From contig NZ_QPMJ01000002.1 of the NCBI RefSeq assembly GCF_003369835.1, positions 496,001 through 560,000 of the forward strand: DNA of 64,000 nt, read 5' to 3'. Made by a program: the position numbers and the translations under genes. This DNA is from Halorussus rarus (GTDB lineage: Archaea; Halobacteriota; Halobacteria; Halobacteriales; Haladaptataceae). The notes beneath the pieces were generated by a model. The model was given only the letters and a program-made list of their open reading frames with translations. It ran no database searches and was not told the origin of the DNA. The stretch's first letter is position 1. Every line of letters begins with the position of its first letter. This document shows, piece by piece, positions 1 through 64,000 of the stretch.

Positions 1-2634
1 CGTAAACTCGAAGCGCGCGCCGCCCGCCTCGCTCTCGGTCACCCGGCAGTCCCAGTCGTACACGTCGACCAGCTCCGCGACGAACGCCAGCCCGAGCCCG
101 GTACCGCCCTGCTCGGCCGCGGTGGTGTAGCCCTCCTCGAACACCTTCCGGCGGTCGTCGGGGGAGATGCCCTCCCCGTCGTCGGCGACGTAGAATCCGG
201 TTGGGAGTTCCCCGACCGTGACGGCGACGTCCGAGCCGCCGTGCTCGACCGCGTTCTCCAGTAAGTTCCGAAACAGGTGGCGGACGTACGTCTCGTCGGT
301 CCGTATCGTGCGTTCGAGTTCGACGTCGAGCGTCGCGTCGGGCGCGCCGATGTCGTCCCACACGCCGCGCGCAACGTCGTCGAGCGACGTCGGGGTCCGC
401 TCGCCGACCGCCTTGCGGCCCCGGGTCAGCACGAGCATGATGTCGATCATCCGCTCGATGCGGTCGAACGCCTCGGTGACGTAGTCGACGGCGTCCGGCG
501 CCGCCTCCTCGGGGAGCTGCTGGCCGTATATCTGGCCGATAGTGACGGGGTTGCGCAGCTCGTGGGCCAGCATGCTGGCGAAGCTGTCCAGCCGGTCGTT
601 CTGGCGCTGGAGCCGGCGCTCGCGGTCGGTCCGTTCGAGCGCGGCCTCCGTGGTCGCCGCGACGAGTTCCACGAGTCGCTGCATCTTCCCGTCGAACGTC
701 TCGTTGTCGGCCGCGCCGACGACGAGTGTGCCGTGGTCACCGAGGGAGACGGCCATCGACCGGTAGTCGTCGGGGTCGGTCGCCGCCACGCCGGACGCGA
801 CGAGTCTGGTCTCGCCTTCCGCGAAGGCCGTCCAGACGGGCGAGCCCGACCCGGCGGGAATCGGCGATAGCTCCTCGAGTTCTCCCCCGGACCGGACCGA
901 CGAACTTATCGGTTCGAGAACGCCCTCCGAATCGTCGAAACCGTACACGGCAGCATCGTCCAGCGCGATGTCCCGGGTGAGCATCTCGGCGATGATGTCG
1001 CTGACCCCCTCCGGAGTTCCCGTTTGGAGCAACTCGTGCGTCGATTCCTGGAGCGCGGTGAGCGTCTGCTCGCGCTCCTTGCGCCGTATCGCGGCGATGG
1101 CGTGGCTGACCGTCTCGCCCAGCTCTCCCAGGACGGCTACCTTGCGCTCGTCGAAGGCGGACCGGGTCTCCGCGTACACCGTCAGCACGCCGTACTCGAC
1201 TCCGTCGTGCGCGAGCGGGACCGTGACCGCCGACCCGTAGCCCTCCGCGACCGAGGTCTCGCGCCACGGTTCGCCCTCGGGATCGCTGCCCAGCCGCTGG
1301 ACGGGCTGGACCGTCCCGGTCTCGAGCGCGGTCGTGCCGACGCCCTTCTCCATGTCCTCGGCGTCGTCCGCGGTCCGGATCGCGTCGAGGTAGTTCTCGC
1401 TGATGCCGGCCCACGCGCGGGGCGTGATGTCCGTGTAACCGTCGGTGTACTCCGCCGTCCACGCGGCCGAGTACGTGCTGGACGCGGCCAGCCGGTCGCA
1501 CACCGCCTGCTCGATCTCCTCGCGCGACGTCGCCGCGACGAGTGCCTGGTCGATGTCCCGGATGACGGCGTTGATCTGGTCGAGTTCGTCCAGTTCGTCG
1601 CGCTGCTCGCGGAGCCGCTGTTCGTACTCGTGGCGCTCGGTCATGTCCCGGGTGACCTTCGCGAACCCCCGGACGTCGCCCTCGTCGTCGTACAGCGCGG
1701 TGATGGTGACGTTGGCCCAGAACCGGGCGCCGTCCTTCCGGACGCGCTCGCCCTCGTCCTCGGTCCGTCCCTCCTCGGCGGCGGCCGCGAGGTTCCGCTC
1801 GGGGCGGCCCGCCTCGCGGTCCGCATCGGTGTAGAAGGTCGAGAAGTGCTCGCCGACGATCTCGTCCTCGTCGTAGCCCTTGAGCTGTCTCGCACCCTCG
1901 TTCCACGTCTGGACGACGCCGTCGGCGTCGAGCAGGAAGATGGCGTAGTCCTTGACCTCGCGTACGAGGGTCTCGAACCGCTCCTTCTGCTCGCGGAGCC
2001 GTTGTTCGTACTCGTGGCGCTCGGTCATGTCCCGGGTGACCTTCATGAACCCCTGGAGTTCGTCATCGTCGTCGTACAGCGCGGTGATGGTGACGTTGGC
2101 CCAGAACCGGGCGCCGTCCCTCCGGACGCGCCAGCCCTCGTCCTCGACGCGCCCGTTCCGCTCGGCCTCGTCGAGATTCCGCTCGGGGATGCCCGCCTCG
2201 CGGTCCGCGTCGGTGTAGAAGGTCGAGAAGTGCTCGCCGGCGATCTCGCCCTCGTCGTAGCCCTTTATCTGCTTCGCGCCGTCGTTCCACGTCTGGACGA
2301 CGCCGTCGGCGTCGAGGACGAAGATGGCGTAGTCGGTCACGGCTTCGACCAGTTCGTGGAACTGCGTGTGCTCGAGCGCGGCGCCCGTGTTCGTCCGCTC
2401 GGTTCGGGTGAATCGGGACGGTCGCCACCAGACGCGACCGTCGGACCCGACCGCTTTGGACTGGAGTTCCCCCCGCTCGGCGAGGGTTTCGAGGTTGCTG
2501 GCGGCCGTGCCCGTCGTGCAGTCCAGCGCGTCGGCGATCTCGGCCGTCGTGAGCGGAGTTTCGGGGGTGTCCCGCCGAGTGAACACGCCAAGCGTCTCCG
2601 CGAGTGTGTGTTGCGGCGACCCTGACGTTCCCAT
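1..2634 (-). CDS. HTH-PAS-PAS-GAF-GAF sensor histidine kinase (C-terminus cut by window edge)
   Basis: This is a soluble multi-sensor histidine kinase. It is read from an ATG at 2634 and stays open to base 1 (878 codons); the stop lies outside the window. In order: an N-terminal helix-turn-helix-like segment (residues about 10-75, containing TAEIADALDC), two tandem PAS domains (about 90-345), and two GAF-like regions (about 360-660). These are followed by a HisKA helix with the phospho-acceptor His in LAHELRNP (about 680) and an HATPase domain with NLLENAVEHGG, DDGEGIS and GGTGLGLAF. No membrane segments are seen. The two PAS units are a tandem duplication with a 384-bp period. The C-terminal kinase core closely matches that of the gene at 5976-9344, so the two are paralogues. 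Having a DNA-binding-like domain on the kinase itself is unusual. Ligand and partner regulator are unknown. Confidence 0.9.
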   Translation of the reverse strand, partial: MGTSGSPQHTLAETLGVFTRRDTPETPLTTAEIADALDCTTGTAASNLETLAERGELQSKAVGSDGRVWWRPSRFTRTERTNTGAALEHTQFHELVEAVTDYAIFVLDADGVVQTWNDGAKQIKGYDEGEIAGEHFSTFYTDADREAGIPERNLDEAERNGRVEDEGWRVRRDGARFWANVTITALYDDDDELQGFMKVTRDMTERHEYEQRLREQKERFETLVREVKDYAIFLLDADGVVQTWNEGARQLKGYDEDEIVGEHFSTFYTDADREAGRPERNLAAAAEEGRTEDEGERVRKDGARFWANVTITALYDDEGDVRGFAKVTRDMTERHEYEQRLREQRDELDELDQINAVIRDIDQALVAATSREEIEQAVCDRLAASSTYSAAWTAEYTDGYTDITPRAWAGISENYLDAIRTADDAEDMEKGVGTTALETGTVQPVQRLGSDPEGEPWRETSVAEGYGSAVTVPLAHDGVEYGVLTVYAETRSAFDERKVAVLGELGETVSHAIAAIRRKEREQTLTALQESTHELLQTGTPEGVSDIIAEMLTRDIALDDAAVYGFDDSEGVLEPISSSVRSGGELEELSPIPAGSGSPVWTAFAEGETRLVASGVAATDPDDYRSMAVSLGDHGTLVVGAADNETFDGKMQRLVELVAATTEAALERTDRERRLQRQNDRLDSFASMLAHELRNPVTIGQIYGQQLPEEAAPDAVDYVTEAFDRIERMIDIMLVLTRGRKAVGERTPTSLDDVARGVWDDIGAPDATLDVELERTIRTDETYVRHLFRNLLENAVEHGGSDVAVTVGELPTGFYVADDGEGISPDDRRKVFEEGYTTAAEQGGTGLGLAFVAELVDVYDWDCRVTESEAGGARFEFT

Positions 2635-2759
2635 TGCCCCTTCGAACCCACCGTGCCCGTATAAGTTCCCCGAACGGATGGCCGCTCGTAGCGTCGAGCG
2701 GTACTCGGAATGCGGGTAAAGCCCTTATACGAATCGGCGTGGTACCCCGAGAGCGACCC

Positions 2760-3044
2760 ATGCCCGTCATCCACTTCGAGGAGGCCGACTCGCCCGAGCG
2801 CACCCGGATCGGCGAGGGCATCGTCAAGTTCGCCCGGCAGGCCGACCGCCTCGAGACCGGCCGCGCCGAGGGCAAGTACTTCCTGAACCACGCGGACGGC
2901 TGCGGCGCGGGCAGCGAGGGCATCGGGGCCGGCGAGGAGTTCTTCTTCGACACCGACACCGGCGAGATACTCTGCGCCGACCACGGCCGCGCGCGGAAGG
3001 AGGAGTGCGACGCGGAAGCGCGCGAGAAAGAGCGCGAGAAGTGA
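2760..3044 (+). CDS. small conserved haloarchaeal protein
   Basis: This is a 94-residue acidic, soluble protein starting at the ATG at 2760 (MPVIHFEEAD). It contains scattered cysteines (CGAGSEG, LCADHG, KEEC) and a basic, charged C-terminus. No family could be named. It is divergent from the histidine kinase at 1-2634, with a 125-bp gap that holds the promoters of both. The codon pattern (GC-rich third positions, acidic product) is typical of the backbone, which supports it as real. The cysteines could bind metal, but no classic CxxC pair is present. Confidence 0.7.
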   Translation: MPVIHFEEADSPERTRIGEGIVKFARQADRLETGRAEGKYFLNHADGCGAGSEGIGAGEEFFFDTDTGEILCADHGRARKEECDAEAREKEREK

Positions 3045-3089
3045 CCGCCCGACCCGCGGCGAGCGGAACGTGCCGCAGTTGCGCTGCGA

Positions 3090-3494
3090 CTACGCGTCCC
3101 CGCCGGTCACGTCCTCGACCTGCCACTCGGGCAGGACCAGTAGCTGTTCGTTTGCGGCCAGGTCGTCGGTCGTCCAGAACTCGAGACGGTCGCCGCCGAC
3201 CACCGCGGTGCCGCCGCCGTACGCGTCGTCCCAGTGGTCGAACACCGCGTCGGGCACCCGGAGCTGTCGGCTGTCGTCGTCGATGGCCGTGCTGGCGAGG
3301 AACCGCACGTCGGGGTCGTCCTCCAGCGGGTCGTAGAGCTGGGAAACGACCGCCGCGTCGTCGGCCTCGCGGACGCCCCAGTAGACCTCGCCGCCCGATT
3401 TCACCAGTTCCATGTTGACGGCCTGCTGGGGGACCGGGACCTCTCGGGAGTCGCCGCTCACTGACGCGCCGCCGAGTTGCTCGTACTCTGGCAT
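3090..3494 (-). CDS. hypothetical acidic protein
   Basis: The protein is 134 residues from the ATG at 3494 (MPEYEQLGGA). The frame extends further upstream, but that part is arginine-rich and looks non-coding, so the inner ATG was chosen. It is rich in Asp and Glu, has no membrane segment or signal peptide, and no domain was recognised. It converges on the gene at 2760-3044 and is divergent from the gene at 3585. Function unknown. Confidence 0.7.
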   Translation of the reverse strand: MPEYEQLGGASVSGDSREVPVPQQAVNMELVKSGGEVYWGVREADDAAVVSQLYDPLEDDPDVRFLASTAIDDDSRQLRVPDAVFDHWDDAYGGGTAVVGGDRLEFWTTDDLAANEQLLVLPEWQVEDVTGGDA

Positions 3495-3584
3495 GGGCGG
3501 AGGGTCGACGTCCCCGCTGTTAGGTCGTGTGGCCGCGGCCGGTCGACCGACAGACCGATTTGCCCCGCGCCCGAGGATGCGCAC

Positions 3585-3908
3585 ATGTCGACCGCCTCGA
3601 ACGCAGACGCCGGGTCCGACGCCGAATCGAGCGCCGGCGCCGTGTCCGAATCGGACAGCCGCGGGGGATCGAACGGCCAGTCGGAGCCGTCCTCCGCGTC
3701 GATGCTCGACCGCCTCGCGACCGCGGGCCGGGTCGTCTGGTGGTCGTTCCTCGGGGTCGTTGTCGTCTTCACGCTGATTCCGGTCGTCGGGCTCTGGCTG
3801 GGCGCGGTCCCGTTCGCCGCGCCGCCGGTGCTGCCGTACTTCGCGCTGGTCGGCTTCGCGCTGGTGGGCGCCGCGGCGCTCATCGGGGCCGCGATATACG
3901 ACGTGTGA
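3585..3908 (+). CDS. small two-helix membrane protein
   Basis: The protein has 107 residues. About 40 N-terminal residues are Ser/Ala/Asp/Glu-rich and disordered. Two hydrophobic helices follow (VVWWSFLGVVVVFTLIPVVG, then LPYFALVGFALVGAAALIGA). The ATG at 3585 is the first start after an in-frame leader that lacks coding character. No family was recognised. Confidence 0.7.
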   Translation: MSTASNADAGSDAESSAGAVSESDSRGGSNGQSEPSSASMLDRLATAGRVVWWSFLGVVVVFTLIPVVGLWLGAVPFAAPPVLPYFALVGFALVGAAALIGAAIYDV

Positions 3909-4055
3909 CGCGGTCGGGTTCCGGTTCGAGGGTCCGAGCGACCCGACGGGGCGTCGAACCCCGTCCGACTGCGGACCGCACTCCGTCCGGGTTTCGAGAC
4001 TCCCTCACCGACTGCGGACCGTACCCTTTTGGCGATTCGCCGCGCGCTTGTACCC

Positions 4056-4313
4056 GTGAGCAACACGCCCTTCCCCGACCGGATGTACCCGTGCGCCCGG
4101 TGCCGCCGGGACGTGCGCGTCCGGCAGATTCTCTACCACTACCGGTCGATGCACGACGAGACGCTGGTGTCGGTCGAGCGCGACGGGAGCGACGTCTGCG
4201 GGCTCTGCGGGATGGACTTGCCGGCCGCCGACGAGAACAACGCCTGGAAGCTCCGGGTCCGGCACTTCCGGGAGTACCACGGCAAGCGGCTGGTGGACAC
4301 CGACGCGGTGTAG
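4056..4313 (+). CDS. tandem C2H2-type zinc-finger protein
   Basis: The protein has 85 residues from a GTG at 4056. It holds two zinc-binding modules. The first has CARC followed about 14 residues later by HYRSMH. The second has CGLC followed by HFREYH. Each therefore offers two Cys and two His in a C2H2 arrangement (CxxC and HxxxxH). Small C2H2 proteins are common in haloarchaea and some act as regulators. Nothing else is in the protein, so a nucleic-acid-binding or protein-contact role is an inference. It converges on the permease gene at 4341 with a 27-bp gap. Confidence 0.8.
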   Translation: MSNTPFPDRMYPCARCRRDVRVRQILYHYRSMHDETLVSVERDGSDVCGLCGMDLPAADENNAWKLRVRHFREYHGKRLVDTDAV

Positions 4314-4340
4314 AAAACTGCAGTTAGAGCGGAGTCGACG

Positions 4341-5729
4341 TCAGTCCTCGGCCGAGGTCACGCCGGGCGACTCGCCCGGCGACTCGGCCGCGGACTCCTT
4401 CGGGTCGGCGTCGAACAGCGGGCTCTGCTCGCCCGGCGTGACGGTGTTGAGCACCAGCGCGGTCAGCGCGGTCAGGATGACCGGCTCGCCGAAGAACGTC
4501 TCGGCGGCGTCCGGGAGCCCCTGGATCGCGTCCGGCCGGGTGGCGACGCCCAGCCCCAGGCCGAGCGCGACGCCGACGATGACCATGTTCCGGCGGTCGA
4601 GGTCGACGTGGAGGAAGATGAGCCGCGCGCCGCTGGCGGCGACCATGCCGGCCATCAGCAGCACCGCGCCGCCGAAGACCGCGCTCGGGATGGTGGTGAC
4701 CGCCGCGCCGACCTTGGGGCTGAAGCCCAGCAGCGCCAGGATGACGCCCGCGACGCCCACGACGTGGCGGCTCAGCACGCCGGTGAAGTTGACGACGCCC
4801 GCGTTCTGCGAGAAGGAGGTGACGGGGAACGCGCCGAACACGCCGCCCAGCGAGCTCAGGAGGCCGTCGGTGAACAGGCCCCCTCGGAACTCGTCGTGGG
4901 TCGGGTTGCGGCCCTCCGCGGCGGTGATCGAGGACATGTCCCCGACCGTCTCCATCGCCGAGACCAGGAAGAGGAACGCGAACGTGACGACGGGGACCGG
5001 CTCGAACGCGAAGCCGAACGCGCCGGGCCGGGGAACCGCGAACCAGGCCGCGTCGGCGACCGGCGCGAAGTTCACCAGGCCGAGCGCGACCGCGGCGACG
5101 TAGCCGACCGCGATGCCGATCAGCGTGCTCAGCAGCCGCGTGATGCCCGAGGTGAAGAGGTTGAGCGCGACCGCGACGCCCAGCACGAGCGCGGCCAGCC
5201 CGATGTTGTGGAGCGCGCCGTAGTCGCTCGCGCCGACGCCGCCCGCCGCGTAGTCGACCGCGACCGGGACGAGGTAGAGTCCGATGATGACCACGACCAG
5301 CCCGGTGACCAGCGGCGGGAAGAAGGGTTTGATGCGCTCGAACTGCCACCCGATGAGCCCCTCGACGACGAACCCGGCGACGAGTATCGAACCGAAGACG
5401 GCCGCGAGGCCGGCGTCCGCGCCGATGCTGGTCGCCGCGCCGACGAAGGTGAAGCTGGTCCCCATCACGATGGGGAGCCGCGCGCCGACCGGCCCGACGG
5501 TGTAGGCCTGCACGACGGTCGCCAGCCCGGAGAACAGCAGCACCATCTGGACGATGTAGGCGGTGTCGGACGCGCTCAGCCCGACCGCGCCCGCGACGAT
5601 GTACGCCACCGCGGTCGCCGGCACGATCATCACCGCGACGTGCTGGAGCCCCAGCAGCAGCGACTTCAGCAGGGGCGGCTTCTCGTCGAGTCCGTATTCG
5701 AGCTCGATCTCCCCGTCCGTTTCTGTCAT
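4341..5729 (-). CDS. NCS2-family nucleobase (xanthine/uracil) permease
   Basis: This is an integral membrane symporter for a purine or pyrimidine base. It has 462 residues, the usual family length, with about 12-14 hydrophobic segments. The NCS2 signature QNAGVVNFTG is at residues 308-317, and the upstream helix carries SAMETVGD, with the Glu expected to contact substrate. The C-terminal tail is acidic. A TATA-like element lies about 30 bp upstream of the ATG at 5729. HPRT lies about 3.7 kb away on the same strand, which fits purine salvage, but the exact base transported cannot be read from the sequence. Confidence 0.92.
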   Translation of the reverse strand: MTETDGEIELEYGLDEKPPLLKSLLLGLQHVAVMIVPATAVAYIVAGAVGLSASDTAYIVQMVLLFSGLATVVQAYTVGPVGARLPIVMGTSFTFVGAATSIGADAGLAAVFGSILVAGFVVEGLIGWQFERIKPFFPPLVTGLVVVIIGLYLVPVAVDYAAGGVGASDYGALHNIGLAALVLGVAVALNLFTSGITRLLSTLIGIAVGYVAAVALGLVNFAPVADAAWFAVPRPGAFGFAFEPVPVVTFAFLFLVSAMETVGDMSSITAAEGRNPTHDEFRGGLFTDGLLSSLGGVFGAFPVTSFSQNAGVVNFTGVLSRHVVGVAGVILALLGFSPKVGAAVTTIPSAVFGGAVLLMAGMVAASGARLIFLHVDLDRRNMVIVGVALGLGLGVATRPDAIQGLPDAAETFFGEPVILTALTALVLNTVTPGEQSPLFDADPKESAAESPGESPGVTSAED

Positions 5730-5757
5730 GCTATACGCCGGGTGTGCGAGCCCGGAC

Positions 5758-5766
5758 GAATAATAG
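5758..5766 (-). promoter_or_regulatory. TATA-like element for the nucleobase permease
   Basis: Read on the minus strand, CTATTATTC is centred about 33 bp upstream of the permease ATG. This is the right distance for a start of transcription just before the start codon, as in haloarchaeal leaderless or near-leaderless genes. Confidence 0.45.
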
Positions 5767-5975
5767 TTTCGCGTTCGAGCGTATGTCAGCCCAATATAAC
5801 ACAGAAATATGCGCGTTCATGGATTACAAGCGTCGCCGGGGTCGGTCGATGACCCGATTTGCCGGCGGTTCGCTCGGAATAGTCGGCCGCTCGCCCCCGC
5901 GGGAACGCGGCCGCCACGTCGCGCTCTCGACGGTCGGAGTCGCGCAAAAACCGGGTAGTGCGAACCGAACCCCCG

Positions 5976-8900
5976 CTACGCGGTCAAGTCGACGTTCGTG
6001 AACTCGAAGCGGGCGCCGCCGGCCTCGCTCTCGGTCACCGCGCAGTTCCACTCGTACACGTCGGCGAGCCGCCGCACGAACGCCAGCCCGAGTCCGGTCC
6101 CCCCGCTATCGGCGGCCGTGGTGAACCCCTCGTCGAAGACCTCGTTCCGGGTCTCGCCGGAGATACCCGTGCCGTCGTCGGCCACGTAGAACCCGTCGGG
6201 GAGGTCGCCGACCGTGACCGTGACGTCGCGCCCGCCGTGTTCGACCGCGTTCTCGAGGAGGTTCCGCAACAGGTGGCGGACGTACGTCTCGTCCGCGCGT
6301 ATCGTCGCGTCGGTCGCCGGTTCGAGCGTCGCCTCGGGCGCGTCCACCTCGGCCCACGCCTCGCCGGCGGTGTCCGCGAGTCCGACCGGGCTACGCCTGT
6401 CGACCGCCTCCCGGCCTCGCGTCAGCACCAGCATGACGTCGACGATGTTCTCGATGCGGTCGAACGCCTCGCGCACGTAGTCGACCGACTCGACGTCGGT
6501 CTCGGCCGGGAGCTGCTGACTGTATATCTGGCCGACGTTGACGGGGTTGCGCAGCTCGTGGGCCAGCATGCTGGCGAAGTTCTCCAGCCTGTCGTTCTTG
6601 TCCTGGAGCTGGGTTTCGCGGTGGTTGCGCTCGAGTTCGTAGCTCACGCACTGGCCCATCAGTTCGAGGAACGTCTGCTCGGCGTCGGTGAACGAAACCC
6701 CCCGCGGCGACAGGTCCGTGAAGCAGATGGTGCCGTAGGCCTCGCCGCCGACGGTCAGCTGTACCCCGGCGTAACATTCGAGGTCGAACTGGTGATACAG
6801 TGCATCGCCGTCCCAACCGGCGGCCCCGGCGTCGGCCACGCTGACCGGGTCGCCCGTCTCGACGACTCGCCGGCAGTAGTTGTCCGTCATCGGCGGCGTG
6901 AGCGACCCCTCGCCGAGTTCGGGGTGCGAGCCGTGCATCTTCACGATCTCGAACGCCTCGTCTCGGTTTCGGGTCAGCATCCCGACGGACAGGTCGAGGT
7001 GGTCGCACCCCAGCTCCAGTAACTGCTCGAACTTCTCGTCGGTCGACAGCTCGTTGTCGGCGATTATCTCGTACAGCTCGCGCTGGGACTGCTTGTGTTC
7101 CCGCCGCTCGAGTTCGTAGCTCACCCACTGGCCCATCAGCTCGATGAACGTCCGTTCGGCGTCGGAGAACCGCCGGTCGCGGGGCTCGGTGCTCCCGAAC
7201 CAGAGCGTCCCGTACGGCGTGGACCCGCTCGTGACCTTGGTGCCGAGGTAGCTCGTCAGGCCGAAGTCCCGATGGATCACGTCGTCCTCCCAGTCGGTCT
7301 CGCGGACGTCCGACATCCTGACCGGCGCGTCGGCGGTGATGGTCTCCCGGCAGAAACAGCCGTAGCCGGGGTCGGTCCACAGTTCCTCGTCCGGGTCGAC
7401 GCCGAGGCCGATTCCCATCTCCAGGCGGAACTCGCCGTCCCACGACGGCAGGTGGTTCAGCCCCGCCATCTCGAGGCCGAACTGCTCGCGCCCGAGTTCG
7501 AGCAACCGCTCGAGTTTGTCCTCGAACGACACGTCCGGGTCGGACGTGATCTGGTAGCACTCCCGGAGGAACTCCTCGCGCTGACGGCGGTTGAGCTCGT
7601 AGCCGACCCACTGGCCCATCAGCTCGATGAACGTCCGTTCGGCGTCGGAGAACTGCCGGTCGCGGGGCTCGGTGCTCCCGAACCAGAGCGTCCCGTACGG
7701 CGTTCCCCCGCCGGAGACCGTCGTGCCGAGGTAGCTCGTCACCCCGAGTTCCTCGTAGATCCGGTCGTCCTCCCAGTCGGTCCCGCGGACGTCCGCCACT
7801 CCGACCGGCTCGTCCGCCGCGACCGCCTGCCGACAGTACGCCCCGTCACCCGGGTCGGTGATCAGCGGTTCGTCGTCGGAATCCCCGCCGAGGCCGACCC
7901 CATTCTCCAGGCGGAACTCGCCGTCCCACGACGGCAGGTGGTGGAGTCCGGCCATGTCGAGGCCGAACCGGTCGCACCCGAGGTCGAGCAGGTGTTCGAC
8001 CTTCTCCTCGAACGAGCTCTCGGGGTCCGACGTGATCTCGTAGCACTCCCGGAGGAACTCCTCGCGCTTGCGGCGGTTCAGTTCGTAGCCGACCCACTGG
8101 CCCATCAGTTCGAGGTACGTCCGGTCCTCCTCGGTGAACGACGCCTCTCGGGACTCGGTGGAGACGAACGCGAACGTCCGGTCCGCACCGCCGTCGACCG
8201 GGATGTACGTCCCCAGATACCCCGGGATGCCGAACTCCTCGTAGACCAGAACGTCGTCGAACCCCTCCTCGGCCGGGTCCGACAGGCACGCGGCGTCCTT
8301 GATGTCGGCGGCCGCTCGACAGTACGTCTCCGACAGCGGGAGCTCGACGCCGGGCTCGAAGTGGTCGTGGTCGCCGCTGACGTACTCGACTTCCAGCCGG
8401 TCGGCGTCGGGGTCGACGCGGTTCAGGGCACCCAGCCCGAGGTCGAACCGATCGCAGCCGAGGTCGAACAGTGCCTGGAGCTTCTCCTCGAACGAGAGGT
8501 CCCGACTGGCCGTGATCCGGTTCAGTTCGCGGAGGAACCGCCTGTGTTCGGTCAGGGTCGTCTTCGCCTCGGTTCGCTCCCGGATCGTCCCGAGCATCCG
8601 GTCGACCTCGCCGGCCGGGTCGTCGGCGCCGAAGAACTCCGCGGGCGGCGTGTAGTAGAAGTTGTGACACGCCGCCCCGTCGTAGATGAGATGCGGGTGG
8701 GTCTCGACGACGTCCCGGATGACCTCCGGCGGGAACCCGGTTCGGTCGAACTGGCAGATGGCGAGGCACTCCTCGTCGGCGAAGAGCTCGTTCACCTTCG
8801 CCTCGTACTCCATGAACTGCTCGACCGTGCAGGCGTCGTCCTGCAGCCACGTCGTCTCGGCGACGATGCGGAGCGCCTCGTACTCCTCGGTGGCGGCCGC

Positions 8901-9344
8901 GACCGTCTCGGCGTAGAACTCGACCATCTCGTCGGGGTCGAACGACCCCTCCCGGAGGTAGGTGTCCTGGACGGTATCGAACGAGAGCGCTCCCGAGTCG
9001 AGTGCGGCGTCGACGTCGATGCCCGCGTCGCGGAGCACCGTCCGCACCGCTGGCTCGCTGCTCTCGTCGAGAACGTACATGACGCGTTCGTCGCGTTCGA
9101 GGCCGTGTCGCACGAACGGGACGGCGGCGGCGAACCGCTCGTCGTCGGTCTCGTATATCTGTGCGAAGTGGTCGTTGCAGTGATGTTCGTCGAGCGTCTC
9201 GACGGGACCGTGGAACTCCGCGCCCGTCTGCAGCGCCTCGAGACCGCTGTCGAGCGTCACCTGCTCGTGTCGCCCGGCGGCCAGAGACGCGTGCTCACTC
9301 ACGGGATCTCCCTCCTGACAGGTGAAAACGCGACTCTCCGGCAC
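5976..9344 (-). CDS. MEDS-GAF4 multi-sensor histidine kinase
   Basis: The protein has 1122 residues and is soluble. The N-terminus (about 55-215) resembles the MEDS/DcmR-type sensory domain (HFAQIYETDDERFAAAVPFV, then RVMYVLDESS). Four tandem GAF-type domains follow (about 275-900). A HisKA helix with the phospho-acceptor in LAHELRNPVN comes next, then an HATPase domain (NLLENAVEHGG, DDGTGIS, GGTGLGLAF). GAF units 2 and 3 are nearly identical over long stretches at the DNA level. Two GTG starts are plausible: 9344 (used here) and 9302. Each is preceded by a GGAGG-like ribosome site, so the true start is uncertain by 14 codons. The C-terminal kinase core is close to that of the gene at 1-2634. 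Ligand unknown. Confidence 0.9.
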   Translation of the reverse strand: MPESRVFTCQEGDPVSEHASLAAGRHEQVTLDSGLEALQTGAEFHGPVETLDEHHCNDHFAQIYETDDERFAAAVPFVRHGLERDERVMYVLDESSEPAVRTVLRDAGIDVDAALDSGALSFDTVQDTYLREGSFDPDEMVEFYAETVAAATEEYEALRIVAETTWLQDDACTVEQFMEYEAKVNELFADEECLAICQFDRTGFPPEVIRDVVETHPHLIYDGAACHNFYYTPPAEFFGADDPAGEVDRMLGTIRERTEAKTTLTEHRRFLRELNRITASRDLSFEEKLQALFDLGCDRFDLGLGALNRVDPDADRLEVEYVSGDHDHFEPGVELPLSETYCRAAADIKDAACLSDPAEEGFDDVLVYEEFGIPGYLGTYIPVDGGADRTFAFVSTESREASFTEEDRTYLELMGQWVGYELNRRKREEFLRECYEITSDPESSFEEKVEHLLDLGCDRFGLDMAGLHHLPSWDGEFRLENGVGLGGDSDDEPLITDPGDGAYCRQAVAADEPVGVADVRGTDWEDDRIYEELGVTSYLGTTVSGGGTPYGTLWFGSTEPRDRQFSDAERTFIELMGQWVGYELNRRQREEFLRECYQITSDPDVSFEDKLERLLELGREQFGLEMAGLNHLPSWDGEFRLEMGIGLGVDPDEELWTDPGYGCFCRETITADAPVRMSDVRETDWEDDVIHRDFGLTSYLGTKVTSGSTPYGTLWFGSTEPRDRRFSDAERTFIELMGQWVSYELERREHKQSQRELYEIIADNELSTDEKFEQLLELGCDHLDLSVGMLTRNRDEAFEIVKMHGSHPELGEGSLTPPMTDNYCRRVVETGDPVSVADAGAAGWDGDALYHQFDLECYAGVQLTVGGEAYGTICFTDLSPRGVSFTDAEQTFLELMGQCVSYELERNHRETQLQDKNDRLENFASMLAHELRNPVNVGQIYSQQLPAETDVESVDYVREAFDRIENIVDVMLVLTRGREAVDRRSPVGLADTAGEAWAEVDAPEATLEPATDATIRADETYVRHLLRNLLENAVEHGGRDVTVTVGDLPDGFYVADDGTGISGETRNEVFDEGFTTAADSGGTGLGLAFVRRLADVYEWNCAVTESEAGGARFEFTNVDLTA

Positions 9345-9459
9345 GTGGTTCCTCCCGTCTCATTCTATCGGGACGGAGTAGTCCAACGGGTAAAAAATTA
9401 CTGCAGGGCCCGGTGATTTCACAACCGTCGCGGAGCGATCAGACGACTGCCGACCCGCG

Positions 9460-10005
9460 CTAGTGGATTGTCACTTCGTAGTCCTCGACCGAGATATCCA
9501 CCAGACTCGTCGCCTCGTGGTCGGTCTCGTCGAGCGCCGTCTCGCCGACCTTCCGGATGACGACGACGATGTCGGCGATCTCCGCGCCGATCTCGTCGAG
9601 CGCGTCGCAGATCGAGGCCAGCGTCCCGCCGGTCGAGAGCAGGTCGTCGACGACGAGCACGCGGTCGCCCGCCTCGACGTCGTTGATGTACATCTCCGAC
9701 TCGGAGTAGCCGGTGGTCTGGTGGAGCGCGACCTCGCCGTCGAGGCCGTACTCGCGCTTGCGGATGACCACCAGCGGGACGTCGGTCTGGAGCGACAGCG
9801 CGGTCGCGATGTGGATTCCCATCGCCTCGGGCGCGACGATCTTGTCCACGTCGAGGTCCGCCGCGCGGGTGACCCCGACCACGACCTCGCGGAGCAGTGC
9901 GGGTTCGAGCATCGGCACGCCGTTGCTGATGGGGTGGACGAGGTACTGGTAGCCGTCCTTGTCGACGATGGGCGCTTCGTGCAGGGAGTCGAGGAGCCGG
10001 TCCAT
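9460..10005 (-). CDS. hpt: hypoxanthine/guanine phosphoribosyltransferase
   Basis: The enzyme converts hypoxanthine or guanine plus PRPP to the nucleotide (purine salvage). The protein has 181 residues from the ATG at 10005 ([10 protein letters not shown]), close to the length of archaeal HPRT. The PRPP-binding loop [16 protein letters not shown] is at residues 117-131. The frame is open further upstream, but that part is arginine-rich and is excluded. The nucleobase permease upstream on the same strand would supply its substrates. Archaeal HPRT resembles adenine PRTase in sequence, so the base specificity is known from the family and not from this sequence. Confidence 0.9.
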
Positions 10006-10417
10006 GGCGTGTCTTGGGCGCAAGGGTGGCAAAAGCGGTTCGTTCTCCGGGCGACGCGCGGCGGGTCCGCGGGAACAACTCCGCGGCCGAGAACGACGCG
10101 GACGGTGGTGGAACTCCATTGGGCGTGGAGGACTACGGACTTGACCCTGTCATTGTGCTACGAGAAGTCGCGGGGAAACGGGTCCCGCTGTCGGCCGCAT
10201 CGTCGGCCGGAGCGGGCTTTGTTATTGAGTACCACAATCGCCCGTATCGGATAGTACCGGCCGAGCCGGTTCGAGCGCAGGGGTGACATCCGGGAGTAAT
10301 TCGGCGTTGTCGACGCGCCCGGACGGGTTTCGGTCCCGCGTTCGAGAACACGCCGCCCGCGGAGCGTGCTCTCGCTTGTTCAGGGCTCAACAATCGCCGA
10401 TGCTCCATCGGTACCGC
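10006..10417. other. intergenic region between hpt and the DUF1328 remnant
   Basis: This is 412 bp of GC-rich sequence. Short open frames exist on both strands here, but none has a domain, ribosome site or convincing coding character. I see no tRNA or repeat. It presumably carries the hpt promoter. Confidence 0.4.
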
Positions 10418-10569
10418 TCACACGACGTACGACAGCACGGCCAACACCAAGAACGCGATCACCAACCACTTCGCCGCGTCCATCGACAGTCCCGCCACGC
10501 CGCCCGCGCCGAGCGCCGCCGCGACGATCGCTAGCACGAAGAACGCGATTCCAGTTCGAGTATGGGCAT
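10418..10569 (-). pseudogene. DUF1328-like small membrane protein, frameshifted
   Basis: On the minus strand, an ATG at 10569 reads MPILELES and then hits a stop. The adjacent frame from about 10546 gives a classic two-helix DUF1328-like protein: [20 protein letters not shown], then [17 protein letters not shown], ending at the TGA at 10418-10420. The distance from ATG to stop is 152 nt, one nucleotide short of 51 codons, so a single-base deletion would explain it. It sits about 90 bp outside the left edge of the integrated island. Either it is a genuine pseudogene or there is a one-base error in the assembly. Confidence 0.6.
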
Positions 10570-10654
10570 AGTCGGTCCTGGGTGCCCGGCTGCGAGACGG
10601 GTGGTGCTTGACGGGTCCGGGCGGGAAGGGCTGCCGTAGATTCCGGAAGTAGTG

Positions 10655-10667
10655 GGCCTCGGCACTC
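10655..10667 (+). repeat. left 13-bp direct repeat (candidate attL core)
   Basis: GGCCTCGGCACTC occurs here and again, identically, at 30528-30540. The two copies sit exactly where base composition shifts from GC-rich to AT-rich and back. This is the expected layout of attachment-site cores left by integration of a mobile element. Confidence 0.7.
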
Positions 10668-10791
10668 GAACCAGTAACTATTACCGACTTACGAAACTAT
10701 TTACAAAAGGCCTTGTCCATTCCTAAATCGATCGATTACGAGCGGATTTCTACGGAGAAGCACCCTTATGTAGTGGCATTCCTATCGACTG
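10662..10791 (+). repeat. island left-end repeat, copy A
   Basis: This is an imperfect direct repeat of about 125 bp with copy B at 11569-11689. The first 42 bases match at 40 positions, and weaker similarity continues (both share a CTACGGAGA segment and then a short CCTAT or CCCTAT motif). It begins inside the candidate attL core. Confidence 0.65.
10676..10688 (+). repeat. left inner inverted repeat (candidate recombinase arm)
   Basis: AACTATTACCGAC here is the exact reverse complement of GTCGGTAATAGTT at 30514-30526. In a circularised element the two would flank the 13-bp core as inverted arms. Confidence 0.65.
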
Positions 10792-10863
10792 AAGTCAGCC
10801 ACCCTCACCACGAAAAATCACTCGCAGACAGAAATCCAGAGCTGATAATAGAACCAATAGCAG

Positions 10864-10871
10864 TATAAATA
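10864..10871 (+). promoter_or_regulatory. TATA box of the first island gene
   Basis: TATAAATA is centred about 27 bp upstream of the ATG at 10895. That spacing predicts a leaderless transcript starting at or next to the start codon, typical of haloarchaea. Confidence 0.6.
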
Positions 10872-10894
10872 ACGATACATTCTATGTATCTGAT

Positions 10895-11455
10895 ATGGTT
10901 GGCCGATTGTCTACCGGGCAAAAGATAGCGTACTTTCTCTATTTCGCGGTACTCCCTACAACGACATTGTTAGTGCTAACAGGCCTGCCCAGTATTGTCG
11001 AAGTAGCAATCCTCCTCGCGAGTGCTATTGGCGGTTTGGCTGGGTATGTCTGGGCACGTCATAAGGGGAGCTCTTCTATGGCCTCAATAGCAGTAGGATT
11101 ATTGGGCGTACTATTTGCTAGCTTTGCTGCAATATCGTACACGAGAAGCCCTTCAGGGAATGTTTTCAATATTTACTCGCCATATTATTCAGCAATTGTT
11201 GCTTGGGCAGTTCCGACAATCATGTGGCAAGAGGCAGAATGGCTAACTCAAGCTCAAGTAGAACAGCAATCGCACAGCAGTGAAGAAGATGAGATATCGA
11301 ACATATTGATTGAATCAGTCGGTCTTCTAGTTGCTTTGTATTATACGCATGTATTCGTCGTCCTGAATCTAGTCTCCAATGGCGAACAGTTGGGTTTCAG
11401 AATTTTTCTCGGGTTGTTTGTTCCGTGGGTTGTATACAGATGGTTCACAAGTTAG
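10895..11455 (+). CDS. multi-pass membrane protein of unknown function
   Basis: The protein has 186 residues with about five or six hydrophobic helices. A short acidic loop (HSSEEDE) lies near residue 130. No recognisable family. It has a well-placed TATA box for leaderless transcription. Low GC and a less acidic composition than backbone proteins mark it as island cargo. The intergenic sequences upstream of this gene and of the next one are copies of each other. Confidence 0.75.
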   Translation: MVGRLSTGQKIAYFLYFAVLPTTTLLVLTGLPSIVEVAILLASAIGGLAGYVWARHKGSSSMASIAVGLLGVLFASFAAISYTRSPSGNVFNIYSPYYSAIVAWAVPTIMWQEAEWLTQAQVEQQSHSSEEDEISNILIESVGLLVALYYTHVFVVLNLVSNGEQLGFRIFLGLFVPWVVYRWFTS

Positions 11456-11568
11456 TCTGCTATCTTCCTTCTGATGCGCCCTATGTTGTGGAATGCGCCA
11501 CGGCTGCGCGCAATCATCTACGCTTCCCAATAGAAGCACACTCATTTGCTCGCTTTTTAGACGAACAC

Positions 11569-11689
11569 GCACTCGAACCAGTAACTATCACCGACTTACA
11601 AAACTATTTATAGAAAAATCCGATTCACGCCTAAACCGATAGAGGGCACAGGGATAACTACGGAGATGCGCCCTATGTGTCGGAATCCT
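11569..11689 (+). repeat. island left-end repeat, copy B
   Basis: This is a second copy of the element's left-end sequence, starting GCACTCGAACCAGTAAC, with 40 of the first 42 bases identical to copy A. It contains AACTATCACCGAC (11583-11595), one mismatch from the inner inverted repeat. It lies upstream of the gene at 11739, as copy A lies upstream of the gene at 10895. Confidence 0.65.
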
Positions 11690-11738
11690 CACTTGATTCT
11701 CTCCCACATTTATTTGGATTCTATTTCAATTGGCTTCT

Positions 11739-12311
11739 ATGGCTACTGCCGAAACGTTGCTTCTCAGTGGAGGTGTGAGTCTTACTGTCAGCTTTCTCGT
11801 ATCTGAATATCAAGTTAGGAGACAATCCACGAAAGACGAAAAGCAAGAGGCGGACCAATGGTATCGAGAGTTGAACGAAGAACTGAGCCGACTCAAACAC
11901 TATTGCCAAAAGCAACTGACCTCCTCTGATATTGGTTTCAAACAGGTAGCGGAAGAACACGAAGCAGTCTCAGACGAACTCGCCAGAATTGCAGGCCGGG
12001 CTCCAAGCGGAGTCAGCATCGCGGCAGTCAGAGAAGTAGAGTCTCTTTCTGGCAAATTATACTCTCAGGCAGAAAACATCGAGGCATTCGATGCGGATAA
12101 TCCCAGTGATGCACGAGAATTTATGGAAGAAGCAGTCTCTGAGTTTAACTCCCATGTCGGAGACACAGTAGACGGAAGCGAATTCTCGTTTATAGAGGAA
12201 ATGGATGATTGGGAAACGGGGCGACATCTGTTTTCGAAAATGCTACTGAAGCTCACTCAGAAGGAGATAGACTCCCATAGGTCCCGACTGAGTGAATTTA
12301 GGCAAGAATAG
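11739..12311 (+). CDS. membrane-anchored coiled-coil-like protein
   Basis: The protein has 190 residues from the ATG at 11739; a TTG three codons earlier is less likely. It has one N-terminal hydrophobic segment (residues about 4-22). A long charged region with heptad-like character follows (KDEKQEADQWYRELNEELSR onward), predicted largely helical and facing the cytoplasm. No family was recognised. A TATA-like run lies about 28 bp upstream. It belongs to the AT-rich island. Confidence 0.7.
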   Translation: MATAETLLLSGGVSLTVSFLVSEYQVRRQSTKDEKQEADQWYRELNEELSRLKHYCQKQLTSSDIGFKQVAEEHEAVSDELARIAGRAPSGVSIAAVREVESLSGKLYSQAENIEAFDADNPSDAREFMEEAVSEFNSHVGDTVDGSEFSFIEEMDDWETGRHLFSKMLLKLTQKEIDSHRSRLSEFRQE

Positions 12312-12359
12312 GTTTCGGGGCATCGACTTGGTGCTGTTCGAGTACTTCAATGACTTCTA

Positions 12360-12476
12360 CTATGCGTGAAAACTCTCGTCACAATTTCGGCAAGTAGCCC
12401 ACTGCCCTGCCTTCACCTTCTGTTTCTCACCGCACTCAGGGCACTCACGCCATACTGAGCGATTTCGATGGGACAT
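12360..12476 (-). CDS. 38-residue zinc-ribbon microprotein
   Basis: On the minus strand, from ATG at 12476 to TAG at 12360-12362, the frame encodes 38 residues. The motifs CPECG and CRNCD are separated by about 14 residues. This is the two-knuckle pattern of a rubredoxin-like zinc ribbon. Such micro zinc fingers are frequent in haloarchaea. It lies alone between the gene ending at 12311 and the TIR gene. The rest of the gap (12477-12574) shows nothing. Confidence 0.65.
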   Translation of the reverse strand: MSHRNRSVWRECPECGEKQKVKAGQWATCRNCDESFHA

Positions 12477-12574
12477 ACTCTTGCTAACACAGCCTTGGTG
12501 TAAATCTCTGCCTGTAATCCGAATGCCGAATCTTCGAGACCACCTTCACTCTGGCTGATGCCCCTAATAGTTGT

Positions 12575-13459
12575 TCACAATGATTTGATATGTGCCGACC
12601 AAGGGATAGAATCAACGTGAGAACTTATCTCGATTTCTGCCTCCCAGAGCGGTTCCGTCTCTTTGTCTCCGTCCTTAAAATCATAGCTGTAGCACAGTTC
12701 GATGACTTCACGGGAGTAGTCTTCGGCAATCTGTTCAGGTATTTCCAGATTCGGCTGAGAGAATTTGAAAACCACATTCTCTTCGCCCGGATGTAGGTAG
12801 TCCCCCCGACCTGTATATCCATTATACTCATCCCCATATCGCTTCGCCCGTCTACGTCCGATTATCCTTCCATCGTCTCTGATTCGGATAACGCCTTTAA
12901 TATCCTCTGCAGGGGCATCCCCTATATTGGAAAGCTTGAAATCAAGATCTCCATCGGGATAGATATGAGAATCTTCACAAGTGAGATAGGGGCGTTTTCC
13001 TGCTGGCCCTATTCTCTTATCGTCCCAACTATCGGTGATTGTCTTGTATACCTCTTCTGCGGCGGATTCTACGTCTTGAGGACCGTCCACAACGACTGCT
13101 CTAAGGTCGGATAGCGGCGCACTAAATTCTCGAACTGCTTCAGCCTCGACATCTAACCAGACTGGAATAATAACATCGTCTTCTTCATAGACATTCCTGC
13201 TCGTGAACCCACGAAGTTCTCTTTTCGTCCACTCTTTGTCAAAGAATGAGTCAGAGAGAACAACAACGCCCTTGCTAGACTTTGAGATTCCACTATCGAT
13301 TGACTGTTGTAAGCTACTTCCAGGGACTATCTCCCAATCATCAAGCCAAATCTGGAGTCCCCTTTGATGAAGGGATTCAGCTAGAGGTTTCACGAAATCA
13401 GCTTTGTTCTCACTAGAATGGCAGATGAAAGCATCGTATTCGGGATTCTCGTTCGCCAT
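12575..13459 (-). CDS. TIR-domain protein with a C-terminal beta-rich domain
   Basis: The protein has 294 residues from the ATG at 13459 (MANENPEYDAF). The frame extends upstream, but this start sits directly before the domain and has a TATA-like run about 28 bp upstream. Residues 7-145 form a TIR domain: YDAFICHSSENKADFV at the N-terminus, WLDDWEIVPG, then VVVLSDSFFDKEW. Glu81 in KRELRGF is at the position of the catalytic Glu of NAD-cleaving TIRs. Residues about 155-294 are probably beta-rich and match nothing I recognise; they may sense a trigger. Prokaryotic TIR proteins commonly act in phage defence by depleting NAD or making cyclic ADP-ribose signals. That role here is inferred from family and context. 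Confidence 0.85.
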   Translation of the reverse strand: MANENPEYDAFICHSSENKADFVKPLAESLHQRGLQIWLDDWEIVPGSSLQQSIDSGISKSSKGVVVLSDSFFDKEWTKRELRGFTSRNVYEEDDVIIPVWLDVEAEAVREFSAPLSDLRAVVVDGPQDVESAAEEVYKTITDSWDDKRIGPAGKRPYLTCEDSHIYPDGDLDFKLSNIGDAPAEDIKGVIRIRDDGRIIGRRRAKRYGDEYNGYTGRGDYLHPGEENVVFKFSQPNLEIPEQIAEDYSREVIELCYSYDFKDGDKETEPLWEAEIEISSHVDSIPWSAHIKSL

Positions 13460-13591
13460 CTCTACTACATCCTGTTTTCTGACAAATAATAAATACCCAG
13501 AACTGGCGTCTCTTAACGAGATAGGAATGGACTTTGAACCAGCTGGTAGAGTCCTCAAGAGTTACTTTGCCTTCTACGATACTATCACAAT

Positions 13592-14347
13592 ATGAGCGAG
13601 TACGTTGGTGTCGACTGGGCATCTAAGGGCTGGTTCGCTATCCATCTGTCTGAAACAAGTGAATCTGGAATGGGCTTCTATCCCTCGATTTTCAATCTTT
13701 GGCACCACCATAAGGATGCGGAGCGAATACTCATTGATATCCCTGTTGGGCTGTCTTCAAACAGGAAGCGAAAGTGCGATATCGAAGCCAAGGAAGTTCT
13801 CGGCACAGTAAGAGGTAATAGCGTGTTTTATACTCCCACACGCAAGGGCGTCGGAGCACAGAATATCAAGGAGGCAAAACAAGCCCAAGAAAATCTGGAC
13901 TTCAGCGTACAGAATCAAGCATGGGCTATCGTTCCTCGAATCCAAGAAGTAGACGAGTTCTTAGAGATGTTCAGAGAAGAGATAGGCAACACAGATATCA
14001 GGGAAACTCATCCCGAGATTTGCTTTTGGGCTCTCAACGATGGAGAACCCATGACGTACGGGAAGAAGACAGAGGAAGGAATTGAAGAGCGACTCGGCTT
14101 ACTCTCGAACCATCTTACTGATGCCCGTGGTCTCTATGAGGATGCTGTGGAGACGTTCACAGAGCCCGAGTGGGCTCCAGTAATCGGGAAAAGTGGACGG
14201 GATGATATTTTGGATGCGATGGTCGCAGCACTCACCGCCAGGGAGTGCGGAGAGAATCCATCTCGGCTTCCGAAAAAGTCCGACCCGGGATACGATGATG
14301 TCCGGGGACGAGAGATGGAGATGGTGTTTTGGCCTGATATCGACTAG
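13592..14347 (+). CDS. DUF429 family protein (predicted RNase H-like nuclease fold)
   Basis: The protein has 251 residues. It opens with YVGVDWASKGWFAI, has an acidic strand LIDIPVGL at about residues 48-55 and RETHPEICFW at about 138-147, and near the C-terminus DDILDAMVAALTA. These are the conserved blocks of DUF429, which is predicted to have an RNase H-like fold with Asp/Glu metal ligands. Biochemical activity is unproven for the family. The gene is divergent from the TIR gene (132 bp between starts), and its stop codon overlaps the stop of the convergent gene at 14344. Confidence 0.8.
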   Translation: MSEYVGVDWASKGWFAIHLSETSESGMGFYPSIFNLWHHHKDAERILIDIPVGLSSNRKRKCDIEAKEVLGTVRGNSVFYTPTRKGVGAQNIKEAKQAQENLDFSVQNQAWAIVPRIQEVDEFLEMFREEIGNTDIRETHPEICFWALNDGEPMTYGKKTEEGIEERLGLLSNHLTDARGLYEDAVETFTEPEWAPVIGKSGRDDILDAMVAALTARECGENPSRLPKKSDPGYDDVRGREMEMVFWPDID

Positions 14348-15060
14348 CTTGGGAGACTCCGTTCTCGTGCGCTTTTGGGACACTCTCGTACCTGTTCGAG
14401 GTCATGCTGGTCCTCGATATTCCCGGCTAAGGTGAGTAATTCTCTTCCTCGTAGTTCAAGCCATGTCGTCCCGAGGTGACTCCGCTCCGCCTCAGTTGCA
14501 GGTATCCAATAACAGTCCCCGATGAATTCTTTGCTCCCCTTAGACGTGAACGCGAATGCTGTCGCCTCTTCCGGTATTGAGGTCAACGCCTCCTGAGCAG
14601 CAATTAGATACTTGGTCCCCAATGCGACGAAGACCAAGTCGTAACCTTCGGCAAATATTTGCCTGAGGTCTTGAGGGATATTCTTTTCCCGACTGACGGC
14701 GGCTACCAACTCGTTGTTGGTCATTTCCTCTATGTCTAGTCCGAATCTCTCCGCTCGTTCCCGAACCTGCTCGATTTCGTTAAACGTGCATTCGTAGGAG
14801 GGAATGTCTGTACCGGACGAGAGCACCCCCAAACCGGCGGAGATGATACGCCAATCGACATCGGCGAACTTTGAAAGCCGCTCTACGGCAGACTGGATGT
14901 GTCCGTGTTCTCTCCCTGTGTACATCTCAGCCGCCGAAGCGACAGATTCGGAGAACTCCTCATTCAATGCTTCCCTCGACTTCTCGTCAACCCGTCTACA
15001 GTCAGCTACCGCGTCATATTGCTTACTTCCGGAGCAAGGTGACACGACAAGGATATCCAT
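14344..15060 (-). CDS. YaaA/DUF6884-like protein
   Basis: The protein has 238 residues from the ATG at 15060 (MDILVVSPCSGSKQYDA). The N-terminal PCSGSK, the MYTGREHG segment and the WRIISAGLGVLS strand-turn are typical of the DUF6884 group, which is related to YaaA peroxide-stress proteins. Function in archaea is unknown. An in-frame upstream start exists but would overlap the neighbouring divergent promoter. It shares its stop region (CTAG) with DUF429, so the two genes converge with a 4-bp overlap. Family assignment is moderately sure. Confidence 0.6.
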   Translation of the reverse strand: MDILVVSPCSGSKQYDAVADCRRVDEKSREALNEEFSESVASAAEMYTGREHGHIQSAVERLSKFADVDWRIISAGLGVLSSGTDIPSYECTFNEIEQVRERAERFGLDIEEMTNNELVAAVSREKNIPQDLRQIFAEGYDLVFVALGTKYLIAAQEALTSIPEEATAFAFTSKGSKEFIGDCYWIPATEAERSHLGTTWLELRGRELLTLAGNIEDQHDLEQVRECPKSARERSLPS

Positions 15061-15132
15061 GATTTCAGTTGCTACCGGGTGAATTGTACATCCTACGGTT
15101 TCTTGAAGATTCACCAGAACATTCAGCTACAT

Positions 15133-16791
15133 ATGGACTTTCGCGCTCTCCCTGATTTCCCGCGATTCAATCTCGGGGTGAGTCTGTTTATTGGGCTACT
15201 GTCATCCGGTCTCTTGTTAATTCTTCCTGCCGACTCCCTCTCATCGTTGTTCCAAGTATTAGCACTCGCACAGGCATCCCTGTTAGCGATTATCGTCTCT
15301 GTCGGCCTATTGAGTGTTCAAATCGCTGCTAACCAGTTCACTCCCCTAATTGGACGACGCTTCGAAGAAGACGAATTCCTCACGAGTACGATTCTACGTT
15401 TCGGAGCCTCAATCGCTCTTGCTCTGATTGCTATGCTTCTCATCCCTGAATTGTACCCACTCACGGGACGACTCCCATTATTCGGACTTGTTCTGCTCAT
15501 CGCTGCTGGAGCCGGTGGTGCGACGTTCAGTTTCCTTTCGGTTATTGAGGTCAAGGATGACATGCTCAATTATCTGAACCCTGAATCGCTACTCGATGAT
15601 TTGCTTGAGGACGTGTCTTTTGAAGCGTATCGGCGTTTTTCCGAAGAATTGCAAGAGAACGGTCCCACCGCCCGGAGCCCTGTATTAGAGATTTTCCAGA
15701 TTGGTCAACGGGCATTCGAGGATAACGATAATCACACGGCGATATATACGATCCACACGTTGAACAAGGCTAGCCAGAAGATATTGACCGAATATGGTGA
15801 ACTCAGCGAAGAGGAACGTCTAGAGGTTAGCTTTCATCAGCGGGACCTATTCGACTACTGGAAGCGGCTCATCGACTCTGCCGTCGAGAAAGGGACTGAC
15901 AAAACGCTTTATCAGATTGTACTCAGTCAAAAGGAGATAGCAACAGTAGCCGCAGAAAATCGATTGTCAAGGGTGGGCGGTGAAGCAGCGAAAACACTCC
16001 AGTACCTTTGTGAGCAAGCGTATCAGCGAGATCGACTGGAGAAAGGCTACTACGCACGATTCAAGCATATCCTCGAAGCCAGCATCAAACACGACGTTCC
16101 AGGGATTGCCAACTCGACGGTTATCTACATGAAATCGTTTGCCTTCACCATCACTCGGGATTTTGAGCCCGAGGGCGAACACCGAAGTTGGGAGGAAAAC
16201 ATCGTTGACAACCTATTTGCGTACCTTCGAGACACTTGGTCGAAGGTGTTTGAGGAAAAGAGCGGCCAGATTAAGGATGGAGAGTATCGCGACCTTCACG
16301 ACAGATTTGAGAAATCTGTCGGTCATTATGTTTCTACCTGCTGGGCGTTCGACCGTCCATATCCCTCGAATTTAGAATCAGACTTGACCTCCGTAGCAAT
16401 CTCGGCAGCAGAAAATGACGAACAGTGGGCCGTCTCGCGCATTACTCGAATGCTCATTGAGCTGTGGGTTATCACCGAGCGCCGAGATAGTCGACGAATT
16501 AACGGCTTGGCGAGGATAATCGATTCTGGAGGTCGTAAAGGTGTTGAGGATGCATTCGACCATATTCTGTCCTACGAGCACGTAGATCCGGATGATATGG
16601 GAGAACCGGTAGTTATTGGGGAAGATGACTGGGAAGAGAAAATGGAACAGCAGAGTTCGAAAATGTATGACAACGTCGTCGAGGGCATTGGTCGGCTGAA
16701 TTCAGTACCGGACTTCAGAGAGCACGTAGTTGGGCTTAGAGAACAGATGGAAACCCGCTATAACGACTATTTCGCTGATTCAGATACGTAG
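15133..16791 (+). CDS. DUF2254-like membrane protein
   Basis: The protein has 552 residues from the ATG at 15133 (MDFRALPDFP). Four hydrophobic helices lie in the first about 150 residues (for example SLFIGLLSSGLLLILPA). The stretch LLSVQIAANQFTPLIGRRF resembles the DUF2254 membrane core. The remaining about 400 residues are soluble and mostly helical. The DUF2254 match is by eye. It is divergent from the YaaA-like gene. Function unknown; in this setting a membrane-associated defence component is possible but unproven. Confidence 0.7.
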   Translation: MDFRALPDFPRFNLGVSLFIGLLSSGLLLILPADSLSSLFQVLALAQASLLAIIVSVGLLSVQIAANQFTPLIGRRFEEDEFLTSTILRFGASIALALIAMLLIPELYPLTGRLPLFGLVLLIAAGAGGATFSFLSVIEVKDDMLNYLNPESLLDDLLEDVSFEAYRRFSEELQENGPTARSPVLEIFQIGQRAFEDNDNHTAIYTIHTLNKASQKILTEYGELSEEERLEVSFHQRDLFDYWKRLIDSAVEKGTDKTLYQIVLSQKEIATVAAENRLSRVGGEAAKTLQYLCEQAYQRDRLEKGYYARFKHILEASIKHDVPGIANSTVIYMKSFAFTITRDFEPEGEHRSWEENIVDNLFAYLRDTWSKVFEEKSGQIKDGEYRDLHDRFEKSVGHYVSTCWAFDRPYPSNLESDLTSVAISAAENDEQWAVSRITRMLIELWVITERRDSRRINGLARIIDSGGRKGVEDAFDHILSYEHVDPDDMGEPVVIGEDDWEEKMEQQSSKMYDNVVEGIGRLNSVPDFREHVVGLREQMETRYNDYFADSDT

Positions 16792-16859
16792 AGGCAACCG
16801 AAGCGAGATACCAGACTAACCTCTTTGTATCATCATCCGAGTATCTACACCTATTCAAT

Positions 16860-17570
16860 ATGGAACGTCAACACGATATCGACCGATTGTACCAGTTACT
16901 CCAAAAGGTTGAGGAGACAGTCGGCAGGAAACAGAAGCTCAAGAACTGCACCGGCTACATGGACTGGCCAGACCGTGGCGTCTACATATTCTTCGCTCCG
17001 GACGAATACCGAGAATCGCGCGACCAACGTCGGATTACTCGTATCGGAACTCACGCTGTTTCTGAGGGAAGCAGTACAACGCTCTGGAACCGACTCAGAA
17101 CGCACCGGGGAGCACAACGCGGAACCTACGAAGGCGGCGGGAACCACCGAGGCTCTGTCTTCCGGAAACGGGTTGGCGAGGCATTTGTCGAACGCGACGA
17201 CAGACATGATGAGTATCCGTATTGGGGCGAGGGATCGAGTGCAAAGCGCGAACGTCGACTCGATGAACTTGAGATGGAGCAGCGAGTAAGCGACTATCTC
17301 CGGGACCTGCCGTTCCTCTGGCTGAACGTCGACGACGAACCAAGCGCCGAGAGCCAACGGGCCTATATCGAACGAAATTCGATTGCACTCCTCAGCAACT
17401 ACCAGCGAGAGGCTGTTGATGCTCGCTCAGACGATTGGCTCGGACAACATAGCCAGAGCAAGAAAATCAACGAATCCGGGCTGTGGAATGTGGACCACGT
17501 GGATGAAGACTACGACCCCAAATTCCTTGAGCAACTCCAAGACCAGATAGAGGAAACTTCGCCCATCTGA
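16860..17570 (+). CDS. GIY-YIG nuclease-like protein
   Basis: The protein has 236 residues. GVYIFF (residues 40-45) and RIGTHAV (61-67) mimic the two short strands of the GIY-YIG fold. LWNRLRTHRG follows with its Arg/His helix, then GNHRGSVFRKRVG, and a late Glu in YIERNSIALL. The C-terminal block GLWNVDHVDEDYDPKFLE is shared by a group of such proteins. The fold call rests on motif order. The next gene, 61 bp downstream on the same strand, is a DUF262-HNH protein, so the two may form a DNA-cleaving pair. Confidence 0.65.
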   Translation: MERQHDIDRLYQLLQKVEETVGRKQKLKNCTGYMDWPDRGVYIFFAPDEYRESRDQRRITRIGTHAVSEGSSTTLWNRLRTHRGAQRGTYEGGGNHRGSVFRKRVGEAFVERDDRHDEYPYWGEGSSAKRERRLDELEMEQRVSDYLRDLPFLWLNVDDEPSAESQRAYIERNSIALLSNYQREAVDARSDDWLGQHSQSKKINESGLWNVDHVDEDYDPKFLEQLQDQIEETSPI

Positions 17571-17602
17571 GAACGGACTGCCATCGTAGTGACAGGACAC
17601 AA

Positions 17603-17608
17603 TTATAA
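17603..17608 (+). promoter_or_regulatory. TATA box of the DUF262-HNH gene
   Basis: TTATAA is centred about 27 bp upstream of the ATG at 17632, the spacing of a leaderless haloarchaeal promoter. It means the DUF262-HNH gene can be transcribed separately from the GIY-YIG-like gene. Confidence 0.5.
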
Positions 17609-17631
17609 CGTAATGTCTGTACAGCAATAGT

Positions 17632-19020
17632 ATGGCTATCTATGTCGACGACCCTCTCAATGCGAGTGACGAAGACTGGGACATAAGTAAGTTCCACAGT
17701 GATAGCGAATACTTCGTCAAGCGGCCACCCTACCAGCGAAAAAGTGTCTGGGACACGCAGAAACAGAAGGAACTAATCGATAGCTTTGTTCGCCAACTCT
17801 ACGTCCCGCCCGTCGTCATCCGCCAAGTTGTTCTCGACGGCAACGATCTCCGTTTAGAAGTGGTCGACGGCCAACAGCGAATCACCGCGATTCAAGAATT
17901 CTTCGAGGACGAATTCGCACTCCCCGATAGCGCGGAACTCCGCGAACTCAACCCGGAGCATGAGATTGCTGGGAAACGATACTCCGAACTTAGCGAGGAT
18001 GTCCAGGAGTATATCGACTCTCAGTGTTCGCTCAAGGTCATCAAGCTGCGCGGAATCGATGACCCCGATGATAAGCGCCACCAAGAGTTAGCGACCAAGG
18101 TCTTCTGGCGGCTCCAGCAGGGAGAACACCTAACCAACATTGAGAAGAATCACAGCAAGACCTACAGCCCCGTTCGGAACTTCATCGTCCAAACCGCCGA
18201 CGACATCAGTTTTGACCGAGAGAACTACGAGAGTCGTGACGACAATCCGAATCGCCACGAGTTCTTCACGCTCCTCGCTCGGAACAACGATCGACTCCAG
18301 CAACTCTCACTTCTCGCTCGCTTCATCCTGATTGAGATTGATGAAGGCCCGACGAAGGTAACCGGGAAAGAGGTCACCAAACTATTCGACTGTAAGCGTG
18401 AGGGATTCACCGTTCACGAGGACCTAGAGGAATTCAAGCAACGCGACGAGATTCAGCGCGTTCAGCGGATGCTCGACCTCCTTACGGAACTCTATCGCGA
18501 TACCGACCTCAAGAACTCGAACGGAGAGATAGAGTTTCTGAACAAGGAGTACTTCATCCTCAGCCTGTACTCGCTTATCCGCGAGTTGGAGTTTGAAGAC
18601 TACAACTTTGGGCGAGACAACTACGACGAAGTCCGGAATTTCACCGAAGAGTGGTTCAAGCGGTTCGAAATCGAGGATACAGACGACAGCGAAATGCTCC
18701 AATTCAAGGAAGCCCGCCAGCAGAACCGGGGAGCGGTCAACAAGCGACACTACATCCTCGAAAACGCGTTCTGGGAGACGGAGCCCGATATTCAAGAGAC
18801 CGACAGTCAACGGGCATTCTCCCGAGCGCAGCGAATTAAGCTCTTCATCGAGAGTGATCGCATCTGCGAGATGTGCTTAGAGGAAGGGAAAACCGAAGAG
18901 GAGGCGAAAGTTTCGTGGAGCAATTGGGACGCTGACCACATCGAGGAGCATTCACAGGGCGGCCAGACTGTTCTCGAAAACGCACGGGTACTTTGCCCTC
19001 ATCACAATCGGAGCCGATAG
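17632..19020 (+). CDS. DUF262-HNH endonuclease (GmrSD/type IV restriction-like)
   Basis: The protein has 462 residues. The N-terminal DUF262 domain (ParB/sulfiredoxin-like NTPase) shows PPYQRKSVW and VVDGQQRITAIQ at residues 77-88, the family's nucleotide-binding motif. The C-terminus is an HNH nuclease: CEMC, then WDADHIEEHSQGG, then CPHHNRSR, with both Cys pairs and the catalytic His. This is the architecture of GmrSD-like type IV restriction proteins that cut modified DNA, though a single chain usually also carries DUF1524. Here a true HNH with zinc Cys replaces it. Start chosen by the TATA spacing. Confidence 0.85.
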   Translation: MAIYVDDPLNASDEDWDISKFHSDSEYFVKRPPYQRKSVWDTQKQKELIDSFVRQLYVPPVVIRQVVLDGNDLRLEVVDGQQRITAIQEFFEDEFALPDSAELRELNPEHEIAGKRYSELSEDVQEYIDSQCSLKVIKLRGIDDPDDKRHQELATKVFWRLQQGEHLTNIEKNHSKTYSPVRNFIVQTADDISFDRENYESRDDNPNRHEFFTLLARNNDRLQQLSLLARFILIEIDEGPTKVTGKEVTKLFDCKREGFTVHEDLEEFKQRDEIQRVQRMLDLLTELYRDTDLKNSNGEIEFLNKEYFILSLYSLIRELEFEDYNFGRDNYDEVRNFTEEWFKRFEIEDTDDSEMLQFKEARQQNRGAVNKRHYILENAFWETEPDIQETDSQRAFSRAQRIKLFIESDRICEMCLEEGKTEEEAKVSWSNWDADHIEEHSQGGQTVLENARVLCPHHNRSR

Positions 19021-19075
19021 CGTCCAGCAGTATCATTAATATCCTGACAACCATCCGATTAGATGGCGATTTTCG

Positions 19076-19279
19076 ATGACTGATGCACCATTAGCACCGC
19101 GCCGACCGATGGACGACAACAAAGGATTAGGCGAGGGAATGACCAGTGTCGACATCTACTGCCACCGCCAGCACAAAGGCCAATGGCAACAAGAAGCCGA
19201 CAAACAAGGCCTAAGCCTGAGTCGCTATCTGGTTGAACTCATTCAAGAAGCTCGTTGGCAACGTCTTAACGACAATTGA
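19076..19279 (+). CDS. short ribbon-helix-helix-like protein
   Basis: The protein has 67 residues. The C-terminal part (SVDIYCHRQHKGQWQQEA, then GLSLSRYLVELIQEAR) has the strand-helix-helix pattern of RHH DNA-binding proteins. It is clearly paralogous to the N-terminal half of the gene at 19738-20247 (both share SLS.YL.ELIQEAR, also at the DNA level). It lacks the coiled-coil and winged-helix-like parts of that protein, so it may be a duplicated, shortened copy. Confidence 0.6.
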   Translation: MTDAPLAPRRPMDDNKGLGEGMTSVDIYCHRQHKGQWQQEADKQGLSLSRYLVELIQEARWQRLNDN

Positions 19280-19304
19280 GAGAGTAGTACAGCGATTCGG
19301 CGTT

Positions 19305-19472
19305 TCAAACTGATAGAGATGCTTCTCGCCCCGTAGCGGTTGGAGGAGTGAGGGCCGCGTTCTTCAGTCGGATGCTGATGTACGTGATGAGCGCTAGGAT
19401 AACCGGAAGCGCCACGCCGGTCGTTGCAAAGACGGTGCTGAGAAGTCCGGAAATGGTGATTTCCTTGCTCAT
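19305..19472 (-). CDS. possible small single-helix membrane protein
   Basis: A 55-residue frame runs from ATG at 19472 (MSKEITISGL). It has one hydrophobic helix (LSTVFATTGVALPVILALIT) and a short basic tail. No family recognised. The frame stays open upstream through the tRNA-like segment, but that part is probably not coding. Support is only the clean transmembrane pattern. Confidence 0.35.
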   Translation of the reverse strand: MSKEITISGLLSTVFATTGVALPVILALITYISIRLKNAALTPPTATGREASLSV

Positions 19473-19509
19473 TTGTCGAAGGATATTGAGGACGGTACTC
19501 TCCAAACCG

Positions 19510-19560
19510 CCGTTATGGCCCCCATCAGGACTTGAACCTGCAATACCAGGATTCCCGTCT
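19510..19560 (-). other. tRNA 3'-end-like fragment
   Basis: On the minus strand this reads like the variable loop, T-arm (GGTTCAAGTCC core) and 3' acceptor side of a tRNA, ending GGGGGCCA. No matching 5' acceptor, D-arm or anticodon arm is found upstream, so it is not a complete tRNA. Integrative elements often carry the 3' end of the tRNA they target. The integrase gene lies 0.7 kb away. It may be a leftover attachment site or a chance match. Confidence 0.35.
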
Positions 19561-19737
19561 ATTGTCCCCGACGCACCGTGCTTAGCCAAACATTCGTTTT
19601 GTCCAAAATAAATCTGTCCCACTTCACAACAAAATGTCTGAGCGGGATTATGCGAGATGATTCTTCGGTACATAGACCGGACTTCTACCGGTAATATCAA
19701 TAATCTAACAGCCGAAGGATTATTTGGCGATTCTCGT

Positions 19738-20247
19738 ATGACAGAAGCATCTCTAGCCAGCTCTGACGACGAACAGAGCTACCAAACGCTCCACGAAAAC
19801 AAGACCAGAGCCGAGCTCTTTCCTGCCAAACAACACAAAGAAGAATGGTGGGAGGAGGCCGAACACGAGGGGGCCAGCCTGAGCGGCTACCTCTATGAAC
19901 TCATTCAAGAAGCCCGGATGTATCGAGATAGCGGCGCTCCGTTCATCCAGACACAGGACCAGACAGTCAAGCAACTCCAAAACAAAATCGACGACCTCCA
20001 AGACCAACTCGAAGACGCCAGACAAGCTAGCGGTGGTCGAACCCACCTCAGTATCGATGACCTCGTCACCCGAATACTGGACCAACAGTACCAATCACTA
20101 GACGAACTCACCGAACAAATCTCAGCCAGCGACGATGTTACCCAACACCTCCAACGACAAATCGAGAATCGGCTGTACACCTTAGCCGAAAACGAACGTG
20201 TTGAATTCCAACGTGGGCACGGCTGGCGGCTCAAGGAGGGGAACTAA
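19738..20247 (+). CDS. RHH/coiled-coil/winged-helix-like protein, integrase partner
   Basis: The protein has 169 residues from the ATG at 19738 (MTEASLASSD). In order: an RHH-like N-terminal part (AKQHKEEWWEEAEHEGASLS), a coiled coil (about 85-105), and a C-terminal part that may be a winged helix (about 110-169, ending QRGHGWRLKEG). Its stop is one base before the ATG of the integrase, so the two are co-transcribed. A role as excision or transcription factor for the recombinase is inferred from this coupling. Confidence 0.75.
   Translation: MTEASLASSDDEQSYQTLHENKTRAELFPAKQHKEEWWEEAEHEGASLSGYLYELIQEARMYRDSGAPFIQTQDQTVKQLQNKIDDLQDQLEDARQASGGRTHLSIDDLVTRILDQQYQSLDELTEQISASDDVTQHLQRQIENRLYTLAENERVEFQRGHGWRLKEGN
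20235..20239 (+). promoter_or_regulatory. ribosome binding site deciding the integrase start
   Basis: GGAGG lies 9 bp before the ATG at 20249, inside the end of the upstream gene. It favours this start over the longer in-frame reading from 20198. Confidence 0.6.
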
Positions 20248-20248
20248 G

Positions 20249-21184
20249 ATGCCTGCCGAACCCGGTTCCTCGAAAATCTACGAGAACAAGCACGACGGGG
20301 TCAACTATTTCCTTAGTCGGAAGGAGGCATCCGGCCGTAGCACGCGAACACTCAACTCGTACAGCCGCGTCCTCCGCGAGTTCTTCCACGACCAATTCCC
20401 CGATCTCGAACCCGGCGACGTCGAGATTCGCCACGTCGAAGACTACCTAATGGCGCTCACGAAACGGGATGTCTCCCAGAACTCGAAGAAGAAGTACCTC
20501 GAAGTCCTCTCCAGTTTCTACAACTACACGCTGAAACGCCCACAGTTCGAGGATATCACCAGCAATCCCGCTGCGGTCGTGATGGAGGAGATTCCGCGAA
20601 TCCGTCCCGATCGACCGGACTGCGCGACGTGGGAGAATGCCTGTAAACTGATCGACGCCATCCCCGATCCACGAGACAAGACCGTCGCCATCATCCTCGC
20701 CAAGACCGGAGCGCGTCTGCTGGAAGCTCTCTCGATCGAAACCGAAGACGTCGATCTCGAAAAAGGATTTGTCCGTCTCCGAGAGCGGAAAGGCGGCAAA
20801 CAGACCGTCGTCCCGATCGACGACGAGACAATATACGCTATCAAACGCTACCAGTTCGTCAACGCAAATTCGGACTCTCCGTACCTGTTCACGAGTAGTC
20901 GAGGTGGTCGGCTCTCGAAAGAGCGAATTCGACGGGAAGTGAAAGCCGCCGCCGACCGTGCCGGCGTCGCCTCCAAAGAAGAACGACGGTTCGAGAAGAA
21001 ATTCACACCTCACACGTTCCGGACAGTATTCACGACACTAATGCGGAAGCAGGGGATGAAGCCGTACATTCTGAAGTACATTCGTGGGGACGCCAAGACC
21101 GAGACGATGGATATCTACACTCGCGTCGATCGGGAGGAGGCGAAAGAGGAGTATCTGGACTGCATCAAGGAAATCGGACTCTAG
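20249..21184 (+). CDS. tyrosine recombinase (integrase)
   Basis: This site-specific recombinase is likely responsible for integrating the island. It has 311 residues from the ATG at 20249. The N-terminal SAM-like core-binding domain spans about 12-105 and the catalytic domain about 125-311. Catalytic residues visible: Arg156 in TGARLLEAL, Lys184 in KGGKQTV, His255 and Arg258 in PHTFR, and Tyr290 in MDIYTRV. The second His usually found in an LGH motif is replaced by RGDA (Asp281). It lies in the middle of the island rather than at an end. GC content is higher than in the flanking cargo. Confidence 0.9.
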   Translation: MPAEPGSSKIYENKHDGVNYFLSRKEASGRSTRTLNSYSRVLREFFHDQFPDLEPGDVEIRHVEDYLMALTKRDVSQNSKKKYLEVLSSFYNYTLKRPQFEDITSNPAAVVMEEIPRIRPDRPDCATWENACKLIDAIPDPRDKTVAIILAKTGARLLEALSIETEDVDLEKGFVRLRERKGGKQTVVPIDDETIYAIKRYQFVNANSDSPYLFTSSRGGRLSKERIRREVKAAADRAGVASKEERRFEKKFTPHTFRTVFTTLMRKQGMKPYILKYIRGDAKTETMDIYTRVDREEAKEEYLDCIKEIGL

Positions 21185-21197
21185 TGAGGATGGACAT

Positions 21198-21512
21198 ATG
21201 CTCGAAGTCATTATCTACAAAAATCCATGGGAAGACCCCGAAGAGGTAGCCCGAGTGACGATTGAGGGAGAAGTAAAAGGCGAGACGCCGACGGCAGAAT
21301 CCCTTCGAGACCGCATGCAGGACGAACGCGATCCAATCATTAGCGAGTACACGGATGGACGGGAGCTGCTTCGATATGTGACCGCTTCGTACTCGAACGG
21401 GTACGTGATGGCTGGCTACGATAGCGAAGAGTCTCGACGAGTCGTCGAAGACCTAAACGACGGAGCATATCGAGACTGGGTCAGAGATTCCGGGCTCGAC
21501 ACCCAACTCTGA
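21198..21512 (+). CDS. small orphan protein
   Basis: The protein has 104 residues from the ATG at 21198 (MLEVIIYKNPWEDPEEVARV). It is acidic, mixed alpha/beta, without membrane segments. The N-terminal strands and the late DGRELLRYVTAS segment loosely resemble the two small genes at 22771 and 22985. It starts 13 bp after the integrase stop, probably in the same transcript. Function unknown. Confidence 0.65.
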   Translation: MLEVIIYKNPWEDPEEVARVTIEGEVKGETPTAESLRDRMQDERDPIISEYTDGRELLRYVTASYSNGYVMAGYDSEESRRVVEDLNDGAYRDWVRDSGLDTQL

Positions 21513-21744
21513 ATCCCTCAGACTGTACGCTGGTGGTAGCCTCTCAACTACTCACGCATTTCTGAGCGAATCGAATAGATTGGCTCTCGGTTGTCCTCAA
21601 ACGGCTCACTACTCCCGATGAGTAACACTCATCTTCTGTTGGCACGAACCTGGAGTACCAAAATTACTGGCTCAGTTGAAATCCCCAATAAGAGATATGT
21701 TCTGCCCCGTTGCGGTCAGTACAGAGAATCTATTTAACAGGTGG

Positions 21745-22389
21745 CTACCAGGATAGTGGATAGCCGGATCGCCCGAGCATAACCTCAGCAAGTAGCCGGC
21801 ACCCCTGACGAAGGTCTTGATCACGGGCCTTTATTTTCGTGTCCGTGGGTTGTTCACCGACAAATCGGCGTTTCTCGGAAACTGTAACTGTCCGATTGTT
21901 CGGAAGGACTGCTAGCCAAGTAACGGGGACGTGATACTCATATTTGTGACTGTCATTCGGGTAAATCCTTGTATCGCCTTCAGTTGGAACCCCGTCGTAT
22001 GGTGCGCGAGCGATGCCGAACGCTTTGAATCCTCCTGAATAATTCACCTCCCCCTTGCTAACATAAGAGAAAATTCCATCACCTGGATTGATGTTTTTCA
22101 GCTTCTTTTCGAATTTCTCGGATCCATATGTTACGACTTTCCCTGCTTGGTAGATCTCCGTACCGTCGTCATCGAGATGTTGCGCATTTGTATTGATGAT
22201 GTGGAAATCCATCTCAGACTCGTCTTTAACCAGTCTATCGATCTGTACGCCCATCGGCCCTTCTCCCTCTTTGAGGTCCATCTTGGTTTTTGGACTGACA
22301 GTGGTCGTTATTCGTTCTCGTTCCTGTTTTTCGTCTTTGCGGGTTGAATTTTCGTCTTTGGACATCGGTGATCTTGATGCCTCTCTCAT
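21745..22389 (-). CDS. EVE-like (PUA-fold) domain protein
   Basis: The protein has 214 residues from ATG at 22389; ATG at 22365 is an alternative. The N-terminus is charged. From about residue 58 the pattern matches EVE domains: DFHIINTNAQHL, a YGSEKFEKKLKNINPGD segment, then IFSYVSKG, FKAFGIARAPYDG, and YEYHVPVTWLAVL. EVE/PUA-like domains bind modified bases in DNA or RNA and often occur with restriction or defence genes. No nuclease domain is fused here. The domain call is by motif order, not by search. Confidence 0.6.
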   Translation of the reverse strand: MREASRSPMSKDENSTRKDEKQERERITTTVSPKTKMDLKEGEGPMGVQIDRLVKDESEMDFHIINTNAQHLDDDGTEIYQAGKVVTYGSEKFEKKLKNINPGDGIFSYVSKGEVNYSGGFKAFGIARAPYDGVPTEGDTRIYPNDSHKYEYHVPVTWLAVLPNNRTVTVSEKRRFVGEQPTDTKIKARDQDLRQGCRLLAEVMLGRSGYPLSW

Positions 22390-22770
22390 GAGTATGTAGG
22401 TCTACCAAATAAGTCTTGGGCGGATATAATACGTATGATGATATCCCAAGCTGTAGTGAACCATGGGACTTCCATAACCGATACGCAGTCTTTAGCGACC
22501 AGCTGTTTCAGACGATAATGTGTCTGAAGAATAGGGTTTCAACAAAGTCCAATTACTCTATCAGTCGATGGGTGTCTGCTGATGTGCGTCATTGCTTCAG
22601 AGACCGTTTTGTTGTTCTGGATAATGGCTACTGTTCGATTGTTGATGGGCACGTTCTCTATCCTCTCAGCTAGGACCTCCACGCTGTTACAGACCAAGAG
22701 AGTCTGAATCAGTCCTCTACTCGGGAGTCTTATGATGGAACAGGGCGAGTATTTGATACGGTGATTTAAC
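22390..22770. other. intergenic region with divergent promoters
   Basis: 381 bp of AT-rich sequence lie between the EVE-like gene (minus) and the small gene at 22771 (plus). Short open frames on both strands look accidental. A TATA-like run lies about 25 bp before the EVE-like start. I see no RNA gene or strong repeat. Confidence 0.4.
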
Positions 22771-22980
22771 GTGGGATTGCTCTTTTTGGGACTCAACGAG
22801 GATCGAGACGACTGGGACATCCTCGGGAAGGTTGTTGATGGAGAGATAGTTGAGGACCCAACCGGCGAGCTTGAGGAGACAGTACAAGGGGCGTACGATT
22901 TGGATGATGAAGACCACTTGAGGCGAGCGTTCAATAACCACTACATCAACGCTGTCCCGCTGGCAGGGGATGAGGAATAG
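22771..22980 (+). CDS. small acidic orphan protein, first of a tandem pair
   Basis: The protein has 69 residues from a GTG at 22771. Layout: a hydrophobic N-terminal strand (GLLFLGLNEDRDD), then ILGKVVDGEIVED, and a C-terminal DEDHLRRAFNNHYINA. The same order of elements appears in the next gene, so the two look like diverged tandem duplicates. No known family. Confidence 0.55.
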   Translation: MGLLFLGLNEDRDDWDILGKVVDGEIVEDPTGELEETVQGAYDLDDEDHLRRAFNNHYINAVPLAGDEE

Positions 22981-22984
22981 ACCG

Positions 22985-23197
22985 ATGCGGATTCTCTTTC
23001 AGATGTACCACGACGGCGAGCTACATGACCTCGGAATCATCGAAGACGGCGACGTAATCAAGAACATCGAGGAGGGGTTTGAGAACTGGATTCTCTGGGA
23101 GCTAAGCCAGCCGACAACTCCCGACATAGATGACCCTGATGGGATTTTGAGAGCGTATGAGGGACCGCACCTGATCGCGAAGCTCGTCGACGAATGA
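22985..23197 (+). CDS. small acidic orphan protein, second of a tandem pair
   Basis: The protein has 70 residues from ATG at 22985 (MRILFQMYHDGEL), four bases after the previous stop. It contains DLGIIEDGDVIKNIEEG and DPDGILRAYEGPHLIAKL, which line up with VDGEIVED and DEDHLRRAF of the upstream gene. Co-transcribed with it. Function unknown. Confidence 0.6.
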   Translation: MRILFQMYHDGELHDLGIIEDGDVIKNIEEGFENWILWELSQPTTPDIDDPDGILRAYEGPHLIAKLVDE

Positions 23198-23350
23198 CTA
23201 TACCTGATATAGTATATATAGGGGAATCAACGGAGGCCCAAGCTCTGGGAACGTCACCTTGTGTGTTCTCCGCATCTGTAAGGAGATATACACTGTGTAT
23301 AGCATCTACAGGGTAGAATTATTATCGTATCTTGGTCAATCAGAGAATAG

Positions 23351-23707
23351 ATGTCTAGAAGCAATGGTGGAGGTATTCTATTTGAGACATTCGCTACTGT
23401 CCTTAGAGCCTTCCAAGAGTTAGATGGTAAAGCTAGAACAATAGAGATTGTTGAATCGGAACACACGAACCGAGAAAAACGTCAAGTCCTCAATGTGCTT
23501 CAAGAACTCCAGCGAATGGGTTATACTCGATACGAGCAGCGTGGAATGTATAAATATTGGATAGCGGATTTGCATGAACTCGACTCGTTCTATACTAGAG
23601 AGAAAGAATATCTAGATGAGCTATTAAAGAATGAAGAATGGACCGAGCAAAAGAGAGAATATCTGCTACAGAAGTCTCACAACAGTACCAGTCCTGAATC
23701 AGAATAA
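23351..23707 (+). CDS. winged-helix transcription regulator-like protein
   Basis: The protein has 118 residues. Helices around residues 8-60 (LFETFATVLRAFQEL, then KRQVLNVLQELQRMGYTRYE) are followed by a short wing (RGMYKYWIADLH) and a charged helical tail. This is the pattern of small archaeal winged-helix regulators. A TATA-like AATTATTAT lies about 29 bp before the ATG. Targets unknown; the neighbouring 410-bp gap with palindromes is a natural candidate. Confidence 0.6.
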   Translation: MSRSNGGGILFETFATVLRAFQELDGKARTIEIVESEHTNREKRQVLNVLQELQRMGYTRYEQRGMYKYWIADLHELDSFYTREKEYLDELLKNEEWTEQKREYLLQKSHNSTSPESE

Positions 23708-23719
23708 CTAAAATTAGAG

Positions 23720-23732
23720 AGACATGATGTCT
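23720..23732 (+). repeat. 13-nt palindrome
   Basis: AGACATGATGTCT reads the same on both strands around a central base. It lies just after the winged-helix gene and before an AT-rich run. It is a possible operator for that regulator. Confidence 0.4.
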
Positions 23733-23930
23733 GAGTCCCCTATCCCTATACTATTATAATATAATATATTTGCATTTCGTCACCCTATCGTGGTATCCCG
23801 ATTTTCGAGGATACAAGGAACCACCATTTGGAGAAGAGGCCGTTCCAAATCGAGTTAGCAGCGTTGTCGCGCAAGAACTACAGCAATTAATTCATTCCCT
23901 TTCTGTATGTTTATAATTATATTCGAGTGC

Positions 23931-23974
23931 TTGTAACCCTTGGAATAGAGAAAATCCCATTCCAAGGGTTACAA
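23931..23974 (+). repeat. perfect 16-bp inverted repeat with 12-nt spacer
   Basis: Left arm TTGTAACCCTTGGAAT (23931-23946) and right arm ATTCCAAGGGTTACAA (23959-23974) are exact reverse complements. They could form a strong hairpin or a two-sided binding site. No U-run follows, so it is not an obvious terminator. Confidence 0.75.
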
Positions 23975-24117
23975 ACTGACTTCCAAACGTTTGGGCTTCA
24001 AATACGGCATAACACTTATACTATTGTGTATCTGACGAGTGGTGCTATGAATTCCATAGTAATTCGATGGGATCGGACGCATCATATGAACTCTGTTGCC
24101 GATCGGAGAGCTGAATA

Positions 24118-24489
24118 ATGCATCAGTCACCATGGGATCGCCATCTCATTCGCAGATGGATCCAAATGCAGACTGATGACGACCATCGGTATGGCGAAAA
24201 TGTCGTCACCGACGATTCAGTAGAAGATGAAGACGCGAAAGCAGTTGAGCAATTCGAAGCAAAATACCAAGACTATCAGGAACGGGACGCGCCCAAGGAG
24301 TTGAGCAACGTCACAACGACCGACATCAACACGGGCGAAGAACTCCCGTACTTTACCTGGGTCCCGTACAAAGGCCCGCAAGGCGGTCGAGGCTGGGAAA
24401 ACACTCGAACCGGAGAAATCCGCTACGAGCTCAGAAAGCCGGGACCACGAGAGCCCAGCAGCTCGGAGAGATTACAGAAGACAATTTGA
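24118..24489 (+). CDS. hypothetical protein
   Basis: The protein has 123 residues from ATG at 24118, with a GGAG-like ribosome site about 10 bp upstream. The acidic helical middle is followed by a Gly/Arg-rich C-terminal part (WVPYKGPQGGRGWENTRTG). No membrane segment; no family recognised. Confidence 0.6.
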   Translation: MHQSPWDRHLIRRWIQMQTDDDHRYGENVVTDDSVEDEDAKAVEQFEAKYQDYQERDAPKELSNVTTTDINTGEELPYFTWVPYKGPQGGRGWENTRTGEIRYELRKPGPREPSSSERLQKTI

Positions 24490-24678
24490 GCAGAAGCGGA
24501 TGGCGACAACACCAGGTGCGTATTTCTGCGCTGTACAGGCGATTTTATTCTCGAATGATAGAGACTTCCTGAAATCGAAAGAACGCATTCTCTAGTCCAC
24601 TCACGGTATGCTCGTCGTAATCATAGACCTCCTCCCGCTGATTAGAGACTAGATTGATAGAATTTCAACGCAGACGAG

Positions 24679-25278
24679 CTATCCCGATGTTGCTTTCTCC
24701 GAACCGCTTTGACTAGAGATCGATATGACACCATCATCTTGTTCAATCACTCCGTTTTCGATGAATCTCTCAACACGGTCCTTTGCAACACCCAATTCGA
24801 GACCGGTCGCATGATGAATATGCAAGACGAGGTGGTTGAAATGGAGGTCATCGGTACGCGCTCTTTCGGATGCTCGGTGAATGAGCTGTGGACCATCGAT
24901 AGAAATCGTATCTTCTCCCCACGGGAGCTTAGTAACTCCGTCTCGCTCAATATCCTTAGCGAACGTTAGCCACTCTGGGTCTTCCTGATTGTCAATGTGG
25001 TTGACACCCTCATAATATATTCCTGGGACACCTGAGAGAATATTGTCTTTCAGTGACCCTCTCACGATGTATATTGCTGCAAGAGGTGGGATTTCTTCTT
25101 TGTCAACGATACGATCGACAAGATTCAAATTGATATGCGGTCCCCTCCAATTCTCCTCCCCCGGAAGAACCTCTCGCCACCAGTATTCTCGGCAGGGAGC
25201 AATCATTAGAATGCCCCCCAGATCGACTGCGATACTGTAGTCGTGATATCTGTCACAGTAGTCTTGATGTGATTCCAA
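24679..25278 (-). CDS. hypothetical protein, start uncertain
   Basis: The protein has up to 199 residues from a TTG at 25278; an in-frame stop lies just upstream. It contains a Cys/His-rich start, IMIAPC-like hydrophobic strands, and a C-terminal helix-turn-helix-like stretch (GVAKDRVERFIENGVIEQDD). An ATG at 25307 in the neighbouring frame reads MKPTNCTTDDWNHI. That raises the possibility of a frameshift near the N-terminus. Function unknown. Confidence 0.5.
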   Translation of the reverse strand: MESHQDYCDRYHDYSIAVDLGGILMIAPCREYWWREVLPGEENWRGPHINLNLVDRIVDKEEIPPLAAIYIVRGSLKDNILSGVPGIYYEGVNHIDNQEDPEWLTFAKDIERDGVTKLPWGEDTISIDGPQLIHRASERARTDDLHFNHLVLHIHHATGLELGVAKDRVERFIENGVIEQDDGVISISSQSGSEKATSG

Positions 25279-25542
25279 TCGTCTGTAGTGCAGTTAGTTG
25301 GTTTCATAGTGTGTCTCCTGTGAGCAATACTCAGAGAATTCTCTACCCGTTGTCCTCTCTAGCGTGTCTGCTATCGTATCTCTGAGTAGCTCGCTTTCTT
25401 GCGGTTGCGAGTCGTTTTGCGACCCATCATACTCTATGATAGCATGTATAATAAGTATTATGTCGTAATGGAATACATTGCGATATTTGTCTAAAATAGC
25501 AAATTCAGTAGGTTAATTAGAAGCGACATAATAGAATAGAGT

Positions 25543-26088
25543 ATGGATAGTAGCTCAGAGCGAGAACGCGGCATCCTCAGCACCAAAGACCGCAACTACC
25601 TCCGGGATGGTGCTGGAATCGCGCCAAAAAGCTCAGCCGAACGAGTCACCCGATCCCGAATCCGAAAGCGACTCTACAGTGCCTACTTAGATTTCAAGCT
25701 CCTCAACAACGAGTTAGAGGAACGCGACCGGAAGACCGTTTTTGGGGATTTACCTGATGACCGAGACCTACATCGAGGAATCACGGCTGCGCTCGAATTT
25801 ACATATCTCGCTCTGAAAGAACAGAACCTCGATTTCAAAGACTACCTAGAGGAAGCGATCGCAAACGCGGAGGAGAAGCTAGCCCAGAAGGAATCCGAAA
25901 ATCGCGTCGAGGTAGACGTAGAACTCAATGTCGAAACAAGACTTGTTCTCGATGGAGCGCGGGACATCAGCGAGTACAGCGATGAAGAAATAGGTGAGCT
26001 ACTGATGAATGGCGAGATTGATGGTGAACTTGCAGCCCACCTCCTGCAAGAGCGACATAGCGACGGCGAGGAAAGAGATATCGCATAA
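25543..26088 (+). CDS. haloarchaeal conserved helical protein
   Basis: The protein has 181 residues. The N-terminal block ERERGILSTKDRNYLRDG, then RSRIRKRLYSAYLDFKLL, matches a pattern I associate with many haloarchaeal mobile-element proteins of unknown function. The rest is acidic and helical. A short AT-rich run precedes the ATG. No catalytic motif seen. The 175-bp gap after it shows nothing. Confidence 0.65.
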   Translation: MDSSSERERGILSTKDRNYLRDGAGIAPKSSAERVTRSRIRKRLYSAYLDFKLLNNELEERDRKTVFGDLPDDRDLHRGITAALEFTYLALKEQNLDFKDYLEEAIANAEEKLAQKESENRVEVDVELNVETRLVLDGARDISEYSDEEIGELLMNGEIDGELAAHLLQERHSDGEERDIA

Positions 26089-26263
26089 TCGCCGCTGAGC
26101 AAGTAGGTTAGTACCTCTGGCAAGAACTTGCCGTAGGTCTTCACCAGCCGTCTTCTCACGCAGTCCTCGCAGCATTCGATAGAGATGATTTAGTTAGGTA
26201 GAAACGAAACCTCAGCACTGAGTACGGGGACTCCCGTACAGTCTTCGACCATCGAAGCGTGAA

Positions 26264-26530
26264 TCAGTCTTCAGAACTCCCCTCCTCATAGCCAGCCTCG
26301 TATTCCTCTTGTAGCGTTTCCGACGTCTGCTTTGAGATTTTGATGATGCCCTTGTTGAATCGACGGATAGCGATGTAGATGTACAGTAGGAGGAGATACG
26401 GCCAGAGAAATAGTCCGACGACAGCGTAGATAGCGAGTTTGAGAAATCGGTACTCTATCGGGCCGATGTGGATATCCCCTATCTGGATGTCGCGCGATTC
26501 GTCTTGCTGGTCGCTGTCTGAATCAGTCAT
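26264..26530 (-). CDS. small membrane protein
   Basis: The protein has 88 residues. An acidic N-terminal tail is followed by one long or two short hydrophobic helices (LAIYAVVGLFLWPYLLLLYI). The C-terminal tail begins basic (RRFNKGIIKISK) and ends acidic. No family recognised. It stands alone between non-coding gaps in the island. Confidence 0.6.
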   Translation of the reverse strand: MTDSDSDQQDESRDIQIGDIHIGPIEYRFLKLAIYAVVGLFLWPYLLLLYIYIAIRRFNKGIIKISKQTSETLQEEYEAGYEEGSSED

Positions 26531-26722
26531 TGTAATATCCGGTCAACGCCGTCGCTGCTAGAACTAGCAGCGCCAGTAGGACCTATTCAGAAAGACGGCA
26601 AGAATGAATATCAAATTACTTACTTTATTTTGTGACGGCCTTCTCAGGACCTCCTCAGTAAACAGTGACGTATAAACCACGTTTATGCAAGTAGAAATCT
26701 ACAGATTAGACCTATCAGAGAA

Positions 26723-27565
26723 TTATGTAAAATCATCTAGCGAAGAATCTCCACTGGACAGATCGTCTACTACTTCCTGGAATTTTCGTTCAAGCGCCTT
26801 GCTGCTATTCACGTAATATTTCCGTCGATCAAGCTTTTCCATATGCCCATCAACGTCCTTTTGCTCAAAGAGGTCGAGAATGTCCTCGGCTTTGCGTTTT
26901 AGCTCCTCTTGCTCACCGGAGCTTATCTGTTCCCAGCTATCAAACGCACTTTCGAGCAGGTCTTCAACCCCAATATCCACTTCTCGATTTCTCCCTTTTG
27001 CTGCGAGATGTGTTAATTCTTGGGCTAGAAAGACTGCAATTCTTGCTCGGCTATCTTCAGCTGAGAAGGGATGGTACACGTTAGGAGGTCGCATTGCTGG
27101 AAGCCTCCCTTTTGAGATATTCTGATTCAGATTGTCATCATCAAAGTCGTTTAAACGACGGTAACGGTCTCCTTCGATGACTATCGCAGGAGAGTCAGTT
27201 CCATTAGCGTTGATTGAATCTTCTGTTTCCGTATCCCCAACAAACAGAACTTCATTCGATAATTGGTTCACATCTAGATTTTCGATACTAGTACGGAGGT
27301 CTGATGAACCAATGTCTGAGAGGTCCCGAAACACTTCATCTGGAATTGCCTCGCCTGAACAGTCCGCAACTAGCACATTCTGGGCAAAGTTAGAACCGAA
27401 TAACAGGTCGGGTATAACTTCGTTATCCTTTGAATTAACAAGTAGCGGACGAACAGACTGTAAATCATACCCAGCACTCTGCAAGAATGACGGCCAGTGG
27501 GGCATACTCTTGGTGAACCCAATACAGATATTGACAAATCGAGTTCGTTTAGATAAGTTGCTCAC
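26723..27565 (-). CDS. unknown protein, second gene of an overlapping pair
   Basis: The protein has 280 residues from a GTG at 27565 (VSNLSKRTRF). This start is favoured by a GGAGG 9 bp upstream and a 17-bp overlap with the previous gene, a sign of translational coupling. The frame is open further upstream, but there it only shadows the previous gene. The segment IPDLLFGSNFAQNVLVADCSG-like region (about residues 55-75) has the spacing of a PD-(D/E)xK nuclease core. Asp-Cys-Ser replaces the expected Glu-x-Lys, so if related it is probably inactive. The C-terminal half is charged and helical. No family named. Confidence 0.65.
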   Translation of the reverse strand: MSNLSKRTRFVNICIGFTKSMPHWPSFLQSAGYDLQSVRPLLVNSKDNEVIPDLLFGSNFAQNVLVADCSGEAIPDEVFRDLSDIGSSDLRTSIENLDVNQLSNEVLFVGDTETEDSINANGTDSPAIVIEGDRYRRLNDFDDDNLNQNISKGRLPAMRPPNVYHPFSAEDSRARIAVFLAQELTHLAAKGRNREVDIGVEDLLESAFDSWEQISSGEQEELKRKAEDILDLFEQKDVDGHMEKLDRRKYYVNSSKALERKFQEVVDDLSSGDSSLDDFT

Positions 27566-28667
27566 TATCTTCCCCCTCCAAAGTGGATTTTGAATCGTAG
27601 TAATGCTGGATATTCGTATATAGCCTGAGAACGACATTCCCGCAGCTTCCTTTGGGTAAGTAGATACGCATCCAGTCAGGACAGACCTCAAAATCAATCT
27701 TATCCCCGGTATGCATATCAACTCCGGCAATTGTATAGTAGTCTTCTTCCATTTCGTCCACAACGCCCCAGAGACGGAAGGGATTTGTAGAGGAGAACAA
27801 CTCATCAACGAACTCTCTAAGATTTTCTATCCGGCGGTTGAAATCAATCAAGAGCGGATGGCCATCAATGTGAGTTCCACTTCCCCTCTGCTCAGTATAC
27901 ATACTGTACTCGTTTTCAACTTTGTCCAATATGTTATAGTACTTATCCATCACGTCGCGGACTTGGCTAAAGTGACCTTCAACTGATTCCCCTCTCGCAG
28001 TAAATTTCGACTGGTATGTAATGTCGCTCAACAGAACGCGCTCTCCATACTCTTTTTTAATCCCGACGTTAGAAAGAGAAGTAGACCCACTAATATTCTC
28101 GTTCGTTCTTAGCGTATCCAAAACTTCATCGGCACTATTCCCCCACAAACGCATAGAGAGACCCTCAACTCCACCTTTATTATCCATTATGTCGTGGAAT
28201 TCATCTTCGAATTTAACAGAGAATGCCCGGAAAGTCGCCTCTGGTTGCTTACCCACATCCTCAAGGAACCCATTCGAGAGCCAAGGGTAGTCTAATTCCG
28301 TAAATCGGGGGAAGATTATCCGTTTGATTATCTTGTCACTTACTGTCGCCTTCGCAATCGTATGGATAGACCAGAATCGGTCGTTCAGTTTATCGATGAA
28401 AAAGTAAACTCGCCCGTCGTCAGTTTGGGCGCTTGCACGTACAAATCCTCTCTCTTGAGTATCTGAAATGTACAATTGCTGGTCTCCAAGAGAGACTTGT
28501 CCCTCAGTAAATGCGTCTCTGTTCGATTCAATCAAATATGACTTCAAATACGTCTGTCCATCGTCCAGCTCCTGATTTTCAGCAATAGAATCGTATGATT
28601 CGACCATCCGCTCTCGGAGTACTTCTTTTAATTCCCGTCTGGTATCGATGTACTCGAAAGCGGGCAC
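27549..28667 (-). CDS. unknown protein, first gene of an overlapping pair
   Basis: The protein has 372 residues from a GTG at 28667. It is soluble and mixed alpha/beta. The N-terminus is helical (RRELKEVLRERMVESYDSI). Later there is a coiled-coil-like stretch (HFSQVRDVMDKYYNILDKVE) and a beta-rich C-terminus (DYYTIAGVDMHTGDKIDFEV). I recognise no family or catalytic motif. A TATA-like AGTTTTAAGAG lies about 31 bp upstream, giving a leaderless transcript that also covers the next gene. Its start faces away from the pentapeptide-channel gene across 119 bp. Confidence 0.7.
   Translation of the reverse strand: MPAFEYIDTRRELKEVLRERMVESYDSIAENQELDDGQTYLKSYLIESNRDAFTEGQVSLGDQQLYISDTQERGFVRASAQTDDGRVYFFIDKLNDRFWSIHTIAKATVSDKIIKRIIFPRFTELDYPWLSNGFLEDVGKQPEATFRAFSVKFEDEFHDIMDNKGGVEGLSMRLWGNSADEVLDTLRTNENISGSTSLSNVGIKKEYGERVLLSDITYQSKFTARGESVEGHFSQVRDVMDKYYNILDKVENEYSMYTEQRGSGTHIDGHPLLIDFNRRIENLREFVDELFSSTNPFRLWGVVDEMEEDYYTIAGVDMHTGDKIDFEVCPDWMRIYLPKGSCGNVVLRLYTNIQHYYDSKSTLEGEDSEQLI
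27575..27579 (-). promoter_or_regulatory. ribosome binding site for the overlapping downstream gene
   Basis: GGAGG on the minus strand lies 9 bp before the GTG at 27565 and inside the upstream coding region. It supports this start and coupled translation of the pair. Confidence 0.6.
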
Positions 28668-28786
28668 GATAAAGTAGACTTCTTGGCACTGTCTCTTAAA
28701 ACTTCATACGTAGATTTGGCAAACCGGCTGACGACGGCTGTAGAAAGATATGTAAAGGCGTGATGAGGTGTTTTGTCCGTCCCCGT

Positions 28787-30397
28787 ATGACAAGCACTCA
28801 GTGTCAGTATCAATTTACTTGGTCAGACGAGAAAGAACAAGCTTTCAGCCAGTATGGGGACATAGAGCGGAACGGAGGAACTGGAACATCTGCTCAGGTA
28901 GTTGGCGTAATTGACAATCAGCGAATTCTAGAACATACCTGTTCCCGAGAAGCGGAAGAGGGGAAGGACCTCTGTATCTGGCACAGTAAGCGCAAAAATA
29001 AGACTACAGATGAACTTAGGGGGACACTTTCGGAGAATGAGGAAACAGTCTGTGAGCCATATCTAAGCGATGCTACGCTTGAAAACCTTGATTTCTCTGA
29101 ACACACGATTATATGGGGTAGATTTGAAGGTGCAAATTTAACTCGAGTTGACTTGTCGTTCACCACCCTTTGTTTATCTAATTTTGACGATGCAACCCTC
29201 AAGGAGGTGAATTTCACAGGAACAAACCTCTCAGGCACCCGTTTTGTCGATACAACATTCAAAAAACCCAGCTCTGGAAATCAGAATACCACGTTTTCAG
29301 ACACAAACTGTGCCGGTACCAACTTCATTGATGCCGATTTCAATACACCACCTATATTCGAAGGAACCGAATTTGACCGTTCAACTCAATTATGCAGGAA
29401 TCTAATCGATGCGAAGTTAAATAATGCAGACCTGAGTGAGACAGAGTTCACAGACTTGACCCTCACAGGGGCTAATCTGAAAGAGGCAAACCTCTCTAGT
29501 GCAGATATAGAGGCAGATTTCACTAATGCCGATTTAAGTAATATCTACGCGTTCGATGCAGACCTGAGCAATTCGAAGCTTGAACGTACTGTGCTTGATG
29601 GAGCGAACCTCCAAAGTGCGGATTTGCGAGGAGCAAAAATTCATTCCGCCGTGATTTCAGACGCCGTTATTGACCACGATACGAAATTTGACAGAATATC
29701 TCCTTACGAAGAAGCAGCGAGAAATAAGAAGAATTTAGATTCTAAAATAGAGCACCTCAACCGAGCGATTTGGTCGTATAACTCCCTCTCAAGATTGAGC
29801 AAAGCGAATGCGCTCTCAAAACAAGCACAGCAGTACTATATAAAAGAAAAAGACTTGAAACGAAAGCTCAGCTGGTTGAAGCTGTGTGGTCCTACATCAT
29901 CCGGTTCCAACGAACAGATGGGAATATTAACAACAAAAATTAGTCAATTTCAGAATCTTCTTTCAACCTCGAACACGCCCAACAAGCGATTTAGAATACG
30001 GTTTATGGGCCAAGTCAGACTGTTACTCAAGTCAGTCAAAGCAGAAATCTCTCGCTGTACCATCAAATACGGTGAAGGTCACTGGAATGTTTTGTTCTCA
30101 TTGTGCGTCGTGACATTACTTTATTCGTTTATTTACCCGATATGGGGTATTCAACAGGGAGATAAGGTTTTGAAATACTCTGTAACTCTGAATAGCATAC
30201 TGTCCAGGGATATTTATATTGACTGGGAAATCTGGGTCAATAGCATATATTTCAGCGTGGTCACTTTCACTACCCTCGGATACGGTGATGTCCAACCGGT
30301 CGGGTTTGCAAAATACGTTGCCGCCAGTGAGGCTGTTATTGGAGCTTCGCTAATGGCACTTCTCGTGTTTGTTCTAGGGCGTAGAGCAACTTGGTAA
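28787..30397 (+). CDS. pentapeptide-repeat protein fused to a potassium-channel pore
   Basis: The protein has 536 residues from the ATG at 28787. The N-terminus has a putative metal knuckle (HTCSREAEEGKDLCIWH). Residues about 85-300 are pentapeptide repeats (A(D/N)LxxxDL type, for example TGANLKEANLSSADIE), folding as a right-handed square helix. A helical linker follows. The C-terminal about 100 residues are a two-helix ion channel with selectivity filter TLGYGDV (GYGD at 498-501). This makes a cytosolic sensor coupled to a potassium pore. Haloarchaea have such proteins; their trigger is unknown. It is divergent from the overlapping gene pair and lies at the right end of the island. Confidence 0.85.
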   Translation: MTSTQCQYQFTWSDEKEQAFSQYGDIERNGGTGTSAQVVGVIDNQRILEHTCSREAEEGKDLCIWHSKRKNKTTDELRGTLSENEETVCEPYLSDATLENLDFSEHTIIWGRFEGANLTRVDLSFTTLCLSNFDDATLKEVNFTGTNLSGTRFVDTTFKKPSSGNQNTTFSDTNCAGTNFIDADFNTPPIFEGTEFDRSTQLCRNLIDAKLNNADLSETEFTDLTLTGANLKEANLSSADIEADFTNADLSNIYAFDADLSNSKLERTVLDGANLQSADLRGAKIHSAVISDAVIDHDTKFDRISPYEEAARNKKNLDSKIEHLNRAIWSYNSLSRLSKANALSKQAQQYYIKEKDLKRKLSWLKLCGPTSSGSNEQMGILTTKISQFQNLLSTSNTPNKRFRIRFMGQVRLLLKSVKAEISRCTIKYGEGHWNVLFSLCVVTLLYSFIYPIWGIQQGDKVLKYSVTLNSILSRDIYIDWEIWVNSIYFSVVTFTTLGYGDVQPVGFAKYVAASEAVIGASLMALLVFVLGRRATW

Positions 30398-30513
30398 TGA
30401 CAATCTAGAAACGGATTCGGAACTCAAGTTCTCGCTATTCAATCTGCTTGATAACTCTTTACGAATCTGATAACTCTGACTTATAATCCCTCACAAGATG
30501 GAAGACATGAAGG

Positions 30514-30526
30514 GTCGGTAATAGTT
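30514..30526 (+). repeat. right inner inverted repeat (candidate recombinase arm)
   Basis: GTCGGTAATAGTT is the exact reverse complement of 10676-10688. It ends one base before the right direct repeat, while the left copy is 8 bases from its direct repeat. Confidence 0.65.
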
Positions 30527-30527
30527 T

Positions 30528-30540
30528 GGCCTCGGCACTC
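30528..30540 (+). repeat. right 13-bp direct repeat (candidate attR core)
   Basis: GGCCTCGGCACTC is identical to 10655-10667. GC-rich backbone sequence resumes immediately after it. The 285-bp stretch 30398-30682 between the channel gene and the next backbone gene holds only this junction. Confidence 0.7.
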
Positions 30541-30682
30541 ATAGGGCTCGTCACCACCGGTTGCCGAGACCGGCTCGGAGCGGGCGCCTCGTCATCGGCC
30601 ACTTCGCTCTACCCGCTCGGGCGAAAAGACCCTTACTCCTTCCGGGCGAACGTCTCGACTCTCACCAAACAACCGTCCAGCC

Positions 30683-31480
30683 ATGCCAGACACAGCGGTC
30701 AGTTTCGTCGTTCCCGCCAGGAACGAACAGGCGACGCTCCCCGCGACCCTGGAGAGCATCCGCGACCAGCGGACCGACCGCGAGTACGAGGTCCTGGTCG
30801 TGGACGGCGACAGCGACGACGCCACCCCCGAAATCGCAGCGGCGTACGACGCCACCGTGGTCCACCAGCCCCGGACCGGGACCGGCGACGGCCGCGAGGC
30901 CACCGGCGAGTCTCGAACCGCCGCAGTCCTTCGCTCCTACGGGAGCGAGCCGAGCGGAGCGAATCGAACCTCGCCAGACCGACGCTCTGACGGCGGTGAC
31001 GGCGTCGCGCCGGGCATCGGCGACGCCCGCGACCGCGGCGCCGAGCGGGCCAACGGCGACTGGCTCGCGTTCGTCGACGCCGACACCGCGGTCCGGCCCG
31101 ACTACGTCGACGCGATGCTCGGGTTCGTCCGCGAGGCGGGACTGGCCGCGGCGTCTTCGAGATGCCGGCTGGTCGGCCCCGCCCGCGCGAAGGTGATGGA
31201 GGCGACCATCAACCACGCGTTCCCGCGACTCGACCGGCCGGTGCTCCCGGGGTTCAACTGCTTCGTCCACCGGGACGCCTACGCAGACGCCGGTGGCTTC
31301 CCGGACGTGCCCAACGAGGACACCGCGTTCAGCCGCGAACTCGGGAAGGAGTGGCCGACTGGCTACCACCCGGACGTGCTGGCGGCGACGTCGGCCCGCC
31401 GAATCGCGCGGTCGGGACTGACCGGGACGCTGTACCACTACCTCAAACTCGACTGGCGTCGGCTCCGGGCCGACTACTGA
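30683..31480 (+). CDS. family 2 glycosyltransferase
   Basis: The protein has 265 residues of GT-A fold. N-terminal VSFVVPARNEQATLPATLES is followed by VLVVDGDSDD, and the metal-binding motif FVDADT comes later. It transfers a sugar from a nucleotide or lipid donor; acceptor unknown. An unusual low-complexity insert of about 35 residues (roughly 75-110, Ser/Arg/Gly/Asp-rich) splits the fold just before IGDARDRGAERANGDW. The C-terminus may contact the membrane. It is the first backbone gene after the island. Confidence 0.85.
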   Translation: MPDTAVSFVVPARNEQATLPATLESIRDQRTDREYEVLVVDGDSDDATPEIAAAYDATVVHQPRTGTGDGREATGESRTAAVLRSYGSEPSGANRTSPDRRSDGGDGVAPGIGDARDRGAERANGDWLAFVDADTAVRPDYVDAMLGFVREAGLAAASSRCRLVGPARAKVMEATINHAFPRLDRPVLPGFNCFVHRDAYADAGGFPDVPNEDTAFSRELGKEWPTGYHPDVLAATSARRIARSGLTGTLYHYLKLDWRRLRADY

Positions 31481-31514
31481 CCGCGCTACCGGCAACTGCG
31501 AGAACGACGGCGCC

Positions 31515-32150
31515 TCACTCGTCGTCCGAGTCCGAGCACGCCACCGACGCGCCGCAGCACGACGACCGGTAGCGGTCGTGCTGGCGGACCAGCTTGCACT
31601 CCCGGTAGCGCCGGCCGACCACCGCGCCGCAGTCCGCGCAGGTCAGGACGTACTTCGGGTCGGCGAACGGCGGGCACTTGACCGAGGCGTCGACCGCGTC
31701 AGCGCGGTCCTCGAACGCCGGCCCGTGGTCGGTCGTGCCGTAGCGCTGGAACTGCTCGACGTGGATCAGCTCGTGGCGCAGCGTCGTGGTCCACTCGCCG
31801 ACGTCGAACGACTCGAACGCGTCCCACGTCAGCGACAGCGTGCACCGGCGGAGGTCTGCCGGCGACGACCCGACCCGGTCGGCCGCCGCCCGCCAGTCGA
31901 CGGGCTCGCCCACCTCGGCCCCGGGAATCTTCGGGCGCTTGACCGCGGCGGCCCGGCGCTTCGCGCGGGTCGAGACCTCCCAGTCGACCAGCGAGAGCTC
32001 CACGTCGAAGCCGTACTCCCGGGCCGCCTCCCGGCAGTAGGCCCGCGACCCCAGAATCAGCTCCTCGTGGGTGCCGGCGTGGGCCAGCGCCCGGACCGTC
32101 GGCGACTGCTCGGGGTCGTCGTCGGGCGAGAGGCGACGTGATTCGGACAC
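31515..32150 (-). CDS. SprT-like zinc metalloprotease family protein
   Basis: The protein has 211 residues from a GTG at 32150. The HELIH motif (His126, Glu127, His130) and a downstream HGPAF (His142) form the SprT/gluzincin-like zinc site. The C-terminus has a zinc ribbon (CADCG, then CCGA). Eukaryotic Spartan cleaves DNA-protein crosslinks. The archaeal role is probably similar but untested. It converges on the glycosyltransferase. Confidence 0.85.
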   Translation of the reverse strand: MSESRRLSPDDDPEQSPTVRALAHAGTHEELILGSRAYCREAAREYGFDVELSLVDWEVSTRAKRRAAAVKRPKIPGAEVGEPVDWRAAADRVGSSPADLRRCTLSLTWDAFESFDVGEWTTTLRHELIHVEQFQRYGTTDHGPAFEDRADAVDASVKCPPFADPKYVLTCADCGAVVGRRYRECKLVRQHDRYRSSCCGASVACSDSDDE

Positions 32151-32300
32151 GGTTGGCTCCTTGGCGGCCGGACGAACGCCACCCTCATGAGGGTTTCCCG
32201 ACGAGTCGGTCGACGGGTTGCATCTCGTCGGTCGCCGAGGCCGGAGCGAATCGGTCGTGGCTCCCGAACGACTAACTTCGCGTCGTCCCTCTGTTCAGGT

Positions 32301-32618
32301 ATGGTGACAGATACAGGAACAGAGGCCGATGCAGACGCCGACGCAGACGAGGACAAAGTGCGCGTCTGGCTGGTCGAGCGCACCTACTCCGACGACGAAC
32401 AGAACCTCGTCATCCTCGTCTACGCCCCGCCCGACGGCGAGCGCTACTTCCGGAAGGAGCGCTCGCTCACGAGCTTCACGGACCGCCGGGACACGACCGC
32501 CGCGCTCGACGTGTCGCCCAACAACCTCGGCACCGTCGACGATCCCGACGAGCGCAAGCAGTACGCCGCCGAGGCCTCGCGGATGGCCGGGGAGCACGAG
32601 CCCGACGACCCGATTTGA
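32301..32618 (+). CDS. conserved haloarchaeal hypothetical protein
   Basis: The protein has 105 residues from the ATG at 32301 (MVTDTGTEAD). The acidic N-terminal tail is followed by a compact mixed domain (VWLVERTYSDDEQNLVILVY, then YFRKERSLTSF). No membrane segment. The family pattern looks haloarchaeal but I cannot name it. Confidence 0.7.
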   Translation: MVTDTGTEADADADADEDKVRVWLVERTYSDDEQNLVILVYAPPDGERYFRKERSLTSFTDRRDTTAALDVSPNNLGTVDDPDERKQYAAEASRMAGEHEPDDPI

Positions 32619-32716
32619 TGGTCCGACGGAAGTGCCACCGAGGCCACCGCAGCCGTCGATAACGGGCCCCGTCCCGAGTGAGAAGATTTAGTTAGGACGC
32701 CTAACATCTGCGAGCC

Positions 32717-32860
32717 GTGTCCCGAAGCCCTCCGCGCCGAACGCTCGAACGAGTTCCCGACTGGTGCGTCTCGTGGTCGCTACTGTTGGGCGCTCTACTG
32801 CTCGTCGTCGGGACGGCTGCCGTCTTCTACGCGGCATTGCTCGTCCCGCTCGTGGGCTGA
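32717..32860 (+). CDS. 47-residue single-span membrane protein
   Basis: From GTG at 32717 to TGA at 32860 the frame encodes 47 residues. A basic N-terminus (RSPPRRTLERVP) is followed by one hydrophobic helix (LLLGALLLVVGTAAVFYAAL). It lies just before the convergent deoxyhypusine synthase gene. The clear positive-inside topology supports it as real. Confidence 0.55.
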   Translation: MSRSPPRRTLERVPDWCVSWSLLLGALLLVVGTAAVFYAALLVPLVG

Positions 32861-32868
32861 CCGGCGCC

Positions 32869-33972
32869 TCAGTCCGCTCGGCCGACGCGCTCGCGGGCCG
32901 CCGCGACGACCAGCGGGAGCGTGATGGTCGCGTCGGCGTACACCGAAGCGTTCCGGGCGGCCTTCTCCAGCTTGCCCCACGACCGGGCCTCGTCGAGCGT
33001 CGCGCCCGAGAGCCCGCCGGTCTGGGGCGGGTCCATCGTGAGCTGGACCGCGTAGTCGTACGCCTCCGGCGAGACCAGCATCGTCTGGAGCACGTAGTTC
33101 TTCGGCACGCCGCCGCCGACCACCATCGCGCCCGACCGCTCGGCGTCGAACGCCTGGTCGGTGATGGTCGTCATGTCCGCCAGGGCGTCGAGCGTGAAGT
33201 CGGCGGTCTGGGAGTACATCCACGCCTGGAGGCCCAGCACCGAGTCCTGGATGGCCGGGCAGTAGATCGGCACGTCGTGCTCGTAGGCCGCGGCCGCGAC
33301 GCCGGCGCCCTCCTCGACGCCCTCGCGGTCGTTGACCTCGGCGTTGGCTCGGCCGAGAGCTTCGGTGAGCTCCCGGATGCTGACCGCACCCTCGCCCTCG
33401 ACGGCCGGAAAGACCTCCGAGCGCAGGTGGTCCTCGAACAGCGCGAAGTGCTCCTGGGGCAGATAGACGTTGTAGATGCGGTCGACCTGCTCGTCGCGCA
33501 ACTGCTCGTCGTGCTCCCGGAGGCTCCGGTCCTCGCCCGGTTCCTCAGTGCCGTGGTGGTGCTTCCCGCCGATGGCCTCGATAGCGTCGTGGGTCAGGTT
33601 CGCGCCGGTCGTGACGAGCGCGTCGATGTGGCCATCGCGAATCAAGTCGGCCACGATGCGGCGCATCCCGGTCGGCACCATCGCGCCCGCGAGCCCGAAG
33701 AAGTTGGTCACCTCGTCGTCGCCCAGCATCTCGGCGTAGATGTCGACCGCCTCGTGGATGTCGGCCGCGCCGATGCCGGCGTCGCCGTACGCGTCGGCGA
33801 GCTCGCCGACTGTCATCCCGGCCCGGACCTCGGCGTGGGCGATGGGGTCGTGGCGGAACTCCTCGCGGTGGGGGTCGTGGTGGCCCTCGTGCTCGTCGTA
33901 GCCCTCCTCGCTTCCATCGCCGGTGTCCCCGCTCTCGACGCGGTCGTGAGATTCCTCGGGGTCGTCGCTCAT
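32869..33972 (-). CDS. dys: deoxyhypusine synthase
   Basis: The enzyme transfers an aminobutyl (or, in haloarchaea, agmatine-derived) group to a Lys of eIF5A using NAD. The protein has 367 residues; an acidic, His-rich N-terminal tail precedes the fold. Key blocks are NFFGLAGAMVPTGMR, VTTGANLTHD, PIYCPAIQDSVLG, VVGGGVPKNY and the active-site SWGKLEKAA (Lys about 334) followed by SVYADATITLPL. The eIF5A gene and an agmatinase gene lie about 5 kb away. Confidence 0.93.
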   Translation of the reverse strand: MSDDPEESHDRVESGDTGDGSEEGYDEHEGHHDPHREEFRHDPIAHAEVRAGMTVGELADAYGDAGIGAADIHEAVDIYAEMLGDDEVTNFFGLAGAMVPTGMRRIVADLIRDGHIDALVTTGANLTHDAIEAIGGKHHHGTEEPGEDRSLREHDEQLRDEQVDRIYNVYLPQEHFALFEDHLRSEVFPAVEGEGAVSIRELTEALGRANAEVNDREGVEEGAGVAAAAYEHDVPIYCPAIQDSVLGLQAWMYSQTADFTLDALADMTTITDQAFDAERSGAMVVGGGVPKNYVLQTMLVSPEAYDYAVQLTMDPPQTGGLSGATLDEARSWGKLEKAARNASVYADATITLPLVVAAARERVGRAD

Positions 33973-34386
33973 GCCCGTCCCTACTCGCGGCCGCGGTTCA
34001 ATCCCTTCGGTTCGCGGCGTGGACGCGGTGACCGTTCGGCGGCGCCGCTCTCGGTACCAGTTTTCGCTCGGACTCGCTCAAAAGCGGTAGTGCCAACTAC
34101 CCCGAGGGGCCCGCGTGGCGGCGGTCGGGCGCCAGCGGCGGTTCAATTAGCCGCACCCGAGGGTCGGCTGTCGGGGGCCGGTTGGCCGCGGCCCGTCTCC
34201 GCCGAGAACCGTCGCGTGACCATTGCTCCGGCAACCTTCGCGGGTTGTTGAAACCCGGCGGACACGTGATTCAAGTCGAACGGGGGGGTTTTAATATTAT
34301 CCCTTCGGCCGAGGGAGCGGCGACGGAGCCGCGCCGGTTCGTAGTGAGTTGTCAACACTTATCGCGCTGGAGTGCGAAATCCTCGC
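33973..34386. other. intergenic region upstream of the deoxyhypusine synthase gene
   Basis: The region is 414 bp and GC-rich. A small hairpin (34087-34102, GGTAGT/ACTACC) and an AT-rich TTTTAATATTAT run (about 34289) are visible. It presumably holds divergent promoters for the synthase and the small membrane protein at 34387. No gene seen. Confidence 0.4.
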
Positions 34387-34650
34387 GTGACGATACCACG
34401 TCCGCCGGTGAAGCAGGTGACGATACTCGTCGCCGTCGCACTGGCGGGTCTCGCCGCTCTCCTGCTCGCCGTCATGGTCCAGTACGCGGGCTTGCTCGGC
34501 GTCGGGCTGTTCGCGGGACTGGTCGTCGGGCTCGTTCTGCTCTCGCTGCTGGCCGGCGTGTCGCTCGAGGTCGCCTTCGAGGTCGTCGCGTACGCCGCGG
34601 GTGCCGCCCGGAGCGCGGTCGCGCGCGTCGGCGAGCGGTTCGGTCGCTGA
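34387..34650 (+). CDS. small two-helix membrane protein
   Basis: The protein has 87 residues from GTG at 34387; a GTG at 34372 is an alternative. A weak TATA-like ACTTATC lies about 26 bp before 34387, favouring it. Two hydrophobic helices (VTILVAVALAGLAALLLAV, then GLFAGLVVGLVLLSLLAG) are followed by an amphipathic basic tail. Function unknown. Confidence 0.55.
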   Translation: MTIPRPPVKQVTILVAVALAGLAALLLAVMVQYAGLLGVGLFAGLVVGLVLLSLLAGVSLEVAFEVVAYAAGAARSAVARVGERFGR

Positions 34651-34657
34651 CGACCCC

Positions 34658-35107
34658 TCACTCCTCGGTCGGTCGGAACGCCAGCCGGTAGAGGTCCCGC
34701 CCGTCGCAGTCGCCGGCGGCCGACTCGCAGCGCTCGGTCCGGACCACCCGGTAGGTCCCCGGCGGCACCTCGCCGTTCCGGGGCGCCGTCCAGACGGTCG
34801 GCTCGGTGCCGGGGAGGTCGGCGTACAGTCGGTCGCCGGCGGCCGCACACGCCGGCGAGACCCCGGTCAGCCGGATCGTGTCGCAGTCCGTTCGCTCGCA
34901 CCGCCGCTCGACCGTGAACTCGCTTCCCTCCGAGTGCTCGCCCCCGCAGGTGACGCCGCGGTGCGCGGCGGCCTGGCGGACGTCACGCCGCCGCGCACCG
35001 GCTCCACCGCCGGCCGCGAGGCCGGCACCACCGAGCGCGAGCGCGCCGGCGGTCCGTTTCAGAACGCTTCGTCGCGAGGGCGACTCCCCGGAGTTGGTCC
35101 CCACCAT
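34658..35107 (-). CDS. Tat-exported cysteine-rich protein
   Basis: The protein has 149 residues. A twin-arginine signal (SRRSVLKRTAGALALGGAGL) is at residues 11-30. The mature part has eight Cys in four nearby groups (for example CGGE, CERTDCD, CAAA, CESAAGDCDG), suggesting disulfides outside the cell. No enzyme motif. Family unknown; haloarchaea export many such proteins by Tat. Confidence 0.75.
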   Translation of the reverse strand: MVGTNSGESPSRRSVLKRTAGALALGGAGLAAGGGAGARRRDVRQAAAHRGVTCGGEHSEGSEFTVERRCERTDCDTIRLTGVSPACAAAGDRLYADLPGTEPTVWTAPRNGEVPPGTYRVVRTERCESAAGDCDGRDLYRLAFRPTEE

Positions 35108-35278
35108 CGCGCCGACAGACAGGAGTCGGCGCCTTCACTCTTTTCGGCGGCGGTCGATACGTCCCGGGAGTGGTACGAGCGCGTTCATCGCAGCTTCCGG
35201 TGGACGACCGCTCGCCGCCGGCGCGTCGACCGGACTCGACCACACAGGACTTTGCCCGTCGGGACGCTACCCTCGGGC

Positions 35279-36451
35279 ATGTACGACGCAGCCGTCGTCG
35301 GCGGTGGCATCGTCGGGTCGTCGGTCGCCTACCACCTCGCCCGCGCCGGGGCCGAGACCGCGCTCGTCGACCGCGAGGACGAGGGCCGGGCCACCGACGC
35401 GGGCGCGGGCATCCTCTCGCCCGCGACGAGCAGCCGGACCGGCTCGGACCCGTGGTTCGCGTTCGCGGTCGAGGCGGTCGACTACTACTCCGACCTCGTC
35501 GCCGCGCTGGCCGACGAGCAGGACGGCGAGACGGGCTACGACGAGTGCGGGCTGCTCAGCGTCGCGGTCGACGACGCCGAGGTCGAGGCGTTCGACCGGG
35601 CGATGGAGCGCATCGACCGCCGCCGGGAGACGCTCGGCCGGCCCGACCCCGACTCGTTCGCGGCGGTCGACCCCGGGGAGGCCCGCGAACGGTTCCCGCC
35701 GCTGGCCGACGTCCAGCGCGCGGCCTACTACGAGGACGCGGCCCGCGTCGACGGCAAGCTCCTGACCGCGGCGCTCCGGCGGGCCGGCGAGGCTCACGGC
35801 CTGGAGATCCGTCGGGCGAGCGCCGAGGAACTGCGCGTCGAGGATGGAGAAATCGCGGCTGTCGTGACCGGCGGGGAGGCCATCGAGACCGCGGCCGCGG
35901 TGGTCGCCGGCGGTGCGTGGTCGCCGGCGTTCGGCGACCAACTGGGCGTCGAACTTCCGGTCGAGCCCCAGCGCGGGCAGATAGCACATCTGGACGTGGC
36001 CGCCGGAGCCGATCCGACCGACGCGGACGCCGAGGCCGACGAGCCCGACACCGGCGACTGGCCCATCGTCTCGGCGTTCCGCGACCACTACCTCGTCTCG
36101 TGGCCGGACGGCCGGGTCGCCGCGGGCGCGACCCGCGAGACGGGGTCGGGGTTCGCGCCGCGCACGACCGCCGCCGGCGTCCGGGAGGTGCTCGACGAGG
36201 CCCTGCGGGTCGCGCCGGGGCTGGCCGACGCCGAACCCGCGGAGGTCCGGGTGGGGCTGCGCCCGGTCTCCGAGGACCGACTGCCGATTCTGGGCGGGGT
36301 GCCGGGGGTCGAGGGCGCCTTCGTCGCGACCGGCCACGGCGCGACCGGGCTCCAACTGGGCCCCTACAGCGGGAAGTGCGTGGCCGAGCGGGTCCTAGGC
36401 CGCGAGCCCGAAACGGACATCTCCGCGTTCGACCCGGCGCGGTTCGAGTGA
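35279..36451 (+). CDS. FAD-dependent amino-acid/glycine oxidase family (DAO) protein
   Basis: The protein has 390 residues from the ATG at 35279. The N-terminal Rossmann motif VVGGGIVGSSVAYHL binds FAD, and the C-terminal block ATGHGATGLQLGPYSGK is typical of DAO-family oxidases (glycine, sarcosine or D-amino acids). VGLRPVSEDRLPILG precedes it. Substrate cannot be fixed from sequence. A short acidic insert (about residues 250-260) is probably a halophilic loop. Confidence 0.85.
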   Translation: MYDAAVVGGGIVGSSVAYHLARAGAETALVDREDEGRATDAGAGILSPATSSRTGSDPWFAFAVEAVDYYSDLVAALADEQDGETGYDECGLLSVAVDDAEVEAFDRAMERIDRRRETLGRPDPDSFAAVDPGEARERFPPLADVQRAAYYEDAARVDGKLLTAALRRAGEAHGLEIRRASAEELRVEDGEIAAVVTGGEAIETAAAVVAGGAWSPAFGDQLGVELPVEPQRGQIAHLDVAAGADPTDADAEADEPDTGDWPIVSAFRDHYLVSWPDGRVAAGATRETGSGFAPRTTAAGVREVLDEALRVAPGLADAEPAEVRVGLRPVSEDRLPILGGVPGVEGAFVATGHGATGLQLGPYSGKCVAERVLGREPETDISAFDPARFE

Positions 36452-36498
36452 ACCGGGTGACACCACGTAGTCCGGGACCGCGGCGGAGCGACGGCAGG

Positions 36499-36930
36499 TC
36501 AGGACTCGCCGGCCCGCTCCCGGAGGACGTCCTGCAGGATGGTCCGGTGACAGCGCTTCTCGTCGGTGTTCTCGTAGCAGACCAGCCACACGTCCCGCTC
36601 GTCGAGTTCGGCCAGCAGGTCGTCCATCGCCGCTCGCGCCTCGGGGGTCCGGAGGTATTCGCGGTAGCGCCCGCCGAAGTCCACCTCGTCCCAGGCCTCG
36701 TCGTGGGTCAGGTCCTCGCGCTCGTCGACGAGGGCCTTGAACTCGTCCAGGAGGTCGTCGGGCGGCGCGAGCGCCGGGACGTTGCGGTCGAGGTGGTTGC
36801 CGATGCCGTAGGACGGGCGCCGGACGACCCCGACCACCAGGTCCCCGTCGTCGGGGTCGACGTGACCGTGCTGGAGCGCGGCGTGGTAGGTGTCCCCGAT
36901 TTCGTGGGAGGTGCCGTCGGCGGGAGACAC
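36499..36930 (-). CDS. DUF488 family protein
   Basis: The protein has 143 residues from GTG at 36930. The C-terminal block VWLVCYENTDEKRCHRTIL is the conserved Cys/His region of DUF488. The N-terminus has VVGVVRRPSYGIGNHL. Function unknown. It follows the Nif3-like gene by six bases, so they share a transcript. Confidence 0.8.
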   Translation of the reverse strand: MSPADGTSHEIGDTYHAALQHGHVDPDDGDLVVGVVRRPSYGIGNHLDRNVPALAPPDDLLDEFKALVDEREDLTHDEAWDEVDFGGRYREYLRTPEARAAMDDLLAELDERDVWLVCYENTDEKRCHRTILQDVLRERAGES

Positions 36931-36936
36931 GGCGGC

Positions 36937-37704
36937 TCAGAGCCCCGTGGGCGCGTCGATGTACGTCGTCTCGAGCCCCCAGTCGTCGGCCAGCGACTGG
37001 AGCGACTGCACGCCGAACGTCTCGGTCGCGTAGTGGCCCGCCAGAACCACGGTGAGGCCGGCCTCGCGGGCCTCGTGGTAGGCCTGCTGCTTGCCCTCGC
37101 CCGTGACGAGCGCGTCGGCGCCCGTCTCGGCGGCCTCGTCGAGCCAGTCGACGCCGCTCCCGGTCACGATGGCCACGTCCTCGAGTTCCTCGGGGCCGAA
37201 GTCCAGCACGCGCATGCCCTGCCCGAAGTGGTCGAGCTCCTCCTCCAGGGTCTCGCGCAGGCGGTCGGTCGGCATCGGCTCGGGCGCCCGCCCGCGCTGA
37301 CCGATGTGTTCGGGGCCCAGCTCGCCGAACGGCTCGCGGTCCTCCAGACCGAGCAGGTCGGCGAGGCCGGCGGCGTTGCCCAGTTCGGGGTGGGAGTCGA
37401 GCGGCAGGTGGGAGACGTACAGCGCCACGTCGTTCTCGATCAGCGGCGCGATGCGGTCGTACTGCCGGCCGGTCACGCGCTCGATGCCGCCCCACGAGAG
37501 GCCGTGGTGGACGACCAGCGCGTCCGCGCCGCGGTCGGCCGCGGCCGCGACGGTCTGCTCGGCGGCGTCGACCGCGAACGCGACGGTCTCGACCTCGCGG
37601 TGGTCGGGGCCGACCTGCAGACCGTTGGCGCTGGCGTCCACGTCGGCGAAGTCGCTCGTCCTGAGTTCGTCGTCGTACCGCTCGGCGAGTTCGGCGAGGT
37701 CCAT
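36937..37704 (-). CDS. Nif3-like dinuclear metal centre protein
   Basis: The protein has 255 residues. Metal ligands visible: His66-His67 in VVHHGLSW and the C-terminal GHYATE (His224, Glu228), with Asp/His in between. This is the NIF3/YbgI/YqfO family, with GTP cyclohydrolase I-like relatives of unproven function. It starts at the ATG at 37704 and leads the DUF488 gene in a two-gene unit. Confidence 0.88.
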   Translation of the reverse strand: MDLAELAERYDDELRTSDFADVDASANGLQVGPDHREVETVAFAVDAAEQTVAAAADRGADALVVHHGLSWGGIERVTGRQYDRIAPLIENDVALYVSHLPLDSHPELGNAAGLADLLGLEDREPFGELGPEHIGQRGRAPEPMPTDRLRETLEEELDHFGQGMRVLDFGPEELEDVAIVTGSGVDWLDEAAETGADALVTGEGKQQAYHEAREAGLTVVLAGHYATETFGVQSLQSLADDWGLETTYIDAPTGL

Positions 37705-37875
37705 GGTTCTGGTTCGGACGTTGCGGGGCGAGGGGCTTGTATCTGTATCTCCGACTGCGAGTCCAGTAGGTCAGTCTAGTCGAAAGAGCAAGCTATCACC
37801 CCACCACAACATCGAAGCTAGCTACTGCCGTCACATATGTACCGCACCGCCACCGCACAGCACCGCAGCCTCACA

Positions 37876-37939
37876 CCTCCCCAGCCTCCTGCGCTTCTCG
37901 GCCTCCACTTCGTTCCGACCTGCGATGCTCGTCCCTCGC
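37876..37939 (+). repeat. dispersed intergenic repeat, copy 1
   Basis: A 28-bp block (37876-37903) and a 21-bp block (37919-37939) recur exactly, in reverse orientation, at 47708-47735 and 47682-47702. The spacer between blocks is 15 nt here and 5 nt there. This looks like a haloarchaeal intergenic repeat family. Confidence 0.75.
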
Positions 37940-37994
37940 ACGACATGGCGCGACCACCGGAGGACTCACTTCGTTCGTCCTCCGAGCCCTGTCG

Positions 37995-38040
37995 CCCGAA
38001 AATCTCCGATTTTCGGGATCACGAAAGGCTTCGCCTTTCG
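37995..38040 (+). repeat. two consecutive perfect hairpins
   Basis: CCCGAAAATC/GATTTTCGGG (37995-38017, 10-bp stem, 3-nt loop) is followed four bases later by CGAAAGGC/GCCTTTCG (38022-38040, 8-bp stem, 3-nt loop). They lie 76 bp beyond the stop of the agmatinase gene and may end its transcript or belong to the nearby repeat. Confidence 0.6.
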
Positions 38041-38115
38041 AACGACTTCGCTACGCTCAGCAGGTCACTGCCGGGTCGCGCCAGCGCGCGCCGAATCAGA
38101 CGGGAAGGTGGTGAT

Positions 38116-38961
38116 TCACTCGCCGTCTCCGCCAGAAGCCGCCGCGTCAGCGAACGCGAACTCCCGGAGCAGTTTGCCCGCCAGCGCCGCCGACTGGCCG
38201 TCGTCGCGGTCGTTGACCTCGACCGCGTCGAACCCCGCGACCGACCCGGTGGCCGCCACCCCGCGCACCGCGTCGCGCATCTCGCGGGGCGTCAGGCCGA
38301 ACGGTTCCATCGTCCCCGTGCCGGGCGCGAAGCCGGGGTCGGCGGCGTCGACGTCCACGCTGAGGTAGACCGACCGCTCGTCGTCTCCGTCGCCGTCCGC
38401 GCCGAAGTCGGGCGACCAGTCGGCGACGTCCTCGGGAGCGACGACCGTGACGTCCGCCTCGGCGGCGCGCTCCCACTCGTCCTCGCTCCCGGTTCTCGCG
38501 CCCAGAATCACCGCCTCGTCGACTACGTCGAGGGCGTGGCGGGTCACGGTGGCGTGGCTCAGCGGGTTGCCGTCGTACTCCTCGCGGAGGTCGAGGTGAG
38601 CGTCGAGACAGACGAAGACGTCCGGGTCGGTCGCCCGCACACCTGCGACCGTGACCGTGTGCTCGCCGCCCAGGACGAGCGGGACGGCGTCGTCCCAGAC
38701 CACGTCGGTCAGCACGCCCTCGAGATACTCCAGGTACTCGGCGGCGTCGTCCCACGCCCGGACGTCGCCGTGGTCGTGGACGGAGAGCGCGGAGAAGTGC
38801 CGGGCGGTGCGGTCGTCGTAGTCGTCGTACGACCGAGAGAACCGGCGGATCCGGTCGGGGCCGAACCGGGCGCCGGGCTGGAACGAGGTCGAGACGTCGA
38901 GGGGCGCGCCCACCACCACGTAGGCCGCCGACTCGCGGTCGGCGGACGCGCCGGGGAACAT
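38116..38961 (-). CDS. speB: agmatinase/arginase-family ureohydrolase
   Basis: The protein has 281 residues. Binuclear manganese motifs: GGEH (98-101), DAHLD (120-124) and SVDVDAADP (201-209), all complete. The family hydrolyses agmatine to putrescine and urea. It starts immediately after the eIF5A stop (adjacent ends), so the two are co-transcribed. In haloarchaea agmatine derivatives are thought to feed hypusine formation on eIF5A, which gives the pairing a clear logic. Strict substrate not provable here. Confidence 0.9.
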   Translation of the reverse strand: MFPGASADRESAAYVVVGAPLDVSTSFQPGARFGPDRIRRFSRSYDDYDDRTARHFSALSVHDHGDVRAWDDAAEYLEYLEGVLTDVVWDDAVPLVLGGEHTVTVAGVRATDPDVFVCLDAHLDLREEYDGNPLSHATVTRHALDVVDEAVILGARTGSEDEWERAAEADVTVVAPEDVADWSPDFGADGDGDDERSVYLSVDVDAADPGFAPGTGTMEPFGLTPREMRDAVRGVAATGSVAGFDAVEVNDRDDGQSAALAGKLLREFAFADAAASGGDGE

Positions 38962-39342
38962 CTACTCCAGGATCTTCCGCTGCTCTTCCATCTCGAGGTA
39001 CTCGATCTCGTCGTCGGGGGACAGCGAGATGTCGCCGGGGGTCTTGATGGTGATGGTCTCGTAGGTCTCGAGGTCCATGACCTGGGCGACGTCGTCGCTC
39101 TCGACGGAGACGACCTGGCCCTGCTTGCGGTTGATGATGGGGACCCAGATCTTGGCGTCGACGGGCTGGGAGAGGCTGCGCTTCTTGCCGTCGAAGACGC
39201 CGGCGGCCTCGATGCGGGCCTTGGCGCTGCCGTGCTTGCCCGGCTTGGCCGTGCTGTAGGAGTTGATCTCGCAGGCCGCGTCGTCGATCATCACGTAGTT
39301 GCCTTCCTGGAGGTCCCGTACTTCCTTCTGCTCTTTTGCCAT
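38962..39342 (-). CDS. eif5a: translation factor eIF5A (aIF5A)
   Basis: The protein has 126 residues from the ATG at 39342 ([10 protein letters not shown]). The hypusination loop [11 protein letters not shown] places the modified lysine at Lys36. An SH3-like N-terminal domain is followed by an OB-fold C-terminal domain. The factor helps ribosomes through difficult peptide bonds. It needs the deoxyhypusine synthase encoded at 32869 and is followed directly by agmatinase. Confidence 0.95.
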
Positions 39343-39599
39343 ACGGCCGGATAGCGTCCGGGGTAGTATAAACCGTTTGGAATGGGTTTCCGGCGTTTCC
39401 GGCCGACGCGACGGCCGAGCGGGCGGCCAATCGGACGTCGGCCGAGCGACCGACTCTCCGGTCGGAGACGAACGGAAGAGAATCGCCGGATGACACAGGC
39501 AAGCACGCGGGGAGCGTCGAAGCGAAACGGGTGACCGCGGGGACCAGTCGGGCGGTCGAGCGGGGTCGTCGGTGGGTGCGGTTCGTCGGGCGACGCTCG

Positions 39600-39872
39600 T
39601 CAGTCGGTGCGGTAGCCGTGGCCCGCGACGAGCGCGAGCGCGTGGGCCGCCAGCAGGACCGCGAACGCCGAGCGCTCGCCGGGCGCGAAGCCGCCGGCCA
39701 GCATCGGCAGGTAGGCCAGCGGGAGCGCCACGGCCGACCAGAAGCCGGCGAACCGGACCGGCGCCGCGGCGAAGTCGAGCGCCGACCGGGCGGCGCCGGT
39801 CGCGTCTGGGAGGCGGTCCTCGGACAGTTCTTCGGTGATGGGGGCGTCGAGTGTGGAGGGGGCGTTCGACAT
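39600..39872 (-). CDS. small membrane protein
   Basis: The protein has 90 residues. The N-terminal 30 are acidic and disordered. Two hydrophobic helices follow ([20 protein letters not shown], then [16 protein letters not shown]). No family recognised. The 257-bp gap to eIF5A holds the eIF5A promoter. Confidence 0.65.
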
Positions 39873-40000
39873 CGTGGGTCACCTACCAGTTCCTTGGAAC
39901 CCCGACCCCATATAACGGCCAGAGCCTTAGTGATATTTCGCGACTTTCACCCCTACTAACCCGATTTCCCGTCGTTTCACGCCGCCGCCCCCACATTTTA

Positions 40001-40021
40001 TAGAGCGTCGAGAACGCTCTA
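40001..40021 (+). repeat. short inverted repeat in an AT-rich gap
   Basis: TAGAGCG and CGCTCTA form a 7-bp stem with a 7-nt loop, followed by an A/T-rich run. It lies upstream of the small membrane protein at 39872 and past the end of the aminotransferase gene. It may be a terminator or an operator. Confidence 0.45.
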
Positions 40022-40161
40022 GAAATTTTAAAATCGTCTCTGAAGAAGTTTCCTCGAATCCAGTAGGTTTCATGACATCAATCCGTGGATGTGGCGGCGT
40101 ACGGTCACGACTGCACCGCGTCGGCCCGCCGACCGCTCCCGACGCGCGACCGGCGGCGAAA

Positions 40162-41280
40162 TTACACGCGGCGGTCGATGCAGTCGCCGACGCGCGCCAG
40201 GCCCTCCTCGAGCTCGTCGGTCGGCAGGCCGAACCCGATGCGGAAGTAGTCGCCGTAGCCGAACAGCGCGCCGGGCGCGAGCACGACGCTCTCCTCCTCG
40301 ACGACCGTCCGGCAGAACTCCCTGCTCCCGTCGAACCCGTCGGGGACGGTGATGAACCCGTTGACGCCCACGGGGTCGTACCACGACAGGTCGCGGTCGG
40401 CGACGAACTCCCGGACGCGCTCGCGGTTGTGCGCCGCGAGTTCGCGGTTCTCGGCCAGTATCGACTCCTCGCGCTCGCCGAGCGCCTGGCGGGCGAGGTG
40501 CTGGCCGAAGATGGACGGCGAGATGGTGGTGTAGTCCTTCCACTGCCAGGCCCGCTCGACCACCTCCTGCGGGCCCGCGAGCCAGCCGAACCGCAGGCCG
40601 GCGAGGCCGTACGCCTTGGTGAGGCTCGCGGTGCTGATGCCCCGTTCCCCCATGCTCGCGACGGTCGGCAGCGGGTCCTCCGACAGCAGTCGGTACACCT
40701 CGTCGCAGAGCAGGTGGGCGTCCGCGTCGGCCGCGAGGTCGTAGAGCGCGCGGACCTTCTCCTCGGGGTGGTAGCGCCCGGTCGGGTTGTTCGGGTTGTT
40801 GAGCACCACGACCGACGTCTCGGGGCGAATCGCGTCGGCCACGGCGTCGACGTCGAGCTCCCAGTCCGGCGGTTCGAGCGGGACCCGGGTCACGTCGCCG
40901 AGCGCCTCGGGCACCGCGTGGAGTGCCTGGTAGGTCGGGGTGACCACGACCGCGTGGGGGTCCGCGGCGGAACCGGGCGACCCCGCGACGTCGTCGCCCG
41001 CTCCGTCCGCCCCGTCCATCAGCGCCAGGAACGCCAGGAAGTTGGCCTCCTGGGCCCCGCAGGTGAACAGCACCTCGTCGGCCGTCCGGTCGTAGCGGTC
41101 GGCCACCTCGGCCCGGAGTCCGGGGTCGCCGTCGGTCGGGATGACGTAGTCGAGTTTGCCGGGGTCGAGGTCGAACCGGTCGGCCGCCAGGCTCCGGATG
41201 CCGCTCTCGGCCAGCATGATGTCGGCCTCGTGCTCGTACTCGGCGAACCAGCGCTCGAGTTCGAAGGGCGCGATGTCCAT
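40162..41280 (-). CDS. PLP-dependent class I/II aminotransferase
   Basis: The protein has 372 residues from the ATG at 41280 (MDIAPFELERW). Landmarks of fold type I: LNNPNNPTGRY, CDEVYRLL, and SLTKAYGLAGLRFGW with the PLP-binding Lys. Substrate unknown; the layout resembles aspartate-type or capreomycidine-synthase-like enzymes. The upstream in-frame extension is Pro/Arg-rich and excluded. Confidence 0.88.
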   Translation of the reverse strand: MDIAPFELERWFAEYEHEADIMLAESGIRSLAADRFDLDPGKLDYVIPTDGDPGLRAEVADRYDRTADEVLFTCGAQEANFLAFLALMDGADGAGDDVAGSPGSAADPHAVVVTPTYQALHAVPEALGDVTRVPLEPPDWELDVDAVADAIRPETSVVVLNNPNNPTGRYHPEEKVRALYDLAADADAHLLCDEVYRLLSEDPLPTVASMGERGISTASLTKAYGLAGLRFGWLAGPQEVVERAWQWKDYTTISPSIFGQHLARQALGEREESILAENRELAAHNRERVREFVADRDLSWYDPVGVNGFITVPDGFDGSREFCRTVVEEESVVLAPGALFGYGDYFRIGFGLPTDELEEGLARVGDCIDRRV

Positions 41281-41390
41281 GCGGAGAGGTGGACGGACAG
41301 GGGGGTAAAGGCACGGGAAGGGGCAGGAGGGGTCCACCGACGCCGGGGCGCATCCGGCACAGCTAAGTCGGCGACCTTTCTGTACCCGAT

Positions 41391-42800
41391 ATGACGAATC
41401 GGCCCGCCCGCCTCCCCGAAGCCGTCCGGGCCGGCCTGCTGCTCGCCGGCAACGTCCTCCCGCTGGTCGGCGTGGCGTTCTGGGGGTGGAACCTCGCGGC
41501 GCTGCTCGTGCTGTACGGCGCCGAGGCGGTGGTGACGGCCGGCGTCGCGGCGCTGAAGATGCTGCTCGCCGAGCGGGTGCCCGAGGTCCCGTTCGCCGGC
41601 GCCGACTCGCCGCTCCGGGCGCTCCGCGAGAAGCGCGGCGGCGTCCGGGTCCGGGAGGACTGGCCGCCGATCTACCCGCGGAACCTGCCCCACGCTCTCG
41701 GGATGGCCGGGTCGTTCCTGTTCGTCTGGTGCTGGGTCGCGGTGCTCGCGCTGGCCGACGTCGCGAGTGCCGCGGCGGCGTCGCTGCCTCCGTCCGTGCC
41801 GCTTTCGGCGCTCGCCCTGGCGGTCGCCCGCCTGGCGGAGTTCCGGACCGAGTACATCGGCCGGGGGGAGTACGCCGACGTCTCCGCGCGGGCCGCCGCG
41901 GCGACGCCCGCTCGACAGACCCTGCTGGTCGTCTGTCTCCTCCCGCTGCTGAGCGCGGTCGGCGAGTCGCGGGCCGCGGGCACGCTGCTGCTGGTCGCGG
42001 TCGTCGCCGCCAAGACGCTGGCCGACGCCTACGGGTTCTGGGTCGACCACCTCGACCGGGCGCCGCTCCGCGTCGGCGAGTGGCTCTTCGGCGCTCCCGA
42101 GACCGGAGACCCGCCGCCGACCGTCGACGCGCCCGCGGCGGCTCCCAGCGTCCGCGTCGAGACGGACACCCCGGCCGTGCTGTTCACCGGCCTGGTTCCG
42201 GTCGCGCTGGCGTTCGCGAGCAGACCCGGCCTGGTGGTGTTGCTCCTGATCGCGCTGGCCGCGCTCGCTGTCGGCGCCTGGGCGCTGTTGCCCGGGCTGG
42301 TCGTCGTCTCGCTCGTCGCCGGGGCGTGCCTGCTGGTCCACTACCTCCGGTTCGGTACGCTGGAGTACCAGCGCCGGGGCGGCGCGCTGGTCTGCCACGA
42401 CACCTGGCTCGACGAGCCCCAGTGGGCGTGCGAGATCGAGGAGATCCGGAACCCGTCTGCCGACCGGCGGATCACGAGCAGGCTGTTCGGGACGACCGTG
42501 GTCAGGTTCGACGCCGGCACGTCGGGCGACGAGTCGTTCCGGCTCGGTCCGGTCGCGGACGCCGACGCGGTCGTCGAGCGGCTCGGCTTTCCCGCGTTCG
42601 ACCCGAGCCAGGACGAGCCGAACCGGCAGGTCGCGGCGGCCGCGCTCGGGCTCGCAGGGTCGTTCCTCCTCGTTCCCGTCGGGCTGTACTTCGCGCCGAG
42701 CGTCTCGACGGGGAAGGTGATCGGCGTCGTGGTGGTGCTGGGACCGATGATGGCGGTGCTCGTCGGGACGCTGCTGTGGGTCTCGCTGTACAACGCGTAG
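41391..42800 (+). CDS. DUF6498-like multi-pass membrane protein
   Basis: The protein has 469 residues with about eight or nine hydrophobic helices. The N-terminal core (VAFWGWNLAALLVLYGAEAV) is typical of DUF6498. A soluble segment near residues 320-400 (GALVCHDTWLDEPQWACEIE) resembles a PH-like insert. Two helices close the protein. Function unknown. Confidence 0.75.
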   Translation: MTNRPARLPEAVRAGLLLAGNVLPLVGVAFWGWNLAALLVLYGAEAVVTAGVAALKMLLAERVPEVPFAGADSPLRALREKRGGVRVREDWPPIYPRNLPHALGMAGSFLFVWCWVAVLALADVASAAAASLPPSVPLSALALAVARLAEFRTEYIGRGEYADVSARAAAATPARQTLLVVCLLPLLSAVGESRAAGTLLLVAVVAAKTLADAYGFWVDHLDRAPLRVGEWLFGAPETGDPPPTVDAPAAAPSVRVETDTPAVLFTGLVPVALAFASRPGLVVLLLIALAALAVGAWALLPGLVVVSLVAGACLLVHYLRFGTLEYQRRGGALVCHDTWLDEPQWACEIEEIRNPSADRRITSRLFGTTVVRFDAGTSGDESFRLGPVADADAVVERLGFPAFDPSQDEPNRQVAAAALGLAGSFLLVPVGLYFAPSVSTGKVIGVVVVLGPMMAVLVGTLLWVSLYNA

Positions 42801-42823
42801 GAACCCGATTCGCTCGGCCGAGG

Positions 42824-43783
42824 TCAGACGTACATCAGCGGCACCATCGCGGCGACGCCGACCGCGAGTCCCGCGAGCAGTTCGCGGTGGCCCTCGCCCG
42901 GCAGGTCCTCGCCGGTCTCGAGCGCCTCGGGGATGAACTCGGAGGCGACCAGGTAGATCATCGCGCCCGCGGCGAACCCGAAGCCGAAGGGGAGGAACTC
43001 CCGGGCCCAGCGCACGAACGCGAACGCGACGACCGCTCCGATGGGCTGGGGCAGGCTGGAGAACACCGCCGCGCCGACCATCCGCCACTTGCTCACGTTC
43101 ATCGCGCGCATCGGGATGGAGATGGCCAGCCCCTCCGGGACGTTGTGGATGGAGATGGCGACGGTCATGAAGACCGCGAGCAGCGGCACCGAGAAGCCGA
43201 GGACGGGGATGCCGCCCTCGAAGCCGAGCTCCGCGAACGAGACGCCGATGGCCACGCCCTCCGGGAAGCTGTGGACGGTCAGGATACCGAGCACGAGCAC
43301 GAGCGTCCGGAGGTCCCCCGTGGCGATGGCCTCGGCCTCCGCCGCGTGGTCGCCGTGGCCGTGGCCGCCGTCGGCGTGGACCGGGTCGTCGCGGTCGTAC
43401 TCGTCCGCGCCGTGTGCGTGGTCGGCCTCGTCGTCGACCATCTCGTGCTCGTGGTCCGCGTCGTGGCCGCGGCGCTCGCCCTCGCCGTCGCCCAGGTCGA
43501 TCATGTCGAGCGCCCGGTCGGCGACCTCGACCAGCGCGACGCCCGCGAGCAGGCCGGCGACCATCAGCGTCGGGAACCCGCCGGAGGCGTAGGCCAGCCC
43601 CTCGTTCACGAGGCCGAACAGCGACGCCGACACCATGATGCCCGACGCGAGCCCCCACAGCGCCACGTTCCAGCGGTCGCTGAAGTCGTCGACCACGAAG
43701 AACGGGAGTGCGCCGAGCCCCGTTGCCAGCGCCGTCACGAGCCCCGCGACGAACACCAGGACGAGGTTCTCCAGTAACGCCAT
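42824..43783 (-). CDS. ZIP-family metal transporter
   Basis: The protein has 319 residues and about eight membrane helices. Metal motifs in two helices: HSFPEGVAIGV and HNVPEGLAI. A His/Asp-rich cytoplasmic loop (about residues 100-150) probably binds zinc or iron. It imports divalent metal into the cytoplasm. A DtxR-type operator lies about 54 bp upstream, so it is probably repressed when metal is plentiful. Confidence 0.92.
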   Translation of the reverse strand: MALLENLVLVFVAGLVTALATGLGALPFFVVDDFSDRWNVALWGLASGIMVSASLFGLVNEGLAYASGGFPTLMVAGLLAGVALVEVADRALDMIDLGDGEGERRGHDADHEHEMVDDEADHAHGADEYDRDDPVHADGGHGHGDHAAEAEAIATGDLRTLVLVLGILTVHSFPEGVAIGVSFAELGFEGGIPVLGFSVPLLAVFMTVAISIHNVPEGLAISIPMRAMNVSKWRMVGAAVFSSLPQPIGAVVAFAFVRWAREFLPFGFGFAAGAMIYLVASEFIPEALETGEDLPGEGHRELLAGLAVGVAAMVPLMYV

Positions 43784-43836
43784 GTAGTACAGTTCTAACT
43801 ACTGTTCAAAAAGACTTTCCAAAACCAGAATTAGTT

Positions 43837-43850
43837 TTTGGCTATCCTAA
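43837..43850 (+). promoter_or_regulatory. DtxR/IdeR-type metal-regulator operator
   Basis: TTTGGCTATCCTAA matches 11 of 14 positions of the DtxR-family consensus TTAGGTTAGCCTAA and is itself a near-palindrome. It lies 54 bp upstream of the ZIP transporter start, where a SirR- or Idr-type repressor would act. Confidence 0.5.
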
Positions 43851-43951
43851 ACCGTGCCGGGCGTCGGCGGGTGCTGACCCGGGAACCGACGCGGTGTTCA
43901 TCAACCGTCGCGGTACGGAAGCTCGAAGAGAGTCGGCGGCGACCGATGCGC

Positions 43952-45625
43952 TCACTCCCCGCCGCGGCGCTGGCGCATCTCGTGGCGGGTGAACTGCGGC
44001 GTGACGCGGGTCCCGCGGCGCCCCCGGAAGTCCCGGTAGAGCAGCGCGGCCACGCCCGCCGAGAAGACCCCCGCGACCGCCGCGGCCTCGGTGTTGGTCA
44101 GCGCGTAGAGGAACGCGGTCGAGAACGCGCCCGACGCCAGCAACATTCCGTAGACCAGCCGCTTGGCGAGCCGCTCGAACACGTCGTTGCCGTCCTCGAC
44201 GTCGGCCCGGACGTAGAAGTCGTCGCGGTCGATGCGGTCGAGCGCGCGCTCGAGCTTCGGCGCGACGCGAATCGAGGACTGGACCGACTGCCGGACCTGG
44301 TCGCCGGTCTCCTCGGCGAACTGCCGGATGGACTCCTCGCGGTAGCCCTGCTCGGTCAGGTAGTCGGTCGCGACCGCGATGAAGTCGAAGTCGGGGTCGA
44401 GCGTGACGCAGACCCCCTCCACGACGGTCGCCACCCGGAGGACGAGCGCGAGGTTCGAGGGCAACCGGAGCGGGAACTCGTAGATTGTGTCCTCGACCTG
44501 GCCGACGATCTGCTGGACCCGGTAGGTCTCGATGTCCTCGCCGCGGGCGTCCTCGATGGCCAGCTCCATCACCTTGCCCATGGTGGCCCGGTCGGCCTCC
44601 GGGCTGAGGGTGCCCATCTCGATGAGCGCGTCCAGGATGGCGTCGATGTCCTGGTTGGCGACCGCGATGTAGAAGTCGACGATCTTGTCCTGGACGAACT
44701 CGTCGACCCGGCCCGACATCCCGAAGTCGTAGAAGACGACCGTGCCGTCCTCGCGGACCGCGAGGTTGCCCGGATGGGGGTCGGCGTGGAACACCCCGTC
44801 CTCCAGCAGCATCTGGAGGTAGGCCCGCGTGAGGGTGACCGCGAGCTCGTGGCGGTCGAGCCCCATCGCGTCGAGCTCCTCGACGTCGTTGATCTTGGTG
44901 CCCCGGATGTACTCCATCGTCAGCACGCGGGGGCCCGAGTGGGAGTCGAGGACCGCCGGAATCGCCACGTCCTCGTCGCCCTCGAAGTTCGCCCGGATCT
45001 CCGCGAGCATCTCGGCCTCTCGCTGGTAGTCCATCTCCTGTCTGATGACCCGGTCGAACTCGTCGGCGAGGTTCTCCAGCGAGAACGCCCGGGCCTGCCC
45101 GAGGAACCGGAGCAGGAGGGGCAGCGACCACCGGATCACGCGCAGGTCGGCGTTGACCAGCTCCTCGATGTTGGGCCGGCGGATCTTGACCGCGACCTCC
45201 TCGCCGTCGACCTCGGCGGTGTACACCTGGCCCAGACTCGCGCCCGAGATGGCCTCGGTGTCGAACGCGTCGAACTCCTCCTCGACCGGACCGATCTCGT
45301 CCTCGAGGACCGCCCGGGCCTCGGCCCACGGCGCCGGCGGCACCTCGTCCTGGAGCTGCGAGAGGACGTCGACGTACTCGGGCGGCAGGACGTCGGGTCG
45401 GGTCGAGAGCAGCTGGCCGAGCTTGATGAACGTCGGGCCGAGCGTGAGCAGCGACTCCAGCAGGGTCTCGGCCCGCTCGACCCGCGTCCGGCTGTCGACC
45501 CGGCGGGGACCGCCGAACAGGAGGAACCGGCGCCTGTCGCGGGCGTAGCTCAACAGGAGCGGCAGGAAGTGGTACGCGACGACGAAGAATCGCCGGTACG
45601 CACGGAGGTTAGCCAGTGTGACCAC
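43952..45625 (-). CDS. ABC1/AarF (UbiB-like) atypical kinase family protein
   Basis: The protein has 557 residues. The KxGQ motif (KLGQLLSTRPD, about 68-78), the Ala-rich loop SGASLGQVY, the Lys in VAVKIRRPN, and HADPHPGNL plus YDFGMSGR form the atypical kinase-like fold. Two C-terminal hydrophobic helices anchor it. Relatives act in quinone or lipid metabolism. It starts at a GTG nine bases after the Hsp20 gene, so the two form one unit. Confidence 0.9.
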   Translation of the reverse strand: MVTLANLRAYRRFFVVAYHFLPLLLSYARDRRRFLLFGGPRRVDSRTRVERAETLLESLLTLGPTFIKLGQLLSTRPDVLPPEYVDVLSQLQDEVPPAPWAEARAVLEDEIGPVEEEFDAFDTEAISGASLGQVYTAEVDGEEVAVKIRRPNIEELVNADLRVIRWSLPLLLRFLGQARAFSLENLADEFDRVIRQEMDYQREAEMLAEIRANFEGDEDVAIPAVLDSHSGPRVLTMEYIRGTKINDVEELDAMGLDRHELAVTLTRAYLQMLLEDGVFHADPHPGNLAVREDGTVVFYDFGMSGRVDEFVQDKIVDFYIAVANQDIDAILDALIEMGTLSPEADRATMGKVMELAIEDARGEDIETYRVQQIVGQVEDTIYEFPLRLPSNLALVLRVATVVEGVCVTLDPDFDFIAVATDYLTEQGYREESIRQFAEETGDQVRQSVQSSIRVAPKLERALDRIDRDDFYVRADVEDGNDVFERLAKRLVYGMLLASGAFSTAFLYALTNTEAAAVAGVFSAGVAALLYRDFRGRRGTRVTPQFTRHEMRQRRGGE

Positions 45626-45634
45626 CCCGCGGGG

Positions 45635-45991
45635 TCACCGGCTCTCGATGGGGATGTCCTGTTCCGGGGCGGCGTCGCGCTTGGGCAGACGGAGTTCGAG
45701 GACGCCCCGGTCGATGGTGGCCTCGGCGCCCGCGCCGGTGGCGTCCGGGGGCAGCGGCAGTTCGGCGTCGAGGAACAGCGAGCGCTCCTCCTGGAGGTAG
45801 GAGAACTCCATGGGCACGTCCTTCTCCCGGCGCGCCTCGATCTCGAGTCGCCCGTCGACCACGTCGACGTCCACCGTCTGCTCGTTGGCACCCGGCAGGT
45901 CGATGACCAGCAGGTAGGCGTCGTCGCTCTCCAGCAGGTCGGCGAACACTGCGTCCGGCAACTCCCGCATGGCCTCACGAAGCGCTGACAT
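45635..45991 (-). CDS. Hsp20/alpha-crystallin family small heat-shock protein
   Basis: The protein has 118 residues. The alpha-crystallin domain shows VDVDVVDGRLEIEAR, then LFLDAELPLP, and DRGVLELRLPK near the end. The family holds unfolding proteins in solution. N- and C-terminal arms are short. It is the first gene before the ABC1 protein. Confidence 0.85.
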   Translation of the reverse strand: MSALREAMRELPDAVFADLLESDDAYLLVIDLPGANEQTVDVDVVDGRLEIEARREKDVPMEFSYLQEERSLFLDAELPLPPDATGAGAEATIDRGVLELRLPKRDAAPEQDIPIESR

Positions 45992-46081
45992 ACCAGCGTG
46001 TTAGGACGGTGGGGCGAAAAAGGGTGTGGTCCCGAAGAGCGGTCCCACACGCTTTTGGCCTCGGGCGGCCGATTTCACCCC

Positions 46082-47416
46082 ATGAGCGACGAACGACCCG
46101 ACCGCAAGCGGTCCGGGTTCAAGGACAAGACGCGGCTCGCGGCGGCCCGCGAGCGCCTCCTCGACGCCGTCGACCCCCACGGCCGGACCGAGGAGGTCCC
46201 GCTGGCCTCGGCCGACGGCCGCGCGCTGGCCGAGGCCGTCGTCGCGGCCCGGAACGTGCCCCACTACCCCCGGGCCGCGATGGACGGCTACGCGGTCCGG
46301 GCCCGCGACACCTTCGGCGCGAGCGACCGGTCGCCCGAGGTGCTCCGGAGCGCCGGCGGCCCCGAGGACGCCGACGAGGTACCCCCGGAGGGCGCGGTCC
46401 GGGTCCACACCGGGAGCGAACTCCCCGCGGGCGCCGACGCCGTGGTGATGATCGAGCAGACGGACGAGCGCGAGGCGCTCGGCGCCTCGGACGGCGCGAG
46501 CGGCGACGCCGCGAGCGAGGTGGAGGTCTTCGACGCCGTCGCCGAAGGAGAGAACGTCGCGCCGGTCGGCGAGGACGTCGAGTCGGGCCAGCGCCTCTAC
46601 GACCCGGGCCACCGCCTGCGACCCTCGGATCTGGGGCTGCTCAAGTCGGTGGGCGTCGACACCGTCGCGGTCCGCGAGCGCCCCACGGTCGGGGTGATTC
46701 CGACGGGCGAGGAGCTTGTCCAGGCCGACCCCGACCCCGGCGAAGTCGTCGAGACCAACGGGCTGACCGTCTCGCACTACGTCGAGCGCTGGGGCGGCGA
46801 CGCCACCTACCGCGACGTGGTGACCGACGATCCCGACGCGCTCCGGGCCGCCATCCAGCGCGACCTGACCCGGGACGTGGTGGTCACGACCGGCGGGTCG
46901 TCGGTCGGCGAGCGCGACCTGCTCCCCGAAGTCGTCTCGGAGCTCGGCGAGATCCTGTTCCACGGGGTCGCCCTCAAGCCCGGCCACCCGGTCGCGGTGG
47001 GCGTGGTCGAGGACACTCCCGTCATCATGCTCCCGGGCTACCCGGTCGCCTGCATCATCAACGCGGTCCAGTTCCTCCGGCCCGCGATGAAGAAAGTCGG
47101 CGGGCTTCCGCTCGACGACTTCCCGACGACCGAGGCGCGACTCGCCCGGAAGATACGGAGCGAACCCGGCATCCGGACGTTCGCTCGGGTGCAACTTGGC
47201 GAGGACGAGGACGGGGAGAGCGAGGCGCGACGCGCCTCGGAGAACGCGAGCGGTGACGAACCGAGAGCGACGACCGCGACGCCCACGCGGGCCTCGGGGT
47301 CGGGCGTACTGTCGAGCGTGGCACTAGCGGACGGTTGGGTCGAGGTCCCGGAGGGCCGCGAGGGGATTCCGGAGGGTGAGATGGTCGACGTGCAGGACTG
47401 GGAGTGGTTGGCGTGA
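46082..47416 (+). CDS. moeA: molybdopterin molybdotransferase MoeA
   Basis: The enzyme inserts molybdate into molybdopterin-AMP. The protein has 444 residues from the ATG at 46082. Landmarks: NVPHYPRAAMDGYAVRA, TGSELPAGADAVVMIEQ, VGVIPTGEELV, VVTTGGSSVGERDL, LKPGHPVAVG and MLPGYPVACI. The C-terminal domain IV is interrupted by a low-complexity acidic/Ser/Ala stretch (about 375-410). A second MoeA lies 0.57 kb downstream. Confidence 0.93.
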   Translation: MSDERPDRKRSGFKDKTRLAAARERLLDAVDPHGRTEEVPLASADGRALAEAVVAARNVPHYPRAAMDGYAVRARDTFGASDRSPEVLRSAGGPEDADEVPPEGAVRVHTGSELPAGADAVVMIEQTDEREALGASDGASGDAASEVEVFDAVAEGENVAPVGEDVESGQRLYDPGHRLRPSDLGLLKSVGVDTVAVRERPTVGVIPTGEELVQADPDPGEVVETNGLTVSHYVERWGGDATYRDVVTDDPDALRAAIQRDLTRDVVVTTGGSSVGERDLLPEVVSELGEILFHGVALKPGHPVAVGVVEDTPVIMLPGYPVACIINAVQFLRPAMKKVGGLPLDDFPTTEARLARKIRSEPGIRTFARVQLGEDEDGESEARRASENASGDEPRATTATPTRASGSGVLSSVALADGWVEVPEGREGIPEGEMVDVQDWEWLA

Positions 47417-47987
47417 GAGGCCAGAGGACGCAGCTACGTGGACAAATCGGTCGCGATGACCGCCTCGGAAGCCCTCGCGCGCTCGATGGCCCGGGCCTCG
47501 CTGCGCGCTTCAGTCACTCGCTCCGCTCGCTCCTTCCAGTGCTTACTTCGTCCGGGACCAGTCGAGCGCGCTCGCCCTTCCAGTCCGCCAGGAATGGAGA
47601 GCGTCGCACCGAGTGGAACGTGTCGGTTGGACAAACGAAACTTGGCGTGCGCTGGCGCGGTCTCGTGCCGCGCCAGGCCGCGCGAGGGACGAGCATCGCA
47701 GGCCCTTGGCCGAGAAGCGCAGGAGGCTGGGGAGGGTCGAGGCTGTCGCTCGCTGAACCTTGTCCCCCGTCCGGGTGGATGAAAGGGGCCGGCCGCTCGC
47801 GTCCGAAGGACTCGGTCACCTCAGCGACCTCTATCGGTGCGGGCGGTGCGGAGAGCGCCGATATGTCGCTGAGTGACCGCGAGCGGCCGGGGGCTTTCGA
47901 GGAAGAATCATCCTCGTATTCTGTGATCGATGGAAACGACTCAACATCAAACGCACCGATTACACAGAGATCAGGAGCTGATACCCG
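47417..47987. other. 571-bp gap between the two moeA genes
   Basis: It holds the inverted second copy of the dispersed repeat and GC-rich sequence with scattered short open frames. The last 120 bp are more AT-rich and probably contain the promoter of the second moeA. I see no convincing gene. Confidence 0.5.
47682..47735 (-). repeat. dispersed intergenic repeat, copy 2 (inverted)
   Basis: It is the reverse complement of the blocks at 37876-37939, with a 5-nt instead of a 15-nt spacer. It lies between two moeA genes, about 9.8 kb from copy 1. Confidence 0.75.
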
Positions 47988-49916
47988 ATGACAGAGCGAA
48001 AGGAGTTCAGAGACCTCGCCGACCCCGAGGACGCCAGGGACGCCATCGCGAGCCTCGACCTCGCACCGGAACCCGAGGACGTCCCACTCGCCGACGCCAG
48101 AGGAAGAGTCCTCGCCCAACGCATCGACGCGGACCTCGACGTGCCGGGGTTCGACCGCGCGAGCATGGACGGCTACGCGGTCCGGGCCCGCGACACCTTC
48201 GGCGCCGACGAGACCGACCCCGCGGCCCTCGACCTCGTCGGTGCGGTTCACGCCGGCGCGGAACCCGACGTCGAGGTCGGCGAGGGCGAGGCCGCCGAGA
48301 TATCGACCGGGGCGGTGATGCCGCCCGGCGCCGACAGCGTGGTGATGGTCGAGCGCACCGAAGAATCGGACGACGGCGACCGTGTTCACGTCCGAACTGC
48401 GGTCGCGCCCGGCGACAGCGTGATGCTCGCGGGGGCGGACGTGGCCGCGGGCGAGCGCGCGCTCGGCCCCGGCACGCGACTGACGCCCCGCGAGATCGGC
48501 CTGCTGTCCGCGCTGGGCGTCGAGTCGGTGCCGGTCCGCGGGAAGCCGACCGTCGGCATCGTCTCGACCGGCGACGAACTGGTCCGGCCGGGCGGGGACC
48601 TGAACAGCGACGCGGGCCAGATATACGACGTCAACAGCTACACCGTCGCGGCCGCGGTCGAGGAGGCCGGCGGCGAGCCGAAGCTGTACCCCCACGCCGG
48701 CGACGACTACGACGAGATGGAGACCGTGCTGCGGGAGGCAGCCGACGAGTGCGACCTGGTGCTGTCGTCGGGGTCGACCAGCGCGAGCGCGGTCGACGTC
48801 ATCTACCGGGTCATCGAGGAGCGGGGCGAACTCCTGCTCCACGGCGTGGCGGTCAAGCCGGGCAAGCCGATGCTCGTGGGTCGCGTGGGAGAGTCCGCCT
48901 ACGTCGGCCTGCCGGGCTACCCGGTGTCGGCGCTCACCATCTTCCGGACGTTCGTCGCGCCGGCCATCCGGCGGGCCGCCGGGGTTCCCGAGCCCCGGAC
49001 CGCGACCGTGGCGGCGAGCATGGCGGCCGAGGAGCGCTACGGCGAGGGGCGGATGCGGCTGATGCCGGTCGGCCTCGTGGAGACCGGCGAAGCCGGGGCG
49101 GAAGCCGCCGACTCGGACGACGACCTGCTGGCCTACGTCGTCGACAAGGGCAGCGGCGCGACGACCAGCCTCGTGGAGGCCGACGGCGTGGTCGAGGTGC
49201 CGGCCGACACCGCCTACCTCGCGGACGGCGAGGCGGTCGAGGTGCAGTTGTTCTCGCCGGACGTGCGCCCGCCCGCGGTGCTGGGCGTCGGCGAGGACGA
49301 CCCCGCGCTGGCCCGGCTGCTGGACGCGGTCGACCGGCCGCGGTACCTCTCGGTCGGAACCCGTGGCGGCCTGCGCCGGCTCCGCGACGGGGTGCCCGAC
49401 TTCGCGGTGACGACCGGCGAATCCGGGCGGGATTCCGGCGTCGATGCGACCGAACTCGGCGTCTACGAGCGCGAGTGGGGCCTGGTCGTGTCCGCCGGGA
49501 ATCCCGAGGGAATCGAGGGCCTCGCCGACCTGGTCGACCGCGACCTGCGGTTCGTCAACCGGGGGTCCGACTCGGGGCTGCGGACCAGCCTCGGGGACGC
49601 CGTCGCGGCGCTGGCCGAGGAGCGAGGGACCACCCGGCGCGAGCTGACCGGGGCCATCGACGGCTTCGAACTCGCGGCGAAGGCCCACGAGAGCCCCGCG
49701 AGGAAGGTCGGTGCGGGGCAGGCCGACGCCGGACTCGGGCTGCGCGCGACCGCCGAGAAGCTGGGGCTGGGGTTCGTCCCGGTCGGCACCGAAACGGTCC
49801 GCGTGCTGGCGAACCCCGACCGCGAGGAGAAGCCTGGCGTCCGGGACCTGTCGGCCGCGCTCGACGACCGGCTGGACGACGTCCTGGCGGAACTACCGGG
49901 GTTCGGCAGGTCGTAG
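47988..49916 (+). CDS. MoeA fused to a C-terminal periplasmic-binding-like domain
   Basis: The protein has 642 residues. Residues 1-400 are MoeA (FDRASMDGYAVRARD, VMPPGADSVVMVER, GIVSTGDELV, LSSGSTSASAVD, VKPGKPMLVG, GLPGYPVSAL). Residues about 420-640 form a PBP-like domain (PARLLDAV-like start, FVNRGSDSGLRTSL, VGAGQADAGLGLRATA) of the kind that binds molybdate or tungstate. In archaea such fusions occur beside a single-domain MoeA, and the two are thought to serve molybdate and tungstate separately. That split is inference. Confidence 0.9.
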   Translation: MTERKEFRDLADPEDARDAIASLDLAPEPEDVPLADARGRVLAQRIDADLDVPGFDRASMDGYAVRARDTFGADETDPAALDLVGAVHAGAEPDVEVGEGEAAEISTGAVMPPGADSVVMVERTEESDDGDRVHVRTAVAPGDSVMLAGADVAAGERALGPGTRLTPREIGLLSALGVESVPVRGKPTVGIVSTGDELVRPGGDLNSDAGQIYDVNSYTVAAAVEEAGGEPKLYPHAGDDYDEMETVLREAADECDLVLSSGSTSASAVDVIYRVIEERGELLLHGVAVKPGKPMLVGRVGESAYVGLPGYPVSALTIFRTFVAPAIRRAAGVPEPRTATVAASMAAEERYGEGRMRLMPVGLVETGEAGAEAADSDDDLLAYVVDKGSGATTSLVEADGVVEVPADTAYLADGEAVEVQLFSPDVRPPAVLGVGEDDPALARLLDAVDRPRYLSVGTRGGLRRLRDGVPDFAVTTGESGRDSGVDATELGVYEREWGLVVSAGNPEGIEGLADLVDRDLRFVNRGSDSGLRTSLGDAVAALAEERGTTRRELTGAIDGFELAAKAHESPARKVGAGQADAGLGLRATAEKLGLGFVPVGTETVRVLANPDREEKPGVRDLSAALDDRLDDVLAELPGFGRS

Positions 49917-49944
49917 AGCCGGCGGAAAGCAGACGAGCGAGCTT

Positions 49945-51627
49945 CTACCGCGGGTTCAGTCCGTACACGATCGACCGGGCGAACACCAGCACGGGGATGA
50001 TCTCGAGCCGGCCGACCCACATGTTGAGGACGAACATCCCCTCGGCCAGCGGGTGCATCCCCGGCCCGGTGATGCCCGTCGAGAGCCCGACGTTGCCCTG
50101 GGCGCTGGCGACCTCGAACAGCGCGTCGGCGAGGCCGAATTCGGGGCCGACGACGTTCACCATCACCAGCGAACTCGCGACCAGCAGCGTGAGCCAGAGC
50201 ATGCTCACGATGGCGGCCTCGCTGAACTCACGCTCCATCTCGTTGCGACCCAGGCTCCGGCCGTTTATCTCGGCGGTGACGACCGCGCTCGACGGCAGGA
50301 ACACCCGCGAGAACTGCCAGACGATGCCCCGGCCGATGGTGTAAGCCCGGATGATCTTGATGCCGCCGACGGTCGACCCCGCGGCCCCGCCGATAACCAT
50401 CGCCACCGACAGCATGAGCTTGCCGCCCGACTTCCAGCCGCCGATGGGCGAGGACTGGAACCCGGTGCACGACAGCGCGCTGATCCACTGGAACACCGAG
50501 TCCCGGACTGCGGTCGTCTGGGCCGCCGACAGACCCACCGTCTGCAGTCCGACGTAGTTCGTCGCCTCGAACGCCGTCGTGAGCGCCGCCGCGTTCTGCA
50601 CCGAGAGCACGAGGACGCCGACCCCGAACAGCAGCAGCAGCCACCGGGTCTGGAGGTCGTCCCAGAGCGGTTCGGCGTCCCGCTCGGAGAGCACGACGTA
50701 GTGGATAGGGAACGCGATGGCGCCCAGCGCCATGATCGGGAGCAGCACCGTCTCGATGAGCGGGGAGTCGTAGGTCCCGATGGAGTTGTCGGTGACCGAG
50801 AATCCGCCGGTCGACAGCCCGGTCATGGCGTGGTTGAGCGCCTGCCAGAACGCCCGCCAGGTCGGGAGCTGCGAGCCGTAGTCCGACAGCGAGATGGCGA
50901 CGAACATCGCGAGGACGGCGAGCGCGGTGTAGAGCACGAATATCTTCCAGACGGTCCGGACGGTCGAGATGATGCTGGGGTGGATCTTCTCCTCGCGGGC
51001 CTCGCTGCGGTAGAGGGCGTAGCTCCCGCTGCCCGGCCTGGCGAGGATGGCGGTCGTGAGCACGATGACGCCCACGCCGCCGACCCACTGCATGAACGAC
51101 CGCCACCACTGGACGGTCCGGGGCAGCGTCGGCTCGTGGACCGCCATGGTCAGCCCCGACCCGGTCCACCCGCTCATGCTCTCGAAGAAGGCGTGGAGCG
51201 GGTGCCGGAAGTAGACGAGGCTCGACCGGGAGGTCGCCCCGAACACGGTCACCGCCTCGTAGGTCTCCGCCCCGGGCGAGGGGACGTACGACGCCATCAC
51301 CGCCGTCGGCGTGAGGTACGCCATCAGCAGGAACGGGATTGCGCCGAACACCGCCACGCAGAACCACCCCGCGGCCGCGATGATCATCCCGTGTTTCATC
51401 CGGGGGTCGGGCGCGTCGGCGAACACGCGCCGTGCGCCCAGCCCGACCGCGGCGGTGACGACAGCGGCTAACAGGAAGGCGACTGCGCCGTACCACTCGG
51501 CGAAGACGGCGGCGACGCCGACGGTGGCGGCCATCATCCCGGACTCCATGGCGAGCAGCGACCCCACGTCTCGCGCGATGATGGCGAGGTCAGCCGGAAT
51601 CCGGCGGACCGTCCGATTCCTGGCCAT
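49945..51627 (-). CDS. trkH: TrkH-type potassium uptake channel subunit
   Basis: The protein has 560 residues with about 10-12 helices. Four pore-loop repeats carry the selectivity Gly: SGWTGSGLT, MTGLSTGGFSV, ALSCTGFQSSP and AQGNVGLSTG. Paired with TrkA one base upstream. It maintains the very high cytoplasmic potassium of haloarchaea. Confidence 0.93.
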   Translation of the reverse strand: MARNRTVRRIPADLAIIARDVGSLLAMESGMMAATVGVAAVFAEWYGAVAFLLAAVVTAAVGLGARRVFADAPDPRMKHGMIIAAAGWFCVAVFGAIPFLLMAYLTPTAVMASYVPSPGAETYEAVTVFGATSRSSLVYFRHPLHAFFESMSGWTGSGLTMAVHEPTLPRTVQWWRSFMQWVGGVGVIVLTTAILARPGSGSYALYRSEAREEKIHPSIISTVRTVWKIFVLYTALAVLAMFVAISLSDYGSQLPTWRAFWQALNHAMTGLSTGGFSVTDNSIGTYDSPLIETVLLPIMALGAIAFPIHYVVLSERDAEPLWDDLQTRWLLLLFGVGVLVLSVQNAAALTTAFEATNYVGLQTVGLSAAQTTAVRDSVFQWISALSCTGFQSSPIGGWKSGGKLMLSVAMVIGGAAGSTVGGIKIIRAYTIGRGIVWQFSRVFLPSSAVVTAEINGRSLGRNEMEREFSEAAIVSMLWLTLLVASSLVMVNVVGPEFGLADALFEVASAQGNVGLSTGITGPGMHPLAEGMFVLNMWVGRLEIIPVLVFARSIVYGLNPR

Positions 51628-51628
51628 G

Positions 51629-52327
51629 TCAGTGCCCGTCGGCCTCGTCGTGGTCCTCGAAGTGGCCGAATACGTCGGTCACCTCCGGCGTCGCGCCCCG
51701 CTCGGAGTACACCGTCACGACGTCGCCGGAACGGATCTCGAGGTTGCCCCGGGGCGTGATGGGCTGGTCGGCCCCGTTCCGCTCGACCGCGACGATGAGC
51801 ATGTCGTCGGGGAGCAGCCCCTCCGAAGCGGCCTCCTCGATGGTCTTGCCGGCGACGTCGGAGTCGGACCCGACGCTGATCTCGAACACCTCGGCCTCGT
51901 CGCCGATGCGCATGTAGTCGATGATCGAGGGGCGCTTGACCGCGCGGTAGAGGTACTCGGCGATGAGCCGCTGGGGGTTCTGCATCGTGTTCACCCCGAT
52001 GCGCCGGAACAGATCCATGTGCTCGGCGTCGTGAACGACGGAGACGATGTTGGGGACGTCGAGTTCCTTCGCGAGCAGGCTGACCATGACGTTGGTCGCG
52101 TCCTGGTCGGTCGTCGAGATGAGCGCGTCCGCGCGGTCGGCACCGGCGTCGACCAGCGTGTCCTTTATCGTCGCGTCGTCGTTGAGCACGAGGCAGTCGA
52201 ACGTAGAGGCGGCCCGCTCGGCCTTCGCCTCGTCCTGCTCGATGACGACGACCTCGTTCCCACCGGCAGTCGCGATCTCGATGAGCGGCGTGCCGATGTT
52301 TCCGGCGCCGACGATGACGATGTACAT
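51629..52327 (-). CDS. trkA: TrkA potassium-uptake regulator
   Basis: The protein has 232 residues. A Rossmann TrkA-N domain (YIVIVGAGNIGTPL, then VVVIEQDEAK) binds NAD(H) or nucleotides. A TrkA-C domain follows (about 135-220; GKTIEEAASEGLLPDDMLIV). It gates TrkH, whose start codon is separated from this stop by one base. The two form an operon. Confidence 0.93.
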   Translation of the reverse strand: MYIVIVGAGNIGTPLIEIATAGGNEVVVIEQDEAKAERAASTFDCLVLNDDATIKDTLVDAGADRADALISTTDQDATNVMVSLLAKELDVPNIVSVVHDAEHMDLFRRIGVNTMQNPQRLIAEYLYRAVKRPSIIDYMRIGDEAEVFEISVGSDSDVAGKTIEEAASEGLLPDDMLIVAVERNGADQPITPRGNLEIRSGDVVTVYSERGATPEVTDVFGHFEDHDEADGH

Positions 52328-52483
52328 CTTTCGAGACTGTATCTTCGGGGGGACCGAAAAGATAGCGGTTCTGTTCCGGATTCGGAAATCAAGTGCGTTT
52401 CAAAGTGACAATTCCGTATTGCTGTCGTCGTGGCTTCATCTCCGGGCGTTCGGCGACTCCGGGGCGCCTGAACGGGGAACGCG

Positions 52484-53134
52484 TCAGTCCGCGCTCGCGG
52501 TCGCGAGCAGCTCCTCGAACGTCTCGACCCGGTAGTCCCCCAGGACGCACTGCTCGCGGCGGTGGTGGCCGTGCCGTTCGACGTGGATGGCGTCGAGGCC
52601 GGCGTTCCACGCCGCGCCGACGTCGCTCGCGCCGTCGCCGGCGTACACGCCCGCGTGATCGCCCTGGTGGACGCCGATCTGCTCGCGGGCGTGGTGGAGC
52701 GGCGCGGGGTCGGGCTTCCATCCCAGGTCCTCGTCGCAGCAGACCACGACGTCGAACCAGTCGCGGATGCCGAGCTCGTCGAGCACCGGGTCGGCGAGGA
52801 ACGGTTGGCAGTGGGTCACCAGTCCGACCGGGCAGTCGAGGTCGCCGACGAACGCGGCGTCGTCGTAGAGGTACGTCTCCTCGGCACGGCGCTGGGGGTC
52901 CTCGATGTCGTGGAACGCGGGCCAGAACTCCTCGGGGTCGATGCCCCACTCGCGGAGCTGGACGTTGCGGTTGCCGCCGAGGCCGTGCCAGAGGATCTCG
53001 GCCTCGCGGTCGGTGAACTCCCGACCGAGCCGGTCGCCGACCCGGTCGAACACCGACCGGGGGTACGACCAGTCCACGTCGATGAGGGTGCCGTCGAGGT
53101 CGAGCAGCCAGTAATCGTACTCGCGGGCGACCAT
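52484..53134 (-). CDS. HAD-superfamily phosphatase
   Basis: The protein has 216 residues from the ATG at 53134 (MVAREYDYWLLD). HAD motif I LLDLDGTLIDVDW, motif II GLVTHCQ (His in place of Asn), motif III Lys in GWKPDPAPL, and motif IV GDGASDV are all present. Resembles phosphoglycolate-phosphatase-like enzymes; substrate unknown. Confidence 0.85.
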   Translation of the reverse strand: MVAREYDYWLLDLDGTLIDVDWSYPRSVFDRVGDRLGREFTDREAEILWHGLGGNRNVQLREWGIDPEEFWPAFHDIEDPQRRAEETYLYDDAAFVGDLDCPVGLVTHCQPFLADPVLDELGIRDWFDVVVCCDEDLGWKPDPAPLHHAREQIGVHQGDHAGVYAGDGASDVGAAWNAGLDAIHVERHGHHRREQCVLGDYRVETFEELLATASAD

Positions 53135-53236
53135 AGGGACAATGGAGTAAGCACTCGGGGAATTTAAACGTTTTCCGGTCGCGGACTCCAACCGGCGCTC
53201 AGCGACGGCGACACCGGCGAATCGCGTCCGGGACCG

Positions 53237-53611
53237 CTACTCGCGCTCGACCTCCAGCGAACTGCCGAGGTACTTGTTCAGCACCTCCGAGACCGAGTCG
53301 GCGTTGAACTCGGCGAGGTCGTCGCCGATCGCGTCCTCGAACGCGTCGAGGTACTCCTCGTCGGTCTCGAACGCGCGGTACTCCACCGACAGCACCGTCG
53401 CTCCCAGCGCCTCCTCGACCAGCCGCCGGAAGTGCCGGTCGTCGTTGACCTCGCCCCGCCAGAGGTTGTCCCGGAAGAACAGCCAGCCCTCCTCGCCGGG
53501 CGGGTCGGCCTCCCGGTAGAACCGTGTCTCGAACTCGTTCGGCGAGAGCGAGACGCCCTCGGCCGCCGGGTCGAGCCGGAACCGGACCGCGAAGACGTAT
53601 CTGGCGTCCAT
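53237..53611 (-). CDS. LWR-salt protein family
   Basis: The protein has 124 residues with the family hallmark FFRDNLWRGEVNDDRHFR around residues 45-62. It is acidic and soluble. This is a haloarchaea-specific family of unknown function. It lies 10 bp after the pterin dehydratase gene and probably shares its transcript. Confidence 0.85.
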   Translation of the reverse strand: MDARYVFAVRFRLDPAAEGVSLSPNEFETRFYREADPPGEEGWLFFRDNLWRGEVNDDRHFRRLVEEALGATVLSVEYRAFETDEEYLDAFEDAIGDDLAEFNADSVSEVLNKYLGSSLEVERE

Positions 53612-53621
53612 CTCGGAACGG

Positions 53622-53897
53622 TCAGCGCAGGTCGTCGGTCAGTTCGGCCATCTCGACGTCGGCGTCGGTGATGCCGCCCTCCTCGTGGCTGGTGAACCGG
53701 ACCTCCACCTCCTCGTAGCGGATCTCCATGGTCGGGTGGTGGAACTCCTCCTCGGCGAGTTCGCCGACCTCGCTTGCGAACGCGACGCCTTCGAGGTAGT
53801 CGTCGAACTCGTAGACTCGGACGATCTCGTCGTCGACGCGCTCCCAGTCGTCGGGCAGCCGGGTCTCGATCTCGTCGTCGGAAAGCAGGTCTGCCAT
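53622..53897 (-). CDS. pterin-4a-carbinolamine dehydratase
   Basis: The protein has 91 residues, the usual family length. Signature EFHHPTMEIRYEEVEVRFTS has His53 and His54, and HEEGGITDAD follows with the third His (His71). The enzyme recycles pterin cofactor after aromatic hydroxylation. The LWR-salt gene follows. Confidence 0.9.
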   Translation of the reverse strand: MADLLSDDEIETRLPDDWERVDDEIVRVYEFDDYLEGVAFASEVGELAEEEFHHPTMEIRYEEVEVRFTSHEEGGITDADVEMAELTDDLR

Positions 53898-53969
53898 GCG
53901 TTGGACTTGGGCGTTATCGCTGATAAAGTCCGGTGGCGGCGCTCGCGAGTTCCGGTCGAAAGAACGCGG

Positions 53970-55334
53970 TCAGTCGTCGTCGCCGGCGATCGTCGCTCGG
54001 ACCTCGTCGGGCATCCGCTCGGCGACCTCCTCGGGCACGTCGCCGTCGTCGACGCCGTCGACGAACTCCGGCGGTCGGCCGTCGTCGCCGAAGTCGGGGT
54101 CGAACAGCTGTAGCGCCGTGTTGATGGTGGCCCAGTCGTCCTCGGCCGCGGCGTCCCGGAGGCTCTTGGTCGGCGGCGCGAGCAGCTGGGAGACCAGCGC
54201 GTCGGCCATGGACGCGACGACCTCGCGCTGTTCTTCGGAGAGATCACCGTGAGCGTCGAGCTTCGAGAGCGCCTCCGAGAGCTCCCGCTCCTTGACGCGC
54301 TCGGCGCTCTCGTACATCGCCGAGATGACCTCGTCGGCGCGCTTGCGCTTGTAGCTCTCCACCAGGTGGTCGAACTCCCGGTCGATCATCGCCTCGACCG
54401 ACTCGGCGGCCGCCCGGCGCCGGCGCTCGGTCTCGTCGGTGACCGACTCCAGGGCCGTCATACCGTGGACGGTGACGCCGTTTACCGCGTCGGCCGCGGG
54501 CGAGACGTCGCGGGGCTGGGCGATGTCGACGACCCGGATCTCGCCGACGCCCCGGAGGTCGTCGGCGGTGAGGACGTGACCGCTGCTCCCGGTCGCCGAG
54601 ACCACCGCGTCGGCGGCGTCGAGCGCCCCGGCGAGGTCGTCGAGCGCGAGCGTGCGCACGTCGGCGTGGTCGACCTCTCCGGCCACCTCGGCCGCGCCCG
54701 CTGGCGAGCGGTTGGCGACGTACAGCGTCTCGACGCCGGCGTCGGCGAGCGCGTGGGCCGCGATGGTGCCCATCTCGCCCGCGCCGACGACCAGCGCGGT
54801 CGCGTCGCCGAGGTCGGTCTCCTCGGCCAGCAGCTTCACCGCCGCGCTGCCGACCGACACCGCGCCGTCGTTGATGGCGGTCTCGGTCCGGGCGCGCTCG
54901 CCGACGTGGATTGCCTTGGTGACCGCCGCGTCGAGCATCGGGCCGAGCGCGCCGGCGTCGTGGGCCAGCGCGTAGGCGTCGCGCAGCTGGCCGAGGATCT
55001 GGTCCTCGCCGAGCACGAGCGACTCCAGGCCGGTCGCGACCCGCATCAGGTGTTGGAGGCTCTGCTCGTGGCCCATCTCGACGACCGAGTGGTCGGCCAC
55101 GTCGGGCGCGAGGTCGGCCAGCGTCGCCCGGCCGACCGCCTCGCCGTCGGTGACGACGTAGGCCTCGAATCGGTTGCACGTCTGGAGCGCGAACGCCTCG
55201 TCGACGCCCGGCGCGTCCGTCAACCGCCGGAGGACCGCCTCCCGGTCGGCGTGGCAGGCCGCCTCGACCTCGTCGAGGCTCGCGCGGTCGTGGCTGACCC
55301 GGACGCCCGAGACGACGCCGGTCGCGGCGGTCAC
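53970..55334 (-). CDS. hemA: glutamyl-tRNA reductase
   Basis: The enzyme performs the first committed step of haem and cobamide synthesis (glutamyl-tRNA to glutamate semialdehyde, NADPH). The protein has 454 residues. The catalytic Cys53 is in QTCNRFEAY, followed by GLESLVLGEDQILGQ and a Rossmann motif VVGAGEMGTIAA. The C-terminal dimerisation helix is complete, with an acidic tail. The GTG start overlaps the stop of a tiny upstream frame (GTGA). No siroheme synthase gene lies upstream. Confidence 0.93.
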   Translation of the reverse strand: MTAATGVVSGVRVSHDRASLDEVEAACHADREAVLRRLTDAPGVDEAFALQTCNRFEAYVVTDGEAVGRATLADLAPDVADHSVVEMGHEQSLQHLMRVATGLESLVLGEDQILGQLRDAYALAHDAGALGPMLDAAVTKAIHVGERARTETAINDGAVSVGSAAVKLLAEETDLGDATALVVGAGEMGTIAAHALADAGVETLYVANRSPAGAAEVAGEVDHADVRTLALDDLAGALDAADAVVSATGSSGHVLTADDLRGVGEIRVVDIAQPRDVSPAADAVNGVTVHGMTALESVTDETERRRRAAAESVEAMIDREFDHLVESYKRKRADEVISAMYESAERVKERELSEALSKLDAHGDLSEEQREVVASMADALVSQLLAPPTKSLRDAAAEDDWATINTALQLFDPDFGDDGRPPEFVDGVDDGDVPEEVAERMPDEVRATIAGDDD

Positions 55335-55360
55335 GGCGACCGCCTCCCGGCCCGCGTGTC

Positions 55361-55372
55361 AGAGAGAGAGAG
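55361..55372 (+). repeat. (AG)6 dinucleotide run upstream of hemA
   Basis: Six AG repeats lie within a 17-codon frame (ATG at 55384, stop at 55331-55333) just upstream of hemA. It is an unstable sequence inside a possible leader peptide. Confidence 0.5.
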
Positions 55373-55494
55373 TTCGAGAGTCATGTTGTCACCCTGTGTT
55401 CGTCCGTCGAACCGTCGTTGTCGAAAGCTATGGACGGCCGGTACGTAAACCCTTCCAAACGAGACACGTTCTGCAGGTACCTGCAAGCCGCCAG

Positions 55495-55896
55495 TCACCC
55501 CTCGACGCCGGTGACGTCGAACCCGAGGTCGCGCACGTCCTCGAGGATGGCCTCGTGGTCGGCGCCGGCCTCGTAGTAGAACACCACGTCGAAGGTGCCC
55601 TCCCGGAGGAGCTGCTGGCACTCCCAGACGAACGACTCGTCGTCGAGCAACCGCCCCTGGTGCTGGTTCGACGCGAACTCGGGGTCGTCGGTGCCCGAGT
55701 AGACGAAGGTGTCGGTCGGGTCGATGCCGGCGTGCTCGGCGATTATCTCGCCCACGTCGACGGTCGCCTGATGCATCTCGGTCTCCTCGTCGCTCCCGAG
55801 GTCGGTCCGGACGATGGCTCCGTTGAGTTCGATGTCGCCGGGTTCGAGCAACCGTTTCGTCCGGCGGTAGAGGTCCTCATCGACTGCGTCGTCCAT
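55495..55896 (-). CDS. DUF5778-like haloarchaeal protein
   Basis: The protein has 133 residues from the ATG at 55896 (MDDAVDEDLYRRTKRLL). It is acidic and soluble, with conserved stretches LEPGDIELNGAIVRTDLGSD and VFYYEAGADHEAILED. Length and pattern fit DUF5778. Function unknown. The in-frame extension upstream is Arg-rich and excluded. Confidence 0.75.
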   Translation of the reverse strand: MDDAVDEDLYRRTKRLLEPGDIELNGAIVRTDLGSDEETEMHQATVDVGEIIAEHAGIDPTDTFVYSGTDDPEFASNQHQGRLLDDESFVWECQQLLREGTFDVVFYYEAGADHEAILEDVRDLGFDVTGVEG

Positions 55897-56105
55897 GTGT
55901 GAGCGAAACCGTCGCCCGGTTAAACGCCCTGCGGTTCCGGCGTCGGCTGACGGCGCTCGCATCCGAACATGTACGGACTGCCGGGACGCGGACGGGCCGT
56001 CGGGGTGCGACAGCGGCGGCGCTGGTGGAACGTCGGCATCGCGACCGGGACGACGCGGCAGCTACCGGGTCTGCGTCAATAAAAGCTCAGTTCGGTGCGT
56101 TACGA

Positions 56106-56300
56106 TTACAGGCGTTCGAGGTTCTTCGCCCGCGGACCCTTGTCCGCCTGCTCTATTTCGAACTCGACTTCCTGCCCTTCTTCGAGGTCCGGACCGCCGA
56201 TGTCCTCCATGTGGAAGAACACGTCTTCCTCGGAATCCTCTGTGTCGATGAAACCGTAACCGCCGGTGTCGTTGAAGAAATCAACCGTACCTTTCGCCAT
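56106..56300 (-). CDS. cspA: cold-shock domain protein
   Basis: The protein has 64 residues from the ATG at 56300 ([11 protein letters not shown]). RNP1-like GGYGFI (13-18) and RNP2-like DVFFH (26-30) are intact. A single OB-fold that binds single-stranded RNA or DNA. Confidence 0.93.
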
Positions 56301-56435
56301 TGCATTCGTGTTGAGTCGCTCCACGCTTAAAAAGGTATGCAACTAGCTGAACGTGTTCCGGCGACAGGTCGCCCGGCGGGGACGTTCCGGGGTCAAAAGG
56401 CTAATTGCGCTCGGCGGTGTTCGTGCCGGTAACGG

Positions 56436-57386
56436 ATGTTCACGTGGGTACAGCGGCGCGCCCGGGCCGCATACGAACGACTCCTCAGACGGGAGATCTC
56501 CGGAGCGCCGACGCACGTCGCCGTCATCCAGGACGGGAACCGACGCTACGCCAGCAAGCAGGGCGGCGACGCCCCGGACGGACACCGCGCGGGCGCACAG
56601 ACGACCGAGCAGGTACTGAACTGGTGTCAGGACATGGGCGTCGAAGAGCTGACGCTGTACACCTTCTCGACCGAGAACTTCGACCGGCCGGACCACGAGA
56701 ATCAGGCGCTCTTCGACCTGTTAGAGGAGAAGCTCTACGAGTTCGGCGACGACGACCGCGTCCACGACGGCGAGGTGTGCATCCGGGTCATCGGCGACCG
56801 GGAGCAGCTCCCCGAGCGCGTTCAGGAGGCAACCGAGTACGCCGAGCGCCGGACCGCAGACTACGACTCGTTCACCCTCAACGTCGCGCTGGCCTACGGC
56901 GGCCGGAACGAACTCCTCGGGGCCACCCGCGAGGTCGCCCGCGCGGTCGAGGCCGGCGAGCTCGACCCCGATGACATCGACGTCTCGGAGATCGAAGACC
57001 GGCTGTACGACAGCCCGGTCCGCGACGTCGACCTCATCATCCGGACCGGCGGCGACGAGCGCACCTCGAACTTCCTCCCGTGGCACGCCAACGGCAACGA
57101 GGCGGCGGTATTCTTCTGCACACCCTACTGGCCCGAGTTCTCGAAGGTGGACTTCCTCCGGGGCATCCGGACCTACGAGTCCCGCGAGGAGTCGTGGCGC
57201 CGTGCGCGGGCCAAGCGCGCGCTGGCGCTGGTGAAGGCGGTCGGCGGCGTGGAACTGGCGGAGGCCCGCAGTATCGTCGACCGGTTCCGCGGGAACTCCC
57301 CCGAGGAGTCCAGCGTCGAGGAACTGGGCATCGACGACCTGCGGATCGAGGAGATAGAGGTCGAGAGCGAGACGTCGATGGACTAA
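56436..57386 (+). CDS. cis-prenyltransferase (UppS family), catalytic
   Basis: The enzyme adds isoprene units in cis to make the polyprenyl lipid carrier used in glycosylation. The protein has 316 residues. The catalytic motif HVAVIQDGNRRYA carries Asp33 and DGNRR. TLYTFSTENF and DLIIRTGGDERTSNFLPWH are also present. The C-terminal about 60 residues form an acidic extension. It converges on a degenerate paralogue at 57481. Confidence 0.9.
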   Translation: MFTWVQRRARAAYERLLRREISGAPTHVAVIQDGNRRYASKQGGDAPDGHRAGAQTTEQVLNWCQDMGVEELTLYTFSTENFDRPDHENQALFDLLEEKLYEFGDDDRVHDGEVCIRVIGDREQLPERVQEATEYAERRTADYDSFTLNVALAYGGRNELLGATREVARAVEAGELDPDDIDVSEIEDRLYDSPVRDVDLIIRTGGDERTSNFLPWHANGNEAAVFFCTPYWPEFSKVDFLRGIRTYESREESWRRARAKRALALVKAVGGVELAEARSIVDRFRGNSPEESSVEELGIDDLRIEEIEVESETSMD

Positions 57387-57429
57387 CCGACCAGCTCGCG
57401 CTGCTTTGCCCACGTACCTGGCGACAGTG

Positions 57430-57498
57430 TACCGACCGAATCGCCGAGAGACGAGGGAACCGAGTCTCTCGGGGTTCGGTCTACCGACCGAATCGCCG
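57430..57498 (+). repeat. 17-bp direct repeat flanking a hairpin between convergent genes
   Basis: TACCGACCGAATCGCCG occurs at 57430-57446 and 57482-57498; the second copy is the 3' end of the downstream minus-strand gene. Between them CCGAGAGAC (57444-57452) pairs with GTCTCTCGG (57464-57472), a 9-bp stem. It may serve as a bidirectional terminator. Confidence 0.6.
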
Positions 57499-58125
57499 CT
57501 GGCGGTTCTTGTAGTCCAGCAGCGCGCGGAGGTAGTCGCGCTTCCGGAAGTCCCGCCAGTTCACGTCGGTGAAGTACAGCTCCGAGTACACCGACTGCCA
57601 AATCATGAAGTCCGAGAGCCGCTCGGCGCCGGTCTTGAGCACGAGGTCGGGGTTCTCCGGGAACACCAGGTGGTTCTCGACGTCGGTCTCGTCGACCTGC
57701 TCGGCGGTCAGCTCGCCGTCGCGGACGTTCTCGGCGATCTTCCGGACCGCGCCCGCGAACTCGTGCTTGCCGCCCAGGCCGATGGAGACCTGGATGGGCG
57801 CGTCGGCCCGCTGGGTGTCCTCGGGGCCGCGGACAGCCAGCTCGCGGGGCGCCGACACCTGCTCGAGCTCGCGCCGGAGCGTCGGGGCCGCGTCGGGGTC
57901 GAGGACGCTGACGTAGACGGTGATGCGCTCGACGTCGTACTCGAACGCCCACTCGAAGAACGCCTCCAGGGTCGCGTACGCCCCCTGCTCCAGGAGGTCG
58001 CGCTCGGTGATGTTGACCGCGACGTGACCCGGCGGGTCGGCCTCGTGTCTCCGGAGGCGGGCGGCGAGATACCGGTCGTACAGTCCCACGAGGGGTGATT
58101 CTGCGTCCACCGCCCTAAACGTCAC
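57481..58125 (-). CDS. degenerate cis-prenyltransferase paralogue (NgBR/Nus1-like)
   Basis: The protein has 214 residues from GTG at 58125 (GTG at 58110 also possible). The fold is UppS-like, and the C-terminal motif region DLVLKTGAERLSDFMIWQ, then ELYFTDVNWRDF, is well kept. The N-terminal catalytic DGNxR is absent, with HVAVNITERD in its place. It therefore cannot use the usual catalytic Asp. Eukaryotic NgBR/Nus1 and reported archaeal heteromeric enzymes show the same loss and act as partner of a catalytic subunit. The catalytic paralogue lies next to it in convergent orientation. Confidence 0.8.
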   Translation of the reverse strand: MTFRAVDAESPLVGLYDRYLAARLRRHEADPPGHVAVNITERDLLEQGAYATLEAFFEWAFEYDVERITVYVSVLDPDAAPTLRRELEQVSAPRELAVRGPEDTQRADAPIQVSIGLGGKHEFAGAVRKIAENVRDGELTAEQVDETDVENHLVFPENPDLVLKTGAERLSDFMIWQSVYSELYFTDVNWRDFRKRDYLRALLDYKNRQRRFGR

Positions 58126-58340
58126 GGACCGCTGTCGGCCCAAGCACGCCGGCACCTCCGCGGACGCGCGGGGTCGGCGGCGCCCGCTGGCCCGAGCGGA
58201 GCGGAACCACAGGGGTCGCACCGAGCGTCGGGAGAGCGCTCGCGTCGGCCCTTCGTCCGACGTTCGTCGGACGATTCGGCCGCGACGGTCCCCCTCGCTT
58301 CGGGAAGATTAAGTGGGCGTCGGCGGAACCCACGTCTAAC

Positions 58341-59645
58341 GTGACGACCAGAGTTCGGCGCGCGGCGGCGTACGCCGCCGTCTCGACGCTGGCGCTCGCG
58401 GCTCCGGCGATGGAGTGGGCGGCAGCGGTGGCGTTCGGCGCGCTCGCGATGGTCGGCCTGTCGGTCACCGACGGGCCGGTGTTCGAGTGGTTCGCCCGGC
58501 CCGCGGACCGGCAGGAGGGCCGGCTCCACGGGCTGGCCGGGTTCGCCTTCGCGGCGTCCGGGCTGGCGCTGTTGACGTCGTTCGCCGGCCTGCCCGACCA
58601 CGTCTTCGTCGCCAGCGTCCTGGTCGTCGGCTACGGCAACCTCGCCCAGCAGGTCGCCTGGGAGTACGACGCCGAGTCGATACTCCGGACCGGCGCGTTC
58701 GTCACCGCCGCGCTGCTGGCGGCGGTGGCCGGACAGGTGCTCGCGCTCCGCCTCCAGGGCCGCCCGGTCGCGCTCCCGGAAATCGTCTTCCTGGCTGCCA
58801 GCGGGGCGCTGCTGGCCGGGCTGCTCCGCTCGGTCCTGTTCGCCCGCGACGACCCGCTGGTGATGCTGTCGGTCGCGTTCCTGCTGTGGCTGTTCGCCGA
58901 CCTCACCGTGGTGGTGACCGTCGACGGCATCGCGGTCGCGCTCGCGGTGACCGCGCTGTTCGGCTACATCTCGTGGGCGCTCGACGCCGCGTCGATTCCG
59001 GGGATGATGACCGGCGCGCTCCTGGCGATGCTCACCATCGTCCTCGGCGGCTACGGCTGGTTCGCGGTGCTCATCGCGTTCTTCGGCATCGGGAGCCTCT
59101 CGACCAAGTTCCGCTACGAGGAGAAGGCCGCCCGCGGCGTCGCCGAGGACAACGAGGGCGCGCGCGGGAGCGGCAACGTCCTCGGGAACGCCGCGGTGGC
59201 GCTGGTGGCCGTCCTCGCCTACGCGGCCCGCGATCCGCTCACGGTCCCCGGCGACGTCTTCCTGTTCGCGTTCGCCGGCTCCATCGCCACCGCGATGAGC
59301 GACACCCTCTCCTCGGAGATCGGCGGCATCTTCGACGACCCGCGGCTCATCACCACGCTGGAGCGGGTCGAACCCGGCACCGACGGCGGGGTGACCTGGC
59401 AGGGCGAACTCGCTGGCGTCGGCGGCGCGGCGGTCGTGGCGGGGATCGCGGCCCTGCTGTTCGAGAGCGTCGGAGCCCCCGGCGCGGCCGTCATCACGCT
59501 CGCGGGCGCGGGCGGGATGACGATGGACAGCCTCCTCGGCGCGACCCTCGAGGGCGACCGTCTCGGCAATCAGGCCGTCAACTTCCTCGCCACCCTGACG
59601 GGCGCGCTGGTCGGCGCGGGCCTGGCGGTGGTCGCTCTGGCGTGA
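58341..59645 (+). CDS. DUF92 family membrane protein (TMEM19/phytyl-phosphate-kinase-like)
   Basis: The protein has 434 residues, about ten helices, starting at a GTG. Conserved block IAFFGIGSLSTKFRYEEK, then SDTLSSEIG, and GGMTMDSLLGATLEGDRLG are typical of DUF92. Family members phosphorylate isoprenoid alcohol phosphates. The nearby prenyltransferases fit. It overlaps the next gene by 4 bp. Confidence 0.88.
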   Translation: MTTRVRRAAAYAAVSTLALAAPAMEWAAAVAFGALAMVGLSVTDGPVFEWFARPADRQEGRLHGLAGFAFAASGLALLTSFAGLPDHVFVASVLVVGYGNLAQQVAWEYDAESILRTGAFVTAALLAAVAGQVLALRLQGRPVALPEIVFLAASGALLAGLLRSVLFARDDPLVMLSVAFLLWLFADLTVVVTVDGIAVALAVTALFGYISWALDAASIPGMMTGALLAMLTIVLGGYGWFAVLIAFFGIGSLSTKFRYEEKAARGVAEDNEGARGSGNVLGNAAVALVAVLAYAARDPLTVPGDVFLFAFAGSIATAMSDTLSSEIGGIFDDPRLITTLERVEPGTDGGVTWQGELAGVGGAAVVAGIAALLFESVGAPGAAVITLAGAGGMTMDSLLGATLEGDRLGNQAVNFLATLTGALVGAGLAVVALA

Positions 59646-60064
59646 TTCGACCCGCCCGCTCGGCAGACCGCGAGCGCCTCCGTGAGGTTCAGACGTCCCT
59701 CCGCGAGCCGAATCCCGCGCTGCTGACCTACGCCCTCGACGGCCCGCCGGTCGCACTGGTGTCGACGACGCCCGGCGACCGGCCGGTCGGCTACCTCGTC
59801 GCGTTCCACGACGAGGTGGTCGGGTACGTCGCCGAGATCGCCGTCGAGCCGACGCACCGCCGCGAGGGCCGCGCGCGGTGCCTCCTCGCGGGCGCCTTCG
59901 AGCGTCTGCGGGACGCGGGCTGTTCCCGGGTCCGCCTGACGGTCCACCCGGCGAACGGCGCCGCCAGGAGCCTCTACGAGTCGGTCGACTTCGAGGAGAT
60001 CGGTCGGGAAACCGACTACTACGCCGACGGGAGCCCGGGGATAACGATGGAGCGACCGCTCTGA
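59642..60064 (+). CDS. GNAT-family acetyltransferase
   Basis: The protein has 140 residues from a GTG that overlaps the DUF92 stop (GTGA). Acetyl-CoA motif AEIAVEPTHRREGRARCLLA is followed by RLTVHPANGAARSLYESVDF, typical GNAT blocks. Perhaps N-terminal or small-molecule acetylation; substrate unknown. Confidence 0.88.
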   Translation: MIRPARSADRERLREVQTSLREPNPALLTYALDGPPVALVSTTPGDRPVGYLVAFHDEVVGYVAEIAVEPTHRREGRARCLLAGAFERLRDAGCSRVRLTVHPANGAARSLYESVDFEEIGRETDYYADGSPGITMERPL

Positions 60065-60149
60065 GTCGGGCGGTAGTGCCGAAAATCGCGGAGTTCTGAC
60101 CGCGACCGGCGACCGGTCGCTGGTCGTCGTGACGACTACAGCACCGCAG

Positions 60150-60187
60150 AGTTCTGGCGCGGCGACCGGAGTCGCCGCGTCAGAACT
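60150..60187 (-). terminator. hairpin at the 3' end of dnaG
   Basis: A 17-bp stem (one G-T wobble) with a CGGA loop spans the dnaG stop codon. It lies between the convergent GNAT and dnaG genes. No U-run follows, so it may act as an mRNA-end stabiliser or a bidirectional terminator. Confidence 0.6.
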
Positions 60188-61673
60188 GGTCGGCGGTCCG
60201 GACCCGCACGTCCGCGGGCTGCTTGACGAACTCGTCCACGCCGGCGCCGACGACCTGCCCCACTCCGCGCTGGGCCGACACGTCAAGGAGCCGCTGGTCG
60301 ACCGTGGCGTCGACGACCACGGCGTACGGCGGCTCGTCGGCGCGCTCGACCGCGTCGAAGGCGTTCTCGGCCGCCACCTCGGCGACAGTCTCGAACGCGT
60401 CGTTCAGCAGGCGGGCGGTGCCCGTCTCGGCGTCGACGACCGCCGCGACGTGCTCGCGGAGGGTCGCGGGTTGGGCGTCGTCGGCCTCGGCGTCGGGCGT
60501 CGCGGTCGACTCGTCCGCGGTACCGGCGGGCTCGTCGGGGGTCGACGAATCGTCGGTGCTCGCGTCGGGGGCGGTCGACTCCGGCTCGGCGTCCGTCGCG
60601 ACGGTCTCGCTTGCCGGGCCGTCGCCGACCGATCCGGCGTCTGCCCCGCCGGCGTCTGCGGTGTCGGGCGACTCGGCGTCGGCAACCTCGGCCGCGGCGT
60701 CGGGCGTCGGCCCGACGGCCCCGTCGGTCTCGGGCGCGGGACGGGCGCTCCCGTCGGTCGCGGCCGGGCCGGCCTCGCCGGCGGGCGAGTCGGTGGCAGA
60801 CGCCTGCGCGTCGTCCGCGTCGGCATCGTCGGTCTCGGCGTCGTTGTCCTCGGCCTCCGGCGCCTCTTCGACCATCGACTCCTCGAAGGGGCGCTTGCTC
60901 CGGAGCGCGGACATGACCTCGTGGCGCGCGAGGTCCTCGACCGACTTGTTCGCGGGCGCGAACGCGACGTAGTCGATGTCCCCGACCTGCGCGAGCTCCT
61001 TCCGGATGAGGTCGCCGCCCCGGTCGCCGTCGAGGAACGCGGTGACGGTCCGGTTCTGGGTGAGTTCGGCCACCGCGTCGGGGACGTTGGTCCCCTCGAC
61101 CGCGATGGCGTTCTTGACGCCGTACTTCAGCAGGTTGAGCACGTCGGCCCGGCCCTCGACCACGACGATGGCGTCGCTGTCGGTCACTCGGGGGCCGGCC
61201 GGCAGACCCTCGTACTCGGCGATGTCCTCGACGCGGACGCTCTGGCGGACCTCCTCCATGATCTCGCGGGAGGACATCACGTCCTCGTCGAACGAGTCCG
61301 AGAGGAGCTGCTTGGCGCGCTCGACCACCTTGCGGCGCTTGGCGGCCCGCACGTCCTCGATGCCGGCGATGGAGACGGTGGCCCGGCAGGGGCCGACGCG
61401 ACTGATGGTCTCCAGCGCCGCGGCGAGGATGGAGGTCTCTACCTTGTCGAGACTCGACGATATCGTGATGGTCCCGAACGACTGTCCGTTCTCGCTGTCG
61501 ACGTCGACGTCGATGCGGCCGAGCTTGGATGACTGCTGGAGGTCACGGAGGTCCAGGTCGTCGCCGAGCAGGCCCTCGGTCTGGCCGAAGACCGCCCCGA
61601 CGACGTCACTCCGTTCTACCACCCCGTCGGCGGTGATGTCGGCGTGAATGACGTATTTGGCTGTGTCGTCCAT
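60180..61673 (-). CDS. dnaG: archaeal DnaG primase
   Basis: The protein has 497 residues from the ATG at 61673. N-terminal domain about 1-165; Toprim domain with [12 protein letters not shown] (Glu173) and FLDGDRGGD (Asp215, Asp217). A long disordered Asp/Glu/Ala/Thr-rich linker (about 275-410) leads to a C-terminal domain. In archaea DnaG associates with the exosome and may also prime DNA. The linker is longer than in most relatives. Confidence 0.93.
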
Positions 61674-61891
61674 GAGTGGTGAACTGCCCCGGCGAGGGGC
61701 TGGATTGTGATGCGTCCATGAGCAGCGCGGCCATGGATGTTTTAAAATCACACGGCGTGACTGAAATACCTGTCGTCAGCGGAGCTGTTTTCGAGAACAT
61801 AGGATTCGGAATATTATGTCGGCGAATCGGCGTGCTCGACGCCGGCCGGCCGCCACCGTAAAGACCGCCTCCGCCGTCACTCGGTCGACGG

Positions 61892-63313
61892 ATGCGCGTC
61901 CTCCTCGTCCCCGAACTCTATCGACCGGACGACGCGACGGCCAACGGCACGCTCAACGACGCCGTAGCACTGGTCGAGGAGTGGCTGGACCGCGACCCGA
62001 ACCTCCACGTCTACTGGCTGCTCGCGCCGCCCGCGGTCGCGGACTACGACCCGGAGTACGTCCTGGCCGACCGCGACCGGGTCACCCTCGTCGAGGCCGA
62101 ACCCTTCATGCACGGCCACGAGCACGAGGACGCCTTCTCCGAAACGGGGTACACCGAGGCCCAGTTCCGAGCCATAGAGGAGGCGGTCTACGAGAGGAAC
62201 GGCTACGTCGACGTCGCGGTCGACCAGCGGGTGACCGGCCGGTACGACCTCGCGAAGTGGCTCGACCGCCTCGGCGGCGGGCGAGAAGCGAGCGTGGAGC
62301 CGACTGACGTCGTCGGCTACATCCACGACCTGCGGCTCCCGTTCAAGCGCCACGGACGGGAACTCCCCGATGACAAGCCGATGAAGACCGAACTGTCGGC
62401 CGCGACCGTCGCCGACGGACTCTGGTTCAAGGCCGGGGTCGACGCCGCGCGCATGCGCGAATACGGGAGCGAGGTGCTCGACGACGACTTCCTCGACGAA
62501 CTGCTCGACGACGCGCTCGAGACGGGGAGTCCGCTCGACTTCGGCGAGTTCGAGGAGTCGTACGCGGACGAACCCGAGTGGCTCCACGTCGCGGGGTCGG
62601 GGTGGGGCAAGAAGAACCTCGACGTCGTCATGGACGCGGCCGAGACCCTCTACGAGGAGTTCGGCGTCCGCACCCTGATGACGAACATGGACCCGATTCC
62701 GGACGGGCTCGCGGACTACCCCTTCGTCGACGCCTATCCCGAGTGCTCCCGCGAGCGCTACGAGGCCGCGCTCCGCGAATGCGACCTCGCTGTCGTCGCC
62801 TCGGACCACGAGACGATGCCCCGGACCCCGTTCGAGCAGGCCGCCAGCGGGCAGGTGCTCGTGGTCCGGGACGAGCCCTGGGCCTACGACTGCGTGCCCG
62901 AGGACTACCGGCTCGCCGGCGGCCTCGGCGACCTCGAATCGCTGGCGGTCCGCGCGGTCGAGAACTGGGACGAGGCGGTCGCCGAGAACCGCCGGCTGGT
63001 CGACCGCGTGCGCGAGGTTCGAGGCCCCGAGCAGTGCGGTCGGCGGACCTACCGCGACCTCGCCGCGCGCGTCGAGCGCCGGATTTCGGCGTTCGAGGCG
63101 AGCAACAACGGCGACGTCCTGACCGCCGTGGAGTCGGCCGCCGCGGCGTTCGACGGGGAGGTCCCCCTGGACGACCTCCGAGAGCGCGTGAGCGACCGGG
63201 TCGACGACCCCACCGTCACGGACCTGGTGTACGCGCTGCGGTCGCTCGGCTACGCCGACGCCGGGAATCCCGGGACGCCGGCGTTCGTTCCGGGACGCGA
63301 CGGTACCGATTAG
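61892..63313 (+). CDS. glycosyltransferase-like protein (GT-B-type)
   Basis: The protein has 473 residues. N-terminal RVLLVPELYRPDD; central WLHVAGSGWGKKNLDVVMDA; then DLAVVASDHETMPRTPFEQA, the donor-site-like block of GT-B enzymes. The C-terminus is charged and helical, with a final winged-helix-like segment. Donor and acceptor unknown. The 218-bp gap before it contains the dnaG promoter and nothing else seen. Confidence 0.65.
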   Translation: MRVLLVPELYRPDDATANGTLNDAVALVEEWLDRDPNLHVYWLLAPPAVADYDPEYVLADRDRVTLVEAEPFMHGHEHEDAFSETGYTEAQFRAIEEAVYERNGYVDVAVDQRVTGRYDLAKWLDRLGGGREASVEPTDVVGYIHDLRLPFKRHGRELPDDKPMKTELSAATVADGLWFKAGVDAARMREYGSEVLDDDFLDELLDDALETGSPLDFGEFEESYADEPEWLHVAGSGWGKKNLDVVMDAAETLYEEFGVRTLMTNMDPIPDGLADYPFVDAYPECSRERYEAALRECDLAVVASDHETMPRTPFEQAASGQVLVVRDEPWAYDCVPEDYRLAGGLGDLESLAVRAVENWDEAVAENRRLVDRVREVRGPEQCGRRTYRDLAARVERRISAFEASNNGDVLTAVESAAAAFDGEVPLDDLRERVSDRVDDPTVTDLVYALRSLGYADAGNPGTPAFVPGRDGTD

Positions 63314-63319
63314 GGTACC

Positions 63320-64000
63320 TCACGGCGCGTCCTCGAACCGGTCGAGTCCGAACAGGTCGACGTCCCGCCCCGTCTCGCCGTCGACCGCCAGGTCGGCCAG
63401 CACCTCGCCGATCGCGCTCGCGAACTTGAACCCGTGGCCCGAGAACCCAGCGCCCACCGTGACCTGCGGGCGGTCCGGGAGGGTGTCGAGGATGAAGTGG
63501 CCGTCGGGCGTGTTCGTGAACATGCAGGTGGCGAGCCGCATCGTCGGCCCCGCGCCGTCCGGGAAGTAGCGCTCGGCGTACGCCCGGAGCAACCGCTCGT
63601 CCTCGGGGCGGGGCTCGCGGTCCATCCCGTCGGGGTCGGCAGTCTCCTCGAGGTGGTTGAACTTCCCGAACTTGAATCCGGGGACGTCGTACTTCGGGAA
63701 GCCGTAGTAGTGGCCGTCCTCGGTCGCGTGGACGAACACGGGGAAGTTCTCGGGGTCGAACCGCTCGGGGGCGGTGGGCTGGAGCCACGCCAGCACCTGG
63801 CGCTCGGGGACCGCGACATCGGCGAGTTCGGGCAGGAGCTTCCGGGCCCACGCGCCCGCCGTCACGACGAGCCGGCCGGCCTCGTAGGTGTCCTTCGCGG
63901 TGGTCACGCGCACCCCGCCGTCCGAGAGCGCGGTGAAGCCCGCGACGGGCTCGCGCGCCCGGACCTCGGCGCCCTCCTCCTGAGCGGCCTCGACGTGGGC
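63320..64000 (-). CDS. sarcosine/N-methyltryptophan oxidase-like FAD oxidase (N-terminus outside window)
   Basis: 227 codons are visible; the frame is open at base 64000. The C-terminal part shows FGKFNHLEETADPDGMDREP, CMFTNTPDGHFILDTLP and VGAGFSGHGFKFASAIGE, the flavin-attachment-side blocks of monomeric sarcosine oxidase-type enzymes. The FAD-binding Rossmann motif must lie beyond the edge. It converges on the glycosyltransferase-like gene with six bases between. Confidence 0.88.
   Translation of the reverse strand, partial: AHVEAAQEEGAEVRAREPVAGFTALSDGGVRVTTAKDTYEAGRLVVTAGAWARKLLPELADVAVPERQVLAWLQPTAPERFDPENFPVFVHATEDGHYYGFPKYDVPGFKFGKFNHLEETADPDGMDREPRPEDERLLRAYAERYFPDGAGPTMRLATCMFTNTPDGHFILDTLPDRPQVTVGAGFSGHGFKFASAIGEVLADLAVDGETGRDVDLFGLDRFEDAP

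What the first reader, a model, noticed from the sequence alone, without database searches (positions are those of the whole stretch)
26723..30397. Candidate three-gene module: overlapping unknown pair and divergent pentapeptide channel
Two unknown genes overlap by 17 bp with a strong ribosome site for the second. They share a 119-bp divergent promoter region with a pentapeptide-repeat potassium-channel protein. The second unknown has a degenerate PD-(D/E)xK-like core. A sensor-like pair and a pore effector would fit an abortive-infection or conflict system not described to my knowledge.
Basis: inference. Interest (0 to 1): 0.6.

Follow-up and report, generated by a model that had tools for sequence, protein, structure and literature searches.

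The report
Sensor pair swaps nuclease for channel
In a salt-loving archaeon, a two-gene unit found across archaea and bacteria, whose second gene normally looks like a DNA-cutting enzyme that docks on the replication machinery, has lost its cutting site and instead sits back to back with a membrane-channel gene, which suggests a virus alarm that now acts on the membrane instead of cutting DNA.

Summary
In detail: gene A (27549-28667, -), gene B (26723-27565, -; 17-bp overlap, GGAGGGGG ribosome site) and, divergent across 119 bp, a pentapeptide/two-TM channel gene C (28787-30397, +), in a 44% GC defence-type island inside a 70% GC genome. A-B is an uncharacterised two-gene family absent from Pfam, NCBIfam, PADLOC and PDB sequences, found in haloarchaea, methanogens, Thaumarchaeota, Bacilli, Actinobacteria and others, usually without C. 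B is a PD-(D/E)xK (RecB/NucS-like) nuclease with a sliding-clamp-binding tail (PIP-like in archaea, QLSLF-type in bacteria). All 40 canonical B proteins outside a methanogen subclade keep the catalytic lysine; all four B proteins beside the channel have lost it and the QxxxY helix. These four A-B-C units, in four genera, are monophyletic in all three gene trees, under purifying selection, without shared flanks. A's model weakly resembles RdgC/CENP-L/Iml3, the fold reported for lambda RexA, whose partner RexB is a membrane channel. Best reading: a replisome/DNA sensor whose nuclease effector was replaced by a channel. Anatomy, lysine loss and co-inheritance are shown; defence function, clamp binding and channel gating are inferred. 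The lysine/channel correlation is one clade, hence one event.

The parts
26723..27565 (-). Gene B: PD-(D/E)xK (RecB/NucS-like) nuclease fold (aa 1-150) plus helical C-terminal region and a C-terminal tail with an eroded clamp-binding motif (SSLDDFT); catalytic Lys and QxxxY helix lost (VADCSG...EVFRDL)
27549..28667 (-). Gene A: conserved partner; aa 11-249 weakly RdgC/CENP-L/CENP-N/Iml3-like (the fold reported for RexA), aa 256-371 the most conserved domain (GVDxHxGD...CGNxxxR)
27549..27565 (-). 17-bp overlap of A stop and B start (translational coupling likely)
27570..27580 (-). Shine-Dalgarno-like GGAGGGGGAAG upstream of the B start (GTG at 27565)
   Evidence: read from the sequence
28668..28786 (.). 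Divergent intergenic/promoter region; two blocks conserved with the nearest relative (ACGTATGAAGxTTTAAGAGA on the A side; TACATAxxTTTCTACA, i.e. TGTAGAAAxxTATGTA on the + strand, on the C side)
28787..30397 (+). Gene C: Cys-rich N-terminus (C..C..CxWH), pentapeptide-repeat domain, linker helices and C-terminal two-TM channel with TLGYGD filter

Best explanation
A-B is a mobile two-gene conflict module. A is most likely a DNA-binding sensor. B is a nuclease that docks on the replication sliding clamp through its C-terminal tail, so the pair would inspect replicating DNA. In most lineages B cuts when triggered. In this haloarchaeal lineage B has lost its catalytic site but is kept as a structural/sensing subunit, and the effector role has passed to the divergently encoded pentapeptide-repeat channel C, whose opening would dissipate ion gradients and stop the infected or plasmid-invaded cell: RexA-RexB logic with an effector swap. 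Shown: gene anatomy, conservation of the pair, nuclease fold and loss of its catalytic residues, clamp-type tail motifs, co-inheritance of C, purifying selection. Inferred: DNA sensing by A, actual clamp binding, channel gating by A-B, antiviral role.
For: Pair: B directly abuts A in all but one of the full-length A loci of the first set (overlap or gap of a few bp), and also in M. jannaschii, Bacilli, Enterococcus, Dehalococcoidia, Thaumarchaeota, Methanoperedens and, in reversed order, Actinobacteria. Nuclease: the AF2 model of B (pLDDT 86.0) matches PD-(D/E)xK enzymes throughout the list (BsmI Z 8.4, NucS/EndoMS Z 8.3 and 8.2, Can2 7.8). Lysine: present in 33 of 33 canonical rows and in 7 of 7 pairs found afterwards; absent in 4 of 4 channel-linked B (S, E, E, R), which also lost QxxxY. 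Clamp tail: bacterial motif in 8 of 10 B (0.02 expected; 0 of 249 control ORFs), archaeal PIP-like motif in the last 16 aa of 16 of 32 B (0.29 expected; 2 of 235 controls). Channel link: C homologue divergent at 86-129 bp in all four loci, found next to none of the others, including 7 of 7 new pairs; each gene's channel clade is supported (A 100/99, B 99/99, C 98/98). Selection, window vs L031: pS 0.78-0.85 but pN 0.063/0.175/0.289 for A/B/C. A: longest structural alignments (172-189 aa) are CENP-L, RdgC and Iml3 (Z 5.4-7.7); phage RdgC-like hit prob 0.99. RexA shares the RdgC/IML3 fold (PMC11077077); RexA is thought to sense phage replication intermediates and open the RexB channel (PMC12894663). 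Island holds TIR/ThsB-like, GmrSD-HNH, PDC-M57B, DpdC-like genes and an integrase.
Against: The channel/lysine-loss correlation is one clade, so one evolutionary event, with four members. The C filter is canonical in only two of four (TLGYGD in window and L031; ARTGIRE and PGNSGD in L032/L033), so K+ selectivity is not a conserved requirement. A methanogen subclade also lacks the canonical lysine position (ELT...SK) without any channel. Fold similarity of A to RdgC/CENP-L is weak (Z below 8, Foldseek E above 1e-3, low TM-scores), and the TBP- and Mediator-like matches of A's second domain score as high. The window's own clamp-type tail has lost the Gln (SSLDDFT). The channel family is widespread without A-B. 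No functional data exist.
Confidence: 0.5

Rival explanations
1. A-B is a DNA repair or replication-maintenance nuclease pair, NucS-like, carried on accessory DNA, and C is a divergent neighbour with its own ionic or osmotic role.
For: NucS/EndoMS is among the best structural matches of B and NucS likewise uses a C-terminal PIP/clamp tail (PMC8228993); one methanogen pair lies beside SbcC/Mre11-like genes.
Against: Patchy distribution (24 of 391 haloarchaeal genomes), location on plasmids and islands, changing neighbours, and loss of the catalytic site under purifying selection argue against a repair enzyme; C is co-inherited with A-B over wide divergence.
Confidence: 0.13
2. The module belongs to the mobile element itself: a superinfection-exclusion or addiction device of a provirus or integrative plasmid, not a host defence.
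For: A and B match full-length PHROG families of unknown function; L032 and L033 carry an integrase right after B; the window island has an integrase; other pairs sit on plasmids.
Against: No match in 50,697 phage records; among IMG/VR contigs only one distant pair, from an Enterococcus contig, was found; L031 lies among housekeeping-type genes without a visible integrase.
Confidence: 0.17
3. B of the channel clade is still an active nuclease using other residues, and C is an additional second effector.
For: Lysine migration occurs in the PD-(D/E)xK superfamily (general knowledge) and may have happened in the methanogen subclade (ELT...SK); B is under purifying selection.
Against: The four B proteins have S, E, E and R at the lysine site, no shared replacement lysine, altered PD in two of them (TD, PE) and no QxxxY motif.
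Confidence: 0.1
4. C sits next to A-B by shared transfer in an accessory island (hitch-hiking), without functional link.
For: C-type channels are common in haloarchaea in unrelated contexts.
Against: Divergent layout kept at 86-129 bp in 4 of 4 loci while no other flanking gene is shared by the four; C tree matches the A-B clade; C proteins have diverged to about 30% identity without loss of linkage.
Confidence: 0.1

Closest known systems
RexA-RexB exclusion system (phage lambda and relatives)
   Same: Cytoplasmic partner with the RdgC/IML3-type fold (weak match for A) and a membrane channel partner; proposed to sense replication intermediates and open a channel (PMC11077077, PMC12894663).
   Different: No sequence match found; RexB has four predicted TM helices and no pentapeptide domain; Rex has no nuclease-fold, clamp-tailed third protein; here the channel is divergent, and it is absent from most A-B pairs.
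NucS/EndoMS mismatch endonuclease (archaea, Actinobacteria)
   Same: RecB-like PD-(D/E)xK domain plus a C-terminal PIP/beta-clamp motif, in archaea and Actinobacteria.
   Different: [quoted passage not shown] B has its nuclease domain first, then helices and tail, and is nearly always beside A. Window B lacks the catalytic lysine.
Haloarchaeal pentapeptide-repeat potassium-channel-family proteins
   Same: C has the same C..CxWH N-terminus, pentapeptide repeats, linker and two-TM channel; one family.
   Different: Relatives checked stand alone, mostly in core high-GC DNA; the A-B-linked ones form a separate clade, two of four with a broken selectivity filter.
Cyclic-oligonucleotide nucleases Can2/Card1/Cdn1
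   Same: PD-(D/E)xK nuclease domain among B's structural matches.
   Different: No CARF domain in B and no CRISPR/cyclase link seen next to the pair.

Membership tests
PD-(D/E)xK nuclease superfamily (B, fold) | alpha/beta endonuclease core | tested here: met
   AF2 model aa 1-150; nearly all listed matches are PD-(D/E)xK enzymes, Z up to 8.4
PD-(D/E)xK nuclease, active (window B) | catalytic PD...(D/E)xK lysine | tested here: not met
   S in window, E/E/R in the three sister loci; K in 33 of 33 canonical B rows and 7 of 7 later ones
RecB/Cas4-type subgroup (B family as a whole) | QxxxY motif after the ExK strand | tested here: met
   Q(x)2(R/K)Y in most canonical B, absent in the channel clade
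Sliding-clamp client | C-terminal PIP or QLSLF-type motif | tested here: met
   8 of 10 bacterial and 16 of 32 archaeal B, far above shuffles and control ORFs; window and L031 have lost the Gln. Binding itself not tested
RexAB system | A shares the RexA/RdgC/IML3 fold | tested here: inconclusive
   CENP-L Z 7.7 (188 aa aligned), RdgC Z 6.6 (189 aa), Iml3 Z 6.1; RexA itself not among the listed matches
RexAB system | RexB-type four-TM partner gene | tested here: not met
   C has at most two hydrophobic TM segments plus pentapeptide repeats
RexAB system | membrane permeabilisation and exclusion of phage | not testable with these tools
   needs experiment
NucS/EndoMS | N-terminal DNA-binding domain followed by C-terminal RecB-like nuclease | tested here: not met
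   B starts directly with the nuclease fold
K+ channel (C) | two-TM pore domain with TxGYGD filter | tested here: met
   Ion_trans_2 6.1e-13 and TLGYGD in the window; filter broken in L032 and L033
Any PADLOC-DB 2.0.0 defence system (A, B, C) | profile match | tested here: not met
   no hits for window A, B, C; none for canonical A, only E about 0.01 PDC-S26 for one B

The most novel reading that the evidence does not exclude
A replisome-docked, catalytically dead nuclease together with an RdgC/RexA-like DNA-sensing protein gates a potassium-channel-family protein: an archaeal system with RexAB-like logic that arose by effector replacement from an old nuclease module shared by archaea and bacteria. 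The same sensor pair would trigger DNA cutting in most lineages and membrane depolarisation in this one.
Probability: 0.35. Interest if true: 0.85.

Novelty: new variant of a known kind. Interest (0 to 1): 0.7.

Why it matters
If true, it is a natural example of a conflict system changing its killing mechanism from DNA cutting to membrane leakage while keeping its sensor, with the dead enzyme kept as a part. It also uncovers an uncharacterised nuclease pair, spread from methanogens to Actinobacteria and Bacilli, that appears to read replication directly through the sliding clamp, with the docking motif fitted to the host's clamp (PIP-like in archaea, QLSLF-type in bacteria). That makes the old question of what RexA-like sensors detect directly testable in a second, tractable setting.

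Tried and rejected
Pfam, NCBIfam and PADLOC gave nothing credible for A or B, window or canonical; profile searches of PDB sequences gave no relative. Phage records gave no relative of A or B; IMG/VR gave only one Enterococcus contig. An obligate three-gene system was rejected: most A-B pairs lack C, and no other third gene recurs next to them. Drift to a pseudogene was rejected for B: synonymous sites are saturated while nonsynonymous change is 17%. dN/dS itself could not be computed (dS saturated). My first archaeal tail pattern over the last 45 aa also caught an upstream helix and was replaced by the last-16-aa test; its first control still contained B genes and was redone without them. Only window A and B were folded; no canonical B, no complex. 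RexA does not appear among the structural matches listed for A.
Full report
What is there. The window lies in a haloarchaeal genome (G000:C2:496001-560000). A stretch of about 20 kb at 43-54% GC interrupts a 70% GC chromosome. At its right end lie gene B (26723-27565, -), gene A (27549-28667, -) and gene C (28787-30397, +). In the nearest relative (L031) two sequence blocks of the intergenic region are kept, one on each side, which fits two promoters. The same island carries a TIR/ThsB-like protein, a GmrSD/HNH protein, a PDC-M57B protein, a DpdC-like protein and a tyrosine integrase, so it is a defence-type mobile island.

A-B is an old two-gene family. A was found in 24 of 391 haloarchaeal genomes, on plasmids of M. 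jannaschii, Halobacterium, Metabacillus and Lysinibacillus, and in Methanoperedens, Thaumarchaeota, Dehalococcoidia, Actinobacteria and Enterococcus, with a distant subclade in methanogens and kin. B abuts A almost everywhere, with a short overlap or gap; in Actinobacteria the order is reversed. Neither family has a Pfam, NCBIfam or PADLOC model; each matches one PHROG of unknown function full length. Neighbouring genes change from locus to locus.

B is a clamp-docking nuclease in most lineages. The AF2 model of window B (pLDDT 86.0) has a PD-(D/E)xK core in residues 1-150: the listed matches are almost all enzymes of that superfamily, including BsmI (Z 8.4, 143 aligned, 4.1 A), NucS/EndoMS (8.3 and 8.2) and Can2 (7.8). 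Relatives have hPD-hhLxS-Hxhhh(D/E)CK(S/G)...QxxRY, a RecB/Cas4-type signature. B ends in a low-confidence, probably disordered tail with a sliding-clamp motif: QLSLF, QMDLF, QLDLL in bacteria (8 of 10; 0.02 expected by shuffling; 0 of 249 other ORFs), and QxxLxxF-like PIP boxes such as EQTSLDDFE and QSTLDDF in archaea (16 of 32 in the last 16 residues; 0.29 expected; 2 of 235 other ORFs). NucS uses the same arrangement of tail and clamp (PMC8228993). Clamp binding was not tested.

The channel goes with a dead nuclease. A C homologue is divergent to A in only four loci: the window, L031, L032 and L033, from four genera in two families. In these four, B has S, E, E and R in place of the catalytic lysine, and the QxxxY helix is gone. 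In all 33 other canonical B rows (some of them close relatives of each other) the lysine is present, from haloarchaea to Enterococcus. Seven pairs found afterwards served as an out-of-sample check: all seven lie outside the channel clade, all keep the lysine and a QxxxY-type motif, and none has C in the 1.5 kb flanks held. They confirm the negative side only; no new channel-clade member was found. The four are one clade in each gene tree (A 100/99, B 99/99, C 98/98), so this is one evolutionary event inherited by four lineages, not four events. No other gene in the flanks is shared by all four; L032 and L033 share an integrase. Between the window and L031 synonymous sites are saturated (pS 0.78-0.85) while nonsynonymous change is 0.063, 0.175 and 0.289 for A, B and C: dead B is kept by selection.

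An exception to note. In the methanogen subclade B reads ELT...SK instead of (D/E)xK, with the clamp tail kept and no channel. The lysine may have migrated. Loss of the canonical lysine therefore does not by itself imply a channel.

The channel. C has a Cys-rich N-terminus (CxWH), pentapeptide repeats, a linker and two hydrophobic segments. Relatives of C are widespread in haloarchaea: 121 of 391 genomes have a match at E up to 1e-10 to its pentapeptide and/or channel part. Those examined stand alone, mostly in core high-GC DNA. The filter is TLGYGD in the window and L031 but ARTGIRE and PGNSGD in L032 and L033, so strict K+ selectivity is not conserved.

A as sensor. The AF2 model of A (pLDDT 85.6) gave no significant Foldseek match in PDB. 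In the second look the longest alignments of residues 11-249 are CENP-L (Z 7.7, 188 aligned, 4.8 A), RdgC (Z 6.6, 189, 5.0 A) and Iml3 (Z 6.1, 180, 6.8 A); a phage RdgC-like protein is among the best viral matches by probability. These form one structural group, the one to which the lambda RexA crystal structure was assigned (PMC11077077). Z values under 8 may be chance arrangements, so I treat this as a lead. RexA is thought to sense phage replication intermediates and open the RexB channel (PMC12894663); that paper did not detect depolarisation by its P. putida RexB.

Best account. A-B watches replicating DNA, B docked on the clamp, A contacting DNA. In most lineages the output would be cleavage by B. 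In this lineage B is a dead subunit and the output has been taken over by C, recruited from a common haloarchaeal channel family. Confidence 0.5 for the whole chain, about 0.85 for the anatomy (pair, nuclease fold, lysine loss, co-inheritance of C).

Noticed in passing
L139-L151 (methanogens and kin): Distant A-B subclade in which B has ELT...SK in place of (D/E)xK, with a PIP-like tail and no channel; possible lysine migration.
   Followed up: partly
L140, after A at 7240-8343 (orientation of A): B appears split by a transposase-like ORF of about 370 aa.
   Followed up: no
L029 7956-8396; L030 8190-8438; L174; L175: Small haloarchaeal proteins, two of them on plasmids, that match only the C-terminal domain of A.
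   Followed up: no
window 12575-13558 (-): TIR protein, best PADLOC matches PDC-S66 and ThsB, with a C-terminal part of its own.
   Followed up: no
window 16860-17570 (+) and 14344-15114 (-): PDC-M57B candidate defence protein (E 2e-78) and a DpdC/DUF6884-like protein in the same island.
   Followed up: no
window 17632-19020 (+): GmrSD_N (DUF262) plus HNH protein; PADLOC matches NsnA and PD-T4-2_A.
   Followed up: no
window 15079-16791 (+); L026 10302-11960: DUF2254-type membrane protein in the window island, and another directly after the A-B pair on a Halobacterium hubeiense plasmid.
   Followed up: no
L040/L057 (Halorubrum sp. CSM-61): A carries an internal TAG stop while B is intact.
   Followed up: no
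L062-L067 (Actinobacteria): Gene order is B then A, with the clamp motif about 25-35 residues before an acidic C-terminus.
   Followed up: partly
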